Virus record (IMG/VR): IMGVR_UViG_3300030104_002421 | Coordinates: 82,189-146,188 of that record | Reading direction: 5' to 3' (one strand) | DNA from: a virus | Length of the DNA stretch: 64,000 nt | Part shown: piece after piece, positions 1 to 64,000 of the stretch | How positions within the stretch are numbered: the stretch's first letter is position 1 | How the letters are laid out: every line of letters begins with the position of its first letter | The notes under the pieces: generated by a model | The model's input: only the letters and a program-made list of their open reading frames with translations | Databases searched by the model: none | What the model was told of the DNA's origin: nothing | Position numbers and translations under genes: made by a program

Positions 1-6
1 GAATAA

Positions 7-1374
7 ATGACCAGATATAGTACAACCATGGCACAAATCCAAGAGCAGATGATGTTTGAGGAGTATATTGATGGCGTCCTTCAATTAGATGACGAGGCGT
101 TTAATGAATATTACGATAGTTTGGATAGTGACCAACAACAAGAATTAGAAGAAGTAATTGGTAAAATTGCAAAAGGAATAGGCAAGGTTGCTGTATCTCC
201 TATTACATTGCCATTTAAGGCAGTAAAAGGTATTGCAAAAGGTGTTAAGAAGGTGGCAACATCTTCTCCTGTAAAGAAAGCTGCAGGTGCAATCGCTAGA
301 GGTGCAGGTAAAGCAGCTGCCGCTGGTGCTAAAGGTGCAGTCGCAGGTGTAAAAAAAGGTATCAATAGATTATCTGTATCAGGTAGAGCAGACGCTGCTA
401 AAAAGAAGGCAGATAAAATCGCAAAGAGAAACCAAGAAAGAGAAAGACTGGCAAGAGAAAAAGATAGAGTAGACCAGGAACGCCAAAAAGCAAGAGACGC
501 TATGAAGAAAGACATAGAAAGAGAAAAAACTACCTCTGCTGAATATGATCCTAAAAAAGATAAAGAAAAAAAGGACATGAAAGAAGAAGACATAGAAGAA
601 AAATTTAAACCAACTGCTGGTGAGTTATATGTAGTAACTGCTGGCCCAGGTGATAATGCACAAAAAGTTATTGGCACAAATAAAGATTTGAAGAAAGCTC
701 AAAAGATGAGAGACGATTATAATAAAAAGAATAAACCAAGTAAACCGTCTCACAAAGCAAGAGTTTATGCACAGACTAGGGCATCACAACCTGCAAATAA
801 ATTTAAAACTGGTGATAAAATTATGTATTCTACATATGGCAACAAAGCACAGTTTACAAAAGTTAAAGAAAACTTTTTTAAAGAAGAAGTAGAAGACATA
901 GAAGAATTTTCTGATAGTCAAATCAAAAGGTTACAAAAAGAATATGAACCTTTGAGAGGTAAAGAAACTGGTGTGAATCCACAAAAGTTTGCTAAGCTTC
1001 GTAAGATGATGAAACGAATGAAGAAACCTCAATTAATGGCGCTAGTAAAAGCAAACATACCAATTCTAACATCAGCTGCGAAAGCAAGTTTGGTTATTAA
1101 TCATGGTATGAAATGGTCGTCATTACCAGAAGATTTTTTACCTTATATAGAGGTGTTCGCTGATGATACATTAGATGAACAAAAATCAAAATTTAAAAGT
1201 GTTGATACAAAAGTTTTACAAAGAGTAAGTAAAATGATGAGAGGCACAAAACAAGAGAAACAATCAATAGCAAATATGCTAAATTATTTCATGCCACCTG
1301 AAGTGGTTGATATGATTAGAGACAAGTTTGGCATTAAAATGCCAAGAGGTAAAATAAAATTTACTGATTTATAA
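7..1374 (+). CDS. Lys/Ala-rich probable virion-associated protein
   Basis: The 455-residue product is not recognised with confidence. An acidic N-terminus (about 1-45) is followed by an Ala/Gly/Lys-rich stretch (about 55-125), a highly charged coiled-coil-like segment (about 125-200), and a more globular C-terminal half with basic residues and Trp/Phe/Tyr-containing segments. The composition suits an internal or DNA-contacting virion protein, which is inference. The ATG is the first in frame; the preceding GAATAA may hold the stop of an upstream gene cut by the window edge. A strong GGGAG site just downstream serves the next gene, so the two are probably co-transcribed. Confidence 0.6.
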   Translation: MTRYSTTMAQIQEQMMFEEYIDGVLQLDDEAFNEYYDSLDSDQQQELEEVIGKIAKGIGKVAVSPITLPFKAVKGIAKGVKKVATSSPVKKAAGAIARGAGKAAAAGAKGAVAGVKKGINRLSVSGRADAAKKKADKIAKRNQERERLAREKDRVDQERQKARDAMKKDIEREKTTSAEYDPKKDKEKKDMKEEDIEEKFKPTAGELYVVTAGPGDNAQKVIGTNKDLKKAQKMRDDYNKKNKPSKPSHKARVYAQTRASQPANKFKTGDKIMYSTYGNKAQFTKVKENFFKEEVEDIEEFSDSQIKRLQKEYEPLRGKETGVNPQKFAKLRKMMKRMKKPQLMALVKANIPILTSAAKASLVINHGMKWSSLPEDFLPYIEVFADDTLDEQKSKFKSVDTKVLQRVSKMMRGTKQEKQSIANMLNYFMPPEVVDMIRDKFGIKMPRGKIKFTDL

Positions 1375-1386
1375 AGGGAGACTAAA

Positions 1387-2094
1387 ATGACTGACAAAAA
1401 AATAAAAGGCTGGAATAGTTCGTATTTTGGCGAAGCAAAACCAGGAAGTTTGAAAGATGTAATACAAAATATTACTAACAAACAAAATGCATTAGTAGGT
1501 GATAAACCTGTTGTTGCAGACCCAATTACACCTGAACAAGTAGCAAACAAAGAAAAGTTTAATACTGAAGCAAAATATACTGTTTCTATTGAAACAAATA
1601 AAAACGATAAATCTGATGACGGTGAAGGCTTAGACGCTGTACAACCTAAAGCAGTAAAGAAGAAGTTTAAAGATAGAAAAGACAAAGACATTGACAATGA
1701 TGGTGATGTAGATAGTTCAGATAAATTTCTTCACAAAAGACGAAAAGCAATCTCAAAGGCAGTAAAAAAAGATGAAGGCGCTATGAAGCGTGGTGACCAT
1801 TTAGATACTTTTAAACCTAAACCTAAAAAAGAAAAACATAAACCAGGACATGATGAAGATGAAAAAGGTAAAGATAAGAATGGTGTAAAGGTTCATGGTG
1901 AACAAGCTGACAAATGGGAAGCAGTAAGAGCATTTAAAGTATCATCTATGAAAGACGCTTTAGCAAAAGTATATGCTGAAAAATTAGAAGATGATGATAC
2001 ACCAGAGGTAAAAGATACTATCAAAGGTCTTAAAAAAGCAAGTCAATCACATGCTAAACAGGCTAAATCTTTAGAAAAACAAATTAAAGATTAA
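1387..2094 (+). CDS. Charged protein with EF-hand/dockerin-like calcium loop
   Basis: A hydrophilic, Lys/Asp/Glu-rich protein of 235 residues. Around residues 98-120 is DKDIDNDGDVDSSDKFLHKR, an Asp-rich loop of the dockerin/EF-hand type that in other proteins binds calcium; the same kind of motif occurs in structural proteins of marine T4-like phages. The rest looks disordered, with a helical C-terminus. It starts 12 nt after the preceding gene behind GGGAG and ends 1 nt before the next ATG, so it belongs to the same operon. A structural or scaffolding role is likely but unproven. Confidence 0.6.
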   Translation: MTDKKIKGWNSSYFGEAKPGSLKDVIQNITNKQNALVGDKPVVADPITPEQVANKEKFNTEAKYTVSIETNKNDKSDDGEGLDAVQPKAVKKKFKDRKDKDIDNDGDVDSSDKFLHKRRKAISKAVKKDEGAMKRGDHLDTFKPKPKKEKHKPGHDEDEKGKDKNGVKVHGEQADKWEAVRAFKVSSMKDALAKVYAEKLEDDDTPEVKDTIKGLKKASQSHAKQAKSLEKQIKD

Positions 2095-2095
2095 C

Positions 2096-2686
2096 ATGAA
2101 GTATTCCGCTCTGGCGGAGACGATTAAAGGCATCCATATTATACAGGAAGCAGATAGTCTCCCAACTATATACTGTGATATGGATGGCGTCTTGGTAGAT
2201 TTTGCCAAAGGCATTGATAAAATGTTTACGCTTAAATCTAAAGACCCAAGTATGCCGGGACCTATGCAAACGGCAGGTTATTCTGACGCCAAAGATTGGT
2301 TAAAAGCACCAATGACGGCGGCAAAATGGCAACCTATACATGATTACCCTATGTTTTGGCCTACACTACCGTGGATGAAAGACGGTTTAAAATTGTGGTC
2401 CTACATAAGGAAATTCAATCCACACATTCTATCTGCCTATACACCATTTGATAAGAATAGTATTAAAGGTAAACAATTGTGGATACAACGAAACTTAAAA
2501 CTAACGGACTCTAGTAGAATCCATTTAGTTAGAAGAAGTGAGAAGCGAGTATATGCTAATGGTAATGTATTAATTGATGATTATGGTAAGAATACTAAAG
2601 AATGGAAAAATTACAAAGGTATTCCTATCAAACATAAATCCGCTTCAAGTACAATTTCCTCGTTAAGAAAACTTGGATTTGTATAA
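2096..2686 (+). CDS. HAD-family 5'-nucleotidase-like hydrolase
   Basis: The motif YCDMDGVLVDF at about residues 26-36 is HAD motif I (DxDGxxxD), with the nucleophile Asp and the acid/base Asp two residues on. A later LIDDYGKN (about 160-167) fits motif IV, and SAYT plus a Lys-rich segment fit motifs II/III. Overall it resembles the cytosolic 5'(3')-deoxyribonucleotidase (NT5C) branch common in phages, which dephosphorylates deoxynucleoside monophosphates and could serve nucleotide salvage. The substrate is inferred. A late-promoter octamer lies over the end of the gene. Confidence 0.75.
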   Translation: MKYSALAETIKGIHIIQEADSLPTIYCDMDGVLVDFAKGIDKMFTLKSKDPSMPGPMQTAGYSDAKDWLKAPMTAAKWQPIHDYPMFWPTLPWMKDGLKLWSYIRKFNPHILSAYTPFDKNSIKGKQLWIQRNLKLTDSSRIHLVRRSEKRVYANGNVLIDDYGKNTKEWKNYKGIPIKHKSASSTISSLRKLGFV

Positions 2687-2689
2687 ATA
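2682..2689 (+). promoter_or_regulatory. T4-type late promoter octamer (TATAAATA)
   Basis: TATAAATAG overlaps the stop of the HAD gene. Known T4 late promoters use TATAAATA at -13 to -6, which puts +1 near 2695. It would drive the structural gene at 2738 with a leader of about 43 nt carrying a good AAGGAG site. Confidence 0.6.
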
Positions 2690-2737
2690 GTAGTTAATAA
2701 CTAGTTATAAACAAAACTTAATTAAGGAGAATTAAAA

Positions 2738-3490
2738 ATGGGACTATGGGGAAAATCTACTTCCGCAGATAGTAGACCAAAGTTTCTGAAAGGTGACGGC
2801 GCTGAAGGTGCAGGGGGCAAATTAGAAGACGCTCTAGCAACAACTAGAGGCTGGGAACTTAAAGCAGGAACAGCGGCAAGCGGAAACGACAACGCTAGTG
2901 CTCAGAGTGAAATTTTAGTCGCAATAGGCGGACTATCTTCTACACTTGGCGCTGCTAACTTAATGTCTGTTGACTGGACTGATGGAACTTACGGACACGC
3001 AGGTTCAACTGACTTTGATATCGTATTTACATATGACGAAGCAGTTACAGTAACATCAGCAACGGCAACGGCAAACAACACAATTTCAAACAAAGTATTT
3101 ACATCAATGCAAATATTAGGTCCAACTGATATGGCTTCAGACGCTGATATGAAAATGCAATACTACTCTGGTAGTGGTACAAACAGAATTGTATTTAGAG
3201 GTAGAATACCTGCAGCTGGTGTTGCAGGCGGTTATATCGCAATTGCAGACGCTACAGCGGCAATGGCAACAGACGGATCTTCAGCAATGGTTGATGGTAA
3301 CGGAACAACCGTACCTTCAGCAGACGCCGACCACGCAGGTGGTTCAGCGGCAGCAGGTGCTGATGGTGGAAGTTCAATTTGGGGAACCGCTATTAAGCGT
3401 ACTGGTTCTTCATCAATGACTTTAGAAACTAAAACTGGTTCATCAAGTGGAACATCTTCACTTGTTTTAACTGGTGTTGTTTTAGGTTAA
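2738..3490 (+). CDS. Probable virion structural protein, beta-rich
   Basis: The 250-residue product begins MGLWGKSTSADSRPK and continues with Ala/Gly/Ser/Thr-rich sequence lacking cysteine. The MGLWG-type start followed by low-complexity, beta-rich sequence is typical of structural proteins of T4-like marine phages. It is fronted by a late octamer and an AAGGAG ribosome site and followed by hairpins, so it looks like a strongly expressed late transcription unit. The exact virion role (capsid decoration, neck or fibre) cannot be told from sequence. Confidence 0.6.
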   Translation: MGLWGKSTSADSRPKFLKGDGAEGAGGKLEDALATTRGWELKAGTAASGNDNASAQSEILVAIGGLSSTLGAANLMSVDWTDGTYGHAGSTDFDIVFTYDEAVTVTSATATANNTISNKVFTSMQILGPTDMASDADMKMQYYSGSGTNRIVFRGRIPAAGVAGGYIAIADATAAMATDGSSAMVDGNGTTVPSADADHAGGSAAAGADGGSSIWGTAIKRTGSSSMTLETKTGSSSGTSSLVLTGVVLG

Positions 3491-3503
3491 TAAATAGAAT
3501 TAA

Positions 3504-3525
3504 ATGGGGAGAAATAACTCCCCAT
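3504..3525 (+). terminator. Stem-loop after the structural gene
   Basis: An 8-bp perfect stem ATGGGGAG/CTCCCCAT with a 6-nt AT loop lies 14 nt after the stop codon. It has no long T run, so it may be a terminator or an mRNA 3'-end stabiliser. Confidence 0.5.
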
Positions 3526-3533
3526 ATAATGAT

Positions 3534-3585
3534 GAGAGTAAAGCGTATGCATACTCTCAGTAGCATTCCCCTAATACATACGGGG
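3534..3585 (+). other. Two further hairpins in the 5' leader of the 3608 gene
   Basis: GAGAGTA/TACTCTC (3534-3540 with 3552-3558, 11-nt loop) is followed by a weaker CCCC/GGGG hairpin (3568-3571 with 3582-3585). With the 3504 stem the 117-bp gap carries three successive stem-loops ahead of the AAGGAG site at about 3593. No known riboswitch is recognised. Confidence 0.4.
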
Positions 3586-3607
3586 TTTATATAAGGAGAA
3601 AAAAAAC

Positions 3608-4279
3608 ATGGCTGATAAAAAAATCACAGCTTTAACTGACCTAGGTTCTGGTAACATAGCGTCAGCTGACTTACTACATGTTATTGATGATCCATCTGGA
3701 ACACCAATTAACAAAAAAATATCTATAGCGAGTTTGTTCGCTTCAATTCCAACTGCTGTTGCAATCAATCCAGGTGCTTCTGCTAATGTAACAATTAACA
3801 GTTCAGCAACGGACTCTGACTTTATCGTTTCAAATGATGACGAAGAAGCATTTAGAGTAGATGGTGCAAATAGAGAGGTTGTTATTAACGAAGCTTCAGG
3901 ACAAACAGACCTTAGAGCGGAAACTAACAGTTACTCAACTGCTTTACTTGTTGACGCTTCTGCTGATAATGTACAAATCAACGCTACACCAGTTTTTGGG
4001 TTAACTCAATTACTAACAGGTGCAGGTGCGGTTGATGTTGTTTCTGCTATCACAGAGGTAGTATCAACAGGTGCTCAAGCAGGAACTTTTGCTGACGGAG
4101 TAGAAGGTCAAATTAAGTTTATTGTTATGAAAACTGACGGTGGAGATTATACAATTACACCAACAAACTTTAATAGTGGTTCAACAATCACTCTTAATGA
4201 CGCTGGTGACGCTGTATTATTACTATTCACAAATAGTGCATGGTACTTAATTTCTAACCAAGGTGCGACAATAGCATAA
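3608..4279 (+). CDS. Probable tail fibre/appendage structural protein
   Basis: The 223-residue product starts [16 protein letters not shown] and contains [19 protein letters not shown] at about 20-38, an opening I associate with appendage or fibre-type proteins of marine phages. The remainder is Asn/Thr/Ser/Ala-rich and probably beta-structured, ending with a hydrophobic [16 protein letters not shown] segment. It has a strong AAGGAG site and a terminator right after its stop, so it forms its own late unit. The family is recognised from general pattern only. Confidence 0.6.
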
Positions 4280-4292
4280 TAATTAATTAGTG

Positions 4293-4315
4293 AGGGCGCT
4301 ACGGCGCCCTTTCTT
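4293..4315 (+). terminator. Rho-independent-like terminator
   Basis: AGGGCGC/GCGCCCT forms a 7-bp GC-rich stem with a TACG tetraloop, followed by TTCTT. It sits between the appendage gene and the next operon. Confidence 0.75.
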
Positions 4316-4329
4316 ACCATGGAGTAAAT

Positions 4330-4545
4330 ATGAATAAAGAAACACTTGAAGCGAAAAAGACACAGTTACTAGAAAATAAATCAATAGTAATGAACCAGAT
4401 AAATGACGGTACAAGACTATTAGAAAAGGCGAAAGCAGATTTGAATGCCCTTTTAGGTGCCATTCAGGTCGTTGACCAACTTTTGGAAGAAACTGGAGAC
4501 ATAGATAGGTCAAAGGAGGCGAATAAAGATGGTACAAAGAATTAG
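4330..4545 (+). CDS. Small coiled-coil protein
   Basis: A 71-residue, mostly helical protein with heptad-like hydrophobics across residues 5-55 (MNQINDGTRLLEKAKADLNA, then LLGAIQVVDQLLE). There is no signal peptide or catalytic motif. It is the first gene of a run of overlapping ORFs and overlaps the next start by 17 nt. Such short helical proteins are common in phage structural modules; function unknown. Confidence 0.55.
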   Translation: MNKETLEAKKTQLLENKSIVMNQINDGTRLLEKAKADLNALLGAIQVVDQLLEETGDIDRSKEANKDGTKN

Positions 4546-4750
4546 ATACGGTGCAGGGGGCGTTCCTTACTATGAACAAACAACTGACATTGAAAAAGAA
4601 AAGGCTGAATTAGAGGCAAGTTTAAAACAATCTAAAGCGGCAAAAAAAGAACGCCAAGATAAGGCGAAAAAGAAAAAGAAAAAAGTAATACAGGAAATCA
4701 TGGGAGATGACCTGAACGAAGAAAAGGAGTTATTAGATGAAATCATTTAA
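4529..4750 (+). CDS. Small charged coiled-coil protein
   Basis: 73 residues. The start MVQRIRYGAGGVPYYEQ is followed by a Lys/Glu-rich helix (about 20-60). AAAGGAGG lies just upstream of the ATG and inside the previous gene, so this start is well supported. It overlaps the following gene by 14 nt. No function is assigned. Confidence 0.55.
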   Translation: MVQRIRYGAGGVPYYEQTTDIEKEKAELEASLKQSKAAKKERQDKAKKKKKKVIQEIMGDDLNEEKELLDEII

Positions 4751-5168
4751 AGAGTTTGACAACAAACAGATAGATGAAGTATTAGCTAAAACTACTCCGG
4801 TCAATGCACCTGCTGATAGTGATATGGCATTAAACGATATTACAAATGATGAAATCGTTAGTCGTATAAATCACTTTGTTGGTTCAATTGCAAGTATGGA
4901 ACATATTAATCCAATGGCTGCAGTTAATCATTTAAGAAGTAAGTTACATGGACTAGGTGTAGAGTTTGCTGGGGAAGTTTCTATGCCAGAAACAGTAAAA
5001 AACGGAACAGTTAGTATACCATTAAGTAAATTTGGTGGTGTGTATGGAAAAACAGGTGAAGAACCTGCAGGTGAGGTAAAAAATGATGATGGTGTGGTAA
5101 GAAATTTATCTCTTACATACGAAACATTAAAAAACGGAGCATGCAAGGTTTACGCTAAATTAGTTTAG
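4737..5168 (+). CDS. Conserved-looking phage protein, unknown function
   Basis: 143 residues: an acidic helical N-terminus and a C-terminal half that looks beta-rich and globular (GTVSIPLSKFGGVYGK, later LSLTYETLKNGACKVYAKL). AAAAGGAG precedes the ATG. There is no enzyme motif. Placement among small overlapping genes with similar strong ribosome sites suggests a structural-module accessory role. Confidence 0.55.
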   Translation: MKSFKEFDNKQIDEVLAKTTPVNAPADSDMALNDITNDEIVSRINHFVGSIASMEHINPMAAVNHLRSKLHGLGVEFAGEVSMPETVKNGTVSIPLSKFGGVYGKTGEEPAGEVKNDDGVVRNLSLTYETLKNGACKVYAKLV

Positions 5169-5176
5169 GACCTAGA

Positions 5177-5542
5177 ATGAGATTTGATAAGCTAACGAAG
5201 GACAATGTCCTTATGTTCGCAATACAAAATTACGACAATCCTCAGGCAGAGGGTGAAAAAGAGTTTTATGATGACATGAAACGCTTTAAGTATCTTAAAC
5301 GATTGTTTAAGAAGTTCAGTAAGACTGGCATACTTAAAGAACGATTGATTATGAACCACATAATTGTATTAGCAAATGTGTTTGGTCCAGAAGCAGTCAA
5401 AGTTTTATTATTCTTTAAGATTGACCAAATGTTTTGGCCACAATTGAAAACTTTTTTAATATTTTTGAATTATATGACTATGGACGAATTGACACAAATC
5501 TCTTTAGATGATAAACTATTAGAAACCTTAAAGGGGATATAA
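5177..5542 (+). CDS. Helical protein of the structural module, unknown function
   Basis: 121 residues, rich in Phe, Leu and Lys. An N-terminal charged part is followed by hydrophobic helices (IIVLANVFGPEAVKVLLFF and FLIFLNYMTMDELTQ). The helices contain charged breaks, so they are not clearly transmembrane. The stop TAA is followed directly by the ATG of the next gene. I associate this gene pair with marine T4-like phages but no function is known to me. Confidence 0.55.
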   Translation: MRFDKLTKDNVLMFAIQNYDNPQAEGEKEFYDDMKRFKYLKRLFKKFSKTGILKERLIMNHIIVLANVFGPEAVKVLLFFKIDQMFWPQLKTFLIFLNYMTMDELTQISLDDKLLETLKGI

Positions 5543-6148
5543 ATGGCAAGCAGAGCAATAGACGCTTTTATTACTTTTCGTTTTTTAAAATTGTTAGTAA
5601 CGCCATTTAATAAGACTGAGGCATTTAAGTTAGGTATTATTAATGATAGAGGTAAAGTTTTAAGAAGATATAAGACACTTGAGCGAATAGAAGAAAGGCA
5701 AGCATATACTATTTTACACAGGCTCGTTTTCAATATAAAGAAATTAATTGAAAAGATTCCTGGTGGTAAGTCCAGATTGGCGAGTTATGCTGCCGCTCTA
5801 TTTCTTATTAAAGAACATGTTGACCAAATGCATGATAGTGATGGAGAATTACTTGAAAAAGAGTTTTATAAATATTTAAAAGATAATGATTTAATTGAAG
5901 AAGATGATGGTATCATAAGAGAAGATATCTCATTTGCAGATAAATTATTAAAAGGTTCTTACAGATTAGTAAATGATGTAGGGACAGATGAGGATGATAA
6001 AGTGATTGGAAAAAGAGGCGACATAGTATCAGTATATGCTGATAGTCATGCCAAAGATAATGTTATGGGACAGGATGTATTTGAAGTTATACACGATAAA
6101 ACAAAAGATGTTTTATTAGTAACAGTAGAGGATATAGAAGAAGCATGA
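5543..6148 (+). CDS. Structural-module protein, unknown function
   Basis: 201 residues. The N-terminal two-thirds is helical and basic (SRAIDAFITFRFLKLLVTPF, then TILHRLVFNIKKLIEKIPG), and the C-terminal third is acidic and beta-like (KGSYRLVNDVGTDEDDKVIG...). It abuts the previous stop, has AAAGGGG ahead of the ATG and overlaps the next gene by 4 nt (ATGA), so translational coupling is likely. No enzyme motif is seen. Confidence 0.55.
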   Translation: MASRAIDAFITFRFLKLLVTPFNKTEAFKLGIINDRGKVLRRYKTLERIEERQAYTILHRLVFNIKKLIEKIPGGKSRLASYAAALFLIKEHVDQMHDSDGELLEKEFYKYLKDNDLIEEDDGIIREDISFADKLLKGSYRLVNDVGTDEDDKVIGKRGDIVSVYADSHAKDNVMGQDVFEVIHDKTKDVLLVTVEDIEEA

Positions 6149-7221
6149 CCAGGAGTTTTTCAGATTTTTCAGCAGGTTTACTTGCATTGAAAGAGAGTTT
6201 AGAAAAGAAAGAAGACATAGCAAATGTCGCTGGTGATGGTGCGGTTTCTATGCCACCCACAGCAAGAAAACCTATCAAAAGAAAGAAGATGACATTTAAT
6301 GTCTCTCCAGAAGTTTTTGCCGCTTTTAAAAAAGGTAAATCAAAGTTTGAAAAATGGTCAAAATATTTAGACCTAACTGACGAAAGTCAAGCAGCGATAT
6401 ATTCCTGGGCAATCAAAAATCATACAGGTGTTATTATACTACAAAATTCTGTAACAGGAGAAATAAGAGCGATTAGACATAATAGAATGGGTGGTGGACA
6501 ATGGCACAAATTATCCAGAGGTTTAAAAACAGAAGCAAGTGAATTACCAAAAGAAGTTTTAGATGACGCTGAAGATATAGTAAAAGATTTAAAATCTAAA
6601 AAAGCAGACTTTGTAAAAAGATATGGCAAAGACGCTAAGAAAGTTATGTATGCTACAGCAATGAAACAAGCAAAAGCAAAACATGGCATAGAGGGTAAAG
6701 AATTTGGTTCTATTATCAAACAAATTAAAGATAGTATAGATAACATTGGTGTTAAAAAAGAAAGTATTAATACACAAGCAGAAAAACAATTGTATGAAAC
6801 ACCAGCAAAACCACACGAAAACAATATAACAGTTTTACGAAATATAGTAAAAGAAAATGTTACAAAGAAAGTAATTTTTGAAAAAGCAGGAACTATGAGG
6901 GTTGATCCTGAAACTGCTAAAACATTATTATCCGTATATGATGAATTAGATGAAGCATTAAAGAGTAAGTTTCAAAAGATGTTAAACTTTAATCAAATGG
7001 GTCTTAAATCATTAAGAAACATGGCATACGAAATCGCAACATACGGTGAACCTCAAGGTCTAGCAAGACCTATTGCGAGTATAGGTAATATGAAATCACC
7101 AAGAAGTCGTCCAGCATACGCTTTAAATGCAAAAAAGAAGAAAGAAATTAAATCTACGGCAAAAGGTCCTGGTCTAGGTACATCTATGCCTATGATGAAT
7201 ATAACAGCGAGGAAGAAATAA
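6145..7221 (+). CDS. Basic structural-module protein, unknown function
   Basis: 358 residues, Lys-rich throughout. Residues about 45-125 look globular and include NHTGVIILQNSVTGEIRAI and a GGGQWHKLSRG loop; the middle (about 130-220) is a Lys/Ala/Asp-rich helical linker; the C-terminus is basic. It begins in ATGA overlap with the previous gene and ends overlapping the lipase start by one base. No catalytic signature is visible. Confidence 0.5.
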   Translation: MTRSFSDFSAGLLALKESLEKKEDIANVAGDGAVSMPPTARKPIKRKKMTFNVSPEVFAAFKKGKSKFEKWSKYLDLTDESQAAIYSWAIKNHTGVIILQNSVTGEIRAIRHNRMGGGQWHKLSRGLKTEASELPKEVLDDAEDIVKDLKSKKADFVKRYGKDAKKVMYATAMKQAKAKHGIEGKEFGSIIKQIKDSIDNIGVKKESINTQAEKQLYETPAKPHENNITVLRNIVKENVTKKVIFEKAGTMRVDPETAKTLLSVYDELDEALKSKFQKMLNFNQMGLKSLRNMAYEIATYGEPQGLARPIASIGNMKSPRSRPAYALNAKKKKEIKSTAKGPGLGTSMPMMNITARKK

Positions 7222-7970
7222 TGTTAGGACTACAACCAGAATTTTCGTGGAAGAACTCCACAATACTTGCCAAAGCGTCAGCAACGGCATACAATAATTT
7301 AAGTGCTTTTCAAAAGCAATTTGATCCAGAAGCAGTAATGTTTGATAAAGACGGTACACAGGTGTTTTGTTGGAAAGATGATAAACATGCTTGTGTTGCA
7401 TTTAGAGGTACAGAACCAAATCAATGGTCTGATATTAAAGCAGACTTAAAAATAAGACGAGTAAAATGTCCTACAGGATTTGTACATAGAGGATTTAGAG
7501 ACGCTTTAGACGAAGTATGGACAGATGTAGTGGCATGGATATCTAAACAAAAATGTCAACATGTATTCTTTACTGGTCATAGTTTAGGTGGTGCATTAGC
7601 AACACTAGCTGCAAGTAGATGGAACACAGTAACAACACATCTATACACATATGGATCACCAAGAGTAGGTGGTAAGAAGTTTATACAATCATTTCTTACA
7701 AGAAACAGATATAGATTTAGAAACAATAACGATATAGTAACAAGAGTACCATTTGAGATATTTGGATATAAACATGTATCAGGTGAAGGTGGTAACTTTA
7801 TCTATTTTGATATTGATGGTAATGTTGCAACAAAATTTAGTAGATGGTATATGTTTAAACAATGGTGGAAAGGTACATTTAGAGGTGTATCACATTTAAA
7901 AGTAGATGGTTTTAGCGACCATTCTATGACTAACTACTACGAATATTGTAAAAGAGAAATGGATAAGTAA
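7221..7970 (+). CDS. Class-3 (fungal-type) lipase/esterase
   Basis: An alpha/beta-hydrolase of 249 residues. The nucleophile elbow FTGHSLGGALATLAA lies near residues 116-130, with Ser in GHSLG. The acid is probably the Asp of RNNNDIVTRVPF (about residue 173) and the base the His of SDHSMTNYYEY (about 235), the usual order for lipase_3 proteins (PF01764-type), so the catalytic triad looks complete. AFRGTEPNQWSD near residue 60 also fits the family. There is no signal peptide. It is embedded in a structural/lysis module, so it may act on host lipids at lysis or as a virion enzyme; this role is inferred. Confidence 0.85.
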   Translation: MLGLQPEFSWKNSTILAKASATAYNNLSAFQKQFDPEAVMFDKDGTQVFCWKDDKHACVAFRGTEPNQWSDIKADLKIRRVKCPTGFVHRGFRDALDEVWTDVVAWISKQKCQHVFFTGHSLGGALATLAASRWNTVTTHLYTYGSPRVGGKKFIQSFLTRNRYRFRNNNDIVTRVPFEIFGYKHVSGEGGNFIYFDIDGNVATKFSRWYMFKQWWKGTFRGVSHLKVDGFSDHSMTNYYEYCKREMDK

Positions 7971-8257
7971 TGTGGGATATGATTGAAAGAATGGCAAGTG
8001 ATAGATTGTGGATTTATACTGCTATTTTTGGGTCATTGTTTGGCGCTGCTTTTTTATTTTGGTTTAAAGATACAAGAATGGCAACATGGGGTGTGGCAAA
8101 GTTTGACCGCACATTAGAATTTTTAGTAAAGCGTTGGGGTTGGACTTGGTTACAAAATGACCCAGAGGCATGGCGTAAGAAATATCCTAAAATTACATCA
8201 AAGATAGACGATTTAGAGGAGAGGATCAAAGATTTAGAAAAATTTGATAATCAATAA
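7970..8257 (+). CDS. Small membrane protein with C-terminal helix
   Basis: 95 residues: one transmembrane helix at about 13-32 (LWIYTAIFGSLFGAAFLFWF), an amphipathic Trp-rich segment and a coiled-coil tail (KIDDLEERIKDLEKF). It overlaps the lipase stop by one base. With several other single-span proteins to 10.3 kb it forms a membrane-protein run; a holin or lysis-accessory role is possible but not shown. Confidence 0.5.
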   Translation: MWDMIERMASDRLWIYTAIFGSLFGAAFLFWFKDTRMATWGVAKFDRTLEFLVKRWGWTWLQNDPEAWRKKYPKITSKIDDLEERIKDLEKFDNQ

Positions 8258-8273
8258 AGAAAGTGATTAAGAT

Positions 8274-8738
8274 ATGAAAATAAGCGATAATACATCCGTG
8301 GCAATGCCAATGAGGAATTTAATTTCCATTGTTGTAGCTGTAGGATTAGGTGTATGGGCCTACTTTGGGATAGTTGAAAGATTAAACCAAGCAGAAACAA
8401 ATATCATTTTAATTAAAGAAGATATTACTAACGAAACTAATAGACTTGATGGTACAATTTTAAGTTTAAAAGAAGGTGATATTGATGAAAACACAGAATT
8501 TAGGATTAAATGGCCGAGAGGAGAAATGGGTACTCTTCCAGCTGATAGTGAACAATATATGCTGATAGAATTTCTATCAGGACAAGTGGAAACTATGCAG
8601 GCACAAATGGAAGGTATGATGAATAATTCCGTGAACATTAAGAGGTTGCAAACTGATATTGAAAAGATGTTATCAGATATAGAAGAACTAAAGGATAGAG
8701 TTAGACAAAATGGTTCTAATATGACAATTGGGGAGTAA
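8274..8738 (+). CDS. Single-pass membrane protein with periplasmic-type coiled coil
   Basis: 154 residues: a hydrophobic segment (about 14-33, LISIVVAVGLGVWAYFGIV) and a long helical, heptad-rich domain interrupted near residue 80 by a short IKWPRGEMGTLPADSEQ insert. The topology resembles inner-membrane spanin or membrane-tethered virion accessory proteins. The next gene follows after 2 nt. Function is not established. Confidence 0.5.
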   Translation: MKISDNTSVAMPMRNLISIVVAVGLGVWAYFGIVERLNQAETNIILIKEDITNETNRLDGTILSLKEGDIDENTEFRIKWPRGEMGTLPADSEQYMLIEFLSGQVETMQAQMEGMMNNSVNIKRLQTDIEKMLSDIEELKDRVRQNGSNMTIGE

Positions 8739-8740
8739 AT

Positions 8741-8983
8741 ATGGAAAATGTATTAGTATGGGCTTTGCTAATGTTTTATAGTGAAGGCAGCAATATAAAT
8801 GATTTTAACACAGCTGATGAATTTACATTAACAGACGGATTAACTAAATGTTTATCAATGAAAAGAGAAGCAACAAGAAATTCAGATAATGTACAATGGA
8901 GATGTATGCAAGCGAAAGTAGATTTAGAAGTTGACGCTACTGGAACTTTACATATATTGAGGTTAAAAGAAGAAGTAAAATAA
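8741..8983 (+). CDS. Small protein with hydrophobic N-terminus
   Basis: 80 residues. A short hydrophobic start (VLVWALLMFYSEGS) is followed by a polar domain with two Cys (LTKCLSMKRE and VQWRCMQAK) that could form a disulfide if exported. GGGGAG precedes the ATG. Membrane- or periplasm-directed, function unknown; it lies immediately before the spanin-like pair. Confidence 0.45.
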   Translation: MENVLVWALLMFYSEGSNINDFNTADEFTLTDGLTKCLSMKREATRNSDNVQWRCMQAKVDLEVDATGTLHILRLKEEVK

Positions 8984-8986
8984 ATA

Positions 8987-9439
8987 ATGTTTAGTAGTTT
9001 AAAAATAGGTTTGGTTTTGTTAATGATGGCAGGTGCCGGTGGAGGTTTTCTATATGTCAAAAAATTACAAAAAGATAACGAAATACTTAAAGTTAATCAA
9101 GCAAAACTTGAAACGGCAGTTGAGGAAAGTTCAGCTGTCATTGAACAACAAACGAAAGACTTGGGGCAAATACGAGAAACATTAAAAGAAGTTGAAGCTC
9201 AAAAGGCAAAACTACAAAAAGATAAAGACGCTTTAAGTAACAGACTAGGTAAGCATGATATTGGTAATCTTGCAGAAAACAAACCTGGTCTAGTAGAAAA
9301 AATAATTAACAAAGCAAGTGATAGTGCTACCAGATGTTTAGAAATTGCAAGTGGTAGTCCTTTGACGGAAGAGGAGATAAATGGAACGCCTAATAGGGAA
9401 TGTCCTGGTTTTTGGCCTGACGATACTGTTTCTGAATAG
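8987..9439 (+). CDS. Rz-like inner-membrane spanin candidate
   Basis: 150 residues with an N-terminal transmembrane anchor (about 5-24) followed by a long coiled coil (about 27-90) and a Cys-containing C-terminal region. This is the type II topology of i-spanins (lambda Rz), which bridge to an outer-membrane lipoprotein to fuse the envelopes at lysis. The strongest support is context: a lipoprotein gene starts inside the 3' end of this gene in another frame (59-nt overlap), as in Rz/Rz1 pairs. No sequence identity to known spanins is claimed. Confidence 0.6.
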   Translation: MFSSLKIGLVLLMMAGAGGGFLYVKKLQKDNEILKVNQAKLETAVEESSAVIEQQTKDLGQIRETLKEVEAQKAKLQKDKDALSNRLGKHDIGNLAENKPGLVEKIINKASDSATRCLEIASGSPLTEEEINGTPNRECPGFWPDDTVSE

Positions 9440-9746
9440 TTGCGCTGGGTTAGCGGTAAAGGAGATATCTAATTATAAGATTGAAAAAAAGCGGGAACCG
9501 TTAGCGTTAGATGCTCCTACCCCTTTAGACTTACAGGATGTAGATTGGATTATAATAACTAAAGATAATGCTAACGAAGTTTTTGAAAAGATTAAAAATG
9601 ATAAGAATGGTGATTATGCTTTGTTTGCAGTTACAGATAAAGGTTATGAAAAACTTGCTCTGAACATGGCAGATATCAGAAACAAGTTGGCGGAACAAAG
9701 ACAAATAATTCTGTCATATAAGGAATACTACGAGGGTGGCGAATAA
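9381..9746 (+). CDS. Lipoprotein, o-spanin-like partner candidate
   Basis: 121 residues. The signal VLVFGLTILFLNSCAG carries a lipobox (LNSC) with the modified Cys near residue 21, so the protein should be lipidated. The mature part (about 100 residues) is longer than classical Rz1, so the o-spanin call rests on overlap with the upstream coiled-coil membrane protein. GGAAGAGGAG precedes the ATG. It could instead be another phage lipoprotein, such as a superinfection-exclusion factor. Confidence 0.5.
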   Translation: MERLIGNVLVFGLTILFLNSCAGLAVKEISNYKIEKKREPLALDAPTPLDLQDVDWIIITKDNANEVFEKIKNDKNGDYALFAVTDKGYEKLALNMADIRNKLAEQRQIILSYKEYYEGGE

Positions 9747-10200
9747 CATAGATGATTTGGTTAAAGATATTGCAACGCTAAAGGCTGATGTCAAACAATC
9801 AAGTCAAATACATTCAAGGTTAGATGACGCTATAGTTAGATTAACTGATATTTCTTCAAGTATCAAATCTATGTTAGCAGTACATGATGAGAAGATAAGA
9901 CGAGTTGATTCCTCACAGGAAGATATTCTATCTCTACTAGAAGATAGAAGACGAGAATGGGAAGTTGACTTAAAAGAATTACATAGTAGAATATCGACAC
10001 AAGGACGAGAATTACGAGAGGCAATCCAAGATACTACTTTACGAGGTGAAAGACAACACCGTGAACACGCTGAAGCTATTGAGAAAGTTGAAGACGCTTT
10101 ATCTAATAGAGTTGGCGTGTTAGAAAAATGGCGATGGTTAATTATTGGTGGTGCAATACTACTAGGTTTTATTATACAAAACATGGATATGTTTGGATGA
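9736..10200 (+). CDS. Coiled-coil protein with C-terminal membrane anchor
   Basis: 154 residues beginning at GTG (AGGGTGGCG, overlapping the previous stop). A long heptad-rich coiled coil (about 5-125) ends in a single hydrophobic helix (WRWLIIGGAILLGFIIQNM) near the C-terminus, so it is tail-anchored. It fits the membrane/lysis neighbourhood. It resembles tail-anchored coiled-coil proteins common in phages near holins; no activity is assigned. Confidence 0.55.
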   Translation: MANNIDDLVKDIATLKADVKQSSQIHSRLDDAIVRLTDISSSIKSMLAVHDEKIRRVDSSQEDILSLLEDRRREWEVDLKELHSRISTQGRELREAIQDTTLRGERQHREHAEAIEKVEDALSNRVGVLEKWRWLIIGGAILLGFIIQNMDMFG

Positions 10201-10295
10201 GATTATTTGATTGGTTTATAATTATGATATTAGGTGGTTATCTAGGTTACATTTTTTTACTTGCATTAATCAACACATTTTGCGACTGTATTTAG
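10197..10295 (+). CDS. 32-residue membrane micropeptide
   Basis: The ATG overlaps the previous stop (ATGA) and reads MRLFDWFIIMILGGYLGYIF before ending in a Cys-containing tail. Nearly the whole peptide is one hydrophobic helix. Coupled translation supports it being real. A small holin- or antiholin-like role is possible but unsupported. Confidence 0.45.
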   Translation: MRLFDWFIIMILGGYLGYIFLLALINTFCDCI

Positions 10296-10433
10296 AGTAG
10301 CACATTACTGGCACATTATTGGCACAGTCCTGCCATGTTCAAAATGCATAGAGACTATTCAAATATAATGCATTACAAACATGTTAAAATATGTTATAAT
10401 ATGATAAATATTTTTGAACATGAAAGGAAAAAA
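10296..10433 (+). promoter_or_regulatory. Repeat-rich promoter region with an 11-bp inverted repeat
   Basis: CATGTTCAAAA (10334-10344) and its exact reverse complement (10412-10422) flank a region containing two AATGCAT copies, a candidate -10 TATAAT at about 10395-10400, and the self-complementary ACATGTT/AATATGTT segments. Just upstream, TGGCACA is repeated and TGGCA/TGCCA forms a small inverted repeat (10319-10335). The layout suggests an operator or a structured leader ahead of the GTG start at 10434. Confidence 0.45.
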
Positions 10434-10607
10434 GTGGCAACATTTATACAAAACATCTTGGAAGCATTTAGGGTTCCATCTATCGCTTATGGCAATAATT
10501 ATGATAATGTGGATCCAAATTTGGTCCGTTATTTTAGGACTGAATATGGAAGGGACTGGCAGAGCGAACTTAATCATCACCTCTATAAAATCAACAAAAA
10601 TAAGTAA
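10434..10607 (+). CDS. Small protein of unknown function
   Basis: 57 residues if started at GTG 10434, which has AAAGGA six nt upstream and follows the promoter region; an upstream ATG at 10335 would lie before the probable transcription start and lacks a ribosome site. The sequence (ILEAFRVPSIAYGNNYDNVD then LVRYFRTEYGRDWQSELNHH) looks like a compact helical, soluble domain. Function unknown. Confidence 0.5.
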   Translation: MATFIQNILEAFRVPSIAYGNNYDNVDPNLVRYFRTEYGRDWQSELNHHLYKINKNK

Positions 10608-10616
10608 AGACTAGGC

Positions 10617-10645
10617 TTGACTTTTTAGCGGTTTTGTGATATAAT
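10617..10645 (+). promoter_or_regulatory. Sigma70-like promoter
   Basis: TTGACT, 17-bp spacer, TATAAT, preceded by AGGC. Predicted +1 is near 10652, about 4 nt before the ATG at 10656, so the transcript would be nearly leaderless. Confidence 0.75.
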
Positions 10646-10655
10646 ACATAGTATT

Positions 10656-11177
10656 ATGAAACTGACAAAGTTATTTCCACGAATTATAGGCGAGACTACC
10701 AACAAAGACTTTGATTTACTAGAGGATATCTACAAAATACGAGATAATCCCTCTGGTACTCCAAAGAGTTGGGTATCAAATAAAACTTACAGTACATTTG
10801 GAAGAGACTTATGGGACTACCCAGCATTTCATCCTTATATGAAGTGGCAAGATAGTCAAGTCTTACAATATACATATGATTTAGATTACGAGTTTGAAAA
10901 GTTTAAATGTCAAACTTGGTTTAACATATATAAAAAGAATGACTTTCAGGAATTGCACAATCACGGCAACGAAGATATAAGTACAATCTTTATGGTCAAA
11001 GGACCTACAGAAAGTGCATATACATATTTTAAAGACTTTGCTTTACAAGACCAATATCGCTTTGACTTTGAAGAAGGTAAACTGTTGATATTTCCATCAC
11101 ATATGTTGCATGGAGTATCTCAACACCAATTAGATGATGAAAGGATTACTATTGCTAGTAATTATAAATTAACTTGA
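10656..11177 (+). CDS. 2-oxoglutarate/Fe(II) oxygenase-like protein
   Basis: 173 residues with the pattern of the phage 2OG-Fe(II) family often annotated TIGR02466-like: QELHNHGNEDIS near 95-106, where the HNHGNE segment probably supplies metal ligands, and LLIFPSHMLHGVSQH near 145-159 supplying the distal His, followed by the Arg of DDERITIASN for 2-oxoglutarate. Members use iron, oxygen and 2-oxoglutarate to hydroxylate unknown substrates. It is one of about nine such proteins here. It overlaps the primase start by 4 nt. Confidence 0.7.
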   Translation: MKLTKLFPRIIGETTNKDFDLLEDIYKIRDNPSGTPKSWVSNKTYSTFGRDLWDYPAFHPYMKWQDSQVLQYTYDLDYEFEKFKCQTWFNIYKKNDFQELHNHGNEDISTIFMVKGPTESAYTYFKDFALQDQYRFDFEEGKLLIFPSHMLHGVSQHQLDDERITIASNYKLT

Positions 11178-12157
11178 TAGACTTACAATATTTACACCAG
11201 ATTTCCCACAAACTAGATAGATTTAAAAAGAAAAATCAAAACTTATATAACTTTAGATGTCCCTATTGTGGCGATAGTCAAAAGAAACAATCTAAAGCAA
11301 GAGGTTTTGTTTATCGTAGTAAACAAGATTATTTCTACAAATGCCATAATTGTGGTAAAGGTACTACATTAGGTAAACTTATAGAACATATTGACCCAGA
11401 TTTATATAAGAAGTGGGTAGTAGAGAAGTTTAAAAAAGGTTCTAAACAACACAAAGAACCTGATTTTGATTTTAAACCAGTAAAGTTTCCTGATAGTAAC
11501 TTAAATAAACTTACTAACTTTTCAAAGTTATCATCTGACCATCCGGCACTAGACTTTATCACTAAAAGAAAACTACAAGATTATATTGATAAATTTTATT
11601 TTGCACCTAAATTTATGACATGGGTAAACAGTATGATACCTAACAAGTTTCCAGAAGTAAAGAATGACCATCCTAGAGTAGTAATACCATTCTTTGATAC
11701 AAGTGGTAAGATGTTTGCTTTTCAAGGTCGAGCATTTGGTAAAGAAGAACCAAAATATATAACAATTAAACTAGATGAGAACAAAAGAAGAATATACGGA
11801 CTTGATACTATAAACATAAACAAAGATATTAAAGTTGTAGAAGGTCCTATTGATAGTCTATTTTTGTATAATGCCGTAGCATGTGCTGGTGCAGATATGG
11901 TTTTACCTAGAACAAAAAATAATGCTGTGTATATCTTTGACAATGAACCAAGAAATACCGTAATTATTCAAAAATTAGAAAATTTAATTACTCAAGGTTA
12001 CCGTGTATGTATTTGGCCTAAAAGCATAAAAGAAAAGGATATCAATGATTTAATACTTGCAGGTTACTCAAAAGTAGAGATAGAGGATATTATAAGTAGT
12101 AACACATTTTCAAAATTATCAGCAATACAACAATTAAACAATTATAAGGAGGTATAA
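11174..12157 (+). CDS. 61: DNA primase (T4 gp61-like)
   Basis: 327 residues beginning at TTG in overlap with the upstream stop. An N-terminal zinc ribbon (CPYCGDS at about 29-35 and CHNCGKG at about 54-60) is followed by a Toprim-like core with VVEGPIDSLFLYNA (about 218-231) and YIFDNEPRN (about 255-263), the Glu and Asp metal sites of DnaG/gp61 primases. The protein should make RNA primers for lagging-strand synthesis together with a gp41-type helicase; the helicase loader gp59 is encoded at 36.6 kb. Length matches T4 gp61 (about 340). Confidence 0.85.
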   Translation: MIDLQYLHQISHKLDRFKKKNQNLYNFRCPYCGDSQKKQSKARGFVYRSKQDYFYKCHNCGKGTTLGKLIEHIDPDLYKKWVVEKFKKGSKQHKEPDFDFKPVKFPDSNLNKLTNFSKLSSDHPALDFITKRKLQDYIDKFYFAPKFMTWVNSMIPNKFPEVKNDHPRVVIPFFDTSGKMFAFQGRAFGKEEPKYITIKLDENKRRIYGLDTININKDIKVVEGPIDSLFLYNAVACAGADMVLPRTKNNAVYIFDNEPRNTVIIQKLENLITQGYRVCIWPKSIKEKDINDLILAGYSKVEIEDIISSNTFSKLSAIQQLNNYKEV

Positions 12158-12158
12158 A

Positions 12159-14480
12159 TTGTCCCCAGACGCTATACAAGTTAAGAAACGAAACGGTAGG
12201 GGGTTAGAACCTCTGGATATACAAAAGATACATTCCATGGTAGGATTTGCATGTGAAGGTTTGTCTAATGTATCTGAAAGTCAAGTAGAAATGTCAAGTG
12301 GATTACAATTCTATGATGGCATGACTACAGATGAGATACAACAGATATTAATAAAATCAGCGAATGACTTAATCACTTTAGAAAATCCTAACTATCAATA
12401 TGTAGCGGCAAGATTGTTACTCTTTAGTCTTCGAAAATCTCTCCATCACAAATTATGGGACCACCCAACAGTAAAAGAACATGTACAGAAATGTATTGAG
12501 TTAGGTGTCTATGACAAAGAAATTGTAAACTGGTATGATGAGGATGAATTAGACCAAATGAACGGTTTTATAAAGCATGATAGAGATTATTTATTTTCTT
12601 ATGCAGGTATTCGTCAAGTTATAGATAAGTACCTAGTACAAGACCGTTCAAATGGGTCTATATTTGAAACACCGCAATTCATGTATATGATGATAGCGGC
12701 AACATTATTCAGAAATTATGATAAAGAAAGGAGAATGAGTTATGTTAAAAAATATTATAATGCGATTTCAAATCATCTTATCAATATTCCCACACCTGTT
12801 ATGGCTGGTGTTCGTACTCCTCTTCGCCAGTTTGCTAGTTGTGTTTTGGTCGATAGTGATGACACTTTGCCTAGCATTTTCTCTAGCGACATGGCTATTG
12901 GGCGTTATGTTTCCCAAAGGGCAGGAATTGGTATCAACGCTGGGAGAATCCGTGGAATCAACAGTAAGATTAGGGGTGGAGAAGTCCAGCATACTGGCGT
13001 TGTCCCTTTTCTCAAAAAATTTGAAGCAACCGTTAAATGCTGTACACAAAACGGTGTACGAGGCGGGTCAGCGACTGTACACTTTCCTATCTGGCACCAA
13101 GAGATAGAAGATATTATTGTTTTAAAGAACAATAAAGGTACGGAAGATAATAGAGTTAGAAAACTAGACTACTCTATACAAATATCAAAAATATTTTACG
13201 AAAGATTTATACAAGGTGAAGATATAACTTTATTCTCACCACATGAAGCACCAGGTCTATATGACGCTTTTGGTACGGAAGAGTTTGATGAAATGTATAT
13301 GATGTATGAAAGAAAAACTAGTGTAAAGAAAAAGAAGGTATCTGCTCAAAAATTATTTGGTGATATCTTAAAAGAAAGAGCAGAAACAGGTCGTATTTAC
13401 ATAATGAATATTGACCATTGTAATACTCATTCTAGTTTTAAAGACATGGTAAGAATGTCAAATTTATGTCAGGAAATAACACTACCTACAGACCCATTAC
13501 AACACATTGATGGCGAAGGAGAGATTGCATTATGTATTCTATCTGCTATAAATATGGGTTCAATTTCAGATAAGGAAGAGTTAGAAGGACTATGTGATTT
13601 ATCTGTACGAGGACTAGAGGAGTTGATTGACCTCCAACAATATCCAGTTAAGGCAGCAGAGATATCAACAAAAGCAAGGCGTAGTTTAGGCGTTGGTTAT
13701 ATTGGTCTGGCACACTTCTTAGCAAAGAACAAAGTTAAGTATGAAAGTAAAGAGGCATGGAGATTAATTGATGAATATACTGAAGCATTCCAATATTATT
13801 TACTTAAATCAAGTAACGAAATAGCAAAAGAGAAAGGTGCTTGTGAATACTTTGATAAGACTAAATATTCAGATGGTATACTACCTATTGACACTTATAA
13901 GAAAGATGTTGATACACTAGTTAAAAGAAAGTTGAGTTATGATTGGACTGCTCTTGGAAAGAGTATCAAAGAAACCGGACTACGACATTCCACATTGTCA
14001 GCACAAATGCCTAGTGAAAGTTCGTCTGTGGTGTCAAATGAAACGAATGGTATTGAACCGCCCAGAGACTACTTGTCTATTAAGAAAAGTAAAAAAGGAC
14101 CACTTAAACAAATAGTACCTGGTTACCCTAATCTAAAAAATTATTACACTTTACTATGGGATATGCCTGGTAACGAAGGTTATATTAATATAGTTGCAGT
14201 TATGCAAAAGTATTTTGACCAAGCGATATCTGGTAACTGGTCATATAATCCTGAACAGTATGAGGGTAATGAAGTCCCTATTTCAGTTATGGCAAAAGAT
14301 TTGTTGACTACATATAAACTAGGTTGGAAAACATCTTATTATCAAAATACATATGATAGTAAAAGTGATAATGATGAACCTGCTCATAGTATAGGAGGTC
14401 CTGAACAAGAATTAAAAACTAGACAAGAATTTAATTCAAAGGAAGAATATGAGGAATATTGTGAGAGCTGTGCTATATGA
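12159..14480 (+). CDS. nrdA: Ribonucleotide reductase large subunit, class Ia
   Basis: 773 residues with TTG start two bases after the primase and AAGGAGG upstream. An ATP-cone-like N-terminus (VKKRNGRGLEPLDIQKIH) leads to the 10-stranded barrel. Redox/catalytic cysteines are visible in FASCVLVDSDD, SNLCQEITLP and IALCILSAINMGS, and the C-terminal CESC tail is the thioredoxin/glutaredoxin-facing pair. It reduces ribonucleoside diphosphates with NrdB (15492). A segment at about 12790-13110 has different codon use from the flanks. Glutaredoxin at 27935 may be the reductant. Confidence 0.95.
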   Translation: MSPDAIQVKKRNGRGLEPLDIQKIHSMVGFACEGLSNVSESQVEMSSGLQFYDGMTTDEIQQILIKSANDLITLENPNYQYVAARLLLFSLRKSLHHKLWDHPTVKEHVQKCIELGVYDKEIVNWYDEDELDQMNGFIKHDRDYLFSYAGIRQVIDKYLVQDRSNGSIFETPQFMYMMIAATLFRNYDKERRMSYVKKYYNAISNHLINIPTPVMAGVRTPLRQFASCVLVDSDDTLPSIFSSDMAIGRYVSQRAGIGINAGRIRGINSKIRGGEVQHTGVVPFLKKFEATVKCCTQNGVRGGSATVHFPIWHQEIEDIIVLKNNKGTEDNRVRKLDYSIQISKIFYERFIQGEDITLFSPHEAPGLYDAFGTEEFDEMYMMYERKTSVKKKKVSAQKLFGDILKERAETGRIYIMNIDHCNTHSSFKDMVRMSNLCQEITLPTDPLQHIDGEGEIALCILSAINMGSISDKEELEGLCDLSVRGLEELIDLQQYPVKAAEISTKARRSLGVGYIGLAHFLAKNKVKYESKEAWRLIDEYTEAFQYYLLKSSNEIAKEKGACEYFDKTKYSDGILPIDTYKKDVDTLVKRKLSYDWTALGKSIKETGLRHSTLSAQMPSESSSVVSNETNGIEPPRDYLSIKKSKKGPLKQIVPGYPNLKNYYTLLWDMPGNEGYINIVAVMQKYFDQAISGNWSYNPEQYEGNEVPISVMAKDLLTTYKLGWKTSYYQNTYDSKSDNDEPAHSIGGPEQELKTRQEFNSKEEYEEYCESCAI

Positions 14481-14971
14481 TAAAAGTTTTTGATAACAAA
14501 GTACCTTATCATGTACAATCTGATGTATATAATTTTATTATCAATTCAACATTTGAGTTAAAAGGTTGGCAAGATAGAAACGATATTGAAAAGTTTGATT
14601 TACATAGTAAGTGGAGTATTGACGATATAAGAAACTCTAAACTTTATCCTTACATAGATAACATACAATCATTTGATAACTTTGATTATTGTATGGTCAA
14701 TCTAACAAAACCTGGTGACCATTACTATACACATACACATGGCGAAGGTTCAAATATTGTATTATACTATGCTAATTTAGAATGGCAAGATGGTTGGGCA
14801 GGCGAAACATTATTTTATGATGACCAAAGAAACTGTAAAATGGCATATGATTATGTACCAGGAAGATTATTAATGTTTGATGGTACAGAACCACATAGTA
14901 TTCGTCCACAATCATTTAGTGGACCTCAATATAGATTTACAGTATCAGTATTTTTTAAGGACAAAGCATGA
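14477..14971 (+). CDS. 2-oxoglutarate/Fe(II) oxygenase (prolyl-hydroxylase-like)
   Basis: 164 residues with a clear cupin-type oxygenase core: HYYTHTHGEGSNIVLYYANL at about 77-96, where a His pair provides iron ligands, GETLFYDD, then GRLLMFDGTEPHSIRPQ (about 137-153) supplying the distal His and an Arg-containing RFTVSVFF strand. Inserted between nrdA and nrdB in 4-nt overlaps. Substrate unknown. Confidence 0.75.
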   Translation: MIKVFDNKVPYHVQSDVYNFIINSTFELKGWQDRNDIEKFDLHSKWSIDDIRNSKLYPYIDNIQSFDNFDYCMVNLTKPGDHYYTHTHGEGSNIVLYYANLEWQDGWAGETLFYDDQRNCKMAYDYVPGRLLMFDGTEPHSIRPQSFSGPQYRFTVSVFFKDKA

Positions 14972-15495
14972 TTACAGTTATTGAAAATAAATTTGAAAAA
15001 AGAGAAATGGAACATCTTATTAATATCTATGAAAAGAATATTAATTTAAGACAAATAGACAAATACGGTACGGAAGTTATAAGTTGGTTTGATTTACCAG
15101 AAGAAATAGACGATAATACTTTATTTGTATCCAGAATATTAACACAATATGCTCAGATAATTAATAACTATACTTACTTTACAGGTAAAAATGATTTGAA
15201 AGTAAGGTATATACATTTAGAAAAACACTACAATGGTAATGTTAAAGAATGGGATAATGAAAAAGCATGGAACAGATTAAACATACACATTCCATTAAAC
15301 AAAGTATCTGGTGGTGCCTATAAATTTGTAGGTAGTACGGTTTATCCTAAACCAGGTTATGTTATAATGTTTGATGGACTAGAAAATTGGTGGTCAATTG
15401 ATAGCGTGAACGAAGGAGAAAAACTATATAAACTAGTAATACAATATGAAAATGTTGACCCTAGTTTAGACTATGACGGTAAGGAGAATGAATGA
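14968..15495 (+). CDS. Divergent oxygenase-fold protein, possibly metal-site-deficient
   Basis: 175 residues, adjacent to a bona fide 2OG oxygenase and sharing its layout (LNIHIPLNKVSGGAYKFVG as a core strand pair, then KPGYVIMFDGLENWWSIDSV). The canonical distal His is replaced in GLENWWS and no HxD is obvious, so if homologous it may have lost iron binding. It overlaps both neighbours by 4 nt. The assignment rests on shape and context and is weak. Confidence 0.45.
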   Translation: MITVIENKFEKREMEHLINIYEKNINLRQIDKYGTEVISWFDLPEEIDDNTLFVSRILTQYAQIINNYTYFTGKNDLKVRYIHLEKHYNGNVKEWDNEKAWNRLNIHIPLNKVSGGAYKFVGSTVYPKPGYVIMFDGLENWWSIDSVNEGEKLYKLVIQYENVDPSLDYDGKENE

Positions 15496-16598
15496 GTAAG
15501 AGTGTCTATAATAAAAATGCAAAAGTAGATTTCACTAAACAACCTATGTTTTTTGGTGAAGACAATGGAGTACAACGGTATGATACATTTAAGTATCCTG
15601 TTTTTGATAAACTAACAGACCATCAATTAGGTTTGTTTTGGCGACCACAAGAAGTATCTTTACAAAAAGATAGAAATGATTGGGCAGAATTACGACCAGA
15701 ACAAAAACATATATTTACAAGTAATTTAAGATATCAAACATTATTAGATAGTGTACAAGGGCGTGGTCCATGTTTAGCATTTTTACCTTTCTGTTCTTTA
15801 CCAGAAATAGAAGGATGTATATTGGTATGGGACTTTATGGAATCTATACATTCCAGGTCTTATACATACATAATAAAAAATGTTTACAGTAATCCTGGTG
15901 AAGTTTTTGATGAGATATTAAAAGATAAGTATATCACAGAAAGAGCAGAAGCAGTTACAAAAACTTATGATGAATTAATTAATGACGGTCAAAGATGGGT
16001 ACTTAATAGAGAAGGTGACCTAAAAGAAGTAAAAAGAAAACTTTGGCGTGCTTTAATTAATGTGAATATATTAGAAGGCATAAGATTTTATGTTTCATTT
16101 GCATGTACATTTTCTTTTGGTGAATTAAAACTCATGGAAGGAAGTGCAAAGATTATATCACTAATTGCAAGAGACGAAAGTCAACATCTTGCAGTAAGTC
16201 AACATATAATTAAAAACTATATGAAGAATGAAGGTGATAAGCAAATGTTACAAGTCATTAAAGAAGAAGAACAACATGTCATTCAAATGTATAAAGACGC
16301 TGTAGACCAAGAGAAAAGGTGGGCAGAATATCTATTTAAAGATGGTAGTATGATAGGTTTAAATACAAAATTATTATCTAACTATGTTGAATGGATTGCC
16401 AATAAACGAATGAGAGCAATAGGACTAAAACCATTATACGACCAACCTGCTAATCAAAATCCATTACCATGGACAGAGCATTGGTTAAATAGTAGAGGTC
16501 TTCAAAATGCTCCACAAGAAACGGAGATAGAAAGTTATGTTGTTGGTGGTATTAAACAAGATGTCGAAAAGGACAGTTTCAAAGGATTTGCATTATGA
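15492..16598 (+). CDS. nrdB: Ribonucleotide reductase small subunit, class Ia
   Basis: 368 residues, the usual NrdB length. The ferritin-like four-helix carboxylate ligands are visible in VWDFMESIHSRSYTYI (Glu, His) and RDESQHLAVSQHIIKNY (Glu, His), with the tyrosyl-radical Tyr plausibly in SIHSRSYTY. EGIRFYVSFACTFSFGE fits the conserved helix near the di-iron site. It makes the radical used by NrdA. GGAG lies six nt before the ATG. Confidence 0.95.
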   Translation: MSKSVYNKNAKVDFTKQPMFFGEDNGVQRYDTFKYPVFDKLTDHQLGLFWRPQEVSLQKDRNDWAELRPEQKHIFTSNLRYQTLLDSVQGRGPCLAFLPFCSLPEIEGCILVWDFMESIHSRSYTYIIKNVYSNPGEVFDEILKDKYITERAEAVTKTYDELINDGQRWVLNREGDLKEVKRKLWRALINVNILEGIRFYVSFACTFSFGELKLMEGSAKIISLIARDESQHLAVSQHIIKNYMKNEGDKQMLQVIKEEEQHVIQMYKDAVDQEKRWAEYLFKDGSMIGLNTKLLSNYVEWIANKRMRAIGLKPLYDQPANQNPLPWTEHWLNSRGLQNAPQETEIESYVVGGIKQDVEKDSFKGFAL

Positions 16599-16741
16599 TA
16601 ATTTGTGAGGAGTGTGAGGCAGAATTTAAGATAAAGGTACTAAATGAATTACCAGTAAAATTTTGTCCATGCTGTGGCGAAGCATTGCATAATGATGGTG
16701 AATGGGAAATAGATGATGAAGACACAATCAGCGAAAGCTAA
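16595..16741 (+). CDS. Zinc-ribbon micropeptide
   Basis: 48 residues, start overlapping the nrdB stop (ATGA). Two Cys pairs, CEEC near residues 4-7 and CPCC near 28-31, make a short zinc ribbon, followed by an acidic tail. It overlaps the next gene by 29 nt in another frame. It is too short to be an enzyme; a small zinc-binding regulator is plausible. Confidence 0.55.
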   Translation: MIICEECEAEFKIKVLNELPVKFCPCCGEALHNDGEWEIDDEDTISES

Positions 16742-17045
16742 AGGTAGACGATTACAACAATGGTTTAGAGACTTACTTATAGAAACTTTAGGTATTCATC
16801 CTGAAGATATTGAAAGTAGGTCTATGGGTGCAGGCGGCGAAGACTTAATAATGGCAAGAGCGGCAAGAGAAAAGATACCTGTAAGTATTGAATGTAAGAA
16901 CCAAGAGAAGATTAATATTTGGGAATCATATAAACAAGCAGAGCAAAATTCTGGTAAGTATGAACCTATAGTTGTATTCTCAAAAAATAATCACCCTAAA
17001 TTAGTTTGTGTAAGTGCAGAATATTTTGTGAAGTTACATAAATGA
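16713..17045 (+). CDS. PD-(D/E)XK nuclease-like protein
   Basis: 110 residues. GAGGEDLIMARAAREKIPVS then IECKNQEK gives the spaced acidic residue and the E-x-K catalytic pair of the PD-(D/E)XK fold (Asp near 47, Glu-Cys-Lys near 62-64). The small size suggests a Holliday-junction-resolvase or repair/packaging-type nuclease. Two starts (MMK) are possible. It overlaps the glycosyltransferase-like gene by 4 nt. Confidence 0.65.
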   Translation: MMKTQSAKAKGRRLQQWFRDLLIETLGIHPEDIESRSMGAGGEDLIMARAAREKIPVSIECKNQEKINIWESYKQAEQNSGKYEPIVVFSKNNHPKLVCVSAEYFVKLHK

Positions 17046-17692
17046 TACTAACAGGTGTAGATAGCAACCACGAGGATATACTTGACTGGTGGATAAAAAA
17101 TGCAAAGAAATTCGTAAAGAACGAAACAATAGGTGTTTGGGATTTTGGTATTACACCTATGACAAGAAGTATTATCGAAAATAATCATCCTGATATTTGG
17201 TTATCAAAACCATTAGAAAAACATAAAACATCAGGTTGGTTCTACAAATTACACGCTGTTATAGAAGCACCTGAAAAAAGAGTTGCATGGTTAGATGTAG
17301 ATTGCGAAATATTAACTGATATATCAGATGTATTTGATTTAGTAAAACCTGATACAATAGGTCTTACTAGAGATTGGGTAAGAGACGATTGGTGGGCAAC
17401 AGGTGTGATTGTAGTAAATGATAGACCATCTTTGTTAGAAACATGGAATAATAGATTAAACAAAGGTGATGGTATAAGAGGTGACCAAGAGGCATTGAAA
17501 GATTTAGTAGGAAGACACACCCACCCACAGATAACAGAATTACCACAAGAATATCAATGGTTGAGAATATCGCTAAATAAAGGCAGAAATAGTCCAGATA
17601 AAAAAGTTATACATTGGACAGGACCTAAAGGCAAAAAATTTATAAGAGAACATTTACAACATGGAAGAAAGTACACAGGACAACAAGTATGA
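17042..17692 (+). CDS. Nucleotide-sugar glycosyltransferase-like protein
   Basis: 216 residues. RVAWLDVDCEILTDISDVFD at about 79-98 carries the DxD-type metal/nucleotide-sugar motif of GT-A transferases, and WWATGVIVVNDRPSLLETWN plus RGDQEALKDLV follow in the order seen in GT8/GT32-like enzymes. It overlaps the GT2-like gene by 4 nt. Acceptor unknown; capsid/tail glycan or modified DNA base are possible. Confidence 0.65.
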   Translation: MILTGVDSNHEDILDWWIKNAKKFVKNETIGVWDFGITPMTRSIIENNHPDIWLSKPLEKHKTSGWFYKLHAVIEAPEKRVAWLDVDCEILTDISDVFDLVKPDTIGLTRDWVRDDWWATGVIVVNDRPSLLETWNNRLNKGDGIRGDQEALKDLVGRHTHPQITELPQEYQWLRISLNKGRNSPDKKVIHWTGPKGKKFIREHLQHGRKYTGQQV

Positions 17693-18777
17693 TAAAAGAT
17701 AATACGATATCTATTTTGACACCAACAAGAAACAGACCAAACAATTGTGAAAGATTTATAAAATCAATTTACAACACAGCAAAAAATCCAGGCAATATTG
17801 AATTACATTTTTATGTTGATAATGATGACCCAAGTTTAGAGGCATATAAGTCTTTAGCAAAACATTGTTATGAAGAATATAATAAATTTTATAAATGTGA
17901 GTTTGAGTTTGGTGAGCCAATGTCAGTTTCACAATCATGGAATATTATTGCAACCAAGTCAACAAGTTATCTTTTGATTATGGGTAATGATGATTTAATT
18001 TATAGAACACCTGAATGGGATACAAGACTTATACAAAACTTAGCAATAAAATATAAACAAGACCCATTATGGGTATCATGGTTTAATGATGGCATAAATG
18101 CTGATAGACATTGTGCCTTTCCTATTATTAGTAGAGAATGGTATGATACAGTAGGATATTTTGCACCAGGTTGTTTTAACTTTGGTTACAATGATACATG
18201 GGTTTTTGATATTGCAAAAAGATTAGATAGAACACATTATATACCTGATATATTAGTTGAACATATGCATTTCTCAAAAGGTAAAAGTGATATGGACGAT
18301 ACATATGCTCGTAATAGAACACAATCAAAAGGCAATCTATATGCAATTGATAAAGGTATATTCTTCCGTGCTGACATGGTAAAAAGACGAGAAGAAGAAG
18401 CCGCAAATGTACAAAAATTAATTGATAAACTTGAAGGTCCTAATTTAATTGCAAAAGAGATAGAAGAAATAAATGAATATGAATTAGAATGGGTATATAA
18501 ATTAAATAAAGAATGGTCAGGTGCAAGTCATAAGTTAAAAGAAGACCCATTACCAGAACAAACAAAACAATTTAAGGAGTTATGTGAAAGTATTAAAATG
18601 CATGGCATGAAATATCCTATATTGATTGATAGTCAAAATAGAGTATTACGAGGCAATCAACGAGTATGGTATGCTATTGATAATGGTTTAAAATGTATAA
18701 GTTGTTATAGAATTAGAGATAGTGAGATTGATAAGTGGATACAAAAGACATACATAAATAGAGAAGAATATCCATGA
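17689..18777 (+). CDS. Family-2-like glycosyltransferase fused to a ParB-like domain
   Basis: 362 residues. The N-terminal 230 residues look like a GT-A fold (ISILTPTRNRPNNCERFIKS, then SYLLIMGNDDLIYRTPEWD with NDD in the metal-site position). The C-terminal 80 residues (KELCESIKMHGMKYPILIDS, then RVLRGNQRVWYAIDNG) match the ParB/sulfiredoxin-type nucleotide-binding domain, with GNQR as the signature. This pairing is unusual. A stand-alone ParB-like relative is at 63172. It overlaps neighbours by 4 nt each side. Confidence 0.65.
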   Translation: MIKDNTISILTPTRNRPNNCERFIKSIYNTAKNPGNIELHFYVDNDDPSLEAYKSLAKHCYEEYNKFYKCEFEFGEPMSVSQSWNIIATKSTSYLLIMGNDDLIYRTPEWDTRLIQNLAIKYKQDPLWVSWFNDGINADRHCAFPIISREWYDTVGYFAPGCFNFGYNDTWVFDIAKRLDRTHYIPDILVEHMHFSKGKSDMDDTYARNRTQSKGNLYAIDKGIFFRADMVKRREEEAANVQKLIDKLEGPNLIAKEIEEINEYELEWVYKLNKEWSGASHKLKEDPLPEQTKQFKELCESIKMHGMKYPILIDSQNRVLRGNQRVWYAIDNGLKCISCYRIRDSEIDKWIQKTYINREEYP

Positions 18778-19484
18778 AATATGCTATCTATAGAATACAC
18801 TACGGACTAGACCACCTAGGTAAATCATTAGATAGTATTGTTAATCATGTTGACAAAATATTCGTCTTTTGGTCTAAACAACCTTGGTATAAAGAATGTA
18901 AAAATCTACCACCTATGAATGAGAATGTTGGAGAATTTTGTAAGAAGTATAGTAAAGTTACAGTATTTGAAAGAGAGTATGACCAACCAGACAATCAATT
19001 TAAAAAAATGTATGATGAGATATGTGCATATTATCCTAGACCTCATCAAGTCTTAATGATGGAACCTGATATGGTTTGGGGTGATGAGATAAAAGAAATT
19101 TGGAATATAAAAGAAAAAGAAATGTCTTTTTATCAAATAGAGTTTTGGAAAACAGACGAATGGTATATCAAAAGAAATAGACAAGGTCCTACCTTGTGGA
19201 ATGGAGCGCCTGATAGAACACAAAAAGGGTGTTGGAATACAAGAGATTTAGCACACTCAACAATCAGGTGTTATAACTATGGTTTCTGTTTATCAAAAGA
19301 AGTCATGTTATACAAACATGAAGTGGCAATACAATCATCTAAATATTATAGAGATAGTCAACCAAGTGTTGAATGGTATGAAAAGAAATGGCTAAATTGG
19401 ACACCAGAGACGGAAGATTTAGAAATATCAGAAAACTATAAACATTATATAAAGAGAGCAGAACCATGGCATTACCCAAAATAA
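18774..19484 (+). CDS. Glycosyltransferase-like protein
   Basis: 236 residues. It begins MKYAIYRIHYGLDHLGKSLD and has VLMMEPDMVWGDEIKEIW near residues 93-110, where EPDM occupies the usual DxD position of GT-A enzymes, and a Trp/Tyr-rich C-terminus. It sits between the GT2/ParB fusion and the radical SAM gene and overlaps both. Probably a third transferase of the same cluster; no specific family is claimed. Confidence 0.5.
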   Translation: MKYAIYRIHYGLDHLGKSLDSIVNHVDKIFVFWSKQPWYKECKNLPPMNENVGEFCKKYSKVTVFEREYDQPDNQFKKMYDEICAYYPRPHQVLMMEPDMVWGDEIKEIWNIKEKEMSFYQIEFWKTDEWYIKRNRQGPTLWNGAPDRTQKGCWNTRDLAHSTIRCYNYGFCLSKEVMLYKHEVAIQSSKYYRDSQPSVEWYEKKWLNWTPETEDLEISENYKHYIKRAEPWHYPK

Positions 19485-20827
19485 GAGATTACGAACCAGT
19501 TAGAGTTTTTTATGGTAAAGGTTATGAAATAGGTCTTTACAAAAATGATAAAGAATATATCATGTACAGACATGCTGCTCGTGGTAAAGTAAAAAACTTT
19601 GTAAAGAATTATGAATACATTGATAATAATGATGTATCACACCTACGACCAATAACACCAGAAATTGGCGAACAGATATTACAAAGAGTAGAAAAAGGTA
19701 TGAAGTATAGTAATATCTATATCTTCTATGATGAGACACCTAGAGAAACAGAATTAGAACACGAACCAAGCGAAGAAGAACACAAATTTACCTCTACAGG
19801 TATTAAGTGGTGGCGTCACCAAGAAGCAATGATGAATTACAAAAATGGTGACCCTAACACAGTTATTTCTACACACATAAGTCCAGAAGGTGCATGTAAT
19901 CTTAAATGCCCTTATTGTAGTGTAACCTATAGAGATACACATAGTCGTATAGACATGGACACAATTAAAGACTATGTAACAAAATTGAAAACGAGAGGAT
20001 TGAAAGCAGTAATATTAACCGGTGGTGGTGAACCTACTGCTTACAAACATTTTAATGATTTAGTAAGATGGTTATATGGAGAAGGATTACAAGTTGCATT
20101 GATTAGTAATGGTAGTAAAGCATATTGGAGAAAAATTGATGAAGATGTTTGTAAAATGTTCACATGGGTTAGAATATCTATTAATGTGTTTTTTGATTGG
20201 GAAAACAGAATAGGACTACCACTAGAAAAATTTGATATGTCTAAAACTATGATAGGTAATTCTATGGTCTATACAGTTGAACATGAAGCGTCAGACGAAG
20301 TAATGGCAGATAGAGTTGGTCTATTAAATAAAGTATCAAAAGTAGCAGACGCTTGTGGCAGTAAATATATTAGACTATTACCTAATTGTTTATTACAACA
20401 AGAAAATTTAATTAGACAACATAGAAGTTTAGATAATGTATTGAAACAAGTAAAAGATAAAAGATTTTTTCATCAATACAAAATACATGGCGCTCCTTCA
20501 CAAAGCACATGCCATCAAAGTTATTTTAGACCGTATCTTTCTGAGGAGATACATAAAGAAACAGGTAAACCTGGTACAGTTTATCCTTGTGATAGTGTAG
20601 TTTTAAATGATAACTATGAACATTTCCATGAAAGATATCAATTATGTCATGCCTCAGATGTACTAGACTATATGGATAAAAAAGTAAAACATAAATTTGA
20701 CGCTCACAAAGATTGTGCAGGTTGTGTCTTTACAAACAATGTTAATCAATTAGATGATTTTATTAATGGCAAATTGGATAGATTTGCAGAATTTGGAGAA
20801 CCACTTGAACATGAAAACTTTATTTAA
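19466..20827 (+). CDS. Radical SAM enzyme with C-terminal Cys cluster
   Basis: 453 residues. CNLKCPYC near residues 142-149 is the CxxxCxxC [4Fe-4S] site, and AVILTGGGEPTAY near 175-187 is the GGE SAM-binding motif. The C-terminal region has further cysteines (STCHQSYF, YPCDSVV, LCHASD, DCAGCVF) resembling a SPASM/twitch auxiliary cluster. An N-terminal domain of about 130 residues precedes the barrel. It could modify a peptide, sugar or nucleotide. It overlaps the upstream transferase by 19 nt and the methyltransferase by 17 nt. Confidence 0.85.
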   Translation: MALPKIRDYEPVRVFYGKGYEIGLYKNDKEYIMYRHAARGKVKNFVKNYEYIDNNDVSHLRPITPEIGEQILQRVEKGMKYSNIYIFYDETPRETELEHEPSEEEHKFTSTGIKWWRHQEAMMNYKNGDPNTVISTHISPEGACNLKCPYCSVTYRDTHSRIDMDTIKDYVTKLKTRGLKAVILTGGGEPTAYKHFNDLVRWLYGEGLQVALISNGSKAYWRKIDEDVCKMFTWVRISINVFFDWENRIGLPLEKFDMSKTMIGNSMVYTVEHEASDEVMADRVGLLNKVSKVADACGSKYIRLLPNCLLQQENLIRQHRSLDNVLKQVKDKRFFHQYKIHGAPSQSTCHQSYFRPYLSEEIHKETGKPGTVYPCDSVVLNDNYEHFHERYQLCHASDVLDYMDKKVKHKFDAHKDCAGCVFTNNVNQLDDFINGKLDRFAEFGEPLEHENFI

Positions 20828-21470
20828 CGAGAACGAATACTTTAACGAAGACTACTACGAAAGAGGCGCAGAAACAGGTAAGTCTTTATACTCACATTAT
20901 AGATGGATGCCAGAATTGACCATACCTATGGCACATCATATTGTATTATATACAAAACTATTACCCAAAGAAAAAATATTAGACTTTGGTTGTGCTAAAG
21001 GTTTTACTGTAAAAGCATTAAGACTATTAGGTTACAAGGCATTTGGTGTTGATGTATCTGAATATGCAGTAAATCAAATAGAAGAAAAGACAAGAAAATG
21101 GTGTGGTGTTATAGAACCACAAGACGCTTTAGTTTGTGCTGAAGGTGGGTATGACTGGATACTATGTAAAGATATATTAGAACATATACCTTATGATAAG
21201 ATTGATAAACAATTAAAGGTTTTATATAATGGTGGTAAAAAATTAATGGCAATGATACCACTAGGTGATGGTGAGAAGTATGTTATTGATAGTTATGAAT
21301 TAGATAAATCACATTTTATAAGAGAGAATATAGAATGGTGGGGTAAAAAGTTTGAAGACGCCGGTTGGCGAATAGATATGGCAACACATGATATGGGACC
21401 ATTTAAGAAAAACTGGCAATTTGCACCAGAAGGCAATGCCTTAATTATAGCAAGCAGACTTGGAGATTAA
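20811..21470 (+). CDS. SAM-dependent methyltransferase
   Basis: 219 residues from ATG 20811, chosen over an upstream in-frame start that would overlap the radical SAM gene heavily. KILDFGCAKGFTVKALRLLG is motif I of class I methyltransferases (D-F-G-C-x-x-G), FGVDVSEYAV is motif II, and WILCKDILEHIP is motif IV. Its tie to the radical SAM and transferase genes suggests methylation of a glycan or small molecule rather than DNA; no DNA-methylase catalytic motif (DPPY, PC) is seen. Confidence 0.8.
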   Translation: MKTLFNENEYFNEDYYERGAETGKSLYSHYRWMPELTIPMAHHIVLYTKLLPKEKILDFGCAKGFTVKALRLLGYKAFGVDVSEYAVNQIEEKTRKWCGVIEPQDALVCAEGGYDWILCKDILEHIPYDKIDKQLKVLYNGGKKLMAMIPLGDGEKYVIDSYELDKSHFIRENIEWWGKKFEDAGWRIDMATHDMGPFKKNWQFAPEGNALIIASRLGD

Positions 21471-21471
21471 T

Positions 21472-22218
21472 ATGAACGAAATACAAACTATATCTAACTG
21501 GATAAAAGACTACGCCACTAAAGCCAAAAAAACAACATTAGTTGTAGGTGTATCAGGTGGTATAGATAGTGCCGTGGTATCAACCTTATGTGCAAAAACA
21601 GGACTTAAAACTATACCTATGGTCATGTCAATTGGCAACAAAGACATATTAGGTTTAGAACATGCCTGGTGGTTAGATGAAAACTTTCCTAACATTAGTA
21701 GAAGAATTATCAACATGGAAAAAATATTCCATGAATTTGAAAAAGCAAGTATGTATATTAATGCTGCCAATAAATTGGCATTTGCCAATACAAAAGCAAG
21801 ATTACGAATGACTATGTTATATCAAATGGCACAATCTGAAAATGGTCTTGTGGTGGGTACAGGAAATAAAGTAGAAGATTTTGGTGTAGGTTTCTATACA
21901 AAATATGGTGATGGTGGTGTAGATATATCACCTATTGCAGATTTCTATAAGAGTGAAGTCAGACAAATGGGTGTAGAGTTAGGTGTATTAGAAAAGATTA
22001 TAGAAGCAAAACCTACAGATGGTTTATGGGAAGATGGTAGAACAGACGAAGACCAATTAGGTATGAGTTATGAAGAAATAGAAAAGGCAATGAAACAAGA
22101 TGAAACCCATACAATCGTTACAATAAAAAAAGATATTAATAAGTTGAATACATATAGAGAAATAAGAAAAGCGAATTTACATAAAATGGTACCAATACCG
22201 GTATACAGGAGGAAATAA
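21472..22218 (+). CDS. nadE: NAD synthetase-like N-type ATP pyrophosphatase
   Basis: 248 residues, started at ATG 21472 behind GGAG; a TTG four codons earlier is the alternative. LVVGVSGGIDSAVVSTLCAK carries the SGGxDS P-loop of ATP pyrophosphatases, and VVGTGNKVEDFGVGFYTKYG plus DISPIADFYKSEVRQMGVEL are the NH3-dependent NAD+ synthetase signatures. The C-terminal DGLWEDGRTDEDQLGMSYEE also fits NadE. It would amidate deamido-NAD, or act on a related carboxylate, in a phage-directed NAD or modification pathway. Confidence 0.85.
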   Translation: MNEIQTISNWIKDYATKAKKTTLVVGVSGGIDSAVVSTLCAKTGLKTIPMVMSIGNKDILGLEHAWWLDENFPNISRRIINMEKIFHEFEKASMYINAANKLAFANTKARLRMTMLYQMAQSENGLVVGTGNKVEDFGVGFYTKYGDGGVDISPIADFYKSEVRQMGVELGVLEKIIEAKPTDGLWEDGRTDEDQLGMSYEEIEKAMKQDETHTIVTIKKDINKLNTYREIRKANLHKMVPIPVYRRK

Positions 22219-23381
22219 TGAAAGTAGGATTTATAGGTTTAGGTAAACTTGGCAGAGACGCTGCTGAAGTGTTAGCTGAAAAACATGATGTTGTAGGATA
22301 TGATTTAGATATTTTAAATATAGATACAACAGTTACCAAAGCAACACAATTAAAATATGCTTGTGAAAATAGAGACATAGTTTTAGTTGCAGTACAAACG
22401 CCACATCATCCTGATTATGATGGTAAAGAACCTACAAGTCATTTGCCACCTAAAGATTTTGATTATTCACATATTACTAAAGCAGTAAAAGATGTAGATG
22501 ATTGTATAGATGAAGGTACATTGATTGCAGTTATATCAACAATGTTACCTGGTACAGTAAGACGAGAAATAGAACCATTAGTTAAAAGAGGAAAGTTTAT
22601 ATACAATCCTTATTTGATTGCTCAAGGTACTGTAAAGTGGGACATGAAAAATCCTGAAATGATTATGATAGGTACAGAAAATGGTTATAAGAGTAGAGAA
22701 GTAAAAGCATTAAGAGACTTATACGACCCTATACTAGAAAAAGAAAATACAAGATATGAAATAGGTACATGGGAAGAAATAGAAGCATTGAAAGTTTTTT
22801 ATAATACTTTTATTTCTACTAAACTTGCATTGGTTAATATGATACAAGATGTGGCAGAAAATATAGGTCATATGAATGTAGATGTGGTAACAAATGCATT
22901 AAAAGATAGTACACAAAGAATTATGGGACCTAGTTATATGAAAGCAGGTTTTGGTGATGGTGGTGGTTGCCATCCTAGAGATAATATTGCTTTACGAGTA
23001 TTGAACGAAAGATATAAATTAGGTTATGATTTGTTTGATAGTATTATGAAAGCAAGAGAAGAACAAGCGGCAAACATGGCAAGATATTGTTTGAAGTATC
23101 AAATGCCTGTAGTAATTTTAGGTAAAGCATTTAAACCTGGTATTGACCAAACAGCAGGAAGTCCTTCTATGTTAGTTGGTTGGTATATTGAAAAACTAGG
23201 TAGTCAAAAAGTTTACTATGATAAAATACCAGACGGCAAAGCATATACTATTCTTATACACGATAAAGGTTTAATACCTGAAACATGGGATAATCCTGGT
23301 AGTTGTATTATAGACCCTTATAGAGAATTAGGACCTGTAAAAAATCATACGGTGAAACACTATGGTAACACAAACAGATAG
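22218..23381 (+). CDS. UDP-glucose/GDP-mannose dehydrogenase-like
   Basis: 387 residues with the order of UDP-sugar dehydrogenases: an N-terminal Rossmann GxGxxG (VGFIGLGKLGRDAAEVLAE), ISTMLPGTVRREIEP, central EALKVFYNTFISTKLALVN with the Lys-Asn pair of the active-site helix, GFGDGGGCHPRDNIAL holding the catalytic Cys in the usual GxGxGGxC(x)PxD context, and KAFKPGIDQTAGSPS in the C-terminal domain. It would make a uronic acid sugar nucleotide, feeding the neighbouring transferases. It overlaps NadE by one base. Confidence 0.85.
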   Translation: MKVGFIGLGKLGRDAAEVLAEKHDVVGYDLDILNIDTTVTKATQLKYACENRDIVLVAVQTPHHPDYDGKEPTSHLPPKDFDYSHITKAVKDVDDCIDEGTLIAVISTMLPGTVRREIEPLVKRGKFIYNPYLIAQGTVKWDMKNPEMIMIGTENGYKSREVKALRDLYDPILEKENTRYEIGTWEEIEALKVFYNTFISTKLALVNMIQDVAENIGHMNVDVVTNALKDSTQRIMGPSYMKAGFGDGGGCHPRDNIALRVLNERYKLGYDLFDSIMKAREEQAANMARYCLKYQMPVVILGKAFKPGIDQTAGSPSMLVGWYIEKLGSQKVYYDKIPDGKAYTILIHDKGLIPETWDNPGSCIIDPYRELGPVKNHTVKHYGNTNR

Positions 23382-23850
23382 AAGACTTGGTACAAATGTA
23401 CTAGTGCAAGTAGTTAATCTGTGGCAAACAATACCACAAGACATTGTAAATTCACAAAGAGGTATACAAGAAGCATATAATGCCTATATTGAATATCTAA
23501 ATGTACGATTGAATATGGTACGAGATAGAGAGTGGAAGGTAAATCTTTCTATAGAACAACATGGCGAGACGGAAGATAGATGGTTAAATCAACCATTCTT
23601 TCAAATTAAACCAGGTGATACACAAAGAAAATTTATACCAGCAGATGAATTAAAGTCATATGATAGAATTGTTATCTGTGGGTTGTGGTTAAAAGAACAA
23701 GTATTAGACGAGTTCTTAAAGATAAAAAAAGTCAATGTTAATACTTTCATTGCACCAACACTATGTTTTCCACAAAAGTGGGGATATGATAAACATGTTG
23801 AGAAACATTTTCATCAACGAGTGTTGGCAAACGATTACATGTACCTATGA
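23362..23850 (+). CDS. Protein of the modification cluster, unknown function
   Basis: 162 residues with no recognised motif. It contains KLSYDRIVICGLWLKEQVLD-type alternating sequence (about 108-125) that may be a Rossmann-like strand-helix and a His-rich C-terminus (KHVEKHFHQRVL). It overlaps the dehydrogenase end by 20 nt and the oxygenase start by 4 nt, so it is part of the same operon. Confidence 0.45.
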   Translation: MVTQTDRRLGTNVLVQVVNLWQTIPQDIVNSQRGIQEAYNAYIEYLNVRLNMVRDREWKVNLSIEQHGETEDRWLNQPFFQIKPGDTQRKFIPADELKSYDRIVICGLWLKEQVLDEFLKIKKVNVNTFIAPTLCFPQKWGYDKHVEKHFHQRVLANDYMYL

Positions 23851-24479
23851 TATTTGGCGTACCATACTGGAAATATAAGATTGACCCAAAACAATTTTCA
23901 GCTGACATATTGAAGGATATAGAGTATAATTATTCTGTTGATAAAGATAGAAATAAATGGGATAAAAAATCTTATGTCAATAGTAACTTACATCATAGTA
24001 ATAGAGATAGAGGCAATAGTAAGTTTAGAGAAATACAATACAAATCAGTTGTTCCTCTTTACAATAATATATTCAATAGATTTGTTAAAGAGTTGGAACT
24101 TACAGGTAGTTTTGATTACACATTTCAGATAACTAACTATACTGCTATGACAAGTGGTCAATATATGAGAGCACATAATCATATTGGCGATAGTGATTTT
24201 ACTTGTATTCATTATTTAAAGTTTAATAAAGACAAACACCAATCAACAGTATTTCACAATTCACATCATTGGGCAAGAGACTATCAATATTTACGACCAG
24301 AGTTTTATAAAAGACTAGACATAAGAAACGAAAAACATAGTTATCTATTACAATACTTTCAAGTTCCTACTGAACAAGGAGATTTTATTATAACGCCATC
24401 AAGTGTGGTACACGAAGTTCCTACCTTCAATTCTGATGAATTAAGGGTTACCCTTGTCGTAAATCTTCAAATTAAGTAG
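23847..24479 (+). CDS. 2-oxoglutarate/Fe(II) oxygenase-like protein
   Basis: 210 residues of the TIGR02466-like type. GQYMRAHNHIGDSDFTCIHY at about 112-131 provides the proximal His/Asp iron ligands, and GDFIITPSSVVHEVPTFNSD plus ELRVTLVVNL supply the distal His and 2-oxoglutarate Arg. A longer insertion between them (about 135-175) distinguishes it from the paralogues. It ends the modification operon. Confidence 0.7.
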   Translation: MIFGVPYWKYKIDPKQFSADILKDIEYNYSVDKDRNKWDKKSYVNSNLHHSNRDRGNSKFREIQYKSVVPLYNNIFNRFVKELELTGSFDYTFQITNYTAMTSGQYMRAHNHIGDSDFTCIHYLKFNKDKHQSTVFHNSHHWARDYQYLRPEFYKRLDIRNEKHSYLLQYFQVPTEQGDFIITPSSVVHEVPTFNSDELRVTLVVNLQIK

Positions 24480-24505
24480 AACAAAAAGAGAACAAAAGTG
24501 TGCAG

Positions 24506-24601
24506 AATGTCGCACCTACGCTAAACCATTGAAAAATAACACTTTTAATTTCACTTTTTTAACCTTTTTTTGTTGACTTTTGCTTCATTTTAGTCTATAA
24601 C
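24506..24601 (+). promoter_or_regulatory. Regulatory cassette copy 1 with sigma70-like promoter
   Basis: ATGTCGCACCT, then CTAAA, TTGAAA, ATAAC and CTTTT blocks precede TTGACT-N17-TATAAC. The same blocks in the same order and at the same 67-bp distance from the -35 recur at 30047-30142. Predicted +1 is at about 24608, adjacent to ATG 24609. The conserved upstream blocks probably bind a regulator. Confidence 0.7.
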
Positions 24602-24608
24602 TATAGAT

Positions 24609-24707
24609 ATGATAAAAAAAATTATATTAACTTACATTGCTTTAGCAGTTCTAACTCTGCTATTTTTCTACCAGTTAGACCAACAATTAATGATGAGTGC
24701 TGTCTAA
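24609..24707 (+). CDS. 32-residue membrane micropeptide
   Basis: MIKKIILTYIALAVLTLLFF then a short polar tail (YQLDQQLMMSAV). A single hydrophobic helix with a positive N-terminus. The start is at or one base after the predicted transcription start, so a leaderless mRNA is expected; no ribosome site exists upstream. Its stop overlaps the next ATG (TAATG). Confidence 0.45.
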   Translation: MIKKIILTYIALAVLTLLFFYQLDQQLMMSAV

Positions 24708-25096
24708 TGTTTCATATTGTATATACTAGACACCTACATGACCGTGAAGACTATGGGTCTTTTGACAATACCTGGACAGTTTTACGAAATGTACCTTACA
24801 GTAGAATTAGTGAGTTTACTAAAGATAAACTTATTGAAATGGCGTCAGATTGTGATATCAAATATAAAGCATATATTGATAATACTTATTCTCAATTAGA
24901 ACAATCTAATTGGGACAAAGACCAATGTTACGCTACAGAATGTTGTATTATAGATGACGCTGAATATTTCTTTACTTATAAAGACGCTTATCCTGATACT
25001 TATATTCCAACAGCGATTGACGAAAAAGAAGACTATTTATATAACTATGGACAAATGAGTAAGTTCATGGTACAACATGATTATGGGAGAGAATAA
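24707..25096 (+). CDS. Small acidic early protein, unknown function
   Basis: 129 residues, rich in Asp, Tyr and Glu, with a possible Cys pair (CYATECCIIDDAE). It is the first sizeable gene behind regulatory cassette 1, consistent with an early host-takeover protein. It abuts the next gene by a one-base overlap. No domain is recognised. Confidence 0.5.
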   Translation: MFHIVYTRHLHDREDYGSFDNTWTVLRNVPYSRISEFTKDKLIEMASDCDIKYKAYIDNTYSQLEQSNWDKDQCYATECCIIDDAEYFFTYKDAYPDTYIPTAIDEKEDYLYNYGQMSKFMVQHDYGRE

Positions 25097-25323
25097 TGAT
25101 TGACGATATTAAATTGATTGAAAGAATGGACAAACTTATAGAGTTAGGTGAAGATCCAAACTATACTGCTGAACAAAACTTAATGTATGTTATGGGTGCT
25201 TGTCGTGGCATACAAAGAAATGCTGAGAGAAGAATTGAAGAACATGAAAAAGCATATGCACCAAAACCATTAAAAAGAGGCACAGGTTTAAGTGGTGTAA
25301 GAGGGCGAGGTTTAAATGCCTAA
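25096..25323 (+). CDS. Small early protein, unknown function
   Basis: 75 residues: a helical, charged N-terminal half (RMDKLIELGEDPNYTAEQNL) and a basic, Gly/Arg-rich C-terminus (RGTGLSGVRGRGLNA) that could contact nucleic acid. GGGAGAG precedes the ATG and the end overlaps the next start by 8 nt. Confidence 0.5.
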   Translation: MIDDIKLIERMDKLIELGEDPNYTAEQNLMYVMGACRGIQRNAERRIEEHEKAYAPKPLKRGTGLSGVRGRGLNA

Positions 25324-25537
25324 TTTTGATTACGACCAATTTATGAAAACAGATATAGTAAACTATGACGACCTAGATAGCGCTGTTAGACAAGTAATCA
25401 CAGACGCTTTTACGAAAATGGAGAATGCTATTGACCATTTTAATGAGAAAAACCAAGATGATATAGAAGTAGATACTGTTGATTTATCTAGTAAATTTGA
25501 CAGTATATATGACTATGTTGACGATTATATAGATTAG
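25316..25537 (+). CDS. Small acidic early protein, unknown function
   Basis: 73 residues, strongly acidic (many Asp) and helical, ending DSIYDYVDDYID. Acidic mimics of DNA are frequent among phage early proteins, but nothing here proves that. The stop lies 3 nt before the -35 of the next promoter. Confidence 0.45.
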   Translation: MPNFDYDQFMKTDIVNYDDLDSAVRQVITDAFTKMENAIDHFNEKNQDDIEVDTVDLSSKFDSIYDYVDDYID

Positions 25538-25539
25538 GC

Positions 25540-25568
25540 TTGACATTTATATCAAAATATGATAGGAT
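25540..25568 (+). promoter_or_regulatory. Sigma70-like promoter
   Basis: AGGC-TTGACA, 17-bp spacer, TAGGAT. Predicted +1 is near 25575, directly before ATG 25576, so the mRNA would be leaderless. Confidence 0.65.
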
Positions 25569-25575
25569 ACAGACA

Positions 25576-25938
25576 ATGGCATTAATTTATACACATAACA
25601 GTTCACCAAGACGCTTCAAGCGTGTTGTAAAGAACAAGAAATATTATGAAGCGCTTGCTGAGAGAGACAAGTTATTGAGACGATTAGGTATTGACCCCAA
25701 CAGAAAGATACCAAAATACAGACCAGAGAAAATGAAAATACATACTGCCCCTGTGGCTCAATTGGTAGAGCAGACGATTTGTAATCGTCAGGTTGCAAGT
25801 TCAAGTCCTGCCGGGGGCACCAAACCTGTTTCTAATTGGCGATTAGAAGAAAGCAAAAAGTTTACTGTAGCACCTGCTTATAATAAAGGTGCATATCAAG
25901 TAATAACAAAAGAAAACATAAAGGATATAGGCAAATGA
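25576..25938 (+). CDS. Basic protein whose ORF reads through a tRNA gene
   Basis: 120 residues from ATG 25576, which directly follows the predicted transcription start. The N-terminal 55 residues are basic and helical (SSPRRFKRVVKNKKYYEALA), and the C-terminus SKKFTVAPAYNKGAYQVI also reads like genuine protein. Codons 58-83 coincide exactly with the tRNA-Thr gene, giving the tell-tale PVAQLVEQTICNRQVASSSP translation. Either the protein truly spans the tRNA or the gene was split by tRNA insertion that happened to keep the frame open. No function is recognised. Confidence 0.45.
   Translation: MALIYTHNSSPRRFKRVVKNKKYYEALAERDKLLRRLGIDPNRKIPKYRPEKMKIHTAPVAQLVEQTICNRQVASSSPAGGTKPVSNWRLEESKKFTVAPAYNKGAYQVITKENIKDIGK
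25747..25822 (+). tRNA. tRNA-Thr (anticodon TGT) with encoded CCA
   Basis: A full cloverleaf is visible: acceptor GCCCCTG/CGGGGGC (one T-G), D stem GCTC/GAGC with GG in the loop, anticodon stem GACGA/TCGTC with loop TTTGTAA (anticodon TGT at 25780-25782), T stem GCAAG/CCTGC with one A-C mismatch and loop TTCAAGT, discriminator A, then CCA. It reads ACA, a codon common in these AT-rich phage genes. Confidence 0.95.
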
Positions 25939-26249
25939 TTAGAATATTAACAATAGTATCTCTTATTGCATGGGGTGTATTTTTTTATACGAGTGCAAAA
26001 GCAAATGAATATACAGAAGCAGTTGTTGGTCATGTTATACAAAACCATGATAAGATTGACCATAGTGCTTTGTTACAAGCAGAGTTAACAAGACTAGCAC
26101 ATAGAAATAGTATTGACTTAATAAACATTTTACAAGATTATCTCCCTGCTATACTTGATGGTATAGCGGCGGATTTAAGACAAAAATCAGACTTGGAGTA
26201 TAAGTGCTCACTTCAACCTGATAATTATAAAAACAACGAGTGCAAATAG
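25935..26249 (+). CDS. Small exported protein
   Basis: 104 residues with a Sec-type signal (ILTIVSLIAWGVFFYTSAKA, cleavage probably after Ala 22-24). The mature part is helical with two Cys near the C-terminus (KCSLQPDNYKNNECK), which could form a disulfide. It overlaps the previous stop by 4 nt. It begins a run of envelope-directed genes to 27.9 kb. Confidence 0.55.
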   Translation: MIRILTIVSLIAWGVFFYTSAKANEYTEAVVGHVIQNHDKIDHSALLQAELTRLAHRNSIDLINILQDYLPAILDGIAADLRQKSDLEYKCSLQPDNYKNNECK

Positions 26250-26259
26250 AGGATAGATT

Positions 26260-26565
26260 ATGGCGAAAATGAATAAACAAGCAATGATGGAAAATATGTT
26301 AACCATGCCGGATATTATGAAAGAGTTTCATACTTATAAAACTGGCAAACAAAAGGCAAAATATTTAAGAGAAATGGGTACATTAAATTTACCACATGCT
26401 GTTAATTGGGAAAATTTAGCACAATGTTGGGAAGGCACGAAAAAGTGGCCAGCAAAGAAAACTATGGATGAAGATGATACTATACTAAAAGATTATCTGG
26501 ATCCTGTAGGTGAAACAAATGCAGAAAAATCATTAACCATGCAGGAATTGGATGCGCTACTTTAG
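26260..26565 (+). CDS. Small soluble protein, unknown function
   Basis: 101 residues, Met- and Lys-rich, helical, without signal peptide. Contains WENLAQCWEGTKKWPAKKT and ends in an acidic tail. It has GAGGATAG upstream and overlaps the lipoprotein gene by 14 nt. Confidence 0.45.
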   Translation: MAKMNKQAMMENMLTMPDIMKEFHTYKTGKQKAKYLREMGTLNLPHAVNWENLAQCWEGTKKWPAKKTMDEDDTILKDYLDPVGETNAEKSLTMQELDALL

Positions 26566-26896
26566 TATACCATTATTATTTCTGACAATTGGGTGTGGTT
26601 CTATGAGTGATAGAACAATACATGCTACTGCTTTTGTTGACCATTTGAACAATATGCCATCAGGTAAATCTAGTTATTTACTATGGCATAATCCAAATAC
26701 AGGTAACAAAGGCGATATCAAAGTTACGAGAAGTTATCTAGTAAAAGGTATCAAATGTGCCGACTATACAAGTACAGTTGATATACAAGATAGCTGGCCT
26801 TTGAATGGTATAGGTTCTTTAGATAGAAGTACGGAACATGGTACAGCATGTCAATTACCAGACGGTAGATGGAAGATTATAGAGAGGGTATTATGA
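26552..26896 (+). CDS. Lipoprotein
   Basis: 114 residues. MRYFSIPLLFLTIGCGSMSD has a lipobox (TIGC) with the lipidated Cys at about residue 15. The mature domain is beta-like with two Cys (GIKCADYTST and GTACQLPDGRW) and resembles small periplasmic surface-exclusion-type domains; no family is claimed. Confidence 0.6.
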   Translation: MRYFSIPLLFLTIGCGSMSDRTIHATAFVDHLNNMPSGKSSYLLWHNPNTGNKGDIKVTRSYLVKGIKCADYTSTVDIQDSWPLNGIGSLDRSTEHGTACQLPDGRWKIIERVL

Positions 26897-27225
26897 AACA
26901 ACCAGGTCCAGGTGTAGCATTGTTATTAACTATAACATTGATACTTGCAATTCTTATGTTTAGTTATAAAGCAGAAGGTAAAGAAAATCTACATTGTGTT
27001 ATAGAAGTTATCTATGATGAAAGTTTAGAAAACGAAGTAAGTAGAAGAATGATATGTAGAGACGGAGAAATTCCAGGTCAACCTGGGTATTGGCAGTTAT
27101 TTGCTGCCTTTTATTATAATGGTGTTAGTGTGCCTGAATACTGCCGTTATGTTAAAGGAGATAATCTTTTTAGAATACCTAACAAGATATGTCTAAACGA
27201 AGATGGCACATGGAGGGACGGATGA
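26893..27225 (+). CDS. Membrane-anchored or exported Cys-rich protein
   Basis: 110 residues from ATG 26893, chosen because AGAGAGGG lies just upstream; an in-frame ATG 24 nt earlier is possible. The hydrophobic segment VALLLTITLILAILMFSY is a signal anchor, followed by a domain with four cysteines (HCVIEV, MICRDGE, EYCRYV, KICLNED) that could form two disulfides in the periplasm. Overlaps neighbours by 4 nt. Confidence 0.5.
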   Translation: MKQPGPGVALLLTITLILAILMFSYKAEGKENLHCVIEVIYDESLENEVSRRMICRDGEIPGQPGYWQLFAAFYYNGVSVPEYCRYVKGDNLFRIPNKICLNEDGTWRDG

Positions 27226-27338
27226 TTAAAATAATTTTTGGTATGATAATAGGTGGGTTTATCGTTTATCATAATCCAGACATAGGGATTGATATAGTCA
27301 ATTTCTTTATTAACTTTTTAAAGGAGGTATTACAATGA
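27222..27338 (+). CDS. 38-residue micropeptide with hydrophobic helix
   Basis: MIKIIFGMIIGGFIVYHNPD then a second hydrophobic patch ending in KEVLQ. It overlaps the stop upstream and the start downstream by 4 nt each (ATGA), and its last codons supply the AAAGGAGGT ribosome site of the next gene, so it is likely translated and coupled. Confidence 0.45.
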   Translation: MIKIIFGMIIGGFIVYHNPDIGIDIVNFFINFLKEVLQ

Positions 27339-27931
27339 AAAATATAATGCTTATAATACTAATCTCCTTCTTAACGATTAGCTGTGCTAAGACAGTTAAA
27401 ATTGAACACGAAGGAGAAACCAAATCAGGTATGCTTGAAGAAGTACCAAAATGGTTTGTTGAGAAAGAAGGCAATAAAGGTCTTCTAAACAAAAAGGATA
27501 AGTTCTACCTATACGGTGTAGGTGTTGCAACAAGTCCTGATTTACAGTTAGCAATGGACAAAGCAACCATGATTGCAAAAGCAGATTTAGCTGATGTATT
27601 GCATGGCGAAATGAACAAGAATGCTAATGTGTTTATACAAGAAATAGGACAGGACGGTAATACTGTTGTTTCATCAGAAGCACAATCTACGATTGTTAAC
27701 ATGATTAAACAGACCAAAGTTCAAGGTTGGGAACAATGGAAGATAGCAATATCTATTACATCTAACAATCACTATAGAGTGTATATGGGACTTCAATTAC
27801 CACTTGGCGAATACAACAAGTTAGAAGAATTAATCCGTGCTGAAGCAAAGAAACAAATTATAAATAGTGATATAGCAAAGAACAATGCTAAAACCGCTAT
27901 AGATGAATTGACGGCGGTAGCAACGGAGTAA
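27335..27931 (+). CDS. LPP20-like lipoprotein
   Basis: 198 residues. The signal IMLIILISFLTISCAKTVKI has a lipobox (TISC) with Cys at about residue 17. The mature domain contains FYLYGVGVATSPDLQLAMDK and ADLADVLHGEM, the layout of LPP20/SIMPL-like lipoprotein domains that often sit in outer membranes. A strong AAGGAGGT site precedes the ATG, suggesting high expression. Confidence 0.6.
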   Translation: MKNIMLIILISFLTISCAKTVKIEHEGETKSGMLEEVPKWFVEKEGNKGLLNKKDKFYLYGVGVATSPDLQLAMDKATMIAKADLADVLHGEMNKNANVFIQEIGQDGNTVVSSEAQSTIVNMIKQTKVQGWEQWKIAISITSNNHYRVYMGLQLPLGEYNKLEELIRAEAKKQIINSDIAKNNAKTAIDELTAVATE

Positions 27932-27934
27932 ACA

Positions 27935-28234
27935 ATGTATAAAGTATTCACTAAACCTAATTGTGTATTTTGTGATAGAGCAAAAGCATTATTAGATAAA
28001 CTAGATATCTCATATGAGACCTACGGTTTAGGTGAACATTATGAAGGTGGTGACGGTAAATATTCTGTCACCATAGACCAAATGTTTGAAATGATAGGTA
28101 AACAAGTTAGGTCAATGCCACAAATAATGATAGATGATAAACTGATAGGTGGTTATACAGATTTAAGAGAATATCTAATAAATCAAGGAAAGATTAACTT
28201 TTCTGGAGAAATCGTTGAAACCAAAGAAAAATAG
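27935..28234 (+). CDS. Glutaredoxin
   Basis: 99 residues. YKVFTKPNCVFCDRAKALLD gives the CxxC active site (Cys-Val-Phe-Cys, about 10-13), and RSMPQIMIDDKLIGGYTDLR contains the cis-Pro and GG glutathione-binding motifs. It could supply electrons to the phage NrdA/NrdB. T4 likewise encodes NrdC. Confidence 0.9.
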   Translation: MYKVFTKPNCVFCDRAKALLDKLDISYETYGLGEHYEGGDGKYSVTIDQMFEMIGKQVRSMPQIMIDDKLIGGYTDLREYLINQGKINFSGEIVETKEK

Positions 28235-28282
28235 ATTGGTGTACCAACCCAGGACGGACAAAACCAAAGCGAGTGTAGTGTT

Positions 28283-28741
28283 ATGACAGCGAAAATATAC
28301 GCTTTTCCAAGCGGAAAACAGATACCAGCTCTGACTAAAGAGCAAAGAGAACCTGTTAAAAAAAGAATAGCAGACCAGCAGACTAAAAAATATGCTGACG
28401 CTGTAGCAGACGATATTATGATACAAATGATTGGCACATTACAACATGAAGGTATGAATATAGGTAAAATTGATAAAGATGGACAAAAAACATTTTTAGA
28501 TGTAGGTATATTCATGGAAGCATTTAGAGGTTTAATCTATAGAGAATTAGATTTAAAGCACCCTTTTCATTATGTTACTGATAAGATGATGTATGTAGAA
28601 CAACAAAAAGATAAAAAGTATTCTGTAATAGACTATTCAGGTAAAGAGATAGTTGAAAAACAAGAAGACATGGAAATTCAATTTGAAGGTGAGGAAATAG
28701 ATAATGATATTGATAGATTACAGCCAGATAGCGATAAGTAA
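28283..28741 (+). CDS. Acidic protein, unknown function
   Basis: 152 residues. A basic N-terminus (MTAKIYAFPSGKQIPALTKE) leads to a helical middle and an acidic C-terminus. It overlaps the 5'-nuclease start by 38 nt. Similar small proteins precede RNase H in marine T4-like phages as far as I recall, but no role is known. Confidence 0.5.
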   Translation: MTAKIYAFPSGKQIPALTKEQREPVKKRIADQQTKKYADAVADDIMIQMIGTLQHEGMNIGKIDKDGQKTFLDVGIFMEAFRGLIYRELDLKHPFHYVTDKMMYVEQQKDKKYSVIDYSGKEIVEKQEDMEIQFEGEEIDNDIDRLQPDSDK

Positions 28742-29570
28742 TATCGCTGTACAATTGGCAATGAGTAAGGACAAAAATGTCCTATCTCCGTCAATGGTAC
28801 GCCATATGGTACTTAACTCTATAAGAGGATTTGTACATAGGTTTAAAAACGATTATCCAGGCGAAGTAGTATTATGTATTGATGGTCCTGCACCATGGCG
28901 TAGAGATATCTTTGAACACTACAAAGCAAAGCGTAGAGAAGGTAGAGACGAAAGCGCCACAGATTGGGAAACTGTATTTGGTCTTATTCATACAATCAAA
29001 GAAGAAATAAAAGATAATTTTCCATACAAAGTAGTTCAATTAGATAATGTTGAAGCAGACGATATTATTGCTGTGGTATGTAAGAAAGAACATAAACAAA
29101 AAATTCTTATCATATCAGGTGATAAAGACTTTCAACAATTACAAAAATATCCTAACATTACCCAATATGCACCTATTCAGAAAAAATTTATTGAAACTGA
29201 AAATCCACAAGAGTATATTTGGGAACATATTTTACGAGGTGATACATCTGATGGTATTCCTAATTTCTTATCACCAGACGATACTTTTGTTAACAAGATA
29301 AAACAAAAACCCATTATGAAAAAGAAGTTACAATACTGGATTGAAACATTGATGAAAGGTGGTGACGCTAAAGATTTTTGTAACGAATATCATTTAAGAA
29401 ATTTCCAAAGAAACCAAAGACTAATAGATTTTGATTTCATACCAGACGAAAAGGAAGATGATATATATAATACATTTAAGAATACTACTGTTGCAAGTCG
29501 TGGCAGTATTTTAACATATCTAATTAACAATGATTTAAAAGAGTTAATTGGAAAAATAGAGGAGTTTTAA
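28704..29570 (+). CDS. rnh: T4 RNase H-type 5'-3' nuclease
   Basis: 288 residues of the FEN/5'-nuclease family. Metal-binding acids are seen in MILIDYSQIA, VVLCIDGPAPWRR, NVEADDIIAVV and IISGDKDFQQLQ, and RGDTSDGIPNFLSP is the helix-3-turn (H3TH) DNA-binding element. It should remove RNA primers from Okazaki fragments, as T4 RNase H does. It lies upstream of a small T4-like gene and regulatory cassette 2. Confidence 0.85.
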   Translation: MILIDYSQIAISNIAVQLAMSKDKNVLSPSMVRHMVLNSIRGFVHRFKNDYPGEVVLCIDGPAPWRRDIFEHYKAKRREGRDESATDWETVFGLIHTIKEEIKDNFPYKVVQLDNVEADDIIAVVCKKEHKQKILIISGDKDFQQLQKYPNITQYAPIQKKFIETENPQEYIWEHILRGDTSDGIPNFLSPDDTFVNKIKQKPIMKKKLQYWIETLMKGGDAKDFCNEYHLRNFQRNQRLIDFDFIPDEKEDDIYNTFKNTTVASRGSILTYLINNDLKELIGKIEEF

Positions 29571-29571
29571 A

Positions 29572-30036
29572 ATGGCAGTAAATGACGCTACCTATAATTT
29601 ATCTTACCATGAGATATTAATGAAAGTTAATAATAAGAAAGATAAAGCAGGTAAACTAGAAGTATTAAGAAAATACGATACTGAACAATTAAGAATGTTT
29701 TTAAAGGGTAGTTTTGACCCTAACTGTGAGTGGTTATTACCAGAAGGCGCACCACCATATAAAGTGAACGAAGCGCCACTTGGCACAGAGCATAACTGGT
29801 TAAAGATGGAAGTTAAAAGGATGTTTCACTTACTTAAAGGTGGCAATCCACAGTTAAATCAAATAAAAAGAGATAACATGTTTATTCAAATGTTAGAAGG
29901 TTTAAGCGCTGAAGAAGCACAATTACTAATTGACGCTAAAGACGGTCTCCTGAACAAGAAATACAAGGGATTAACAGCAAATTTAATCAAGGAAGCATTT
30001 GGTTGGGACGATAATTTCATGCGGAAGAACAATTAA
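29572..30036 (+). CDS. Conserved-looking phage protein, unknown function
   Basis: 154 residues, helical. LRMFLKGSFDPNCEWLLPEG, then APLGTEHNWLKMEVKRMFHL and LSAEEAQLLIDAKDGLLNKK followed by NLIKEAFGWDDNF. I recognise the pattern from T4-like marine phages where it neighbours replication genes; no activity is known to me. It begins one base after the nuclease stop. Confidence 0.55.
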   Translation: MAVNDATYNLSYHEILMKVNNKKDKAGKLEVLRKYDTEQLRMFLKGSFDPNCEWLLPEGAPPYKVNEAPLGTEHNWLKMEVKRMFHLLKGGNPQLNQIKRDNMFIQMLEGLSAEEAQLLIDAKDGLLNKKYKGLTANLIKEAFGWDDNFMRKNN

Positions 30037-30046
30037 TTGTTGACAA

Positions 30047-30142
30047 AATGTCGCACCTCCACTAAAGTGTTGAAATATAACGCTTTTTTCTTTGATATTT
30101 ATGGTCTTTTTTGTTGACAAATCGCTGTTTTTAGTCTATAGT
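30047..30142 (+). promoter_or_regulatory. Regulatory cassette copy 2 with sigma70-like promoter
   Basis: ATGTCGCACCT, CTAAA, TTGAAA, ATAAC and CTTTT blocks precede TTGACA-N17-TATAGT, matching copy 1 at 24506. Shared also is TTTTAGTCTATA at the spacer/-10 border. Predicted +1 near 30149 leaves a leader of about 23 nt with AAAGGA before ATG 30172. Confidence 0.7.
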
Positions 30143-30171
30143 ATACCTATAATTAACAAAAAGGATACATT

Positions 30172-30429
30172 ATGAAACAAAAAACAGTTAGAAACGAATT
30201 ACTTAAATTCAAAGACGAACCACTTGACGGTCAGGATTATGAAACTGCCGCTCATTTGATTGCTGGCAGACAGTTTATTGCTGCTGCTAATTTCATTGAT
30301 AGATTAGATAGTTTTCCTAGAGACGAAATGAAAATCATTATCGCTAGAACTTGTAAAACTGTCTTCATTGAAATGTTTGACGCTAACCCAGACCTTTACG
30401 GTCAAAGATACCTTTATGGAGGACTATAA
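30172..30429 (+). CDS. Small early protein, unknown function
   Basis: 85 residues, compact and helical (DYETAAHLIAGRQFIAAANF and DEMKIIIARTCKTVFIEMFD). First gene behind regulatory cassette 2 with a strong AAAGGA site, hence probably early. No domain recognised. Confidence 0.5.
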   Translation: MKQKTVRNELLKFKDEPLDGQDYETAAHLIAGRQFIAAANFIDRLDSFPRDEMKIIIARTCKTVFIEMFDANPDLYGQRYLYGGL

Positions 30430-30430
30430 T

Positions 30431-30640
30431 ATGAGTAAAATTAAAAATTTTATGTTTGATGAAGCTGAAAAAGCTTTAGATGTTTGTTTAGAAAAACTTA
30501 AAACAGACACAGTTGATAATGTCTTAACATACGCTAAGACTTTAAATGTTGATTGGTCTTTTGCAGGATTTACTCCTGACTATGAGAACCACCAAGATTG
30601 TTGGGACGAATTTGAAGACTTTTTATGGGCAAATAAATAG
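30431..30640 (+). CDS. Small acidic early protein, unknown function
   Basis: 69 residues from ATG 30431, one base after the previous stop; a longer in-frame reading would overlap the preceding gene. Acidic and helical with Trp-rich C-terminus (HQDCWDEFEDFLWANK). Upstream GGAGG supports the start. Confidence 0.5.
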   Translation: MSKIKNFMFDEAEKALDVCLEKLKTDTVDNVLTYAKTLNVDWSFAGFTPDYENHQDCWDEFEDFLWANK

Positions 30641-30641
30641 T

Positions 30642-30776
30642 ATGGATAATAAAAATATAATTGAAACAATTAACTATGCCATTAACGATATTAATAATGG
30701 CATGGAAGAAAGTGCCATACAAGAACTAAAAGACCTTGTAAAAAAACTTGAAGAACAAAACGAGGAAAACATATGA
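30642..30776 (+). CDS. 44-residue coiled-coil micropeptide
   Basis: MDNKNIIETINYAINDINNG followed by ESAIQELKDLVKKLEEQNEE. The second half is a leucine-zipper-like helix. It starts one base after the upstream stop and overlaps the glucosaminidase start by 4 nt. A longer in-frame reading from 30546 would overlap the preceding gene. Confidence 0.45.
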   Translation: MDNKNIIETINYAINDINNGMEESAIQELKDLVKKLEEQNEENI

Positions 30777-31432
30777 AATACTTAACCACGATATTAACAA
30801 TATTTGGTCTATATCTAATTGTATTAGGTTGTAGTCCAAAAGAAATAGAATGTACAGATGATGGTTGTCCAGAATTTGATGTTGATGAAATTACTATACC
30901 ACCAGTATTAGATGACCAAGAGATAAGAGGTGAACTAGATATACAAAAACTAGTGGTACCTGTTATCAGTACAGAAACAAAAGATGATTTTGTTTATTCA
31001 TTAAACAAATGTATTGACCATATATACTCAACATTACCTAGTGAACAACATATACCAAGAGAACTAGTGATTGCTCAAGCAGCAATTGAAACTGGTTGGG
31101 GTAAAAGTAGATTTGCTAATGAAGGTAATAATTTATTTGGCATTCGTACATTTAACAAAGATGATGAATGGTTATTACCAATCACTTGGGACCAAAACAA
31201 ATGGATTGGTTGGGGTGTAAAAGTTTATGCGGACAGATGTGAAAGTGTAAAAGATTATGTACGAATACTTAACGAAGTATGGGCATATGAAGAATTTAGA
31301 GAAGTAAGAGAAAACGGCGGTACTGTTTTTGAATTGGCAGACACATTAACAAAGTATGCTTCTAAACCTACATATACTATTTTAGTTAAAAATATTATAA
31401 GACATAATATATTAGGTGTATATGAACTCTAA
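30773..31432 (+). CDS. Bax-like glucosaminidase lipoprotein
   Basis: 219 residues. The signal ILTIFGLYLIVLGCSPKEIE has lipobox VLGC (Cys near residue 20). The mature domain has RELVIAQAAIETGWGKSRFA with the catalytic Glu, GNNLFGIRTF and the C-terminal SVKDYVRILNEVWAYEEFRE typical of Bax/FlgJ-type glucosaminidases that cleave peptidoglycan. Membrane tethering suggests controlled lysis or injection rather than free endolysin. The separate GH108 endolysin is at 33969. Confidence 0.8.
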   Translation: MKYLTTILTIFGLYLIVLGCSPKEIECTDDGCPEFDVDEITIPPVLDDQEIRGELDIQKLVVPVISTETKDDFVYSLNKCIDHIYSTLPSEQHIPRELVIAQAAIETGWGKSRFANEGNNLFGIRTFNKDDEWLLPITWDQNKWIGWGVKVYADRCESVKDYVRILNEVWAYEEFREVRENGGTVFELADTLTKYASKPTYTILVKNIIRHNILGVYEL

Positions 31433-31565
31433 AGAAAAACTATTTTGGCGTAGAGTTGACGCTCTCAAGGCATATCTTAAAAAAACTGAATGTGTTTTAC
31501 CAGATATGCATGCCATGTTTAAAATTAAATTGATTTTATTAATGCAAAATGTGAAGGAGTTATAA
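31422..31565 (+). CDS. 47-residue basic micropeptide
   Basis: MNSKEKLFWRRVDALKAYLK continues to a hydrophobic end (FKIKLILLMQNVKEL). It overlaps the upstream stop by 11 nt and its last codons give GAAGGAG for the next gene. Real but unassigned. Confidence 0.4.
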   Translation: MNSKEKLFWRRVDALKAYLKKTECVLPDMHAMFKIKLILLMQNVKEL

Positions 31566-32119
31566 TGAATATTTTTTATCTACATAAGGATCCTCAAATT
31601 TGTGCAGAGCAACACCTAGATAAACATTGTAGTAAGATGTTGGTAGAGTATGCTCAGTTGATGTCAACAGCACATAGAATAATTGATGGTACAGAATACG
31701 AAGGTAGAACAAAAACAAATCGTAGAATTAAAAGATGGAAACATCCTACTAAAGACAATATATTATATATTGCTTGTCATGTAAATCACCCAAGTGCCGT
31801 ATGGTGCCGTGATAATGCATATAATTATAACTGGTTATACAGAATGTGGTCTCACTTACACGACCAATTTCAATTACGATATGGTAAAAAACATTTATCA
31901 TATACCTTATTACATGAAGCATTGAGAAACCCACCTAAAAATATACCATTAAATAAACCATTTACACAACCTACACAGGCAATGCCTGATGATGTGAAAC
32001 ACGAAGACAGTATTACTGCTTATAGAAACTACTATATACATTATAAACATAGTTTTGCTAAATGGAAAAACGGCATGATACCTGAATGGTTTAGTAAAGG
32101 AGTTGCAAATGCTAACTAA
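31565..32119 (+). CDS. Pyrimidine-dimer-glycosylase-like or related phage protein
   Basis: 184 residues. The start MNIFYLHKDPQICAEQHLDK then HCSKMLVEYAQLMSTAHR and CHVNHPSAVWCRDNAYNYNW with WFSKG at the end is a pattern I recall from T4-like marine phages, sometimes annotated as pyrimidine-dimer DNA glycosylase-like. His and Cys are abundant. I cannot confirm the catalytic residues, so the activity is tentative. Good GAAGGAG ribosome site. Confidence 0.5.
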   Translation: MNIFYLHKDPQICAEQHLDKHCSKMLVEYAQLMSTAHRIIDGTEYEGRTKTNRRIKRWKHPTKDNILYIACHVNHPSAVWCRDNAYNYNWLYRMWSHLHDQFQLRYGKKHLSYTLLHEALRNPPKNIPLNKPFTQPTQAMPDDVKHEDSITAYRNYYIHYKHSFAKWKNGMIPEWFSKGVANAN

Positions 32120-32210
32120 TATATTATTGGGATTAATTTTACTAACACTATTAGGGATAAGTGTTATGATATATGCAATAGGGGAGAAAATAAGTGAAAA
32201 AACAAAGTAA
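32109..32210 (+). CDS. 33-residue membrane micropeptide
   Basis: MLTNILLGLILLTLLGISVM then a short charged tail (GEKISEKTK). A single transmembrane helix. It overlaps the upstream gene by 11 nt and the downstream GTG start by 17 nt. GGAG upstream of its ATG is at 32098. Confidence 0.4.
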   Translation: MLTNILLGLILLTLLGISVMIYAIGEKISEKTK

Positions 32211-32496
32211 ACAATTTAAAAAAGATGAACCACCAATACCATTTCATTTTAAATTTTATCTTATCTATTGGGAAGATATACAAAGTGATAGTGGGTGGCG
32301 AGAACTTAAAGATATACAAGCGTCTAAACCGGCAATATGTGTATCTACAGGTTGGTTAGTTAAGAAAGACAAAAAGGTACATATCTTAATGTCAGATTAT
32401 AATTATGATGATAAAGGTGATTTAGCAGATGGTGGCAATACTACAGTTATACCTACCAAAAATGTAATTAAGAAATATGAGATAGAGGGATTATGA
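32194..32496 (+). CDS. Small beta-rich protein, unknown function
   Basis: 100 residues starting at GTG 32194 with GGGGAG upstream. Aromatic, beta-like sequence (FHFKFYLIYWEDIQSDSGWR and KKVHILMSDYNYDDKGDLAD). No motif recognised. It overlaps the next gene by 4 nt. Confidence 0.5.
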   Translation: MKKQSKQFKKDEPPIPFHFKFYLIYWEDIQSDSGWRELKDIQASKPAICVSTGWLVKKDKKVHILMSDYNYDDKGDLADGGNTTVIPTKNVIKKYEIEGL

Positions 32497-32861
32497 GGGA
32501 ATTTGTAGTTAATTGTTGGGACGGTGTGATGAATTTTAATCACAACCCATTAAAAAATATACCAGACTTACAAGTAAGACATTTAATATTACAGATACTA
32601 GCATGGATGTGGTGTATAACTTTTTCACTATTCTTTTCATCATGGTATATCTTTGGCATCTCCGTGGTTGCTCACTTTGTTTTAATATTGGCAATAGTGG
32701 TAACTGTGGCAACATTTGTATCTACAGAAAGAATGTATAGATTTAAGTCAGGTTATCATTCTTCTAATAGAAGCAGAGGTACTGTATATTATAGAGATAT
32801 ACATGGTAATGCTTATAAAGTACCATTACCAAAGAATGACCCTGGAGGAGAGCACGATTAA
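32493..32861 (+). CDS. Two-helix membrane protein
   Basis: 122 residues with hydrophobic stretch about 32-80 (LQILAWMWCITFSLFFSSWY then VVAHFVLILAIVVTVATFV), a basic linker and a soluble tail ending ...PGGEHD. Short leader, ATGA overlaps. Membrane protein of unknown role. Confidence 0.5.
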   Translation: MREFVVNCWDGVMNFNHNPLKNIPDLQVRHLILQILAWMWCITFSLFFSSWYIFGISVVAHFVLILAIVVTVATFVSTERMYRFKSGYHSSNRSRGTVYYRDIHGNAYKVPLPKNDPGGEHD

Positions 32862-33163
32862 TGCCAACATATAGATTTTATAATACAAAGACAAAAGAAG
32901 AATATGAGGAGTTGATGTCTATTGCAGAAATGGAAACATTAATAAAAAAGAAACATATTACTTTAATGCCACCTACACAGATGAATATTGTAGGAAGTGT
33001 AGGACAGTTAGATAGTAAAACAGATAGTGGTTGGAAAGAAATGTTAAGTAGAGTTGCAGAAGCACATCCAGAAAGTAATTTAGCTGACAGATATGGTAAG
33101 AAAACCAACGCTCAAATCAAAACTAAACAATTATTGAATAAGTATAGGAAGAAAAAGAAATAA
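32861..33163 (+). CDS. FmdB-type regulatory protein lacking the zinc cysteines
   Basis: 100 residues: PTYRFYNTKTKEEYEELMSI at the N-terminus matches the CxxC zinc-ribbon FmdB start in other phages, but no Cys occurs, so the zinc site is absent. VAEAHPESNLADRYGKKTNA also fits phage FmdB-like proteins. Immediately upstream of the PhoH leader. Role unknown. Confidence 0.5.
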   Translation: MPTYRFYNTKTKEEYEELMSIAEMETLIKKKHITLMPPTQMNIVGSVGQLDSKTDSGWKEMLSRVAEAHPESNLADRYGKKTNAQIKTKQLLNKYRKKKK

Positions 33164-33262
33164 ATAGAATTGAGATATTAAACAGCACTAACTTTGTAGG
33201 GATATCATATGTAGCCTGAAGATTGTAAGCTGAGTTTAATCTTAATCCGTGAAGGACATATA
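33164..33262 (+). other. Leader upstream of phoH with late octamer and hairpin
   Basis: AATAAATAG (33159-33167) overlaps the upstream stop, predicting +1 near 33172. A hairpin AAGATT/AATCTT (33219-33243) lies in the leader. GAAGGA precedes ATG 33263. Nothing else recognised. Confidence 0.35.
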
Positions 33263-33976
33263 ATGGTAAGTAAAAAGAAAACATTGGCAATATCATCAAG
33301 TGAATTGAATGAAATTAAACCAATAACAGAAACACAAAAAGAAGTCTTTGCTCAATATAAAGCAGGACAAAATCTATTCTTATACGGTGTAGCAGGAACA
33401 GGTAAAACATTTATTGCATTATATAATGCTTTAAAAGATGTGTTGGATCCTAAATCACCAAGAGAACGAGTATATATTGTCCGTTCATTGCTTCCAACAA
33501 GAGATATAGGTTTTTTACCTGGTGATGAGGAAGACAAATCATATTTGTATCAAGTGCCTTATCAAAACATGGTACGATTTATGTTTAAACAACCTGATGA
33601 CAGGTCGTTTGACCAGTTGTATATGAATTTAAGAAATCAAGGTACAATTGATTTTCTATCAACAAGTTTTTTAAGAGGTATCACAATAGACAATGGCGTA
33701 ATCATTGTTGACGAATGCCAGAACTTAAATTTCCACGAATTAGACACCATTATGACTAGAGTAGGACAAGATACTAGAGTTATATTTGCAGGTGATATTC
33801 AACAAACAGATTTAACAAAGACAAATGACCGTAATGGTATATTAGACTTTGTAAATATAATGAACCAGATGAATGAGGTAGAATGTATAGAGTTTGGTAT
33901 ACCAGACATTGTAAGAAGTGGTCTGATAAAATCATATCTCATTCAAAAAATAAAGTTAGGACTCCACTATGAGTAA
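33263..33976 (+). CDS. phoH: PhoH-like ATPase
   Basis: 237 residues. LYGVAGTGKTFIALYNAL holds Walker A (GxxGxGKT), VIIVDECQNLNF is Walker B with DE, and ILSNPSR-like elements are replaced by VIFAGDIQQTDLTK, the usual PhoH GD sequence. PhoH proteins are ATP/GTP-hydrolysing, RNA-helicase-like enzymes common in marine phages; their role in infection is unresolved. It overlaps the endolysin start by 8 nt. Confidence 0.9.
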   Translation: MVSKKKTLAISSSELNEIKPITETQKEVFAQYKAGQNLFLYGVAGTGKTFIALYNALKDVLDPKSPRERVYIVRSLLPTRDIGFLPGDEEDKSYLYQVPYQNMVRFMFKQPDDRSFDQLYMNLRNQGTIDFLSTSFLRGITIDNGVIIVDECQNLNFHELDTIMTRVGQDTRVIFAGDIQQTDLTKTNDRNGILDFVNIMNQMNEVECIEFGIPDIVRSGLIKSYLIQKIKLGLHYE

Positions 33977-34475
33977 TTTTTCAAAAGCATTAGAAATAAT
34001 ATTACACCACGAAGGTGGTTATGTAAACCACCCAAAAGATCCAGGTGGTGAAACAAATTTAGGTGTTACCAAAAGAGTATATGAAGACTTTGGTGGTACT
34101 AAAGATATGAAAGAGTTAACACAAGCAGATGTTGAACCAATATATAAAAAAAATTATTGGGACAAATGTAAATGTGATGATATGCCAGAGGCATTAGCAT
34201 TATGTGTATTTGATTTTGGCGTAAATGCAGGACCAGGTCGTGCAGCCAAGTATTTACAAACAATGATTGGTACTGTGGCAGATGGCGGCATAGGACCAAA
34301 TACTTTAAAAGCATTAGATAGTTACCTTGAAAGTGAAAGCGTAAAATCTGCTGTAGCTACTTACCAAGCAGAGAGACAAAAATACTATGAAAGTCTATCC
34401 ACATTTGATACATTTGGTAGAGGTTGGACTAGACGAGTAGATGAAACTACGGACAAAGCATTAACACTAATTTAG
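33969..34475 (+). CDS. GH108 N-acetylmuramidase (endolysin)
   Basis: 168 residues. HHEGGYVNHPKDPGGETNLG at about 12-31 carries the catalytic Glu in the GH108 signature, followed by GVTKRVYEDFGG and a C-terminal peptidoglycan_binding_3-like half (MIGTVADGGIGPNTLKALDS). It cleaves glycan strands during host lysis. No signal peptide, so it needs a holin; several small membrane proteins here are candidates. It overlaps phoH by 8 nt. Confidence 0.9.
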   Translation: MSNFSKALEIILHHEGGYVNHPKDPGGETNLGVTKRVYEDFGGTKDMKELTQADVEPIYKKNYWDKCKCDDMPEALALCVFDFGVNAGPGRAAKYLQTMIGTVADGGIGPNTLKALDSYLESESVKSAVATYQAERQKYYESLSTFDTFGRGWTRRVDETTDKALTLI

Positions 34476-34477
34476 GC

Positions 34478-34506
34478 TTGACTTTTTCACTATATTGTGA
34501 TATAAT
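34478..34506 (+). promoter_or_regulatory. Sigma70-like promoter
   Basis: AGGC-TTGACT, 17-bp spacer, TATAAT, matching the promoter at 10617 closely (TTGTGA before the -10 in both). Leader of about 24 nt with AAAGGA ahead of the nuclease ATG 34537. Confidence 0.75.
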
Positions 34507-34536
34507 ACAGTATAGATTAAAGAAAAGGATTATATA

Positions 34537-35226
34537 ATGTTTAATCACATTACCCCAACAGGTGATATGCCACCTTTAAAAGCAAAAAATGTATCAGGTA
34601 AAAGATTTTATGAACACCTGGAAACCAAAGAAGTATATCCTTCTATCACAAGCGTTTTATCTATTAGACAAAAACAAGGTCTTATAGAGTGGCGTAAAAA
34701 AGTTGGTGATGAAGTTGCCAACCATGTTATGATAACTGCTGCCAATAGAGGTACAGCAGTACACAATATGGTAGAGGATTATCTAAACAATCTTAACATA
34801 GATGAAAACGAGAAGTATAAAAAACAATTTCTACCTAGAATGATGTTTCAGGTTCTAAAACCTGAATTACAAAATATAAATAATATTAGGCTACAAGAAG
34901 CCCAAATGTACTCAACAGATTACACCGTGGCAGGTCGTTGCGATTGTATTGGTGAGTATGAAGGCGTACTATCAATTATAGATTTTAAAACATCTAAAGG
35001 AGATAAAAAGGAAGACTGGATAGAAAACTATTTTATTCAAGGTAGTGCTTATGCAGAAATGTACGAAGAACACTTTGGCGAACCTGTAGAACAGGTAGTA
35101 ATATTAGTTGTAACGGAAGAAGGAACAACACAGGTATTTAAGAAAAGTAAAAAAGACTATCTACCTCAATTAAAAGACGCTATAACAGACTTTTACAAAT
35201 GGGTAGAAAAAAATGAAAAAAATTAA
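34537..35226 (+). CDS. PD-(D/E)XK exonuclease-like protein
   Basis: 229 residues. YTVAGRCDCIGEYEGVLSII then DFKTSKGDKKEDWIENYFIQ contains the D...DxK catalytic set of RecB/Cas4-type nucleases, followed by QGSAYAEMYEEHFG. T4-like marine phages carry such a nuclease. It overlaps the next gene by 14 nt. Confidence 0.75.
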   Translation: MFNHITPTGDMPPLKAKNVSGKRFYEHLETKEVYPSITSVLSIRQKQGLIEWRKKVGDEVANHVMITAANRGTAVHNMVEDYLNNLNIDENEKYKKQFLPRMMFQVLKPELQNINNIRLQEAQMYSTDYTVAGRCDCIGEYEGVLSIIDFKTSKGDKKEDWIENYFIQGSAYAEMYEEHFGEPVEQVVILVVTEEGTTQVFKKSKKDYLPQLKDAITDFYKWVEKNEKN

Positions 35227-35611
35227 AGAACTATCATTGTTAGTATTTTTACTAACATTTATTATAATTGTTTCAGTATGGACAACATCAGCAGCTGCTG
35301 AAGGACCAAAGTATGATTTATCAAAAATGAAGCAGAGACAAGTACCTGCTTATTGTGGAGATACTGGGTTTATGTTTGAAACATCATTAGAATTATTTAA
35401 TGAATTACCAATTGCAGGTGCTGAAGTTAGAACGGCAGGAATGCCAGATGCTCCAATCATAGGTATCATTACTCTAACTTATAACGAAGATAGAGGTTCA
35501 GGTACTGTAATGATGACTATACCAGCAATAGGCGAGACATGTGTTCTAGCATATGGTATGAATTGGCAATTTTATAACGAAATTCATGTTGAAGGTAATG
35601 AGAGTAAATAG
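35213..35611 (+). CDS. Exported protein, unknown function
   Basis: 132 residues with a signal peptide (LSLLVFLLTFIIIVSVWTTS then AAAEG; cleavage after the AAA region). The mature domain looks beta-sandwich-like with two Cys (YCGDTGFMFE and GETCVLAYG). Its last codons overlap the 5' edge of the tmRNA acceptor piece. Confidence 0.5.
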   Translation: MKKIKELSLLVFLLTFIIIVSVWTTSAAAEGPKYDLSKMKQRQVPAYCGDTGFMFETSLELFNELPIAGAEVRTAGMPDAPIIGIITLTYNEDRGSGTVMMTIPAIGETCVLAYGMNWQFYNEIHVEGNESK

Positions 35612-35806
35612 TATGGACGGCGGGGCAGTACCGCCCACCTCCACCACAGACACGGGGGTGAAATAGGTTCGACAGCTATTAGAAATCGTGCTGGAGTGGA
35701 TAGTCCAAAGACTTAAAACTAAAATAAAAGCAAACTTTAATGAGTATGCATTAGCAGCGTAGGCTGTTAGGGGTTTGCCTTGTACCTTGCAACAGAAACA
35801 AGGCAC
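35607..35806 (+). ncRNA. ssrA: Circularly permuted two-piece-type tmRNA
   Basis: The tmRNA 3' half comes first. The acceptor piece has GGAC then T stem GGCGG/CCGCC (35619-35623 with 35631-35635, 7-nt loop), CACCTCC (35636-35642), A, CCA to 35646. A 7-nt spacer follows. The coding piece starts GGGGGTG (35654-35660), pairing with CACCTCC in a 7-bp acceptor stem. GGTTCGAC resembles the conserved D-loop region. A helix GCTATT/AATAGT (35675-35680 with 35607-35612) fits P2. The tag frame runs from GCA 35730 to TAG 35762, giving ANFNEYALAA. Downstream, GCCTTGT/ACAAGGC plus CTGTT/AACAG form a pseudoknot. The true 5' end is uncertain. It would rescue stalled ribosomes. Confidence 0.9.
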
Positions 35807-35824
35807 CAAACAAAGGAGATTGTT

Positions 35825-35959
35825 ATGATTGAAGTATTAGAAATTTTATTACCAGTTGGTATCATAGTTGCATGTGCTTATGGCATTGGGTATCTATCTG
35901 GAAGTGAGGCAACAAGAGAAATTTATAACCCAACATTGAGAAAGAATGATTTAAAATGA
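35825..35959 (+). CDS. 44-residue membrane micropeptide
   Basis: MIEVLEILLPVGIIVACAYG then GIGYLSGSEATREIYNPT and a basic end. One transmembrane helix. AAAGGAG lies upstream, just after the tmRNA. It overlaps the next gene by 4 nt (ATGA). Confidence 0.5.
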   Translation: MIEVLEILLPVGIIVACAYGIGYLSGSEATREIYNPTLRKNDLK

Positions 35960-36312
35960 AACAAAGTGATGAGTTTTATCGTCTATTAGATGAAATGAAA
36001 AGAGTCCATAATCTTAAAAGGCATGATTATGCAAGTAAAGAGGACATCTTTCAAAATTTTAGAACAAGTGAACTAGGTGGTATTCCTGCCTGGAAAAGTG
36101 TAGCAATTAGAATTGGTGATAAGTTTAGTCGTTTAATGTCCTTTGTAAAACAAGGTGAATTGCATGTAGAAGATGAAACAATTGGTGATACTCTTATTGA
36201 CATGGCTAACTATGCTTTAATTTGTCATATATTATTTTATGAACAAAAACTTAAAAACCTAAGCGCTGACGCTGATGAACTGACGGAGCGTTTACTGGAG
36301 AAACATAGATGA
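35956..36312 (+). CDS. DUF1599/MazG-like nucleotide-modification-associated protein
   Basis: 118 residues. HDYASKEDIFQNFRTSELGG then AIRIGDKFSRLMSFVKQGEL and DETIGDTLIDMANYALICHI match the all-helical DUF1599 (nucleotide modification associated domain 1) pattern, related to MazG/dUTPase-like pyrophosphohydrolases, with conserved Glu and Asp residues. It may hydrolyse or sense nucleotides. Part of the gp33-gp59 operon. Confidence 0.6.
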   Translation: MKQSDEFYRLLDEMKRVHNLKRHDYASKEDIFQNFRTSELGGIPAWKSVAIRIGDKFSRLMSFVKQGELHVEDETIGDTLIDMANYALICHILFYEQKLKNLSADADELTERLLEKHR

Positions 36313-36521
36313 CACCTAAACAATTCGCTCTTGTAATTGAAAAGAGGGCAAGTACAAAGAAGATAACACACATGGATGCTATACTAAACTATTGTGAAGA
36401 AAAACAAATAGAACCAGACCAGATTACACATTTAATAAATAGAAACCTGAAAGAAAAGATTAAGGCTAATGCACAGGACTTAAATTTTCTTCCAAAAACG
36501 GCAGCATTGCCAGGAGTATAA
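36309..36521 (+). CDS. 33: gp33-like late transcription co-activator
   Basis: 70 residues. KITHMDAILNYCEEKQIEPD then QITHLINRNLKEKIKANAQD and LNFLPKTAALPGV matches the pattern I know for cyanophage/T4-like gp33 (a helical core with C-terminal beta-clamp-type end). In T4 gp33 links RNA polymerase to the sliding clamp so late promoters (TATAAATA) fire. Several such octamers occur in the window. gp55 is not in this window. It overlaps its neighbours by 4 nt upstream. Confidence 0.7.
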   Translation: MTPKQFALVIEKRASTKKITHMDAILNYCEEKQIEPDQITHLINRNLKEKIKANAQDLNFLPKTAALPGV

Positions 36522-36523
36522 AA

Positions 36524-36592
36524 ATGGAACCAGCAACAATATCATTAGTTATATTTGGTACCCTATGGATTGTAGGCGTATTAAGTAACTAA
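36524..36592 (+). CDS. 22-residue membrane micropeptide
   Basis: MEPATISLVIFGTLWIVGVL then SN. Entirely hydrophobic after the start. CAGGAG precedes the ATG by about 9 nt. Very short, so low confidence. Confidence 0.3.
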   Translation: MEPATISLVIFGTLWIVGVLSN

Positions 36593-36594
36593 TT

Positions 36595-37176
36595 ATGAAA
36601 GAAGGATATGAGGCATACAAGAAATACCTTGCTATTAAATTACATTTTACTAAAGATGAATTTGATTTTTTCAAATATGGTGGAACGACTAAGGCAAAAT
36701 ATGAAACCTTCACACAAAGAAATGATAGATACTTTTTTGTCAAGGCAGCCAGAAAATACGGTGACGAAATTGTTGATTATTTTGTCAGTAACTATATAGC
36801 AAACAAAACGCCATATATAAAAGATATGAATGAGGATTCATATTTAGATTGGCGTAAGAGAATAGATGGTTTAACATATTATTTTAAGATTGATATGGAA
36901 AAACTATTGAAGAAAACTGATGGAGATTTTGATAAGTTATTTAAGTGTTATAGAAGACAACACCCACCTATACTAAAGATGTATATGGCAAAAAAGATAA
37001 CACTTGAAACTATGTGTATATTAGAAACTATATTGAACTATAGTAAATCACTAGACAAAAATATAGATGAAACATACATATGGCCGACAGTTAAACAAAA
37101 GATTATGAAGTACAGACCTTTTGTTAAATTTAATATGGAAAGAATGAAACTTGAATTGAGGAAAATGTTAACATGA
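36595..37176 (+). CDS. 59: gp59-like helicase loader
   Basis: 193 residues, the size of T4 gp59. GYEAYKKYLAIKLHFTKDEF then DFFKYGGTTKAKYETFTQRN and DRYFFVKAARKYGDEIVDYF, and later DGDFDKLFKCYRRQHPPILK with KKITLETMCILETILNYSK matches the gp59 family. It loads the gp41 helicase at forks and interacts with gp32, encoded at 40069. Confidence 0.8.
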   Translation: MKEGYEAYKKYLAIKLHFTKDEFDFFKYGGTTKAKYETFTQRNDRYFFVKAARKYGDEIVDYFVSNYIANKTPYIKDMNEDSYLDWRKRIDGLTYYFKIDMEKLLKKTDGDFDKLFKCYRRQHPPILKMYMAKKITLETMCILETILNYSKSLDKNIDETYIWPTVKQKIMKYRPFVKFNMERMKLELRKMLT

Positions 37177-37694
37177 GAATACCATTTACATTAAAAGAGA
37201 GAGATTATATAATGAGTGAGGACTTTCCTTGGTATCTAGGAATACACACAAGCGACCCTAAGCATACAACAACAATACAATTACCAAACACTAAAGAAGT
37301 GCCTATGCTAACACACCAAATATATAATCGTGGTAAAGAGCATAGCAATTTGGCGCCAAGTATATTAGAACAAATCAAAGAAGTAACAAACTACAAAAAA
37401 ATTTTAAGAGTAAAATTTAACTTACTCTTACAACAAGAACGAAAAACAATTCATCCGCCACATGTAGATTGGGATATACCACATAAAGTATTTCTACACT
37501 ATATTTGTGGTGATGGTTGCACAATATTATATAAACAAAAGTGGCAAGGTTTTCCAACAACAGATTTAACAAAAGACATGGAGATACACCCTATAGAAAA
37601 TACTGGTGTCTTCTTTGATGGTGAGACTTTTCATACAAGTACAAGTCCAGTAAAAGAACCAAGACGAATAGTAATGAATGTAGATTATGAATAA
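37173..37694 (+). CDS. 2-oxoglutarate/Fe(II) oxygenase-like protein
   Basis: 173 residues. TIHPPHVDWDIPHKVFLHYI contains HxD (His-Val-Asp) at about 92-94, TGVFFDGETFHTSTSPVKEP gives the distal His (about 154), and RRIVMNVDYE supplies the Arg. The overall double-stranded beta-helix layout differs from the TIGR02466 type. It overlaps gp59 by 4 nt and the GNGxSR protein by 8 nt. Confidence 0.7.
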   Translation: MRIPFTLKERDYIMSEDFPWYLGIHTSDPKHTTTIQLPNTKEVPMLTHQIYNRGKEHSNLAPSILEQIKEVTNYKKILRVKFNLLLQQERKTIHPPHVDWDIPHKVFLHYICGDGCTILYKQKWQGFPTTDLTKDMEIHPIENTGVFFDGETFHTSTSPVKEPRRIVMNVDYE

Positions 37695-38256
37695 CCATCA
37701 TGTTTTTGGTAATGGCACAAGCAGATTATCTATTGACATTGATAAACTTGAAGGTACGAAATATGGTTGCAATGCAATTTATAGAGATTATTATACAGAC
37801 TATCTTATTGGTAAAGATAAAAATATATGTTCAGAAATATTGGCGTCAGAATGTTGGCAAGACAGAAAAGTTGTAATGCAAACACAATGGCGTAATGACA
37901 GTTTAGTACGAGAGGCATATGAACATATTACATGGTGGAAAGATATAGTGGGTACAAATGATTATACAGATTGTGGTAGTGTTGCATTGACAATCGCTTC
38001 ACAAAATGCAAGTGATAATAATGACAAATATATATACATGTATGGTATGGACTTTGATGACCCCAATAGCAATAAGATTAATAACATATATCACGGTACA
38101 AGAAATTATATTGGTAGAATGGGTCAACGAAAAGGTGTAACAAAAGAGTTTATGAGAGTGTTTGATATATACAAAGATTTAAGATATGTACATGTAAACA
38201 CTAGAATGCCAGAACAATTGGCAGATAAGGATAATGTATTATGGCAGATGATATAA
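37687..38256 (+). CDS. GNGxSR-type Rossmann-like protein
   Basis: 189 residues. HHVFGNGTSRLSIDIDKLEG and KYGCNAIYRDYYTDYLIGKD give a Gly-rich nucleotide loop and a conserved Cys-Asn-Ala-Ile-Tyr-Arg; NKYIYMYGMDFDDP lies further on. The same signature occurs in the protein at 38897, so the two are paralogues alternating with oxygenases. The fold suggests a glycosyl- or nucleotide-modifying enzyme, possibly of the family-6-hinge/DUF115 type; unproven. Confidence 0.5.
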   Translation: MNNHHVFGNGTSRLSIDIDKLEGTKYGCNAIYRDYYTDYLIGKDKNICSEILASECWQDRKVVMQTQWRNDSLVREAYEHITWWKDIVGTNDYTDCGSVALTIASQNASDNNDKYIYMYGMDFDDPNSNKINNIYHGTRNYIGRMGQRKGVTKEFMRVFDIYKDLRYVHVNTRMPEQLADKDNVLWQMI

Positions 38257-38900
38257 GAGTTGAATTTAGTAACACGGAAGTTATTAACTTTACAGCGTGT
38301 CCTATATTTCACACAAGCACAGACTTTAGATTAACTGATGATGAAATGCAAATACTCACGGAAGAGACTGGTGGCACACGGTTAGGCGATGGTATATATA
38401 GAGGAAAAGCACAAATAAGTAATAATCACAATGTATTAGACACACCCGGACTTGAAAGAGTACAACGATTTATGTTGCAGACAGGACAACACTTTGTAAA
38501 GAATACACTAGAAATAGAGAATGAGTTTTATCTAACACAAACATGGTTTACAAGAAACGATAAAGAAAGTGCTCATCATACACATACACACCCAAACAGT
38601 ATTTTAGCGATGGTCTATTATCCTCAATGTGAAAGTGGTGACATGGTAGTATCAGTAGAAAAAAATAATATGTTTCCACATTTTGATTTCAATTGGAAAT
38701 TATCCAAATATAATAATTTCAATGCTAAGTCATGGTCAATACAAGTACGAACTGGTGATGTAGTAATTTTTCCAGGTTATGTTGCACACAAAACAACACC
38801 AAATGAAAGTGATACAGTACGATATGCTTTGGGTGCTAATTTCTTTACAAGAGGCACATTTGGTACATATGAGAACACAGATTTATTGGAGTTGAAATGA
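38241..38900 (+). CDS. 2-oxoglutarate/Fe(II) oxygenase-like protein (TIGR02466-type)
   Basis: 219 residues. SAHHTHTHPNSILAMVYYPQ at about 110-129 supplies the proximal His and neighbouring ligands, TGDVVIFPGYVAHKTTPNES gives the distal His and DTVRYALGANFF the Arg. The N-terminus YIFHTS-type start (TACPIFHTS) matches the family. Overlaps neighbours by 16 nt and 4 nt. Confidence 0.75.
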   Translation: MADDIRVEFSNTEVINFTACPIFHTSTDFRLTDDEMQILTEETGGTRLGDGIYRGKAQISNNHNVLDTPGLERVQRFMLQTGQHFVKNTLEIENEFYLTQTWFTRNDKESAHHTHTHPNSILAMVYYPQCESGDMVVSVEKNNMFPHFDFNWKLSKYNNFNAKSWSIQVRTGDVVIFPGYVAHKTTPNESDTVRYALGANFFTRGTFGTYENTDLLELK

Positions 38901-39751
38901 GTAATTTATTTGTATTAGGTAATGGCGAAAGCAGAAAAAACATACCAGTTGATATGTTAAAGTATTCTGGTAAAGTATGGGGTTGTAATGCCATTTATAG
39001 AGAACATAAACTAGATGGTTTGATTGCAGTTGACCCTATGTTAGAACATGAAATATATCGTAGTGGTTATGCACACGAAAATTCTGTTTACTTTAGAAGT
39101 TGGGATACTATGCCTGCTGAACATTATGATATGATGATAGAGGCACAAACAAGTAACATGAAAAATCCAGAGATAAGAGAGTGGCGATATAATCCAGAAG
39201 GACATTATTTAAGTTTTGTTATACATGGTCAATCTACTGTTGATACAAATAGAGACAGTACAAGATGGAAAGGTGATGGTTTTGAAAATGTTTATGTGAG
39301 TTGGTTATATGGTAAAGATAAAATTACAATGTTAAAAGATATAATGGCAGATTATTATGGCGCTGCTTGGGAAGGTGATGTTATAGGACCAGAAGACCCA
39401 GGCTGGTCATCAGGTGCTACTGCCATGTATGTTTCTTGTAAAGTAGAGAAACCTAAAAAGTGTTATCTACTAGGCATGGACATGTATAGTACAACAGATT
39501 TTATAAATAACTTATATAAAAATTCTTACGGTTACCTAGAAAGCAAGGAAAATGCAGTAACACCACAGAATTGGGTAATCCAGATGGGGCGTGTTATGGT
39601 AAGATTTAAGGATATAGAGTTTATTAAGGTTAATCCTAGTGGAAATAGTGAGATTTCTCAAAGAATGCCACAATGGGATAGTCTTCCAAACATTACATAT
39701 ATGCATATGGAAGAATTTGAAAAAAACTTTAATTTAAGGCTTGACATTTAG
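38897..39751 (+). CDS. GNGxSR-type Rossmann-like protein
   Basis: 284 residues, a longer paralogue of the protein at 37687: LFVLGNGESRKNIPVDMLKY and VWGCNAIYREHKLDGLIAVD, then KKCYLLGMDMYSTTDFINNL where LLGMDMYST matches YMYGMDFDD of the relative. Mostly soluble. Interleaving with oxygenases implies a shared pathway. The 3' end overlaps the -35 of the ncRNA promoter. Confidence 0.5.
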   Translation: MSNLFVLGNGESRKNIPVDMLKYSGKVWGCNAIYREHKLDGLIAVDPMLEHEIYRSGYAHENSVYFRSWDTMPAEHYDMMIEAQTSNMKNPEIREWRYNPEGHYLSFVIHGQSTVDTNRDSTRWKGDGFENVYVSWLYGKDKITMLKDIMADYYGAAWEGDVIGPEDPGWSSGATAMYVSCKVEKPKKCYLLGMDMYSTTDFINNLYKNSYGYLESKENAVTPQNWVIQMGRVMVRFKDIEFIKVNPSGNSEISQRMPQWDSLPNITYMHMEEFEKNFNLRLDI

Positions 39752-39769
39752 CACAATTCGTGTTATAAT
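39741..39769 (+). promoter_or_regulatory. Consensus sigma70 promoter
   Basis: AGGC-TTGACA, 17-bp spacer, TATAAT, both hexamers perfect. It begins inside the last codons of the upstream gene and points to the ncRNA/gp32 region; predicted +1 is at about 39776. Confidence 0.85.
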
Positions 39770-39775
39770 GTTAAT

Positions 39776-39962
39776 AATAATAGCAAAAAGAACTAATTAC
39801 TCTTTTTGAATAGTGCAAGGAAGAGGGTTTCACCAGAGGCTCGAACTTGACTTCTCAGGGGTGGTACCCAGGTCAGTTGTGGAAAACACAAAGGGCAATA
39901 TCTCAAATACCAAGAGGGAGAAGGTTAAACTGATTTTAGGACTGGAATCCGGTTCAGTTTTT
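39776..39962 (+). ncRNA. Probable structured ncRNA or attenuator leader upstream of gp32
   Basis: The 317-bp gap between 39751 and 40069 contains no convincing gene. A perfect promoter starts it, and a hairpin plus T-run ends it at 39962, so a transcript of about 187 nt is predicted. Internal stems are visible: CTCTT/AAGAG, TTGAC/GTCAG enclosing GGG(TGGTA)CCC, and TTGTG/CACAA. The 5' end CAAAAAGAAC can also pair with the terminator arm (GTTC-AG-TTTTTG), which would compete with the terminator hairpin. Type unknown; a 6S-like or attenuator role is conceivable. Confidence 0.6.
39927..39962 (+). terminator. Rho-independent-like terminator of the ncRNA
   Basis: AAACTGA (39927-39933) pairs with TCAGTTT (39954-39960), followed by two more T. 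An inner GGA/TCC stem lies in the loop. Confidence 0.65.
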
Positions 39963-39995
39963 GTGGGTAATTCCATAGTCCCACCTATTTTCTAT

Positions 39996-40003
39996 TATAA
40001 ATA
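39996..40003 (+). promoter_or_regulatory. T4-type late octamer ahead of gp32
   Basis: TATAAATAG downstream of the terminator would start a transcript near 40009, leaving a leader of about 60 nt before gp32 with AAGGAG close to its ATG. Confidence 0.5.
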
Positions 40004-40068
40004 GATGTGTACGATTATATAGTACAAGAAAGAAGAATACAAATACAACGAATACAAGGAGATAAAAT

Positions 40069-40980
40069 ATGTCATTCGCAAATCTAAAACGAAGTCGAGG
40101 TAATTTCGACAAACTAACTAAAGAGTTAGAAAAAGTACAAACCCCCACAAACAATCAAAATTCTTCCTCAGATGATAGGTTCTGGAAACCAGAACTAGAT
40201 AAATCAGGTAATGGTTATGCTGTTATCAGATTTCTACCTGCTGTAGAAGGAGAAGAACTGCCTTGGGCAAGAGTATGGTCACATGCTTTTCAAGGACCAG
40301 GTGGTTGGTACATTGAAAATTCTTTAACTACACTAGGTCAAAAAGATCCAGTTAGTGAAGAAAATACTAAATTATGGAATACAGGCTCAGACGCCGACAA
40401 AGAAATTGCTCGTAAGAGAAAAAGAAAGTTATCTTACTTTACAAATATTCTTGTAGTGAATGACCCTAAGCATCCTGAAAATGAAGGTAAGGTGTTTCTA
40501 TACAAATTTGGTAAGAAAATTTTTGATAAACTTACTGAAGCAATGAAACCTGAATTTGAAGATGAAAAGGCAATCAACCCATTTGACTTTTGGGAAGGTG
40601 CTAACTTCAAATTAAAAATTAGAAAAGTTGATGGTTACTGGAACTATGACAAATCTGAATTTGAAACTACATCTAAATTGAAAGAGGCAGATGAAGAAAT
40701 AGAAGCGATTTGGAAAATGCAGAAACCATTAGTAGAATTTTCAGCACCAAGTAATTTCAAATCTTATGATGATTTAAAAGCGAAATTTGAAAAAACTGTA
40801 TATGGTACTGGAAAATCTGAAACAGCAGACCAAATTGATATCCCACCTGTAAGTGCTGCTGTTGAAGAGGTAAGTGAACAAGTAAAAGAAACTGTAGCGT
40901 CAGCGCCAATTGATACTCCCCCTAGTAATGATGACGAAGACGATACTATGAATTACTTTAGCAAATTAGTTAACGATTAA
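40069..40980 (+). CDS. 32: Single-stranded DNA-binding protein (T4 gp32-like)
   Basis: 303 residues. FANLKRSRGNFDKLTKELEK is the N-terminal cooperativity region, DKSGNGYAVIRFLPAVEGEE and YFTNILVVNDPKHPENEGKV match the OB-fold core, FLYKFGKKIFDKL follows, and NPFDFWEGANFKLKIRKVDG closes it. The zinc-binding Cys/His of T4 gp32 are absent, replaced by a Ser/Thr/Lys-rich WYIENSLTTLGQKDPVSEEN, as in cyanophage relatives. The C-terminal 60 residues are acidic (QVKETVASAPIDTPPSNDDE), the usual protein-interaction tail. It coats ssDNA and recruits gp59. Confidence 0.9.
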   Translation: MSFANLKRSRGNFDKLTKELEKVQTPTNNQNSSSDDRFWKPELDKSGNGYAVIRFLPAVEGEELPWARVWSHAFQGPGGWYIENSLTTLGQKDPVSEENTKLWNTGSDADKEIARKRKRKLSYFTNILVVNDPKHPENEGKVFLYKFGKKIFDKLTEAMKPEFEDEKAINPFDFWEGANFKLKIRKVDGYWNYDKSEFETTSKLKEADEEIEAIWKMQKPLVEFSAPSNFKSYDDLKAKFEKTVYGTGKSETADQIDIPPVSAAVEEVSEQVKETVASAPIDTPPSNDDEDDTMNYFSKLVND

Positions 40981-41011
40981 ACTAATCTCTCCTGCTATAA
41001 ACACTTACATT

Positions 41012-41036
41012 AAGGGGGACTTTGTCCCCCTTTTTT
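41012..41036 (+). terminator. Strong Rho-independent terminator after gp32
   Basis: AAGGGGGAC/GTCCCCCTT, 9-bp stem with TTT loop, followed by a run of T (TTTTTT). Confidence 0.9.
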
Positions 41037-41049
41037 AATATATATTGAT

Positions 41050-41667
41050 ATGATAAAAGACTATATAGCACACGATTTATTTCCAACACCTGTATATCAG
41101 AATAATATTCCTGTAACTACACTTGACGAAATAAGACAGGAAGAATATAGAGAAATACTACCTGATAGAAATGGTTACTATACAAAGAATACTAGAATAT
41201 TAGATAAGTACACAGACTTAAAAAAAGTTATACAAGAACACATTGATTGCTTTGTCTTTGAACATTTACTCATAAAAAGAATATATGAGTTTCCTATATT
41301 GAACAGTTGGGTCAATAGACATATACGAAGTGATTTCTCACATAAACATTTTCATTGTCATTCATTAATAAGTGGCATATACTACCTCAAGGCACCACAA
41401 GATGGTGGCATGCCAATGTTTTGGAAACCTGATGGTTTCTCAAATCTACTAGGTACAATGTTTAACTTTGAGTTAAGTGGTGATAATGGTATCAATAAAT
41501 TAGTATATAAAGTTAATGTAAAAGATGGTGATTTATTACTGTTTCCATCACATTTATATCATTCAGTAGAAGAAAGTAAAACAGACGAGGAACGATACTC
41601 TTTGGCATTTAATGTATGGGTCAAGGGTGAGTTTGAGGCCAGCGATATAAGCGAATTATCATTATAA
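41050..41667 (+). CDS. 2-oxoglutarate/Fe(II) oxygenase-like protein (TIGR02466-type)
   Basis: 205 residues. FSHKHFHCHSLISGIYYLKA at about 96-115 supplies the His/His pair, GDLLLFPSHLYHSVEESKTD gives the distal His (about 171) and EERYSLAFNVWVKGEF the Arg. It starts 14 nt after the gp32 terminator and ends at a late octamer. Substrate unknown. Confidence 0.75.
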   Translation: MIKDYIAHDLFPTPVYQNNIPVTTLDEIRQEEYREILPDRNGYYTKNTRILDKYTDLKKVIQEHIDCFVFEHLLIKRIYEFPILNSWVNRHIRSDFSHKHFHCHSLISGIYYLKAPQDGGMPMFWKPDGFSNLLGTMFNFELSGDNGINKLVYKVNVKDGDLLLFPSHLYHSVEESKTDEERYSLAFNVWVKGEFEASDISELSL

Positions 41668-41670
41668 ATA
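41663..41670 (+). promoter_or_regulatory. T4-type late octamer (TATAAATA)
   Basis: TATAAATAG straddles the oxygenase stop (TAA at 41665-41667). Predicted +1 near 41676, giving a 5-nt leader before ATG 41681. Confidence 0.6.
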
Positions 41671-41680
41671 GTCCATTACT

Positions 41681-41962
41681 ATGGATTTATTTTTTACAAT
41701 TTTAGTTGATTTTGGATTGCCAGTTGCAGCTGCAATGGTAATGGGGGTATTCATATACATTATTTTAAAGTATATACTATCCGGTGTTGTAGGTCAAGTA
41801 CAAACAATCACTATGTTAATCTCCGCTTTAGACAACAGAATTAAAACTATGAACCACGATATGGTAAAACTTGATATATTAATAAGTAGCGCTTTGAACT
41901 TACGACCTGACCTTGATAGAATATCCAGAGCAGATGGTAAAGAAGACGCCAGAAAAGACTAA
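41681..41962 (+). CDS. Small membrane protein, tandem copy A
   Basis: 93 residues: one transmembrane helix at about 8-32 (GLPVAAAMVMGVFIYIILKY) and an amphipathic, heptad-like tail (LISALDNRIKTMNHDMVKLD). Very similar in layout to the next gene, with overlapping stop/start (TAATG). They look like a tandem duplication upstream of the curli operon. Confidence 0.55.
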   Translation: MDLFFTILVDFGLPVAAAMVMGVFIYIILKYILSGVVGQVQTITMLISALDNRIKTMNHDMVKLDILISSALNLRPDLDRISRADGKEDARKD

Positions 41963-42255
41963 TGGATATTGTAGAGATATTAAACCAGTATGGTTTTGCC
42001 ACAGTAGCAGCAATTGCTATGGGGTATTTCATCTATTTTATTTACAATTATATCACCGGTAATATCATAGAAAAATTAGACAAAGCACAAATCACTACCA
42101 TAGCATTAATTGATAGAATTAGAATGCTAGATAATGACTTAATAAGATTACGGTCAAAACTGAATACCGTACTAGAAATGAGGGAAAATGAACAAAGAGA
42201 CGGCACAAAAAAGTCTGGAAATGCAGAAAAACTACTTGAAGGTGATGAAAAGTAA
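41962..42255 (+). CDS. Small membrane protein, tandem copy B
   Basis: 97 residues with the same plan as copy A: FATVAAIAMGYFIYFIYNYI as membrane helix, then ITTIALIDRIRMLDNDLIRL parallel to ISALDNRIKTMNHDMVKL. The C-terminus is charged and disordered. It abuts copy A and overlaps the micropeptide at 42245 by 11 nt. Confidence 0.55.
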   Translation: MDIVEILNQYGFATVAAIAMGYFIYFIYNYITGNIIEKLDKAQITTIALIDRIRMLDNDLIRLRSKLNTVLEMRENEQRDGTKKSGNAEKLLEGDEK

Positions 42256-42328
42256 CGGTATAATAGTTGGCGCAGTAATACTATTAACTTTTACTACCGT
42301 TGCAATATTAGACTACCTCCTATTATAA
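42245..42328 (+). CDS. 27-residue membrane micropeptide
   Basis: MKSNGIIVGAVILLTFTTVA then ILDYLLL. A single transmembrane helix with a positive start. Overlaps copy B by 11 nt. Confidence 0.35.
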   Translation: MKSNGIIVGAVILLTFTTVAILDYLLL

Positions 42329-42331
42329 ATA
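42324..42331 (+). promoter_or_regulatory. T4-type late octamer, leaderless spacing (csgF)
   Basis: TATAAATA ends at 42331, then five bases (TAAGC), then the csgF ATG. Predicted +1 is the A of the start codon. Confidence 0.7.
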
Positions 42332-42336
42332 TAAGC

Positions 42337-42813
42337 ATGAACAAGGCACTTTTAAAAGTGCTAGGGGGCAGTCTTATATTATGTACTTTGAGTTTACCTA
42401 GTACATCAAGCGAATTAGTATATCAATTTGGCAATCCCGCATTTAGTGGTGTTGGTTACTCAAGCCATGTGTTGTCAATTGAACAATTAAATTATAATAG
42501 AGAAAAGCAGGTTACAGATGACGCTAAGTCAGCGGCAGCTGCTCAGGCACGATTAGAAAACAATACTACAATTAACAAGTTTATTAAGAATGTAGAAAGT
42601 CGTATCTATGCTAATTTGTCCAAACAGTTAGTTGATAACATGTTTGGTACTGAATGTTCTGGTACTTGTCCTACAAGTGGCACAGCAACAGTAGAAGGTT
42701 CACAAATTGCTTGGATAAAAGATACCTCTACAGAAATTATTACATTAACAATTACTGACCCTAATGGCAATGTTACTACAATGTCCGTGCCACTAGGTGA
42801 CTTTAAATTTTAG
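42337..42813 (+). CDS. csgF: Curli assembly protein CsgF-like
   Basis: 158 residues. A signal peptide (LKVLGGSLILCTLSLPSTSS) is followed by ELVYQFGNPAFSG, the CsgF signature with the aromatic/Asn-Pro-x-Phe-Gly motif, then an Ala/Gln-rich helix (ATTINKFIKNVESRIYANL with neighbouring repeats) and a short beta C-terminus. CsgF is exported and caps the CsgG pore, anchoring the nucleator subunit. First gene of a curli-type operon. Overall length is in the CsgF range. Confidence 0.85.
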   Translation: MNKALLKVLGGSLILCTLSLPSTSSELVYQFGNPAFSGVGYSSHVLSIEQLNYNREKQVTDDAKSAAAAQARLENNTTINKFIKNVESRIYANLSKQLVDNMFGTECSGTCPTSGTATVEGSQIAWIKDTSTEIITLTITDPNGNVTTMSVPLGDFKF

Positions 42814-42819
42814 AAGATT

Positions 42820-43638
42820 ATGGGTATATACGAAGTTATAAAAGTGTTAGGTTTGATGTGTCTATTGACAGGTTGTGCCTCTAATAGTCAAAACATAAAA
42901 AAAGGTGCAGAACCTTTTATTGAAGGTTCAACAACAATAGAACTATTAAGAGAGATACCTGATTTAGATAATCAACCTGTAATTACAATTGCTGTTTATG
43001 AATTTACTGACCAAACAGGACAAAGAAAACCTAACCCTAACTTTTCTCAATTGTCAACGGCAGTTACACAAGGTCCTGATGTTTGGGTGATATCTGCTTT
43101 AAAAGCAGTTAGTGAAGGTGATTGGTTTAAAGTAGTAGAAAGAAAAGGTTTAAACAACCTAATTAAAGAGAGACAATTAATTAGGTCAACAAGAGAATTA
43201 TATGATGGAGAGAGTGAGGCAAAAAATCAATTGAAACCTATGTTATTTGCAGGTCTCATAATAGAGGGTGGCATAGTAGGTTATGATAGCAATGTTGTAA
43301 GTGGTGGTGTTGGTGCAAGATATTTTGGTATAGGCATGAGTGAAATGTACCGTACAGACCAAGTAACAGTTTCATTAAGAGTTGTTGCTGTTCAGACTGG
43401 AGAAATATTACTTACAGTCCATGCAACAAAGACAATCGCAAGTTATAATAAGGGCGGTGATGTATTTAGATTTTTAGATATGAGTACAAAGGCGTTAGAA
43501 TTAGAAACTGGTGCAGCTACAAACGAACCAGTTAGTTATGCGATAAGAACAGCGATAGAGTATGCAGTATTACAGATGGTTTATGAAGGCGTTAACAAAG
43601 ACCTTTGGAAAATGAAAGGCGTAGAAGGAGTAAGATGA
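42820..43638 (+). CDS. csgG: Curli secretion channel CsgG-like lipoprotein
   Basis: 272 residues. The signal EVIKVLGLMCLLTGCASNSQ has lipobox (LTGC). Matches to the CsgG domain include VITIAVYEFTDQTGQRKPNP, RKGLNNLIKERQLIRSTREL, GLIIEGGIVGYDSNVVSGGV and ARYFGIGMSEMYRTDQVTVS, with VVAVQTGEILLTVHATKTIA following. CsgG forms the nonameric outer-membrane pore exporting curlin subunits. It sits 6 nt after csgF and overlaps the curlin-like gene by 4 nt. Confidence 0.9.
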   Translation: MGIYEVIKVLGLMCLLTGCASNSQNIKKGAEPFIEGSTTIELLREIPDLDNQPVITIAVYEFTDQTGQRKPNPNFSQLSTAVTQGPDVWVISALKAVSEGDWFKVVERKGLNNLIKERQLIRSTRELYDGESEAKNQLKPMLFAGLIIEGGIVGYDSNVVSGGVGARYFGIGMSEMYRTDQVTVSLRVVAVQTGEILLTVHATKTIASYNKGGDVFRFLDMSTKALELETGAATNEPVSYAIRTAIEYAVLQMVYEGVNKDLWKMKGVEGVR

Positions 43639-44321
43639 GAAATGTAACAAAAATAGTTATGTTTTTGATGATGTTTACATTGCCAGTAATGGCGAATGAT
43701 ATTTATGTAACACAATCCGGTGCTACATTAACTTTAGATGTATTACAAGACGGACAAAACAACACAATAGGTAACAGTACCACAGCTTCAACAGTAACAG
43801 GTGCTACATCTAACTTTAACATTGACCAAATTGGTAATTCAAATGTGTTGACATTTGATATTAATGGTGCAAATTACACAGGTGTTTTTAGTACGACTGG
43901 TAATAGTAACAATATAGATTTCAATTGTGATAGCGGAGGAACAGTTAGTTCATGTGCCACAGTTACAGCGTCAATTATTTGGGTAGGTTCTTCAAATGAT
44001 TTAGATATTGATGTTGGTGAAACAGCAGACGCTACGGGTGCTAATATTACGATAGCAGGTGCTTCTGGTAGTGATAGTAATGTTATTGCTGGTACAGTAG
44101 ATGGTACAAGTGTTATCTTTACTTTATCAGTAAATGGTGATACAAATAATTTCTTGGTCGACATAGACGGAGATGGGGATAGTGCAGGACATACCTACAT
44201 ACACACACATACAGGTTCAATTGCTGATGTTGACATAACACAATCAGGTATATATGACAACATGATTACTTTAACAACAAGTGGCGACAACCACAATATT
44301 GATATTATACAAAGAGACTAA
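43635..44321 (+). CDS. Curlin-like repeat protein (CsgA/B-like)
   Basis: 228 residues from ATG 43635 (AAGGAG upstream). A signal peptide (VTKIVMFLMMFTLPVMA, cleaved before NDIYV) is followed by repeated Gln/Asn-rich units such as IDQIGNSNVLTFDIN, GNSNNIDFNC, NNIDIIQRD-like and DITQSGIYDNMITLTTSG, the curlin beta-strand rule (QxGxxN). Two Cys occur (NCDSGGTVSSC). The protein should be secreted by CsgG and assemble as amyloid-like fibres. Confidence 0.8.
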   Translation: MRNVTKIVMFLMMFTLPVMANDIYVTQSGATLTLDVLQDGQNNTIGNSTTASTVTGATSNFNIDQIGNSNVLTFDINGANYTGVFSTTGNSNNIDFNCDSGGTVSSCATVTASIIWVGSSNDLDIDVGETADATGANITIAGASGSDSNVIAGTVDGTSVIFTLSVNGDTNNFLVDIDGDGDSAGHTYIHTHTGSIADVDITQSGIYDNMITLTTSGDNHNIDIIQRD

Positions 44322-44322
44322 T

Positions 44323-44433
44323 ATGGATTGGATTTTAATTTTATTATATACAGGAGTGATTACATATGCGGCTTACAAATTTTATAATTGGGTGCATAGT
44401 CTTAACCCTTACGATTTTACTCCCAAAAAGTAG
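44323..44433 (+). CDS. 36-residue membrane micropeptide overlapping fecR-like gene
   Basis: MDWILILLYTGVITYAAYKF then YNWVHSLNPYDFTPKK. One transmembrane helix and a basic tail. It overlaps the FecR-like gene by 68 nt in another frame, and has no strong ribosome site, so it may be an accidental ORF. Confidence 0.3.
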   Translation: MDWILILLYTGVITYAAYKFYNWVHSLNPYDFTPKK

Positions 44434-45490
44434 TTTTGCTAATATTGGCAATGTTACTCAATTAGAGGGTAACGGTGTCATTGATAGACAAGACGGTGAT
44501 GAGGGTATTGTAATTGAAAAAGAATTAGATATATTTTCATACGATACTGTAAAGACAGGTAATGGTAAAGTTGGGATAGAGTTTATAGACAATACAAGAG
44601 TTGACATCACCCAACATTCAAAACTTATCATAGATGAGTTTGTTTATGACCCAAACAGTAAGACCGGTAAACTATCATTGAAAGCAAGTCTTGGCACAGT
44701 AAGATATGCCTCAGGACAAATTGCAAAAAATTCAGCAACAAATGTACAGATAACGACACCAACGGCAACGATTGGTGTTCGTGGTACAGATTTTACTATG
44801 ACAATAGATGAAGTAGGTTCATCTACAATTATATTGTTACCAAGTTGCGATACAAATGGTAATTGTTTTGTAGGTGAGATAAGTGTTGAAAGCGACGCTG
44901 GTCAAGTTATACTTAATCAGGCATTTCAAGCTACAGTAGTTGATACAGTTGCAAGTAGACCATTGACGCCTGTAATTTTAAATTTAGATGAAGATATGAT
45001 TAATAACTTAATGATTGTATCTAAACCTGCTGAAATAGAAAGTATGCAAAATGAAGAAGGACTTAATGAAGTTGCAGACGCTTTAGATATTGACTTTTTA
45101 CAATTTGATGATTTAGAAGTTGATTATTTGGCAGAGGATGAAAGTCAATTTAAAACAGGACTTGATATTGATTTTTTAGAACAAAATTTTTTGGCTGATA
45201 TCTTGGCACAGATTAACAAAGAGTTAGCAAAAGCAATGAGGTCAGAATTTGATAAACAAAAATCAGCAGATGGTATATTACTAGGTAAGAATCCTGAAAC
45301 TGGTGTCATAATATTAGATGAAGACCCAGAGTGGGTATGGATAAGAGAAGACGCTAGTGGTAGTTATATAGAACTACGATTAGATAAAGAGTATGGATAT
45401 ATTTTAAATATTGTGCAAAGTGAATTTGAACAATATGATTTTCAGTTAGGAGGGCAAGACAATGCTATTACGATACAGCAAATTAATTAG
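44366..45490 (+). CDS. FecR-domain exported protein with curlin-type C-terminus
   Basis: 374 residues with a signal peptide (FIIGCIVLTLTILLPKSSFA). Mature residues begin NIGNVTQLEGNGVIDRQDGD and include DTVKTGNGKVGIEFIDNTRV, HSKLIIDEFVYDPNSKTGKL and TPTATIGVRGTDFTMTIDEV, the FecR beta-sandwich with its GVRGTxF motif. A helical acidic stretch (about 215-305) and a final GGQDNAITIQQIN with the curlin Gln/Asn rule follow. It may chaperone or anchor curlin at the surface. Overlaps the next gene by 29 nt. Confidence 0.75.
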   Translation: MRLTNFIIGCIVLTLTILLPKSSFANIGNVTQLEGNGVIDRQDGDEGIVIEKELDIFSYDTVKTGNGKVGIEFIDNTRVDITQHSKLIIDEFVYDPNSKTGKLSLKASLGTVRYASGQIAKNSATNVQITTPTATIGVRGTDFTMTIDEVGSSTIILLPSCDTNGNCFVGEISVESDAGQVILNQAFQATVVDTVASRPLTPVILNLDEDMINNLMIVSKPAEIESMQNEEGLNEVADALDIDFLQFDDLEVDYLAEDESQFKTGLDIDFLEQNFLADILAQINKELAKAMRSEFDKQKSADGILLGKNPETGVIILDEDPEWVWIREDASGSYIELRLDKEYGYILNIVQSEFEQYDFQLGGQDNAITIQQIN

Positions 45491-46910
45491 TTTCTTATTT
45501 GTATTGTTTTGTTGCACATCAGCATTTGCTGAGACGGCACATATAAACTATACTGATACTAATATGTACAATAAGATTAAAGGTGAACTAGAAACATTAG
45601 GGTTTACAGTTACAGGTACAAATAGTGGGTCAGTAAGTTTAAGTGATTTTACTGGTAAAGATTTACATATCAATGTTGCAGGTAATAATAACTGTGGCAG
45701 TACATGTAAGACGGCATATGAAACTTATATAGGTGCAGGTGGTAATGTTATTATTGCAGGTAATGGTGACCGTGATGGCAATAGAACACTTAGCATTGAA
45801 AGTCTTGTAGAAAGTAAATTAAGTGTAGGTACTATTACAATATATAATGGTGAAGCGAACTATCTATCACATCCTCATGGTACTCAATATTCAAGTACAA
45901 ATACTTATTGGGTTACAAGAAATGTTTTTAGAATGGACTCTGGTGGTACGGCATTAGCAGATAATTCAGGAGCAAACCTCAGTACATGGAAAAACTGGGC
46001 AGTATATGGTTATGGTAGTAATGGTGGTAAATTAATTATTACACTTGACCAAGCACAATTTAATCATAGTGGTAATAATAATAGTGCCACTTGGAATACA
46101 AGATTGTATACCTTTTTAGAAGAAACACTTGAAGAAGAAGGTATATTATCAACCACAGTAAATATAACAGCAACAACAAGTCAATCATCTACAATAACAA
46201 GTGATAAAGCACAAACAGGTAATGGTCTTAAAATGACTATTACAGGTGACGGTAATACTTTAAATGTAGAACAAGAAGGTGAGAATAATTTTATAGTAGG
46301 TACAGATTGGTCTAGTAATAGTGCAATCACAGGTGATAATAACACAATCAATATTGACCAAGGTAATGTAACGACAAGTGGTAGTAGTGGCAACAATGGT
46401 CTTGCATTAGATATAACAGGCAGTACAAATACACTTAATATATCACAAGGAGATTATGCTACAGACACAGGCGACCATAGAATATTTTTAGACATTGATG
46501 GTTCTACAAATACACTAACTTTACAACAAAGAAATAATGGTACAACATCAAGTGAGCATTATATGAATTTAGATTTGGATTCAGGTTCAAATGTCATTAC
46601 AATGCAACAATTAGATAATGGTGATAAGATATTGTTTTTAGATATCAACAATAGTAATAATGCAGTAGATGTAAACCAATCAGGTACAGGCGAACACTTT
46701 TTAGACTTAAAGTTAGACACAGGTTCTTATGCACATGATGTTGATATCTCACAGACAGGTTCAGGTGACCATGCGGCTAGAGTGGAATTAGATGGATATT
46801 CCACAGACTTTGATTTAGTACAACAAGGTTCTACAGACCAGGACTACAATGTAAATATGACTTGTGGTACATCAAGTGGTTGTACCCTATCAACAACACA
46901 AGGTAACTAA
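45462..46910 (+). CDS. Large curlin-repeat exported protein
   Basis: 482 residues. Signal peptide (LISFLFVLFCCTSAFA, cleaved before ETAHI). The N-terminal half (about 20-220) has alternating strand/helix pieces (YNKIKGELETLGFTVTGTNS, then GGNVIIAGNGDRDGNRTLSI) suggestive of a Rossmann-like ectodomain; the C-terminal half holds many curlin-type repeats, such as GDGNTLNVEQEGENNFIVGT, TGDNNTINIDQG, GSTNTLNISQGDYATD, GSTNTLTLQQRN, SGSNVITMQQLD and NSNNAVDVNQSGTGEHFLDL. It ends with a Cys pair. Probably an adhesin or minor fibre subunit. Confidence 0.75.
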   Translation: MLLRYSKLISFLFVLFCCTSAFAETAHINYTDTNMYNKIKGELETLGFTVTGTNSGSVSLSDFTGKDLHINVAGNNNCGSTCKTAYETYIGAGGNVIIAGNGDRDGNRTLSIESLVESKLSVGTITIYNGEANYLSHPHGTQYSSTNTYWVTRNVFRMDSGGTALADNSGANLSTWKNWAVYGYGSNGGKLIITLDQAQFNHSGNNNSATWNTRLYTFLEETLEEEGILSTTVNITATTSQSSTITSDKAQTGNGLKMTITGDGNTLNVEQEGENNFIVGTDWSSNSAITGDNNTINIDQGNVTTSGSSGNNGLALDITGSTNTLNISQGDYATDTGDHRIFLDIDGSTNTLTLQQRNNGTTSSEHYMNLDLDSGSNVITMQQLDNGDKILFLDINNSNNAVDVNQSGTGEHFLDLKLDTGSYAHDVDISQTGSGDHAARVELDGYSTDFDLVQQGSTDQDYNVNMTCGTSSGCTLSTTQGN

Positions 46911-46913
46911 ATA
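46906..46913 (+). promoter_or_regulatory. Late-type octamer (ACTAAATA), leaderless spacing (CHASE2-cyclase)
   Basis: ACTAAATA then five bases (GTAAT) then the cyclase ATG. One mismatch to TATAAATA at positions 1-2; the spacing matches the other leaderless late sites. Confidence 0.5.
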
Positions 46914-46918
46914 GTAAT

Positions 46919-48760
46919 ATGAAGTATGTTACCCATTGGGCAACGGCATTTATTACTGTCATGTTTTTGACTTACATAGGTTTACAAGACCCATGGTTTA
47001 AAGAGTTGTTGCGATTAAAGAGTTTTGACTATGTACTCCAGAATGAGGAGAAGACACCCTCACAAGACATTACCATAATCACTATAGACGAAGAAGCGAT
47101 TGAGAAATACGGTCAATGGCCGTGGAAGCGTGATGTATTGGCACAAATAATCTATGATTTAAGAAACGCACAAACAGGTATTATTGTTATGCCTATTTTG
47201 TTTAGTGAACAAGATAGATTAGGTGGTGATGAGGAGTTTTGTAATGCATTAGGTTATGGTACAGTTATTGCTCAAGTAGGTACGACACAAAAGAATACAA
47301 GTAACGCCGTGCCAAGAGGTGTTGCAAAGATAGGTGACCCTCTAAACTTTTTATATGAGTGGCCGGGCATGGTTGGTCCTGAATTGTTTTTAAGTCAATG
47401 TGCAAATGGTGTAGGTGTTATTAATACAGCACCAGAGATAGATGGTGTTGTAAGACGAGTACCACTATTGATGAAGATTGGTGAGAATGTTTACCCTAAC
47501 ATGGCAATAGAAACAATACGAGTTGCAGTTGGCGATCCTAGTTATCAAGTTAAAGCAGATGATTTTGGTGTGGTTGCAATGAGAGTACCGGCATATGCTA
47601 CAATCAATACAGACGCTAACGCTAGAATATGGGTAAGATGGAATAAAGAGTTTAAAACAATATCAGCAGCGAGTGATGACTTTTCATCAGCCGCAGGTAC
47701 CACAGTAATTATTGCCATGACGGCAGAGGGACTAGGAGGTGTGATTGCAACACCACTAGGCGAACAATATGATTATGTGATAAGTGCCAATACATTACAG
47801 ACTATACTAGATGGTGAGACAATAAGTCGCTATGATAGTTTAATAGAATTAGCTGTTGCATTTTTCCTAGGATGTGTTATAGTATTAGTATGTAGATTTG
47901 CACCATACTGGATAATTGCTCTGGCATTGATAGGTTTATTCATTGGCGTGGGTAATTATTTCACTATGCTCTACAGTAGCAGCCTGATTTTACTAGATAT
48001 TACTTGGATTTTGCTGACTGCTCTACTAGTAGCATTTCATAGCACATTCCTAAGATTTATACTAGAGTTTAGATTAAAGCAACGCATAAGAAAACAATTT
48101 GAGAAATACCTAGACCCAAGGCAAGTGGCAATATTAGTGAAGCATCCAGAGAAGTTAAAACTAGGCGGCGACAGAAAGGAGATGTCTTTTCTATTCATGG
48201 ATATTGTAGGGTTTACACCTATAAGTGAATACTATAAAAACAATGATGACCCAGAGGGTCTTGTAAATGTAATCAATGACTATCTAAACAGAATGAGTAA
48301 TATAGTATTAAAGAATGGTGGTACAATTGATAAGTACATGGGAGATTGTATCATGGCATTTTGGAATGCACCACTTGATTGTCCTAACCATGCAGAAATG
48401 GCAGTAAAGACAAGTATAGAATGTGCTGAAGAAACAGATAAGATTAAAGCAGAGTTTAAAGAAAAAGGTTTACCAGATATTAACATAGGTTCAGGTGTTA
48501 ATACTGGAACATGTATAGTTGGTAACATGGGTAGTGAAGCAAGATTAGACTATTCAGTTATTGGTGACGCTGTGAACTTGGCTGCACGATTAGAAGCAAC
48601 CACAAGAAACTATAAAGATGAAAATGGAAAAGTTACCCCGACATTGTATTCTAGTTATACTATGGAACAATTAGAGACCATCAAGTCAGTTGAAGTAGAT
48701 AAGATTAAAGTAAAAGGTAAAGACGAATTAATTACCATTTACAAACCAGTTTCTGAATAA
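46919..48760 (+). CDS. CHASE2-domain adenylate/guanylate cyclase
   Basis: 613 residues. An N-terminal membrane helix (about 7-22) leads to a periplasmic CHASE2-like domain (about 30-300; DITIITIDEEAIEKYGQWPW is the usual strand, and PEIDGVVRRVPLLMKIGENV follows). Two to three membrane helices (about 308-385) and a linker precede a class III cyclase domain (about 420-605): MSFLFMDIVGFTPISEYYKN and YMGDCIMAFWNAP carry the two metal Asp, and DYSVIGDAVNLAARLEATTR the transition-state Asn/Arg. It should make cAMP or cGMP in response to an external cue. It is the last gene of the curli operon. Confidence 0.9.
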   Translation: MKYVTHWATAFITVMFLTYIGLQDPWFKELLRLKSFDYVLQNEEKTPSQDITIITIDEEAIEKYGQWPWKRDVLAQIIYDLRNAQTGIIVMPILFSEQDRLGGDEEFCNALGYGTVIAQVGTTQKNTSNAVPRGVAKIGDPLNFLYEWPGMVGPELFLSQCANGVGVINTAPEIDGVVRRVPLLMKIGENVYPNMAIETIRVAVGDPSYQVKADDFGVVAMRVPAYATINTDANARIWVRWNKEFKTISAASDDFSSAAGTTVIIAMTAEGLGGVIATPLGEQYDYVISANTLQTILDGETISRYDSLIELAVAFFLGCVIVLVCRFAPYWIIALALIGLFIGVGNYFTMLYSSSLILLDITWILLTALLVAFHSTFLRFILEFRLKQRIRKQFEKYLDPRQVAILVKHPEKLKLGGDRKEMSFLFMDIVGFTPISEYYKNNDDPEGLVNVINDYLNRMSNIVLKNGGTIDKYMGDCIMAFWNAPLDCPNHAEMAVKTSIECAEETDKIKAEFKEKGLPDINIGSGVNTGTCIVGNMGSEARLDYSVIGDAVNLAARLEATTRNYKDENGKVTPTLYSSYTMEQLETIKSVEVDKIKVKGKDELITIYKPVSE

Positions 48761-48852
48761 GTCAGGAAGACTAAACAATTAGAAACGGAGATTGCATGAC
48801 GCTATCTAGGTCAGCTTTAATGATATTAAAGCCATTAAAAAGGGAAACTAAA

Positions 48853-48942
48853 ATGAAAAATTTAAAAAAAAGAATAAAAGAACAGACGAGAAAAAACTTA
48901 TCAAACCTTATGAGAACACCTAGACTAAAAGTCGTAGGCTAA
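48853..48942 (+). CDS. Small basic peptide between convergent units
   Basis: 29 residues from ATG 48853 behind AAAAGGG (or 48 from ATG 48796), MKNLKKRIKEQTRKNLSNLM then RTPRLKVVG. Strongly basic helix, end overlaps the convergent tape-measure gene by 18 nt. It is uncertain whether it is expressed. Confidence 0.3.
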   Translation: MKNLKKRIKEQTRKNLSNLMRTPRLKVVG

Positions 48943-51090
48943 ATTGTCCATAGTTAAATCAGGAGCAGTAGTGCTTTTTTGAACAGAAAAGGAACTACTG
49001 CTGTTGTTCACTACAGCATTACTAACTGAACTATCACTTACTACTACAGGCGCTTTATTTTGACTTTCAGCATTTAATGTAGTTTGTTCAACCATTGCTT
49101 GACCTAATGCTTGTCTTAATTCCATTATTCTTTGAGTAGCACTTTCAAAATCAATTTCAGGACTTGCAAGACCTAAATACTTTGTATTACCTGTTGGGAA
49201 CCAAGATAAGTCAACAGACCCACCCATAATTGCAGCCTCAATAAGAGGTACACTTTCACCTAAATCTTTAGCAAATTCTTTCATTTTGATTTTACTACCA
49301 TCAAATTTAAGACCAGATATACTGTTTAATGATATAGCAAGTTGGTCTAATGCATTAGCAGCAGTAGTTAATTCAGTAGCATTATCTGCTAAGTCTAACA
49401 TCTCCTGTACTGGACTTTCATTACCAGAGAAGAAGTTAAGTATAGAAGCACCTACACCTGCAAGAGCGTCAACAAATTTAGCACCAGAGAACTTTAACAG
49501 ACCCGCTGATATAGTGCCTAACACACTAGATAATTCTATTGCTTTCTCTTTATTGATGTTTTCATCAGCAGTAATACTTAATAAATCTTTTACATTGTCT
49601 TTGATTGTTTGTGCGAAGTTATCTGTGCCAGAGAATTGTGTTATTGCTTCTGCTAAACCGGCAGCACCCTTACCAACACTAAATGCAAGTAAGCCAGCAC
49701 CAATCCCAGTCATTGTAGCAACAAAAGCTGCAGTATCAACCAGTACGCCTGGCAATGAGGCTATCGTTAATAGTGTTTCAACATTATCTACGATAGATTG
49801 TGCCCATTCTTTATTTGCAAAATTACCACCAGCGTCAACTAATGCAGCTACGGCAGTACCGGCAGAAAATACTGTTAGACCGGCAGCGATAGCTGACATT
49901 GCAATAAAGAATGTACCTCCTTCTATTAGAACATCTCCAAAACCTTCAAATAAATCATTAATACCTAATAGTGTTGAAACATTTTTAACTATTGATGTTG
50001 CCCAATCAGGATTTGCAAAGAGACCACCAGTATCTACAAGTGTTGCAACGGCACTACCTACACCAAATACGGCAAGACCAGCACCTATTGCTGTCATTGC
50101 AACAAAGAATCCTCCACCTTTTGATAAGAACTCCATAGACCCACCGTGGTCATCATTAATACTTAATAATTCTTTTACATTTTTTCTTATGTTAACAGCA
50201 AATTGATTATCACCTTGACTGAACATATCAAATGCTTTTGATACGGCAACACCAGCACTTACAGCGGCAAGACCAAAACCAATTGCTGTCATAGCAATAC
50301 CAAAAGTACCACCTTTTGCTAAGAAGTCCATAGTCCCGCCATGGTCGTCTTCTATTGATAATAATTCTTTTACATTTTTTCTTATGTTGACAGCAAATTC
50401 ACTTTCTTTAGAGAAATGGTCTACAGCAGCTGCGACACCAGCACCAATACTAAATGCGGCTAAACCAAGACCAATACCAGTCATTGCGGCTAAGAATGTT
50501 CCTCCTTCTAAAAAGAACTCTGCTTTACCTCCCATATCGTCAGATATGCCCATTAATTCTTTTACATTGGCACGGATTGCCTTACCGTCCATATCATTTA
50601 ATTCTTTGAGTAAGAATCCTGCACCACCGGCAAGTATACCTGCACCAGCAAGTAATGCACCACCACCTAACATAGCGGCACCGGCACCCATACCTAATTT
50701 ACCAAGTATGCCTGCTAGACCTTTTTTAGTCTCTTTACCAACACCAGCTGCTTCGCCGCCATCACCACCTTTACCACCACCTTTTGCAAGTAGTGATTTT
50801 CTTTCTGCTTCATCAGCAAGTGTTTGTTGTCTATCAGCAGCGGCATTTGCCTGCTCTTCAGCAGACATTATCATCTCCTGGAAGTTATTAGTAAATGAAT
50901 CCCTTATGCCAGATAGACCTTCGTTATTTCTTTTGAATTGTAATGCCAAAGACTGACCAAAAGACCTATTTTGTGTCTTTGCGGTTTCAACAACAGTAGA
51001 AGACAGGTCTTTAGTTTGTGTTTCAATAACCTCACGGTTATCTGCCTTATTTTCCTGTAGTCTAATTATTAAATCTTTAAAATCAGCCAT
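48925..51090 (-). CDS. Tail tape measure-like protein with 65-residue repeats
   Basis: 721 residues on the minus strand. An N-terminal helical region (about 1-100), a Gly/Ala-rich hydrophobic stretch (about 104-165), then six copies of a unit opening NVKELLxIxDDxGG at residues 175, 239, 304, 370, 436 and 499, spaced 63-66 residues, each followed by a hydrophobic helix pair (AAMTGIGLGLAAFSIGAGVA type). Such periodic hydrophobic proteins downstream of tail chaperones are tape measures, setting tail length; T4's gp29 is the functional counterpart. The C-terminus is Ser/Asn-rich. Confidence 0.7.
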   Translation of the reverse strand: MADFKDLIIRLQENKADNREVIETQTKDLSSTVVETAKTQNRSFGQSLALQFKRNNEGLSGIRDSFTNNFQEMIMSAEEQANAAADRQQTLADEAERKSLLAKGGGKGGDGGEAAGVGKETKKGLAGILGKLGMGAGAAMLGGGALLAGAGILAGGAGFLLKELNDMDGKAIRANVKELMGISDDMGGKAEFFLEGGTFLAAMTGIGLGLAAFSIGAGVAAAVDHFSKESEFAVNIRKNVKELLSIEDDHGGTMDFLAKGGTFGIAMTAIGFGLAAVSAGVAVSKAFDMFSQGDNQFAVNIRKNVKELLSINDDHGGSMEFLSKGGGFFVAMTAIGAGLAVFGVGSAVATLVDTGGLFANPDWATSIVKNVSTLLGINDLFEGFGDVLIEGGTFFIAMSAIAAGLTVFSAGTAVAALVDAGGNFANKEWAQSIVDNVETLLTIASLPGVLVDTAAFVATMTGIGAGLLAFSVGKGAAGLAEAITQFSGTDNFAQTIKDNVKDLLSITADENINKEKAIELSSVLGTISAGLLKFSGAKFVDALAGVGASILNFFSGNESPVQEMLDLADNATELTTAANALDQLAISLNSISGLKFDGSKIKMKEFAKDLGESVPLIEAAIMGGSVDLSWFPTGNTKYLGLASPEIDFESATQRIMELRQALGQAMVEQTTLNAESQNKAPVVVSDSSVSNAVVNNSSSSFSVQKSTTAPDLTMDNLAYDF

Positions 51091-51096
51091 AACTTA

Positions 51097-51426
51097 TTAT
51101 TTCTTTTTACCTAATGCTTGAGCACCAAAGAAGGCAGCAACGATACCTGCAACAGCGATAAAATATACACCTGCCATATCACCTAGTATTTTTGCGCCTT
51201 GTTCTAATCCAGCAAGATTTGCTAAAATTACTGCTACAGGGTACATCAACATTCCATATAATGAATACCATGCCATTGTTCTTTGTGCGTCTCTCATTGC
51301 GTCAGCGTCTTCTAACTCTTTTCGCTTGAACTCTAAATACATTTTGTGCTCTTCTGGACTTACCACACCATCAGCATTTGTATCTGCTGGGTGTGTTGTC
51401 TTTTGTGTAACTGTTTCTTCAGCCAT
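51097..51426 (-). CDS. EF-hand two-helix membrane protein, tail module
   Basis: 109 residues. PADTNADGVVSPEEHKMYLE at about 13-32 is a canonical EF-hand calcium loop (DxNxDGxxxxxE), then a charged helix and two transmembrane helices (YSLYGMLMYPVAVILANLAG and VYFIAVAGIVAAFFGAQALG). I recall related proteins between gp26 and the tape-measure gene in T4-like marine phages. It ends 6 nt before the tape-measure start. Confidence 0.6.
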   Translation of the reverse strand: MAEETVTQKTTHPADTNADGVVSPEEHKMYLEFKRKELEDADAMRDAQRTMAWYSLYGMLMYPVAVILANLAGLEQGAKILGDMAGVYFIAVAGIVAAFFGAQALGKKK

Positions 51427-51430
51427 GTTG

Positions 51431-51628
51431 TTATCTCTTCCTTTGTGCCTCTCTATATTTGTTGTTTTCTTCCTTTATATGTTCATTCAATAAAGCAAGG
51501 TAAACTTCACGCTCATATGGTAACATATTTTCAATTTCAGTTAACGACCAATGGTGTAACTGTATCATTTTAAAATTCAATTCATAAAATTGTTCTAAAT
51601 TAATATGAGAGAGGCATATTAAAAAAAA
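51431..51628 (-). CDS. gp26 C-terminal extension in the -1 frame
   Basis: A run of eight T on the minus strand (A run at 51621-51628) lies just before the gp26 stop. Slipping -1 there avoids the stop and continues for about 64 codons to a stop at 51431, adding FFLICLSHINLEQFYELNFK then MIQLHHWSLTEIENMLPYER and EVYLALLNEHIKEENNKYRE. An internal ATG (51568) has no ribosome site, so frameshift expression is more likely. Genes of this layout, directly before the tape measure, recall the lambda G/GT chaperone. Frameshifting not proven here. Confidence 0.6.
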   Translation of the reverse strand, partial: FFLICLSHINLEQFYELNFKMIQLHHWSLTEIENMLPYEREVYLALLNEHIKEENNKYREAQRKR

Positions 51629-52320
51629 CTTTGCATACCTTCTAATGTTACTTTACCCTTCTTTTTAGTTTTAGGGTTAGTTACATTTACGACATGCTTT
51701 AATCTAGGCATTGTTGCAAAGAAGCCTTGTATTTTAGCAAACTGTGTTTGTGTTAAGTTTTCTAAAAAATCAGATATCTCTTTTTCTGACAAGTCATTTG
51801 CTTCATATGTTTCAACGCCATCAATAATTTGATGAATACATTGTCCAGTCATAGCAATAGTATCAACAGGTGATAGTTTCTTTAAATCTCTTCCAGCAAA
51901 TGTTTTTACTGTTGGATATCTCATAACTACACTAACATTATCTGTTAATTCTATTTTGTTTGTGTGTCCGTCTTCAACCTCAACCTCAACCTTTGATAAG
52001 TCTACCGTACTTTTTACTTTAGTTTCATTATCATCAGGACATGTTAAGTTTAACGATACTTTTTCACCTACTGCTTTACTTCTTATTTTTAGAAATATGT
52101 ACTCCATATCAAATGATGGATGTTGTTCTGGATTTATTTTCCCAAATGTACAGTTACTAATAATAGTCATTAAAGCGTCAATCATCTCCGTATCAGTACC
52201 TTCTTGTGCTTGTAGAAGAATTTTTTCCTCCTTCACAAGAAAGGGTCTGAATTTTATTTTTTCATCTGTGCTTGGTATGTTAAGCTCAAATGTTTGTGTG
52301 TTTAGTAGTGGCAAAGCCAT
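51619..52320 (-). CDS. 26: Baseplate hub protein gp26-like
   Basis: 233 residues. MALPLLNTQTFELNIPSTDE and KIKFRPFLVKEEKILLQAQE at the N-terminus, then SLNLTCPDDNETKVKSTVDL and VSVVMRYPTVKTFAGRDLKK match the T4 gp26/baseplate protein (T4_baseplate type) pattern; HVVNVTNPKTKKKGKVTLEG ends it. In T4 gp26 is a hub assembly factor. The 3' end overlaps the frameshift extension. AAAGGAGAT precedes the ATG. Confidence 0.75.
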   Translation of the reverse strand: MALPLLNTQTFELNIPSTDEKIKFRPFLVKEEKILLQAQEGTDTEMIDALMTIISNCTFGKINPEQHPSFDMEYIFLKIRSKAVGEKVSLNLTCPDDNETKVKSTVDLSKVEVEVEDGHTNKIELTDNVSVVMRYPTVKTFAGRDLKKLSPVDTIAMTGQCIHQIIDGVETYEANDLSEKEISDFLENLTQTQFAKIQGFFATMPRLKHVVNVTNPKTKKKGKVTLEGMQSFF

Positions 52321-52340
52321 AATCTAATCTCCTTTATAAT

Positions 52341-53249
52341 TTAAAATGTAAGTGGTGGGAATATTTTACCACCAAATACTTTACCAATTGGAATAGACCG
52401 TTTCAATCCATTCAATACATCACGGCCTGTTCGTCTTAATTCAGGTGGTAATCCAGATAAGAATCCACCACCAGGTTTAATTTCACCAGATGATAGACCA
52501 CCTACCTTACCGGTACTGTCTATATCTAGGTCAAAATTTAACCAATCTCTATATGAGAAGGTTACTGTTATTGCAACATAACTATTTTGTGTACCACTAT
52601 CGTATTGCACCTCACCTATTACTGATGGGAATGCTTCTCTCATTCTGATACCATATGTTGCTCTGTCTCTATCCTCTGCTGTTTGAAATGACCCTAATTG
52701 AAATACATCTACTGGTGCTGTGTACTCTTTATAAAAGTTAAACATACCAGTTTGATTATCATATACCAATGATTGCCAATTTTCAAAGAAGCTTCGTAAT
52801 CTTAAAAATTTATCACCTATAAATGTTGCAGTTATATCACTATATTGAACACTTGTAGGGTATTTATAACTTGCACCAGCAATACGATATGGACTTGTAT
52901 TAAATGTTCTTGCTGGCATAGTGATATTAGTACACATCAAGGCGACTTGCTGTGCCATATCTACATTGTTATTGTTAGCAGTTTGTGAGTTAGCAGCTTC
53001 TAAATTACCACCAAATCTACTATCAGCGACTAGTTTAGATGGTAATGTAATGTTGACAAGAAAACGAGTACCACGAGCAACACCCTCACCAGTTGATAAT
53101 GCGCCTCTAAAACGATTTACTGTTGTTTCAGGGTTTGCCTTTTGTTTTACTCTAGGATCACCAGGAATATTATCATATTCTCTACCTCTTGGAAGTCCTA
53201 ACCTTATATCAAAAGGTCCTACTCTTTTACCTTGTCTAAAAATTGCCAT
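52341..53249 (-). CDS. 54: Tail-tube initiator gp54-like
   Basis: 302 residues. The start IFRQGKRVGPFDIRLGLPRG, then RGTRFLVNITLPSKLVADSR, VALMCTNITMPARTFNTSPY and YPTSVQYSDITATFIGDKFL with LRLRSFFENWQSLVYDN match the tail-tube fold (T4 gp19/gp54 relatives), which begins tube polymerisation on the baseplate. It overlaps the neighbour at 53249 by one base. GGAGAATG in front of the ATG is a good ribosome site. Confidence 0.75.
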   Translation of the reverse strand: MAIFRQGKRVGPFDIRLGLPRGREYDNIPGDPRVKQKANPETTVNRFRGALSTGEGVARGTRFLVNITLPSKLVADSRFGGNLEAANSQTANNNNVDMAQQVALMCTNITMPARTFNTSPYRIAGASYKYPTSVQYSDITATFIGDKFLRLRSFFENWQSLVYDNQTGMFNFYKEYTAPVDVFQLGSFQTAEDRDRATYGIRMREAFPSVIGEVQYDSGTQNSYVAITVTFSYRDWLNFDLDIDSTGKVGGLSSGEIKPGGGFLSGLPPELRRTGRDVLNGLKRSIPIGKVFGGKIFPPLTF

Positions 53250-53773
53250 TAAATCATTCTCCTACTATCTGACCATACCTTACCTACACTTGCTTTCTTA
53301 AATGATTGAACTGGCATGAATATTGCAGGTGCAAAATCATCCTCATCTAAACGAAGAAATCCAGATTTTAATTGTGAACGCAAATAATGTTTTATAGTTG
53401 GTTTAATTTCTTTTATATTTTTTAATGCCTTATAACTACCTGTAAAATTTTTCTTGTCAAGTGTCTCAAATAATTTCATGCGTAAAGGTACAGGTAAATA
53501 ATGAAAATTCACACCAAGAAACCCTCCTGGTGCAGATTGTATAGGCAAGACCAATGGGAATATATCATAGTATGGTAACACACCTTTTAACTTTGGGTCA
53601 TAACGAAAGAAATTTAAAGCACCAGTTTTAGGTGTATTGTATAAACGACCTGAACGCATAAGTCTAGCTGCTGTTATCTTGTTAGATAATTCAGCGACCT
53701 TCTTCTTATACCAATTGATAGATAAGTCTCTATCGCCTGCTGCCTGTCTAATTGTATCAAAAACACTTGCCAT
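53249..53773 (-). CDS. Tail/baseplate protein, unknown function
   Basis: 174 residues. INWYKKKVAELSNKITAARL, then NFFRYDPKLKGVLPYYDIFP and LVLPIQSAPGGFLGVNFHYL, and KPTIKHYLRSQLKSGFLRLD with KKASVGKVWSDSRRMI. I associate this with T4-like marine phages next to gp54, but no function is known. First gene of the minus-strand unit with a late octamer exactly 5 nt before its ATG. Confidence 0.6.
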   Translation of the reverse strand: MASVFDTIRQAAGDRDLSINWYKKKVAELSNKITAARLMRSGRLYNTPKTGALNFFRYDPKLKGVLPYYDIFPLVLPIQSAPGGFLGVNFHYLPVPLRMKLFETLDKKNFTGSYKALKNIKEIKPTIKHYLRSQLKSGFLRLDEDDFAPAIFMPVQSFKKASVGKVWSDSRRMI

Positions 53774-53778
53774 GTTAC

Positions 53779-53786
53779 TATTTATG
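53779..53786 (-). promoter_or_regulatory. Minus-strand late octamer, leaderless spacing
   Basis: CATAAATA read on the minus strand, followed by GTAAC and ATG at 53773. Predicted +1 is the A of the start codon. It drives the inverted tail module. Confidence 0.7.
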
Positions 53787-53799
53787 CCTAAATAATGGA

Positions 53800-54291
53800 A
53801 TGGCTAAGAAGAAAATAGGCAAGTACCAACATAAGATGGCAGTATCTAATAAGTACAGACCAATCAATAAAAGTAAGTATAAAGGTGACCCTACAAACAT
53901 TATATTTAGAAGTAGTTGGGAAAAGATAGTGTTCAAATATTGCGACCTTTCGCCTGCTGTTATACAATGGTCAAGTGAGGAGTTTTTTGTACCATACCGT
54001 AGTCCGTTTGATAATAAGATACACAGATATTTCCCAGACATATGGTTGAAATATAAGAACAAAGAAGGTATTATAACACAATCCGTGCTAGAAATCAAGC
54101 CTAAAAAGTACACGAAGTTACCACCTACGCCAAAGAGAAAGACAAAAGACTGGAGATATACTACTGAACAGTATATCATAAATCAAGCAAAATGGCAAGC
54201 CTGTGAACAATATTGTAAGAAAAGAGACTATAAATTTCAAATCATAACTGAGGATGTTTTAAAACATTGGTCAACAATACCACCGTTATAA
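53800..54291 (+). CDS. 4: Head completion protein gp4-like (TnsA-type fold)
   Basis: 163 residues from ATG 53800; the upstream in-frame start would overlap the divergent late promoter. NKYRPINKSKYKGDPTNIIF then RSSWEKIVFKYCDLSPAVIQ and SEEFFVPYRSPFDNKIHRYF with PDIWLKYKN and VLEIKPKK carry the nuclease-like signature (E...D...ExK) of T4 gp4/gp50 proteins, needed for stable filled heads. Size matches T4 gp4 (about 150). Confidence 0.8.
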   Translation: MAKKKIGKYQHKMAVSNKYRPINKSKYKGDPTNIIFRSSWEKIVFKYCDLSPAVIQWSSEEFFVPYRSPFDNKIHRYFPDIWLKYKNKEGIITQSVLEIKPKKYTKLPPTPKRKTKDWRYTTEQYIINQAKWQACEQYCKKRDYKFQIITEDVLKHWSTIPPL

Positions 54292-54293
54292 CA

Positions 54294-54301
54294 CATAAAT
54301 A
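54294..54301 (+). promoter_or_regulatory. Late octamer, leaderless spacing (gp48)
   Basis: CATAAATA, then GTCAT, then the gp48 ATG at 54307. Predicted +1 is the A of the start codon. Confidence 0.7.
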
Positions 54302-54306
54302 GTCAT

Positions 54307-55476
54307 ATGGCAAGCATTGCACAAAGATTAAGAAGTCAATTATTTGGCGGTATATTAGGTGGTTCAAGTCAAGCATCAGCAGCTGCAGGTGTAGACCTAT
54401 CCAGAAAGACACGAAGTAATACATCAACAGCACATCTAAATACTGAACGAAACAAATACTCACTAGGTACAATACAATATCCTGATGACCTAGGTACAAA
54501 CGAATTTGGTCACTATCTAATGTTTTATATTTACGAAGTATCTAACAGTAGATATTCAGGACCACAACAAACAAAGACAGTATCAAATGTAAGTCAGGCT
54601 GCTGGTCAAAGAGGTCAACAAAAAACAGTTATTAAAAATCATAAGAAAGCTGAGGGTATATCATCATCAGCTTCTACTGCTTATCCTTACAAAGGTAATG
54701 AGAAGTTGGCAAAACGAGGTGATGAAAAGAGTTTAAGTGGCGCATTAAAAAGAAGTGGTAGACTAAAGCGTACAAGTGATGTTATATCTCTATACATGCC
54801 ACCAAACATCAAACAAAAGTATGGCGCAAATTATAAGAACAGCGAGACAGGTCTTGCAGGTGTATTAGGTGCTCAGTTAGCAGATAGTACAAGTATTGAT
54901 AGTATGTTACAAAACTTTTCTGATACAGGTACATTTAACACAATCAAAGACGCATTTATAGACACAATGGGTTTAAAAATAGGGGCAAGTATTACAAGTC
55001 TTGTAGGTGCAGGAGATTTAGAAGGCGTATTGAGAAAAGGTATGCAAAAGGCATTGAACCCAGCAGTTGAGGCAATATTTCAATCTGTTGACCTGCGTGA
55101 ATATAGTTTTAGTTTTAGATTTACACCAAGAAGTGAAAGCGAAGTGCGTACAGTAGATAATATTATTAAGTTATTTAAGTTTCATATGTTACCTGAACGA
55201 GTACAGAACCAAGAAGTAGGTCGTCATCTAATATTCCCTAGTGAATTTGAAGTCCATTACATGTTTCAAGGCGTAGAGAACACATGGTACCCATTTGCGG
55301 CTGGTAGTGTATTGACAGGTATGGATGTAGATTACGGTCCTGGTGGTGAAACTCAACACTTTAGACCAATTCAAACAGACATGGGGTCATTACCTGCGCC
55401 TACAGAAATTAATATGACATTGAATTTCCAAGAAACAGAAATAATGACTAAAGAGAAGATAGTAGAAGGATTCTAA
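54307..55476 (+). CDS. 48: Baseplate tail-tube cap gp48-like
   Basis: 389 residues, near T4 gp48 (364). GTIQYPDDLGTNEFGHYLMF begins the core, LYMPPNIKQKYGANY follows, and the strongly conserved part VDLREYSFSFRFTPRSESEV with RTVDNIIKLFKFHMLPER and GSVLTGMDVDYGPGGETQHF then APTEINMTLNFQETEI fits gp48 tail-tube junction proteins. It caps the baseplate hub for tube assembly with gp54. Followed directly by a small membrane protein. Confidence 0.8.
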   Translation: MASIAQRLRSQLFGGILGGSSQASAAAGVDLSRKTRSNTSTAHLNTERNKYSLGTIQYPDDLGTNEFGHYLMFYIYEVSNSRYSGPQQTKTVSNVSQAAGQRGQQKTVIKNHKKAEGISSSASTAYPYKGNEKLAKRGDEKSLSGALKRSGRLKRTSDVISLYMPPNIKQKYGANYKNSETGLAGVLGAQLADSTSIDSMLQNFSDTGTFNTIKDAFIDTMGLKIGASITSLVGAGDLEGVLRKGMQKALNPAVEAIFQSVDLREYSFSFRFTPRSESEVRTVDNIIKLFKFHMLPERVQNQEVGRHLIFPSEFEVHYMFQGVENTWYPFAAGSVLTGMDVDYGPGGETQHFRPIQTDMGSLPAPTEINMTLNFQETEIMTKEKIVEGF

Positions 55477-55671
55477 ATGGAACAAACAATTGAAAATTTT
55501 GAGGGTACAAAGATAGTGAATGTAGAGGGAAATAGTAGTATGGGTGATGTACAAGCAGGTATAGAATTTATTTACCACATGCGTGAACATTTAGTAGATG
55601 TAGGCGTGGCAACAATCTATTTGTTTGCCTGTTACGCATTATATCTATGGTTAAAGAAAGTGATTAAGTAA
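55477..55671 (+). CDS. Small membrane protein of the baseplate operon
   Basis: 64 residues. A soluble N-terminus ending DVQAGIEFIYHMREHLVDVG and a transmembrane helix VATIYLFACYALYLWLKKVI. It begins one base after gp48 and overlaps gp53 by one base. Function unknown. Confidence 0.5.
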   Translation: MEQTIENFEGTKIVNVEGNSSMGDVQAGIEFIYHMREHLVDVGVATIYLFACYALYLWLKKVIK

Positions 55672-56177
55672 TGTACTTTGATAAATTTCCACTATACGAA
55701 TATGATATCACGGCAAATCAGAATAGAACACTTATAACAGATATTTTACGCCGTGTCAACCTAAAAGCGAATGTAAGAGCGAATACTTTGGTATTTGATG
55801 AATACAATGTGCAAGATGGTGATACGCCAGATATCGTAGCGACAAAATATTATGAGAATCCAGAGTATCATTGGATCATAGTAACAATAAACAATATACG
55901 AAACAGACACGATTGGCCTATGGATCAAGTTGCATTAAGTAATTATGTAGAAGATAAGTACACAAATCCAGACGCTGCTCACCATTATGAACTGGCACAG
56001 ACAAGTGGTGATACAACAATTCTATTGACGGTCGCAAGTGATACCGTGGGTGCGACTGCCGTAACCAATTACGAGTATGAACAGACACTTAACGATAAGA
56101 AAAGAAGAATACGCCTACTTGATAGAGGTTATGTGGCGCAATTTAGAAACGAGTTTGAGAAATTAATCCAGAGGTAG
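55671..56177 (+). CDS. 53: Baseplate wedge protein gp53-like
   Basis: 168 residues. MYFDKFPLYEYDITANQNRT then DILRRVNLKANVRANTLVFD and DEYNVQDGDTPDIVATKYYE with YENPEYHWIIVTINNIRNRH, the LysM-like pattern of T4 gp53 (gp53 joins wedges to the hub). Just upstream of gp27. Confidence 0.85.
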   Translation: MYFDKFPLYEYDITANQNRTLITDILRRVNLKANVRANTLVFDEYNVQDGDTPDIVATKYYENPEYHWIIVTINNIRNRHDWPMDQVALSNYVEDKYTNPDAAHHYELAQTSGDTTILLTVASDTVGATAVTNYEYEQTLNDKKRRIRLLDRGYVAQFRNEFEKLIQR

Positions 56178-56180
56178 ACC

Positions 56181-57545
56181 ATGCAATTTGCAGGTGATTA
56201 TAAATTAGACAATGTAATTGTTCATAGTGCGTCAGGTTCTATTGACATCAAAGACTTATTACTAGAGTTGAATGTATATGAGAGTATTCATTCATCAAAT
56301 CTCTATGGTAATATTACCATGATGGATAGTGCCAATCATGTACAAAACATGCCTATCATTGGACAAGAAGATATAGAGTTTACTGTACAGACAGACGAAG
56401 ACACAGGCACCTTAGATTTTACAACATTTAGAGGTCGTATATACAAAGTCAATAACATGGTGCGTACGGAAGAACGACAACAAGTCTATACTATGCATTT
56501 TTGCAGTAAAGAGACAATGACCAATCAGCGTGCCAGAGTAAAGAGTGCTTATGAAGGTAGTGGTGATGAGATAGTATCAAAAATTTTTAGAGATGTACTG
56601 AAAACAAACAAATTTTTCAATGTAGAACCATCTGACCTCAAGGTAAAAGTTGTAGGCAATAACATGAAACCATTTGATTTTATCAACATGGTGCGTGATA
56701 GATGTAGAAGTACGATATTTGACGGCTCAGGGTATCTATTCTTTGAGAATAATGCAGGGTTTCATTTTAGAAGTTACGAGAGTTTATCAAATAATGCGAG
56801 TGGTCCATTAGAACCTGTAGAGAGATTTTTTGTACAACCACAAAGCCGTGATGTAACACTTGAAAAAGATATGCAATCCGTAATAGAATACCGTATTACA
56901 AAGAACCAAGATGTATTGGCTGCGTCAGTATCAGGTCTCCTTGCGAGTACACATTTTGTCTATGATTTACATACAAAATCCTATGTAAAGATAGAGAATG
57001 ACTATAACAACATGTTTGAAAATGGCGAACATACAGACGAATTTCCATTGTTTACGAATATGCCAGAAGAAGAAGGCGAGGCTAAGTCTATGTTTGATTT
57101 CCGTGAGCAACGAATAGATGTCTCTACCAGAGATACCGCATTACATACACAAAGCGCTACAGACGAAAGAAACTATAATAACCACAGTAATCAGAAACAA
57201 TTACGAAACATGATAAAACTATCCCATGACCAGTTAGTGGCAAAAGTTACCGTACCTGGTAATAGTAATCTAGCTGCAGGAGATGTTATAGAACTCCATG
57301 TGCCGAGTTATGAACCTATCAATCCAGGTGATACGAGAGTCCATGACGCTTTCCTTTCTGGTCGATGGATTATCACAAATCTTGTACATGAAATCAACAG
57401 TACACGATACACTTGCACCTTTGATTGTGTAAAAGATGGTGTTTCCGCCGAGTATGAGACTAGCGACAGTACAATCGCAAGTGAAACAAACTACGAAGAA
57501 CCACGAGGTGGCGAAGTTATCGTTGGCGATGAGGACCTAGCATAA
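56181..57545 (+). CDS. 27: Baseplate hub protein gp27-like
   Basis: 454 residues, longer than T4 gp27 (391). LDNVIVHSASGSIDIKDLLL and ELNVYESIHSSNLYGNITMM start the tail-hub domain, then GQEDIEFTVQTDEDTGTLDF and FRGRIYKVNNMVRTEERQQV; KDVLKTNKFFNVEPSDLKVK and MRDRCRSTIFDGSGYLFFEN follow, with VPGNSNLAAGDVIELHVPSY and RWIITNLVHEINSTRYTCTF in the second barrel-like domain. Forms the trimeric hub that binds gp5. C-terminal tail is acidic. Confidence 0.85.
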   Translation: MQFAGDYKLDNVIVHSASGSIDIKDLLLELNVYESIHSSNLYGNITMMDSANHVQNMPIIGQEDIEFTVQTDEDTGTLDFTTFRGRIYKVNNMVRTEERQQVYTMHFCSKETMTNQRARVKSAYEGSGDEIVSKIFRDVLKTNKFFNVEPSDLKVKVVGNNMKPFDFINMVRDRCRSTIFDGSGYLFFENNAGFHFRSYESLSNNASGPLEPVERFFVQPQSRDVTLEKDMQSVIEYRITKNQDVLAASVSGLLASTHFVYDLHTKSYVKIENDYNNMFENGEHTDEFPLFTNMPEEEGEAKSMFDFREQRIDVSTRDTALHTQSATDERNYNNHSNQKQLRNMIKLSHDQLVAKVTVPGNSNLAAGDVIELHVPSYEPINPGDTRVHDAFLSGRWIITNLVHEINSTRYTCTFDCVKDGVSAEYETSDSTIASETNYEEPRGGEVIVGDEDLA

Positions 57546-57832
57546 TGAGAGACCTTCCGTTCCGACATACAAACATCCAAGGCGTGGACAGGTATGAGAA
57601 TACTCTCCGCCTACATAGAGACGCCTCTATAGAATTAACGAGTGGAAACATCCGCCTATACACCTATGAGGCGAATGAGAGAGAACACAATATAGACATA
57701 AAGGACACCGTGATAATAAGAAATAAATCACCACGAATACACTATATAATATTAGAGAATAATATGGTGAGTCCTGTAGAGAAAACAGGTCCAAAAGAGT
57801 ATATTTTGACGAGTGAGAGACCATCATGCTAG
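57545..57832 (+). CDS. Small hub-region protein, unknown function
   Basis: 95 residues, beta-rich (LRLHRDASIELTSGNIRLYT, then DTVIIRNKSPRIHYIILENN). It sits between gp27 and gp5, where T4 keeps hub-assembly genes (gp28/gp51), but no identity is claimed. Overlaps gp27 by one base and the next gene by 7 nt. Confidence 0.5.
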   Translation: MRDLPFRHTNIQGVDRYENTLRLHRDASIELTSGNIRLYTYEANEREHNIDIKDTVIIRNKSPRIHYIILENNMVSPVEKTGPKEYILTSERPSC

Positions 57833-58023
57833 ACTGGATGCAGAATAGGATGAGAGTGTTGCGTGATGAAAAAGTGTATGATTTATATGAGGTTTTACAG
57901 AATAAATCTTTACAAAATTTACAAATGCCTAGTAAAGTTGTAAAGGTCGCAAAGGTGAAAAAGAATAACAAGTCTAGTCCAATAAAACTGGCAAGTTTAC
58001 GGACAAAAAAGGAAGATAAATGA
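57826..58023 (+). CDS. Small basic helical protein of the hub region
   Basis: 65 residues: a helical N-terminus (MLDWMQNRMRVLRDEKVYDL) and a Lys-rich, disordered C-terminus. Overlaps both neighbours by 7 and 4 nt. Possibly a hub assembly factor by position; no motif. Confidence 0.5.
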   Translation: MLDWMQNRMRVLRDEKVYDLYEVLQNKSLQNLQMPSKVVKVAKVKKNNKSSPIKLASLRTKKEDK

Positions 58024-59057
58024 ATTTTTTTATAGGAGTAATTGAAGACCGCAATGACCCAGAACAGCTAGGGCGTTTTCGTTGCCGTGTATTAGGGTTG
58101 CATACTGAGGATAAAGTGTTATTGCCTACAAGCGACCTGCCGTGGGCGACTGTGTTAATGCCTTCTGGTGGTAACTCTGGTCTAGGACAGACACCCCCTT
58201 TCTATGTACATGGTACTTGGGTCTATCTTACTTATAGAGATAAGGATAAACAGGAACCTATCATCCATGGAGCGCTAGCGGGCAAGCCAAGCCGTGTGGC
58301 AAACAAAGAGTTAGGATTCAATGACCCGGATGGCGTGTACCCTAAGCTGGCCAATGAGCCAGACACAAACGAGTTAGCCAGAGGGTCTCTCACAGCAGTC
58401 AACCCAGTCAATAGGAACAGTATTCGTATTACCGGTGTGGCAACGGCGGACTTTGATGGCATTGACGCTGAGAACAGCGCCTCAGGCAGTACCGTAGACC
58501 AATCAGCGGGGGGCAGTTGGGACATGCCTACCGTAGTGAGTGGCACCTACAAGCCGGAGTACCCATTCAACAAGGTCTTTGCGAGTGAGACCGGCCATGT
58601 CCTAGAGTTTGATGACACGGCAGACCAGAAGCGTCTCCACCTCAGTCATAGTGCAGGCTCCTACCTAGAGTACAGTAACGATGGCACCCTTGTGAGCCAT
58701 GTTATATCAGATAAGTATGATGTTGTCAACAGCAATCTCTATGTATCTGTAGGAGGCAATGAGGTTCACAGTACAGACGGCTCACTTAAAGTATTTGCCA
58801 ATAAGAGCTTGACAAGTGGCAACAATTATGATATAGAGGTTGGCGCAGGGGCGAACATCAACATCATGGTACGAAGCGGCGATATGAACATGCACATACT
58901 AGGCAATGTCAATCAAAGTATAGACGGCGATTTCAATGTGAGCTGCGATAACTTTACCATAGACGCTAGTAGAACGGCAAAGATAACAAGTAGAGATATG
59001 AAACTTGTTGGTAGTGATACCGTAGATGTAGATGGTGGGACTATAGACTTGAACTAG
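58020..59057 (+). CDS. 5: Central spike/hub gp5-like protein without a lysozyme domain
   Basis: 345 residues, much shorter than T4 gp5 (575). The N-terminal OB-fold is clear (MNFFIGVIEDRNDPEQLGRF, GRFRCRVLGLHTEDKVLLPT, then SDLPWATVLMPSGGNSGLGQ). The lysozyme core (E/D/T) of T4 gp5 is absent; instead a linker leads to a beta-helix-like C-terminus (GGNEVHSTDGSLKVFANKSL then NIEVGAGANINIMVRSGDMN type repeats) ending in VDGGTIDLN. Coding composition is visibly GC-richer (about half G+C) from 58040 to 58990 than neighbouring genes. Confidence 0.8.
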   Translation: MNFFIGVIEDRNDPEQLGRFRCRVLGLHTEDKVLLPTSDLPWATVLMPSGGNSGLGQTPPFYVHGTWVYLTYRDKDKQEPIIHGALAGKPSRVANKELGFNDPDGVYPKLANEPDTNELARGSLTAVNPVNRNSIRITGVATADFDGIDAENSASGSTVDQSAGGSWDMPTVVSGTYKPEYPFNKVFASETGHVLEFDDTADQKRLHLSHSAGSYLEYSNDGTLVSHVISDKYDVVNSNLYVSVGGNEVHSTDGSLKVFANKSLTSGNNYDIEVGAGANINIMVRSGDMNMHILGNVNQSIDGDFNVSCDNFTIDASRTAKITSRDMKLVGSDTVDVDGGTIDLN

Positions 59058-59144
59058 TCGTATCAAAAACTGGAGCGTAATGCTTAATCTATAAATGCAA
59101 TAGACATTTTTGGTATACAGCCCACACACTAAAACTGGAGCAAT

Positions 59145-59642
59145 GTGAAAGACTTAAAGACTATTATAGAATCCAATCTGTATAAAATTTCATCTCAACC
59201 CAAATGGGATAACGCCTACTTTCTACCTATTAAACAAGCGAGTACAAGTGATAAAGGTCGCTTTGGTCAATCTGTCTTTGTAGATATACTGACAGAAATA
59301 GGATACAATGCGGTCATAGAGAATAATGGCATAGGTGATTATGATGTAAAGATACGACAATTACCTACAAATATAAGAGTGGAAGTCAAAACAGCGACTA
59401 TAGATGTAGGAGGTTCTTTTCAGTTTAATTCTATTAAGAAAGGTAATTACATGTATGATTATGTATTTTGTTTAGGCATATCGTATAATGAGTTATATTA
59501 TGATTTTATATCAAAAGATTTTGTGGAGAAAACATTGACAACCAATATGACCACGGAAGGTGGTGGTTTCAAATATACGAGACGACTGGATAGACAATTG
59601 ACATTTGAGAATTTAGAAAACACATTAAATACATTCATATAA
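59145..59642 (+). CDS. PD-(D/E)XK-like endonuclease, unknown function
   Basis: 165 residues starting at GTG (TGGAGCAATGTG). NNGIGDYDVKIRQLPTNIRV then EVKTATIDVGGSFQFNSIKK gives D...ExK of the PD-(D/E)XK fold (Asp near 66, Glu/Lys near 84-86). Otherwise resembles restriction-like nucleases. It ends 2 nt before... and overlaps the late octamer ahead of the tRNA-like RNA. Two copies of ACTGGAGC occur in its 87-bp leader. Confidence 0.55.
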   Translation: MKDLKTIIESNLYKISSQPKWDNAYFLPIKQASTSDKGRFGQSVFVDILTEIGYNAVIENNGIGDYDVKIRQLPTNIRVEVKTATIDVGGSFQFNSIKKGNYMYDYVFCLGISYNELYYDFISKDFVEKTLTTNMTTEGGGFKYTRRLDRQLTFENLENTLNTFI

Positions 59643-59645
59643 ATA
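59638..59645 (+). promoter_or_regulatory. Late octamer whose +1 is the first base of the tRNA-like RNA
   Basis: TATAAATA, five bases (GAATT), then G 59651, the first base of the acceptor stem. The spacing matches the leaderless late sites exactly. Confidence 0.65.
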
Positions 59646-59650
59646 GAATT

Positions 59651-59744
59651 GCGGTCTTGGTGGAAAAAGGTAGACACGCCTTCTACTACGAATTGAAGGT
59701 GACTGAATAAGTTATTGTAGGATCATACCCTACAGACCGTACCA
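59651..59744 (+). tRNA. Class II tRNA-like RNA with an 11-nt anticodon loop
   Basis: Acceptor GCGGTCT/AGACCGT, D stem GTG/CAC with a GG-containing loop, anticodon-position stem CCTTC/GAAGG, an 11-nt loop TACTACGAATT where 7 is normal, a class II variable arm TGACT/AGTTA, T stem GTAGG/CCTAC with loop ATCATAC, then A and CCA. The D arm (GGTAGACAC) looks tRNA-Leu-like. T-loop positions 54 and 58 are A and T rather than T and A. A shifted 7-nt loop CTACGAA (anticodon ACG) is possible with a T-T mismatch. It may be a degenerate tRNA or a tRNA-mimic. Confidence 0.7.
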
Positions 59745-59746
59745 TA

Positions 59747-59793
59747 GAGAGGTGTGTAGTAAGACAGGAGGGACTTACTTCCCTCCGCCTCTC
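59747..59793 (+). other. Composite stem-loop after the tRNA-like RNA
   Basis: Outer stem GAGAGG/CCTCTC (59747-59752 with 59788-59793) and inner perfect stem GGAGGGA/TCCCTCC (59767-59773 with 59780-59786). No T run. It could terminate or stabilise the tRNA-like transcript. Confidence 0.55.
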
Positions 59794-59796
59794 ACA

Positions 59797-59804
59797 CATA
59801 AATA
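59797..59804 (+). promoter_or_regulatory. Late octamer, leaderless spacing (A-type carrier)
   Basis: CATAAATA, then GTGGC, then ATG at 59810. Predicted +1 is the A of the start codon. Confidence 0.7.
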
Positions 59805-59809
59805 GTGGC

Positions 59810-60118
59810 ATGATTACTCTTACAGATAACGCTTACGAACATCTACGAGACCTGAGGGACCATCATGGTATGAAGTATGTACGACTAGAGGTAACCTCTG
59901 GTGGTTGTGCTGGGTTTGAATATAAGTGGTCGTTTACGGATGATGAGGCAAGAGACGATAAAGTCTATGATGATGTTCTCATTGTGCATAAAATGTTTGA
60001 GTTATATTTAATGAATACAGAAATAGATTATACAAAAGATGATTTTAATGCTAATCTAACATTTAGTAATCCGGCTGCAAAGAGTAGTTGTGGATGTGGC
60101 ACATCTTTTTCAATATAG
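59810..60118 (+). CDS. A-type Fe-S carrier (IscA/SufA/HesB-like)
   Basis: 102 residues. VRLEVTSGGCAGFEYKWSFT places the first Cys in GGCAGF, and AAKSSCGCGTSFSI gives the CGC pair, the three-cysteine signature of A-type carriers. They deliver Fe-S clusters to client proteins; phage targets may be the radical SAM enzyme, or host proteins. It appears in many marine T4-like phages. Confidence 0.9.
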   Translation: MITLTDNAYEHLRDLRDHHGMKYVRLEVTSGGCAGFEYKWSFTDDEARDDKVYDDVLIVHKMFELYLMNTEIDYTKDDFNANLTFSNPAAKSSCGCGTSFSI

Positions 60119-60127
60119 GAGAATAAT

Positions 60128-60211
60128 ATGAGTTCAATGAGTGAAATAATTGCAAGAATAGAAGCATTAGAAAAACAAGTCAAAGAATTACAAGAACAAT
60201 TAGCGAAGTAA
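60128..60211 (+). CDS. 27-residue leucine-zipper micropeptide
   Basis: MSSMSEIIARIEALEKQVKE then LQEQLAK. Heptads of Leu/Ile make a short coiled coil. AGGAG lies 8 nt upstream. It ends one base before the carbamoyltransferase ATG. Confidence 0.5.
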   Translation: MSSMSEIIARIEALEKQVKELQEQLAK

Positions 60212-60212
60212 C

Positions 60213-61637
60213 ATGAAACTACTAGGTTTACGCCTATGTGACCATGATAGTAACATTTCATATTGGGATGGTACGAAGGTACACTATATCAAATCTGAAC
60301 GAATACATGGTATTAAACATCATGGTTATAACAGTAATGTGGACGAATGGGTTACGGATATTGAGAAACATATCTCAATTGACTGGCGTAACCTAGACGG
60401 TATTGGTTTATGTGGCGATAGTGAACGCTTTGGCGTCTCTGGTGATTGTAACTGGAAAAAAATCGACCCTCTCTATAAGGATATCGAAACGGTCTTCGTT
60501 GACCATCACTTTGCCCATGCGAAATCGTATTGGATGTTAGAGGATAAAAAAATAGATGTAGTGATAGATGGTTATGGTGATTTTGGGCGTAGTTATAGTG
60601 TTTACGAAGGCAATAAACGAATAGACCAAGGTAACAGTAGAACATTAGGTAGATGTTTAGATGAATTAGGGTTTAAGTTAGGGTTTAAAGGTCATATGTT
60701 AGATATGGCAGGTAAAGTTATGGCGTATGCCAAGACAGGTGTACCAAGTGAGGTACCCAATGTCGCCTTTGATGATATACAAAAACTCTTTGAAGACCAG
60801 ACTTTTCGTGGTGTGAATGATGTAGCGACAGCTCATGTTGCAAGTGAGAACGCCTTTTTATCTTATCTTACACAATTTGGTAAAGATATTTCATATTCAG
60901 GTGGTTGTGGTCAAAATTGTGTTATCAATGGCAAACTCAAATCAAAAATTCCTGGTTTACAAATAGGACCACATTGTCCTGATGACGGTCTTTCTCTTGG
61001 TGCTTTAAAAGTTATATCAGACCACATGAATAATAAAAATAAAGGATTCCCTGATGAAGAAATGAGTATAGAAAATTTTCCATTTATACAGGCAGATGAG
61101 GCACCTAAAACTACACCATCTATATCAACAATTCGTAAAGTATGTAATCTGTTAAAGAATGACAAAGTGGTTGCATGGTATCAAGGTCATGGTGAAATAG
61201 GACCAAGAGCGTTAGGTAATCGTAGTATATTGTATAGTGCAAGAGGGAGTAAAGAAAGAATAAACGAAATCAAACAAAGAGAAAACTTTAGACCTTTTGG
61301 TGCAAGTATATTAAATGGTTTTCAGGAAAAATATTTTCATTGTGATTTTGAAAGTCCATATATGTTGTATGTGGTACAAAACAAGACAAGAAATTTTCCT
61401 GCAATTACACATAACGATAACTCTACACGAATACATACTGTTAAGTCAAGTCAAAATGCCGTCTTTCATACCTTGTTAACAGAATATGTTATTACAACAG
61501 GTGTACCTATGTTATTAAATACAAGTTTAAATATAAATGGCAAACCTATTGCCTCAACAATCGCTGAGGCGGAACGCCTATATAATACAACAAGCATTGA
61601 CGCTTTGTGTGTTGGAGATAGATTATGGATAAAATAA
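60213..61637 (+). CDS. NodU/TobZ-type carbamoyltransferase
   Basis: 474 residues. The ASKHA-like N-terminal domain has VFVDHHFAHAKSYWMLEDKK (HHxxHA metal motif), VVIDGYGDFGRSYSVYEGNK and YSGGCGQNCVINGKL (GGxxxNxxxN). The C-terminal YrdC-like part has WYQGHGEIGPRALGNRSILY (GRxExGPRALGxRS) and LLNTSLNINGKPIASTIAEA. NodU proteins carbamoylate sugars or antibiotics using carbamoyl phosphate and ATP. Here the acceptor could be a phage glycan. It ends overlapping the next gene by 13 nt. Confidence 0.9.
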   Translation: MKLLGLRLCDHDSNISYWDGTKVHYIKSERIHGIKHHGYNSNVDEWVTDIEKHISIDWRNLDGIGLCGDSERFGVSGDCNWKKIDPLYKDIETVFVDHHFAHAKSYWMLEDKKIDVVIDGYGDFGRSYSVYEGNKRIDQGNSRTLGRCLDELGFKLGFKGHMLDMAGKVMAYAKTGVPSEVPNVAFDDIQKLFEDQTFRGVNDVATAHVASENAFLSYLTQFGKDISYSGGCGQNCVINGKLKSKIPGLQIGPHCPDDGLSLGALKVISDHMNNKNKGFPDEEMSIENFPFIQADEAPKTTPSISTIRKVCNLLKNDKVVAWYQGHGEIGPRALGNRSILYSARGSKERINEIKQRENFRPFGASILNGFQEKYFHCDFESPYMLYVVQNKTRNFPAITHNDNSTRIHTVKSSQNAVFHTLLTEYVITTGVPMLLNTSLNINGKPIASTIAEAERLYNTTSIDALCVGDRLWIK

Positions 61638-61825
61638 AAAATTTTAAAATATTTACAAATGCAAATAAATTATTTGATGGACTTAAAGTTGCCATTAATG
61701 TAAGTGAAGTAGATTGTATATATGAAGATGTACTTGATGGACCAAATACAAGACTTTGGTCACCAAATAATGAATGGTCAGTAAAAGAAGACTTTGATAC
61801 TGTTATGAAAATTATAAACGAATGA
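61625..61825 (+). CDS. Small protein, unknown function
   Basis: 66 residues, mixed charge, with LFDGLKVAINVSEVDCIYED and GPNTRLWSPNNEWSVKEDFD. No domain recognised. Overlaps its neighbours by 13 and 4 nt, so coupled to the carbamoyltransferase and oxygenase genes. Confidence 0.45.
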   Translation: MDKIKNFKIFTNANKLFDGLKVAINVSEVDCIYEDVLDGPNTRLWSPNNEWSVKEDFDTVMKIINE

Positions 61826-62493
61826 ATTATTTTCCTACAACGATAATAGATAATTTTTTACCAGACCCAAAATGGGTAAGAGACTTTGCCCTATCTGATA
61901 AAATAGAATGGCATACTGATGAGAAAGGTATGTGGCCGGGCGAAAGGTCTCAAATGTTATTTGAAGTAGATAACAATTTGTTTCAGTTTATTATGCAACG
62001 ATACTTTACACATTTTTATTCACCTGATGATTTAGATAAAGTTTCGTTTACGGCACGGATGCAGTTTCAAAAAATAAATGCAAGTTATGATAAGGGTTGG
62101 GTACATAATGACCATCCTTTTATTTCTACATTTATTTTATATCTTACACCTAACGCCAATCCAAAAAGTGGTACAGGTTTATATTCGCCAAAAAATTTAC
62201 AAAGTGGTGTTAAACACATAACAAAAAAGATAGACGCTTATATAGCAGGAGAGAGCGCAGAGCAATATAGAGTTGACCACAATGCACAATTCATTCAAAA
62301 TACTTTTGTGTCAAATGTTTATAACAGACTAGTAAGTTTTGATAGTTCATTGTGGCATGGTGTCGAAGATTTTAAAAATGATGAAGACAGATTAACATTG
62401 GTTATGTTTTTACAAGACTTAGCAGGACCGGCAACAACAATACAACGAGCAAGAGCGTTGCCGTTTATGAGAGATGTTTCAGGTAATAAATGA
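61822..62493 (+). CDS. 2-oxoglutarate/Fe(II) oxygenase-like protein
   Basis: 223 residues. SYDKGWVHNDHPFISTFILY at about 90-109 carries HxD (His-Asn-Asp), and VSFDSSLWHGVEDFKNDEDR gives the distal His (about 179) with LTLVMFLQD following. MWPGERSQMLF at about 34-44 marks a subgroup differing from the TIGR02466-type relatives. Overlaps neighbours by 4 nt. Confidence 0.6.
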   Translation: MNYFPTTIIDNFLPDPKWVRDFALSDKIEWHTDEKGMWPGERSQMLFEVDNNLFQFIMQRYFTHFYSPDDLDKVSFTARMQFQKINASYDKGWVHNDHPFISTFILYLTPNANPKSGTGLYSPKNLQSGVKHITKKIDAYIAGESAEQYRVDHNAQFIQNTFVSNVYNRLVSFDSSLWHGVEDFKNDEDRLTLVMFLQDLAGPATTIQRARALPFMRDVSGNK

Positions 62494-63083
62494 GAGACGC
62501 TTGGTTAAGAAACCATTTTAGTATTCCTGTTGTTGAAACTTTTTTGAATGTTAATACAGAGCAAATGGCAAATGACATATACGAACACAGTAAAAATAAT
62601 AAAGGTATGTCAAAGAGTAATGAAGGTGGTTATCAATCAGATAATATTAAACATGCTGATACTACGGAGTTTAAATCTTTTTATTCACAATTACAAGAAG
62701 AAGTAAATCGTTATGTGGAACATGTAAAGTGTCCACAACCAGATGATATATTCTCATGGTATAATATCAATGCATACAAAGATTATAACCAAGAACATTT
62801 ACACCCTGGTGCAATTGTTTCAGGTGTATTTTATGTTAAAGTGCCTGAAGATAGTGGCACATTTTCTTTTATACACCCAGCGGAAGATTATATAGATATG
62901 TTTTGGAATAATGCAAAACGGTCAGACGGTTTATTAAGAAAAAATAATTACAAAGGCACTAGATGGGAACTAGAACCTAAAGAAAAATTACTGATACTAT
63001 TTCCTAGTTGGTTAAAACATTATGTCAAACCTAACAACAATAAAACGGAAAAAAGAATTAGTATATCTTTTAACTACTACTAG
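62490..63083 (+). CDS. 2-oxoglutarate/Fe(II) oxygenase-like protein (TIGR02466-type)
   Basis: 197 residues. DYNQEHLHPGAIVSGVFYVK at about 97-116 supplies the proximal His pair, KEKLLILFPSWLKHYVKPNN gives the distal His and KRISISFNYY the Arg. The N-terminus has FSIPVVETFLN typical of the family. It ends the operon; a weak promoter follows. Confidence 0.75.
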   Translation: MRDAWLRNHFSIPVVETFLNVNTEQMANDIYEHSKNNKGMSKSNEGGYQSDNIKHADTTEFKSFYSQLQEEVNRYVEHVKCPQPDDIFSWYNINAYKDYNQEHLHPGAIVSGVFYVKVPEDSGTFSFIHPAEDYIDMFWNNAKRSDGLLRKNNYKGTRWELEPKEKLLILFPSWLKHYVKPNNNKTEKRISISFNYY

Positions 63084-63113
63084 ATATTGTGTCTAAAATT
63101 TATTTACACATAT

Positions 63114-63142
63114 TTGTAAAATCCTCGTTTTTGGAGTATATA
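63114..63142 (+). promoter_or_regulatory. Sigma70-like promoter candidate
   Basis: TTGTAA, 17-bp spacer, TATATA. The CGTTTTTGGAGTATATA stretch resembles CTGTTTTTAGTCTATAG in regulatory cassette 2. Lies between two operons; predicted +1 near 63149. Confidence 0.5.
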
Positions 63143-63171
63143 TAGTATGCTGCCTTTTCAGACCTAAACCT

Positions 63172-63540
63172 ATGAAGATACTGAATGCTAAACACATAGA
63201 GTTTCCAGAATACCATAAGGTCTATCATCTAAACATGCTCGGCAATTTCATAGACTATAGAGATAACAAACGACATAGTTCTTCTAGTCAAAAGTTCAGA
63301 CTTGAATCCTTAATCAAAGATATAGATATACACGGCATGTTACATCCTATTATTGTTTCATGGAATGCTTTTAATGTATCTGTCGGCCATCAACGAGTAT
63401 GGTACGCCAAAGAAAAAGGATATACTCACATAGATTGTTACCATGTAGAAAATCAGGAACAATGGGAGAAAGTTTTTCAATACACACAATCAGATGAATA
63501 CTGGCAAAAGAACCAGAACAGTAAATATGCAGAAATCTGA
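63172..63540 (+). CDS. ParB-like domain protein
   Basis: 122 residues. ESLIKDIDIHGMLHPIIVSW then FNVSVGHQRVWYAKEKGYTH follows the ParB/Srx core (LxxxIxxxGxxxPIxV...GxxR) and parallels the C-terminal domain of the fused protein at 17689 (IKMHGMKYPILIDS, GNQRVWYAIDNG). It lacks DNA-binding helices. It ends overlapping the next gene by 14 nt. Confidence 0.65.
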   Translation: MKILNAKHIEFPEYHKVYHLNMLGNFIDYRDNKRHSSSSQKFRLESLIKDIDIHGMLHPIIVSWNAFNVSVGHQRVWYAKEKGYTHIDCYHVENQEQWEKVFQYTQSDEYWQKNQNSKYAEI

Positions 63541-64000
63541 TATTGAAATTGTAGATATACCAAACGGTACACAAAGAGTATTACGATTTGGTGATAAACT
63601 TGTACAAGGTCGTATGAATAAAGATGGGTCTTTATCGTTAGACTATTTCAAACAGTTAATGCATGCCTTTGAACATATAGACAATGTAAAAAAGGTTTGT
63701 ATTCTCGGACTAGGTGCAGGTTGTTTACACAGATACATACATAAAAATTATCCTGATGTACAGATAGATACTGTAGAAATTTTACCAGAGTTGGTAGAGA
63801 TTGCCAGAGAAAAATTTTATTTACCTGATAGTGACCGTATTCGTATTTTTATCGAAGATGCTCGGACTTGGGTAAAGAAACATAGTGGTTATGATATTGT
63901 TATCGTAGATTTGTATGACGAATGGGAACAAGTATATATAGATGATAGAGATTTAAAAAAACTAGGCAAATTAATCGCCTATAATTCTCTTATAAATAAA
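63527..64000 (+). CDS. Spermidine-synthase-like methyltransferase-fold protein (truncated by window end)
   Basis: An open frame from ATG 63527 runs off the window with no stop (158 codons). KVCILGLGAGCLHRYIHKNY is a class I SAM-fold motif I, DTVEILPELVEIAREKF is motif II, and YDIVIVDLYDEWEQVYID carries the DLxD-type catalytic region of spermidine synthases. It would add aminopropyl or methyl groups. Overlaps the ParB-like gene by 14 nt. Confidence 0.7.
   Translation, partial: MQKSDIEIVDIPNGTQRVLRFGDKLVQGRMNKDGSLSLDYFKQLMHAFEHIDNVKKVCILGLGAGCLHRYIHKNYPDVQIDTVEILPELVEIAREKFYLPDSDRIRIFIEDARTWVKKHSGYDIVIVDLYDEWEQVYIDDRDLKKLGKLIAYNSLINK

Follow-up and report, generated by a model that had tools for sequence, protein, structure and literature searches.

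A complete gene for a circularly permuted tmRNA is present at positions 35606-35806 (+ strand) of the window, as we call the whole 64-kb stretch of viral DNA analysed. Two covariance models, ARAGORN, covariation in relatives, and synteny with the annotated SsrA of the phages Mosig and Melnitz all speak for a phage-encoded tmRNA of the two-piece type known from alphaproteobacteria. Such split tmRNAs had already been reported for this phage group in 2022 (PMC9004378), and the present gene is a further example. Our results confirm a little-studied published point, that marine myophages of SAR11-type hosts carry a split tmRNA of their own, and extend it by an identical tag in Pelagibacter phage HTVC008M, a comparison with SAR11 tags, structural covariation, and deletion and empty-site variants. 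The gene looks like a functional ssrA, and very probably serves supplementary trans-translation together with the SmpB, the alanyl-tRNA synthetase (AlaRS) and the proteases of the host.

Identity and parts of the tmRNA gene

Searching the whole window with Rfam covariance models gave a match of 98.4 bits to tmRNA_permuted (RF04321; cut-off 47, E 6.5e-18) and one of 74.7 bits to alpha_tmRNA (RF01849; cut-off 50, E 1.8e-18). The original prediction, made from the letters of the DNA, had claimed a permuted phage tmRNA with the tag ANFNEYALAA and had named alpha_tmRNA as a check. Both the gene and its tag were called again, independently, by ARAGORN. Across the 146-kb virus record this is the only tmRNA match.

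The acceptor half is located 5' of the coding half, with a short segment in between, which is the permuted order. The acceptor, or 3' tRNA-like, piece (35606-35646, +) was delimited by the RF04321 and RF01849 alignments, ARAGORN and covariation, and comprises one strand of a P2-like helix, the T arm, the acceptor strand, A73 and CCA. Its T stem is GGCGG/CCGCC (35619-35623/35631-35635, +), followed by the acceptor 3' strand CACCTCC (35636-35642, +), A73 (35643, +) and an encoded CCA (35644-35646, +). At its 5' end, this piece shares nucleotides with the final codons of the open reading frame before it (stop codon at 35609-35611). A spacer of 7 nt, CAGACAC (35647-35653, +), is presumably cut out by RNase processing. 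The coding piece begins with the 5' tRNA-like domain (35654-35682, +), which includes the D-loop region and is delineated by the covariance models, ARAGORN, the cofold and covariation. Here, GGGGGTG (35654-35660, +) pairs with CACCTCC at 7/7 positions, one of them a wobble; this arrangement, with the A, the CCA and the 7 nt in between, had been predicted with correct positions throughout. GCTATT (35675-35680, +) forms P2 with AATAGT (35607-35612, +). The sole wobble of the acceptor stem is its third pair, G3-U70, a known identity element for alanyl-tRNA synthetase. All determinants for alanine charging are present: the acceptor stem of 7 bp, its G3-U70 pair, A73 and CCA.

Further downstream, the cofold model places a small hairpin, AGTC-CAAA-GACT (35702-35713, +), 5' of the tag at the PK1 position. 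The tag frame called by ARAGORN (35730-35762, +) reads GCA AAC TTT AAT GAG TAT GCA TTA GCA GCG TAG, from the resume codon GCA through ANFNEYALAA to the stop codon TAG. It is followed by a 3' H-type pseudoknot (35770-35805, +), recognized by compensated changes in viral relatives. Stem one pairs GGGGT (35770-35774, +) with ACCTT (35784-35788, +), and stem two pairs TGCCTTGT (35776-35783, +) with ACAAGGCA (35798-35805, +). The T stem, the D-loop-like region and the downstream pseudoknot each lie where the original prediction had put them.

Acceptor pairing by itself is unconvincing and was dropped as evidence, because 16 places on both strands of the window, the tmRNA included, have NCCA, and a 7-bp match within 50 nt in which the third pair is G-U. 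For the tRNA-like part, a cofold energy of -30.6 (shuffles -22.8 with an sd of 3.2, best shuffle -33.6) is suggestive, not decisive, and we therefore relied on the covariance models and on covariation. The scores of the models lie far above chance and decide the matter, and the architecture as a whole, with its covariation, is convincing where the acceptor pairing is not. A reading of the T-arm hairpin as a minus-strand terminator was rejected as a by-product of the T stem.

All 12 base pairs of the T and acceptor stems are kept in each of 24 distinct viral sequences (100% of cells), compared to 84.7% in shuffles (random re-dealing) and 48-63% in slid structures. Five of these 12 tRNA-like pairs changed on both sides, with the letters of the acceptor stem partly fixed by our search patterns and the T stem free of that. 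In the contigs retrieved by tag (L121-L151), compensated changes occur in the acceptor too. Both stems of the 3' pseudoknot covary in viral relatives, for example from GGGGT/ACCTT to GAGT/ACTT in stem one, and from TGCCTTGT/ACAAGGCA to TGTGGTGT/ACACCACG in stem two. G3-U70 was found in 114 of 114 viral and 49 of 49 SAR11 tmRNAs, although the acceptor letters in this count were again partly set by the search patterns. The compensatory evolution across diverse viral contigs, together with the shared locus, indicates long selection.

Locus and relatives

The virus is an HTVC008M-related myophage of SAR11-type bacteria. Its record is a contig of 146,188 bases with T4-like genes (gp59, gp32, baseplate and tail proteins). 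By the exonuclease adjacent to the tmRNA (77% identity), Pelagibacter phage HTVC008M is the closest named relative. The left neighbours of the tmRNA are PhoH, a glycosyl hydrolase, a PD-(D/E)XK exonuclease (34537-35226, +) and an ORF of 132 aa (35213-35611, +), which has a hydrophobic N terminus and overlaps the acceptor piece with its 3' end. A family search with this ORF gave no match. To the right, an ORF of 70 aa (36309-36521, +) occupies the place of the late-transcription coactivator of the gp33 type, an assignment based on position and on DNA similarity to the late promoter factor of HTVC008M. The tmRNA is located between the exonuclease, a conserved left neighbour, and the gp33-type gene in the window, HTVC008M, Mosig and Melnitz; in the cyanophage S-ShM2 the exonuclease leads directly into gp33, without a tmRNA. 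A consensus scan found a promoter-like TTGACT-N17-TATAAT (11/12, extended -10) at 34478-34506 (+), a candidate start for a transcript of exonuclease, ORF and tmRNA, in a region where promoter-like sites are no commoner than in shuffles.

Other parts of the window hold a CsgG-type curli pore gene (42820-43638), then an ORF with a FecR domain (44366-45490), and, at 46919-48760, a 613-aa protein with CHASE2 and guanylate/adenylate cyclase domains, assigned to a PHROG of unknown function. A second-messenger cyclase next to a phage curli-pore module (42820-48760) looks unusual. On the minus strand, a 721-aa ORF (48925-51090) had no Pfam or PHROG match. Sugar-modifying genes, a nodulation-type carbamoyltransferase and a UDP-glucose dehydrogenase, occur at 60213-61637 and 22218-23381. 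The tRNA-Arg(acg) called by ARAGORN at 59651-59744, with an odd length of 94 nt and no Rfam tRNA match, is likely a false positive.

HTVC008M (KC465899), isolated on Pelagibacter ubique HTCC1062, has a permuted tmRNA at the same locus and with the same tag, ANFNEYALAA (RF04321, 90.6 bits), which is not annotated in its record. It was the only credible match in a distant search, and megablast against phage records gave no match. Its tmRNA is ~84% identical to that of the window, over the 3' part only, and its spacer is 49 nt long with a hairpin, as opposed to 7 nt in the window. Since an isolate carries the same tag, infections of HTCC1062 by HTVC008M allow a direct test of expression, of cleavage into two pieces and of tagging.

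Mosig EXVC030M and Melnitz EXVC044M have an annotated SsrA of the two-piece permuted alphaproteobacterial type at the syntenic locus, with the tags GEDNFALAA and ANDNYVPVDYALAA instead of ANFNEYALAA. Melnitz differs also by a spacer of 142 nt and by a glutamine riboswitch just 3' of the tmRNA; a search for such a riboswitch in the window found none. The spacer between the two Melnitz halves (contig L030, within 7183-7635) has a short ATG-started frame. The two-piece tmRNA of Melnitz was described by Buchholz et al. 2022, who placed its ssrA with alphaproteobacteria and proposed as roles the upkeep of hijacked machinery or the recycling of host proteins (PMC9004378). Phage genomes yielded 53 two-piece tmRNA structures in the same study, of which 50 came from marine or aquatic samples, and 17 permuted tmRNAs were found in a set of 47 contigs from this phage group (PMC9004378).

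The window copy has the gene order and two-piece design of the alphaproteobacterial permuted tmRNA (RF01849, RF04321) and of SAR11 ssrA. With both, the phage gene also has the acceptor and T-stem features, G3-U70 and the ALAA tag end in common. Spacer lengths are 7-142 nt in the viral relatives, compared to 11-17 nt in SAR11 ssrA. Ribosome-rescue RNAs are likewise encoded by mycobacteriophages (Bxz1, Wildcat and others) and by Bacillus phage G (PMC4131195). Unlike the phage in the window, these infect actinobacteria and Bacillus. Their tmRNAs are not known to be permuted.

Proposed function and alternatives

SAR11 genomes were picked by family membership and by a 16S probe site (which gave G277 and G365) that we take, after Morris et al., to mark SAR11. 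The sampled genomes have a permuted ssrA of their own (80 of 99 genomes with a match), so that the need for a phage copy is not obvious. SmpB was searched for in the 146-kb phage record and is absent, and it was found in nine of the ten SAR11-type genomes tested. We therefore rejected a phage-supplied SmpB, and the partner must be that of the host.

The course of events that we infer runs from transcription and processing, through charging, tagging and proteolysis, to a benefit for the phage. The tmRNA and the exonuclease gene before it probably form one transcription unit. Two cuts in the precursor by host RNase P and 3'-processing enzymes, at 35654 and after the CCA at 35646, would release an acceptor piece (~40-60 nt) and a coding piece (~150 nt), joined by the acceptor stem and P2. 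The host AlaRS would charge the molecule via G3-U70, and host SmpB and EF-Tu would bring it to ribosomes stalled on broken mRNAs. There, ANFNEYALAA would be added, and its ALAA end would direct the nascent protein to host proteases of the ClpXP type. In this way, the phage may boost the trans-translation capacity of its host during infection, when mRNA breakage is likely high.

The gene is not essential, as indicated by relatives that lack it or part of it. Five sibling contigs (L019-L022 and L027; exonuclease 93% identical) cleanly lack a tmRNA, and these being fragments, the absence applies to this site only. There, the upstream frame ends, and in two of them (L020 and L022) the ribosome site of the next gene comes directly after. 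Loss in the siblings is the simpler reading, because the gene occurs at the same site in HTVC008M, Mosig and Melnitz. Contig L006 (IMGVR_UViG_3300030060_003043) differs from the window by scattered SNPs only over ~14.8 kb, except for a 46-bp deletion confined to the tmRNA (window 35702-35747; reverse complement of L006 around 7050-7142). Lost with it are the hairpin at the PK1 position, the resume codon and tag codons one to six, so that at most ALAA is left. Seen in this single contig, the deletion may be either an assembly error or a natural allele, defective or with a minimal tag. The deletion variant and the empty-site siblings are ready comparisons for asking whether ribosome rescue by an RNA of its own is of benefit to a phage.

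Both the clean absence and a deletion in an otherwise near-identical contig would suit a host-derived passenger, non-functional or dispensable, which is decaying in this phage population. We consider this quite unlikely, as all determinants are intact in the window copy, the locus is the same in HTVC008M, Mosig and Melnitz, and compensatory evolution extends over diverse viral contigs. What L006 retains, a tRNA-like domain without the resume codon and six tag codons, is also what one might expect of a decoy or competitor, titrating SmpB, AlaRS or ribosomes from the host ssrA, so that the phage controls the choice of proteins for tagging and its timing, or shields its own proteins. The mycobacteriophage DS6A offers a precedent, with a tmRNA that consists of the tRNA-like domain only and strongly inhibits tmRNA, perhaps by SmpB titration (PMC4131195; PMC11915505). 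The RNAs of DS6A and of the window are alike in providing a phage tRNA-like domain potentially able to bind SmpB, but DS6A has no tag frame, and the intact tag of the window copy rules out that it belongs to this decoy class. A complete tag frame, mostly with an ALAA or AMAA end, is kept in the window copy and in 114 parsed viral relatives, which a pure decoy would not need, and the variants look more like losses than like a conserved form. A decoy role is thus very unlikely.

The tag itself could have another purpose, if ANFNEY in front of ALAA alters the choice of adaptor or protease compared to host tags and thereby the fate of proteins tagged during infection. A comparison with the host tag had been suggested in the original prediction. 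The 49 parsed SAR11 ssrA tags have nine residues (ANESYALAA, ANDKFALAA, ANNKFALAA, ANESYAIAA, ANEQFALAA and few others), as against ten in the phage tag, and ANFNEYALAA is none of them (0/49). It was found again in HTVC008M and in contigs L049, L060, L077 and L082, which were retrieved by acceptor pattern and not selected by tag, while its recurrence overall comes partly from one search that used this tag. No mention of ANFNEYALAA was found in a full-text literature search. Retargeting of degradation is nevertheless the least probable of the explanations considered here. The C-terminal (Y/F)ALAA, which is dominant in protease recognition, is common to phage and hosts, other viral tmRNAs have exactly the SAR11 tag ANESYALAA (seven contigs), and tag drift accounts for the difference equally well. 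Supplementary trans-translation with host partners is the function that we favour.

Origin of the phage tmRNA

A tree calculated without the tag joined the window and 65 of the 67 distinct phage rows in one group (SH-aLRT 98), based on 127 columns only and with two long-branched phage rows falling elsewhere. The group also takes in one MAG row, and sits beside or within SAR11. A first tree, which included the tag and placed the phages apart from all cellular ssrA, was set aside for a possible bias from tag length or retrieval pattern. A single old capture of the tmRNA from a SAR11-like host would be the favoured origin, not a proven one, because the alignment is short and two phage rows stray. 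It is in line with the position among alphaproteobacteria that Buchholz et al. gave to Melnitz ssrA (PMC9004378). A more far-reaching reading, in which one such capture founded a long-lived viral tmRNA lineage with virus-specific tags and spacers, serving dedicated rescue and an altered protein fate, and gained and lost among siblings, is unlikely as a whole.

Extra or phage-like permuted tmRNAs were also seen in two genome bins, with L251 and L252 in genome G470, and L156 in G005. Possibly, these come from prophages or from phage DNA that contaminates the bins.
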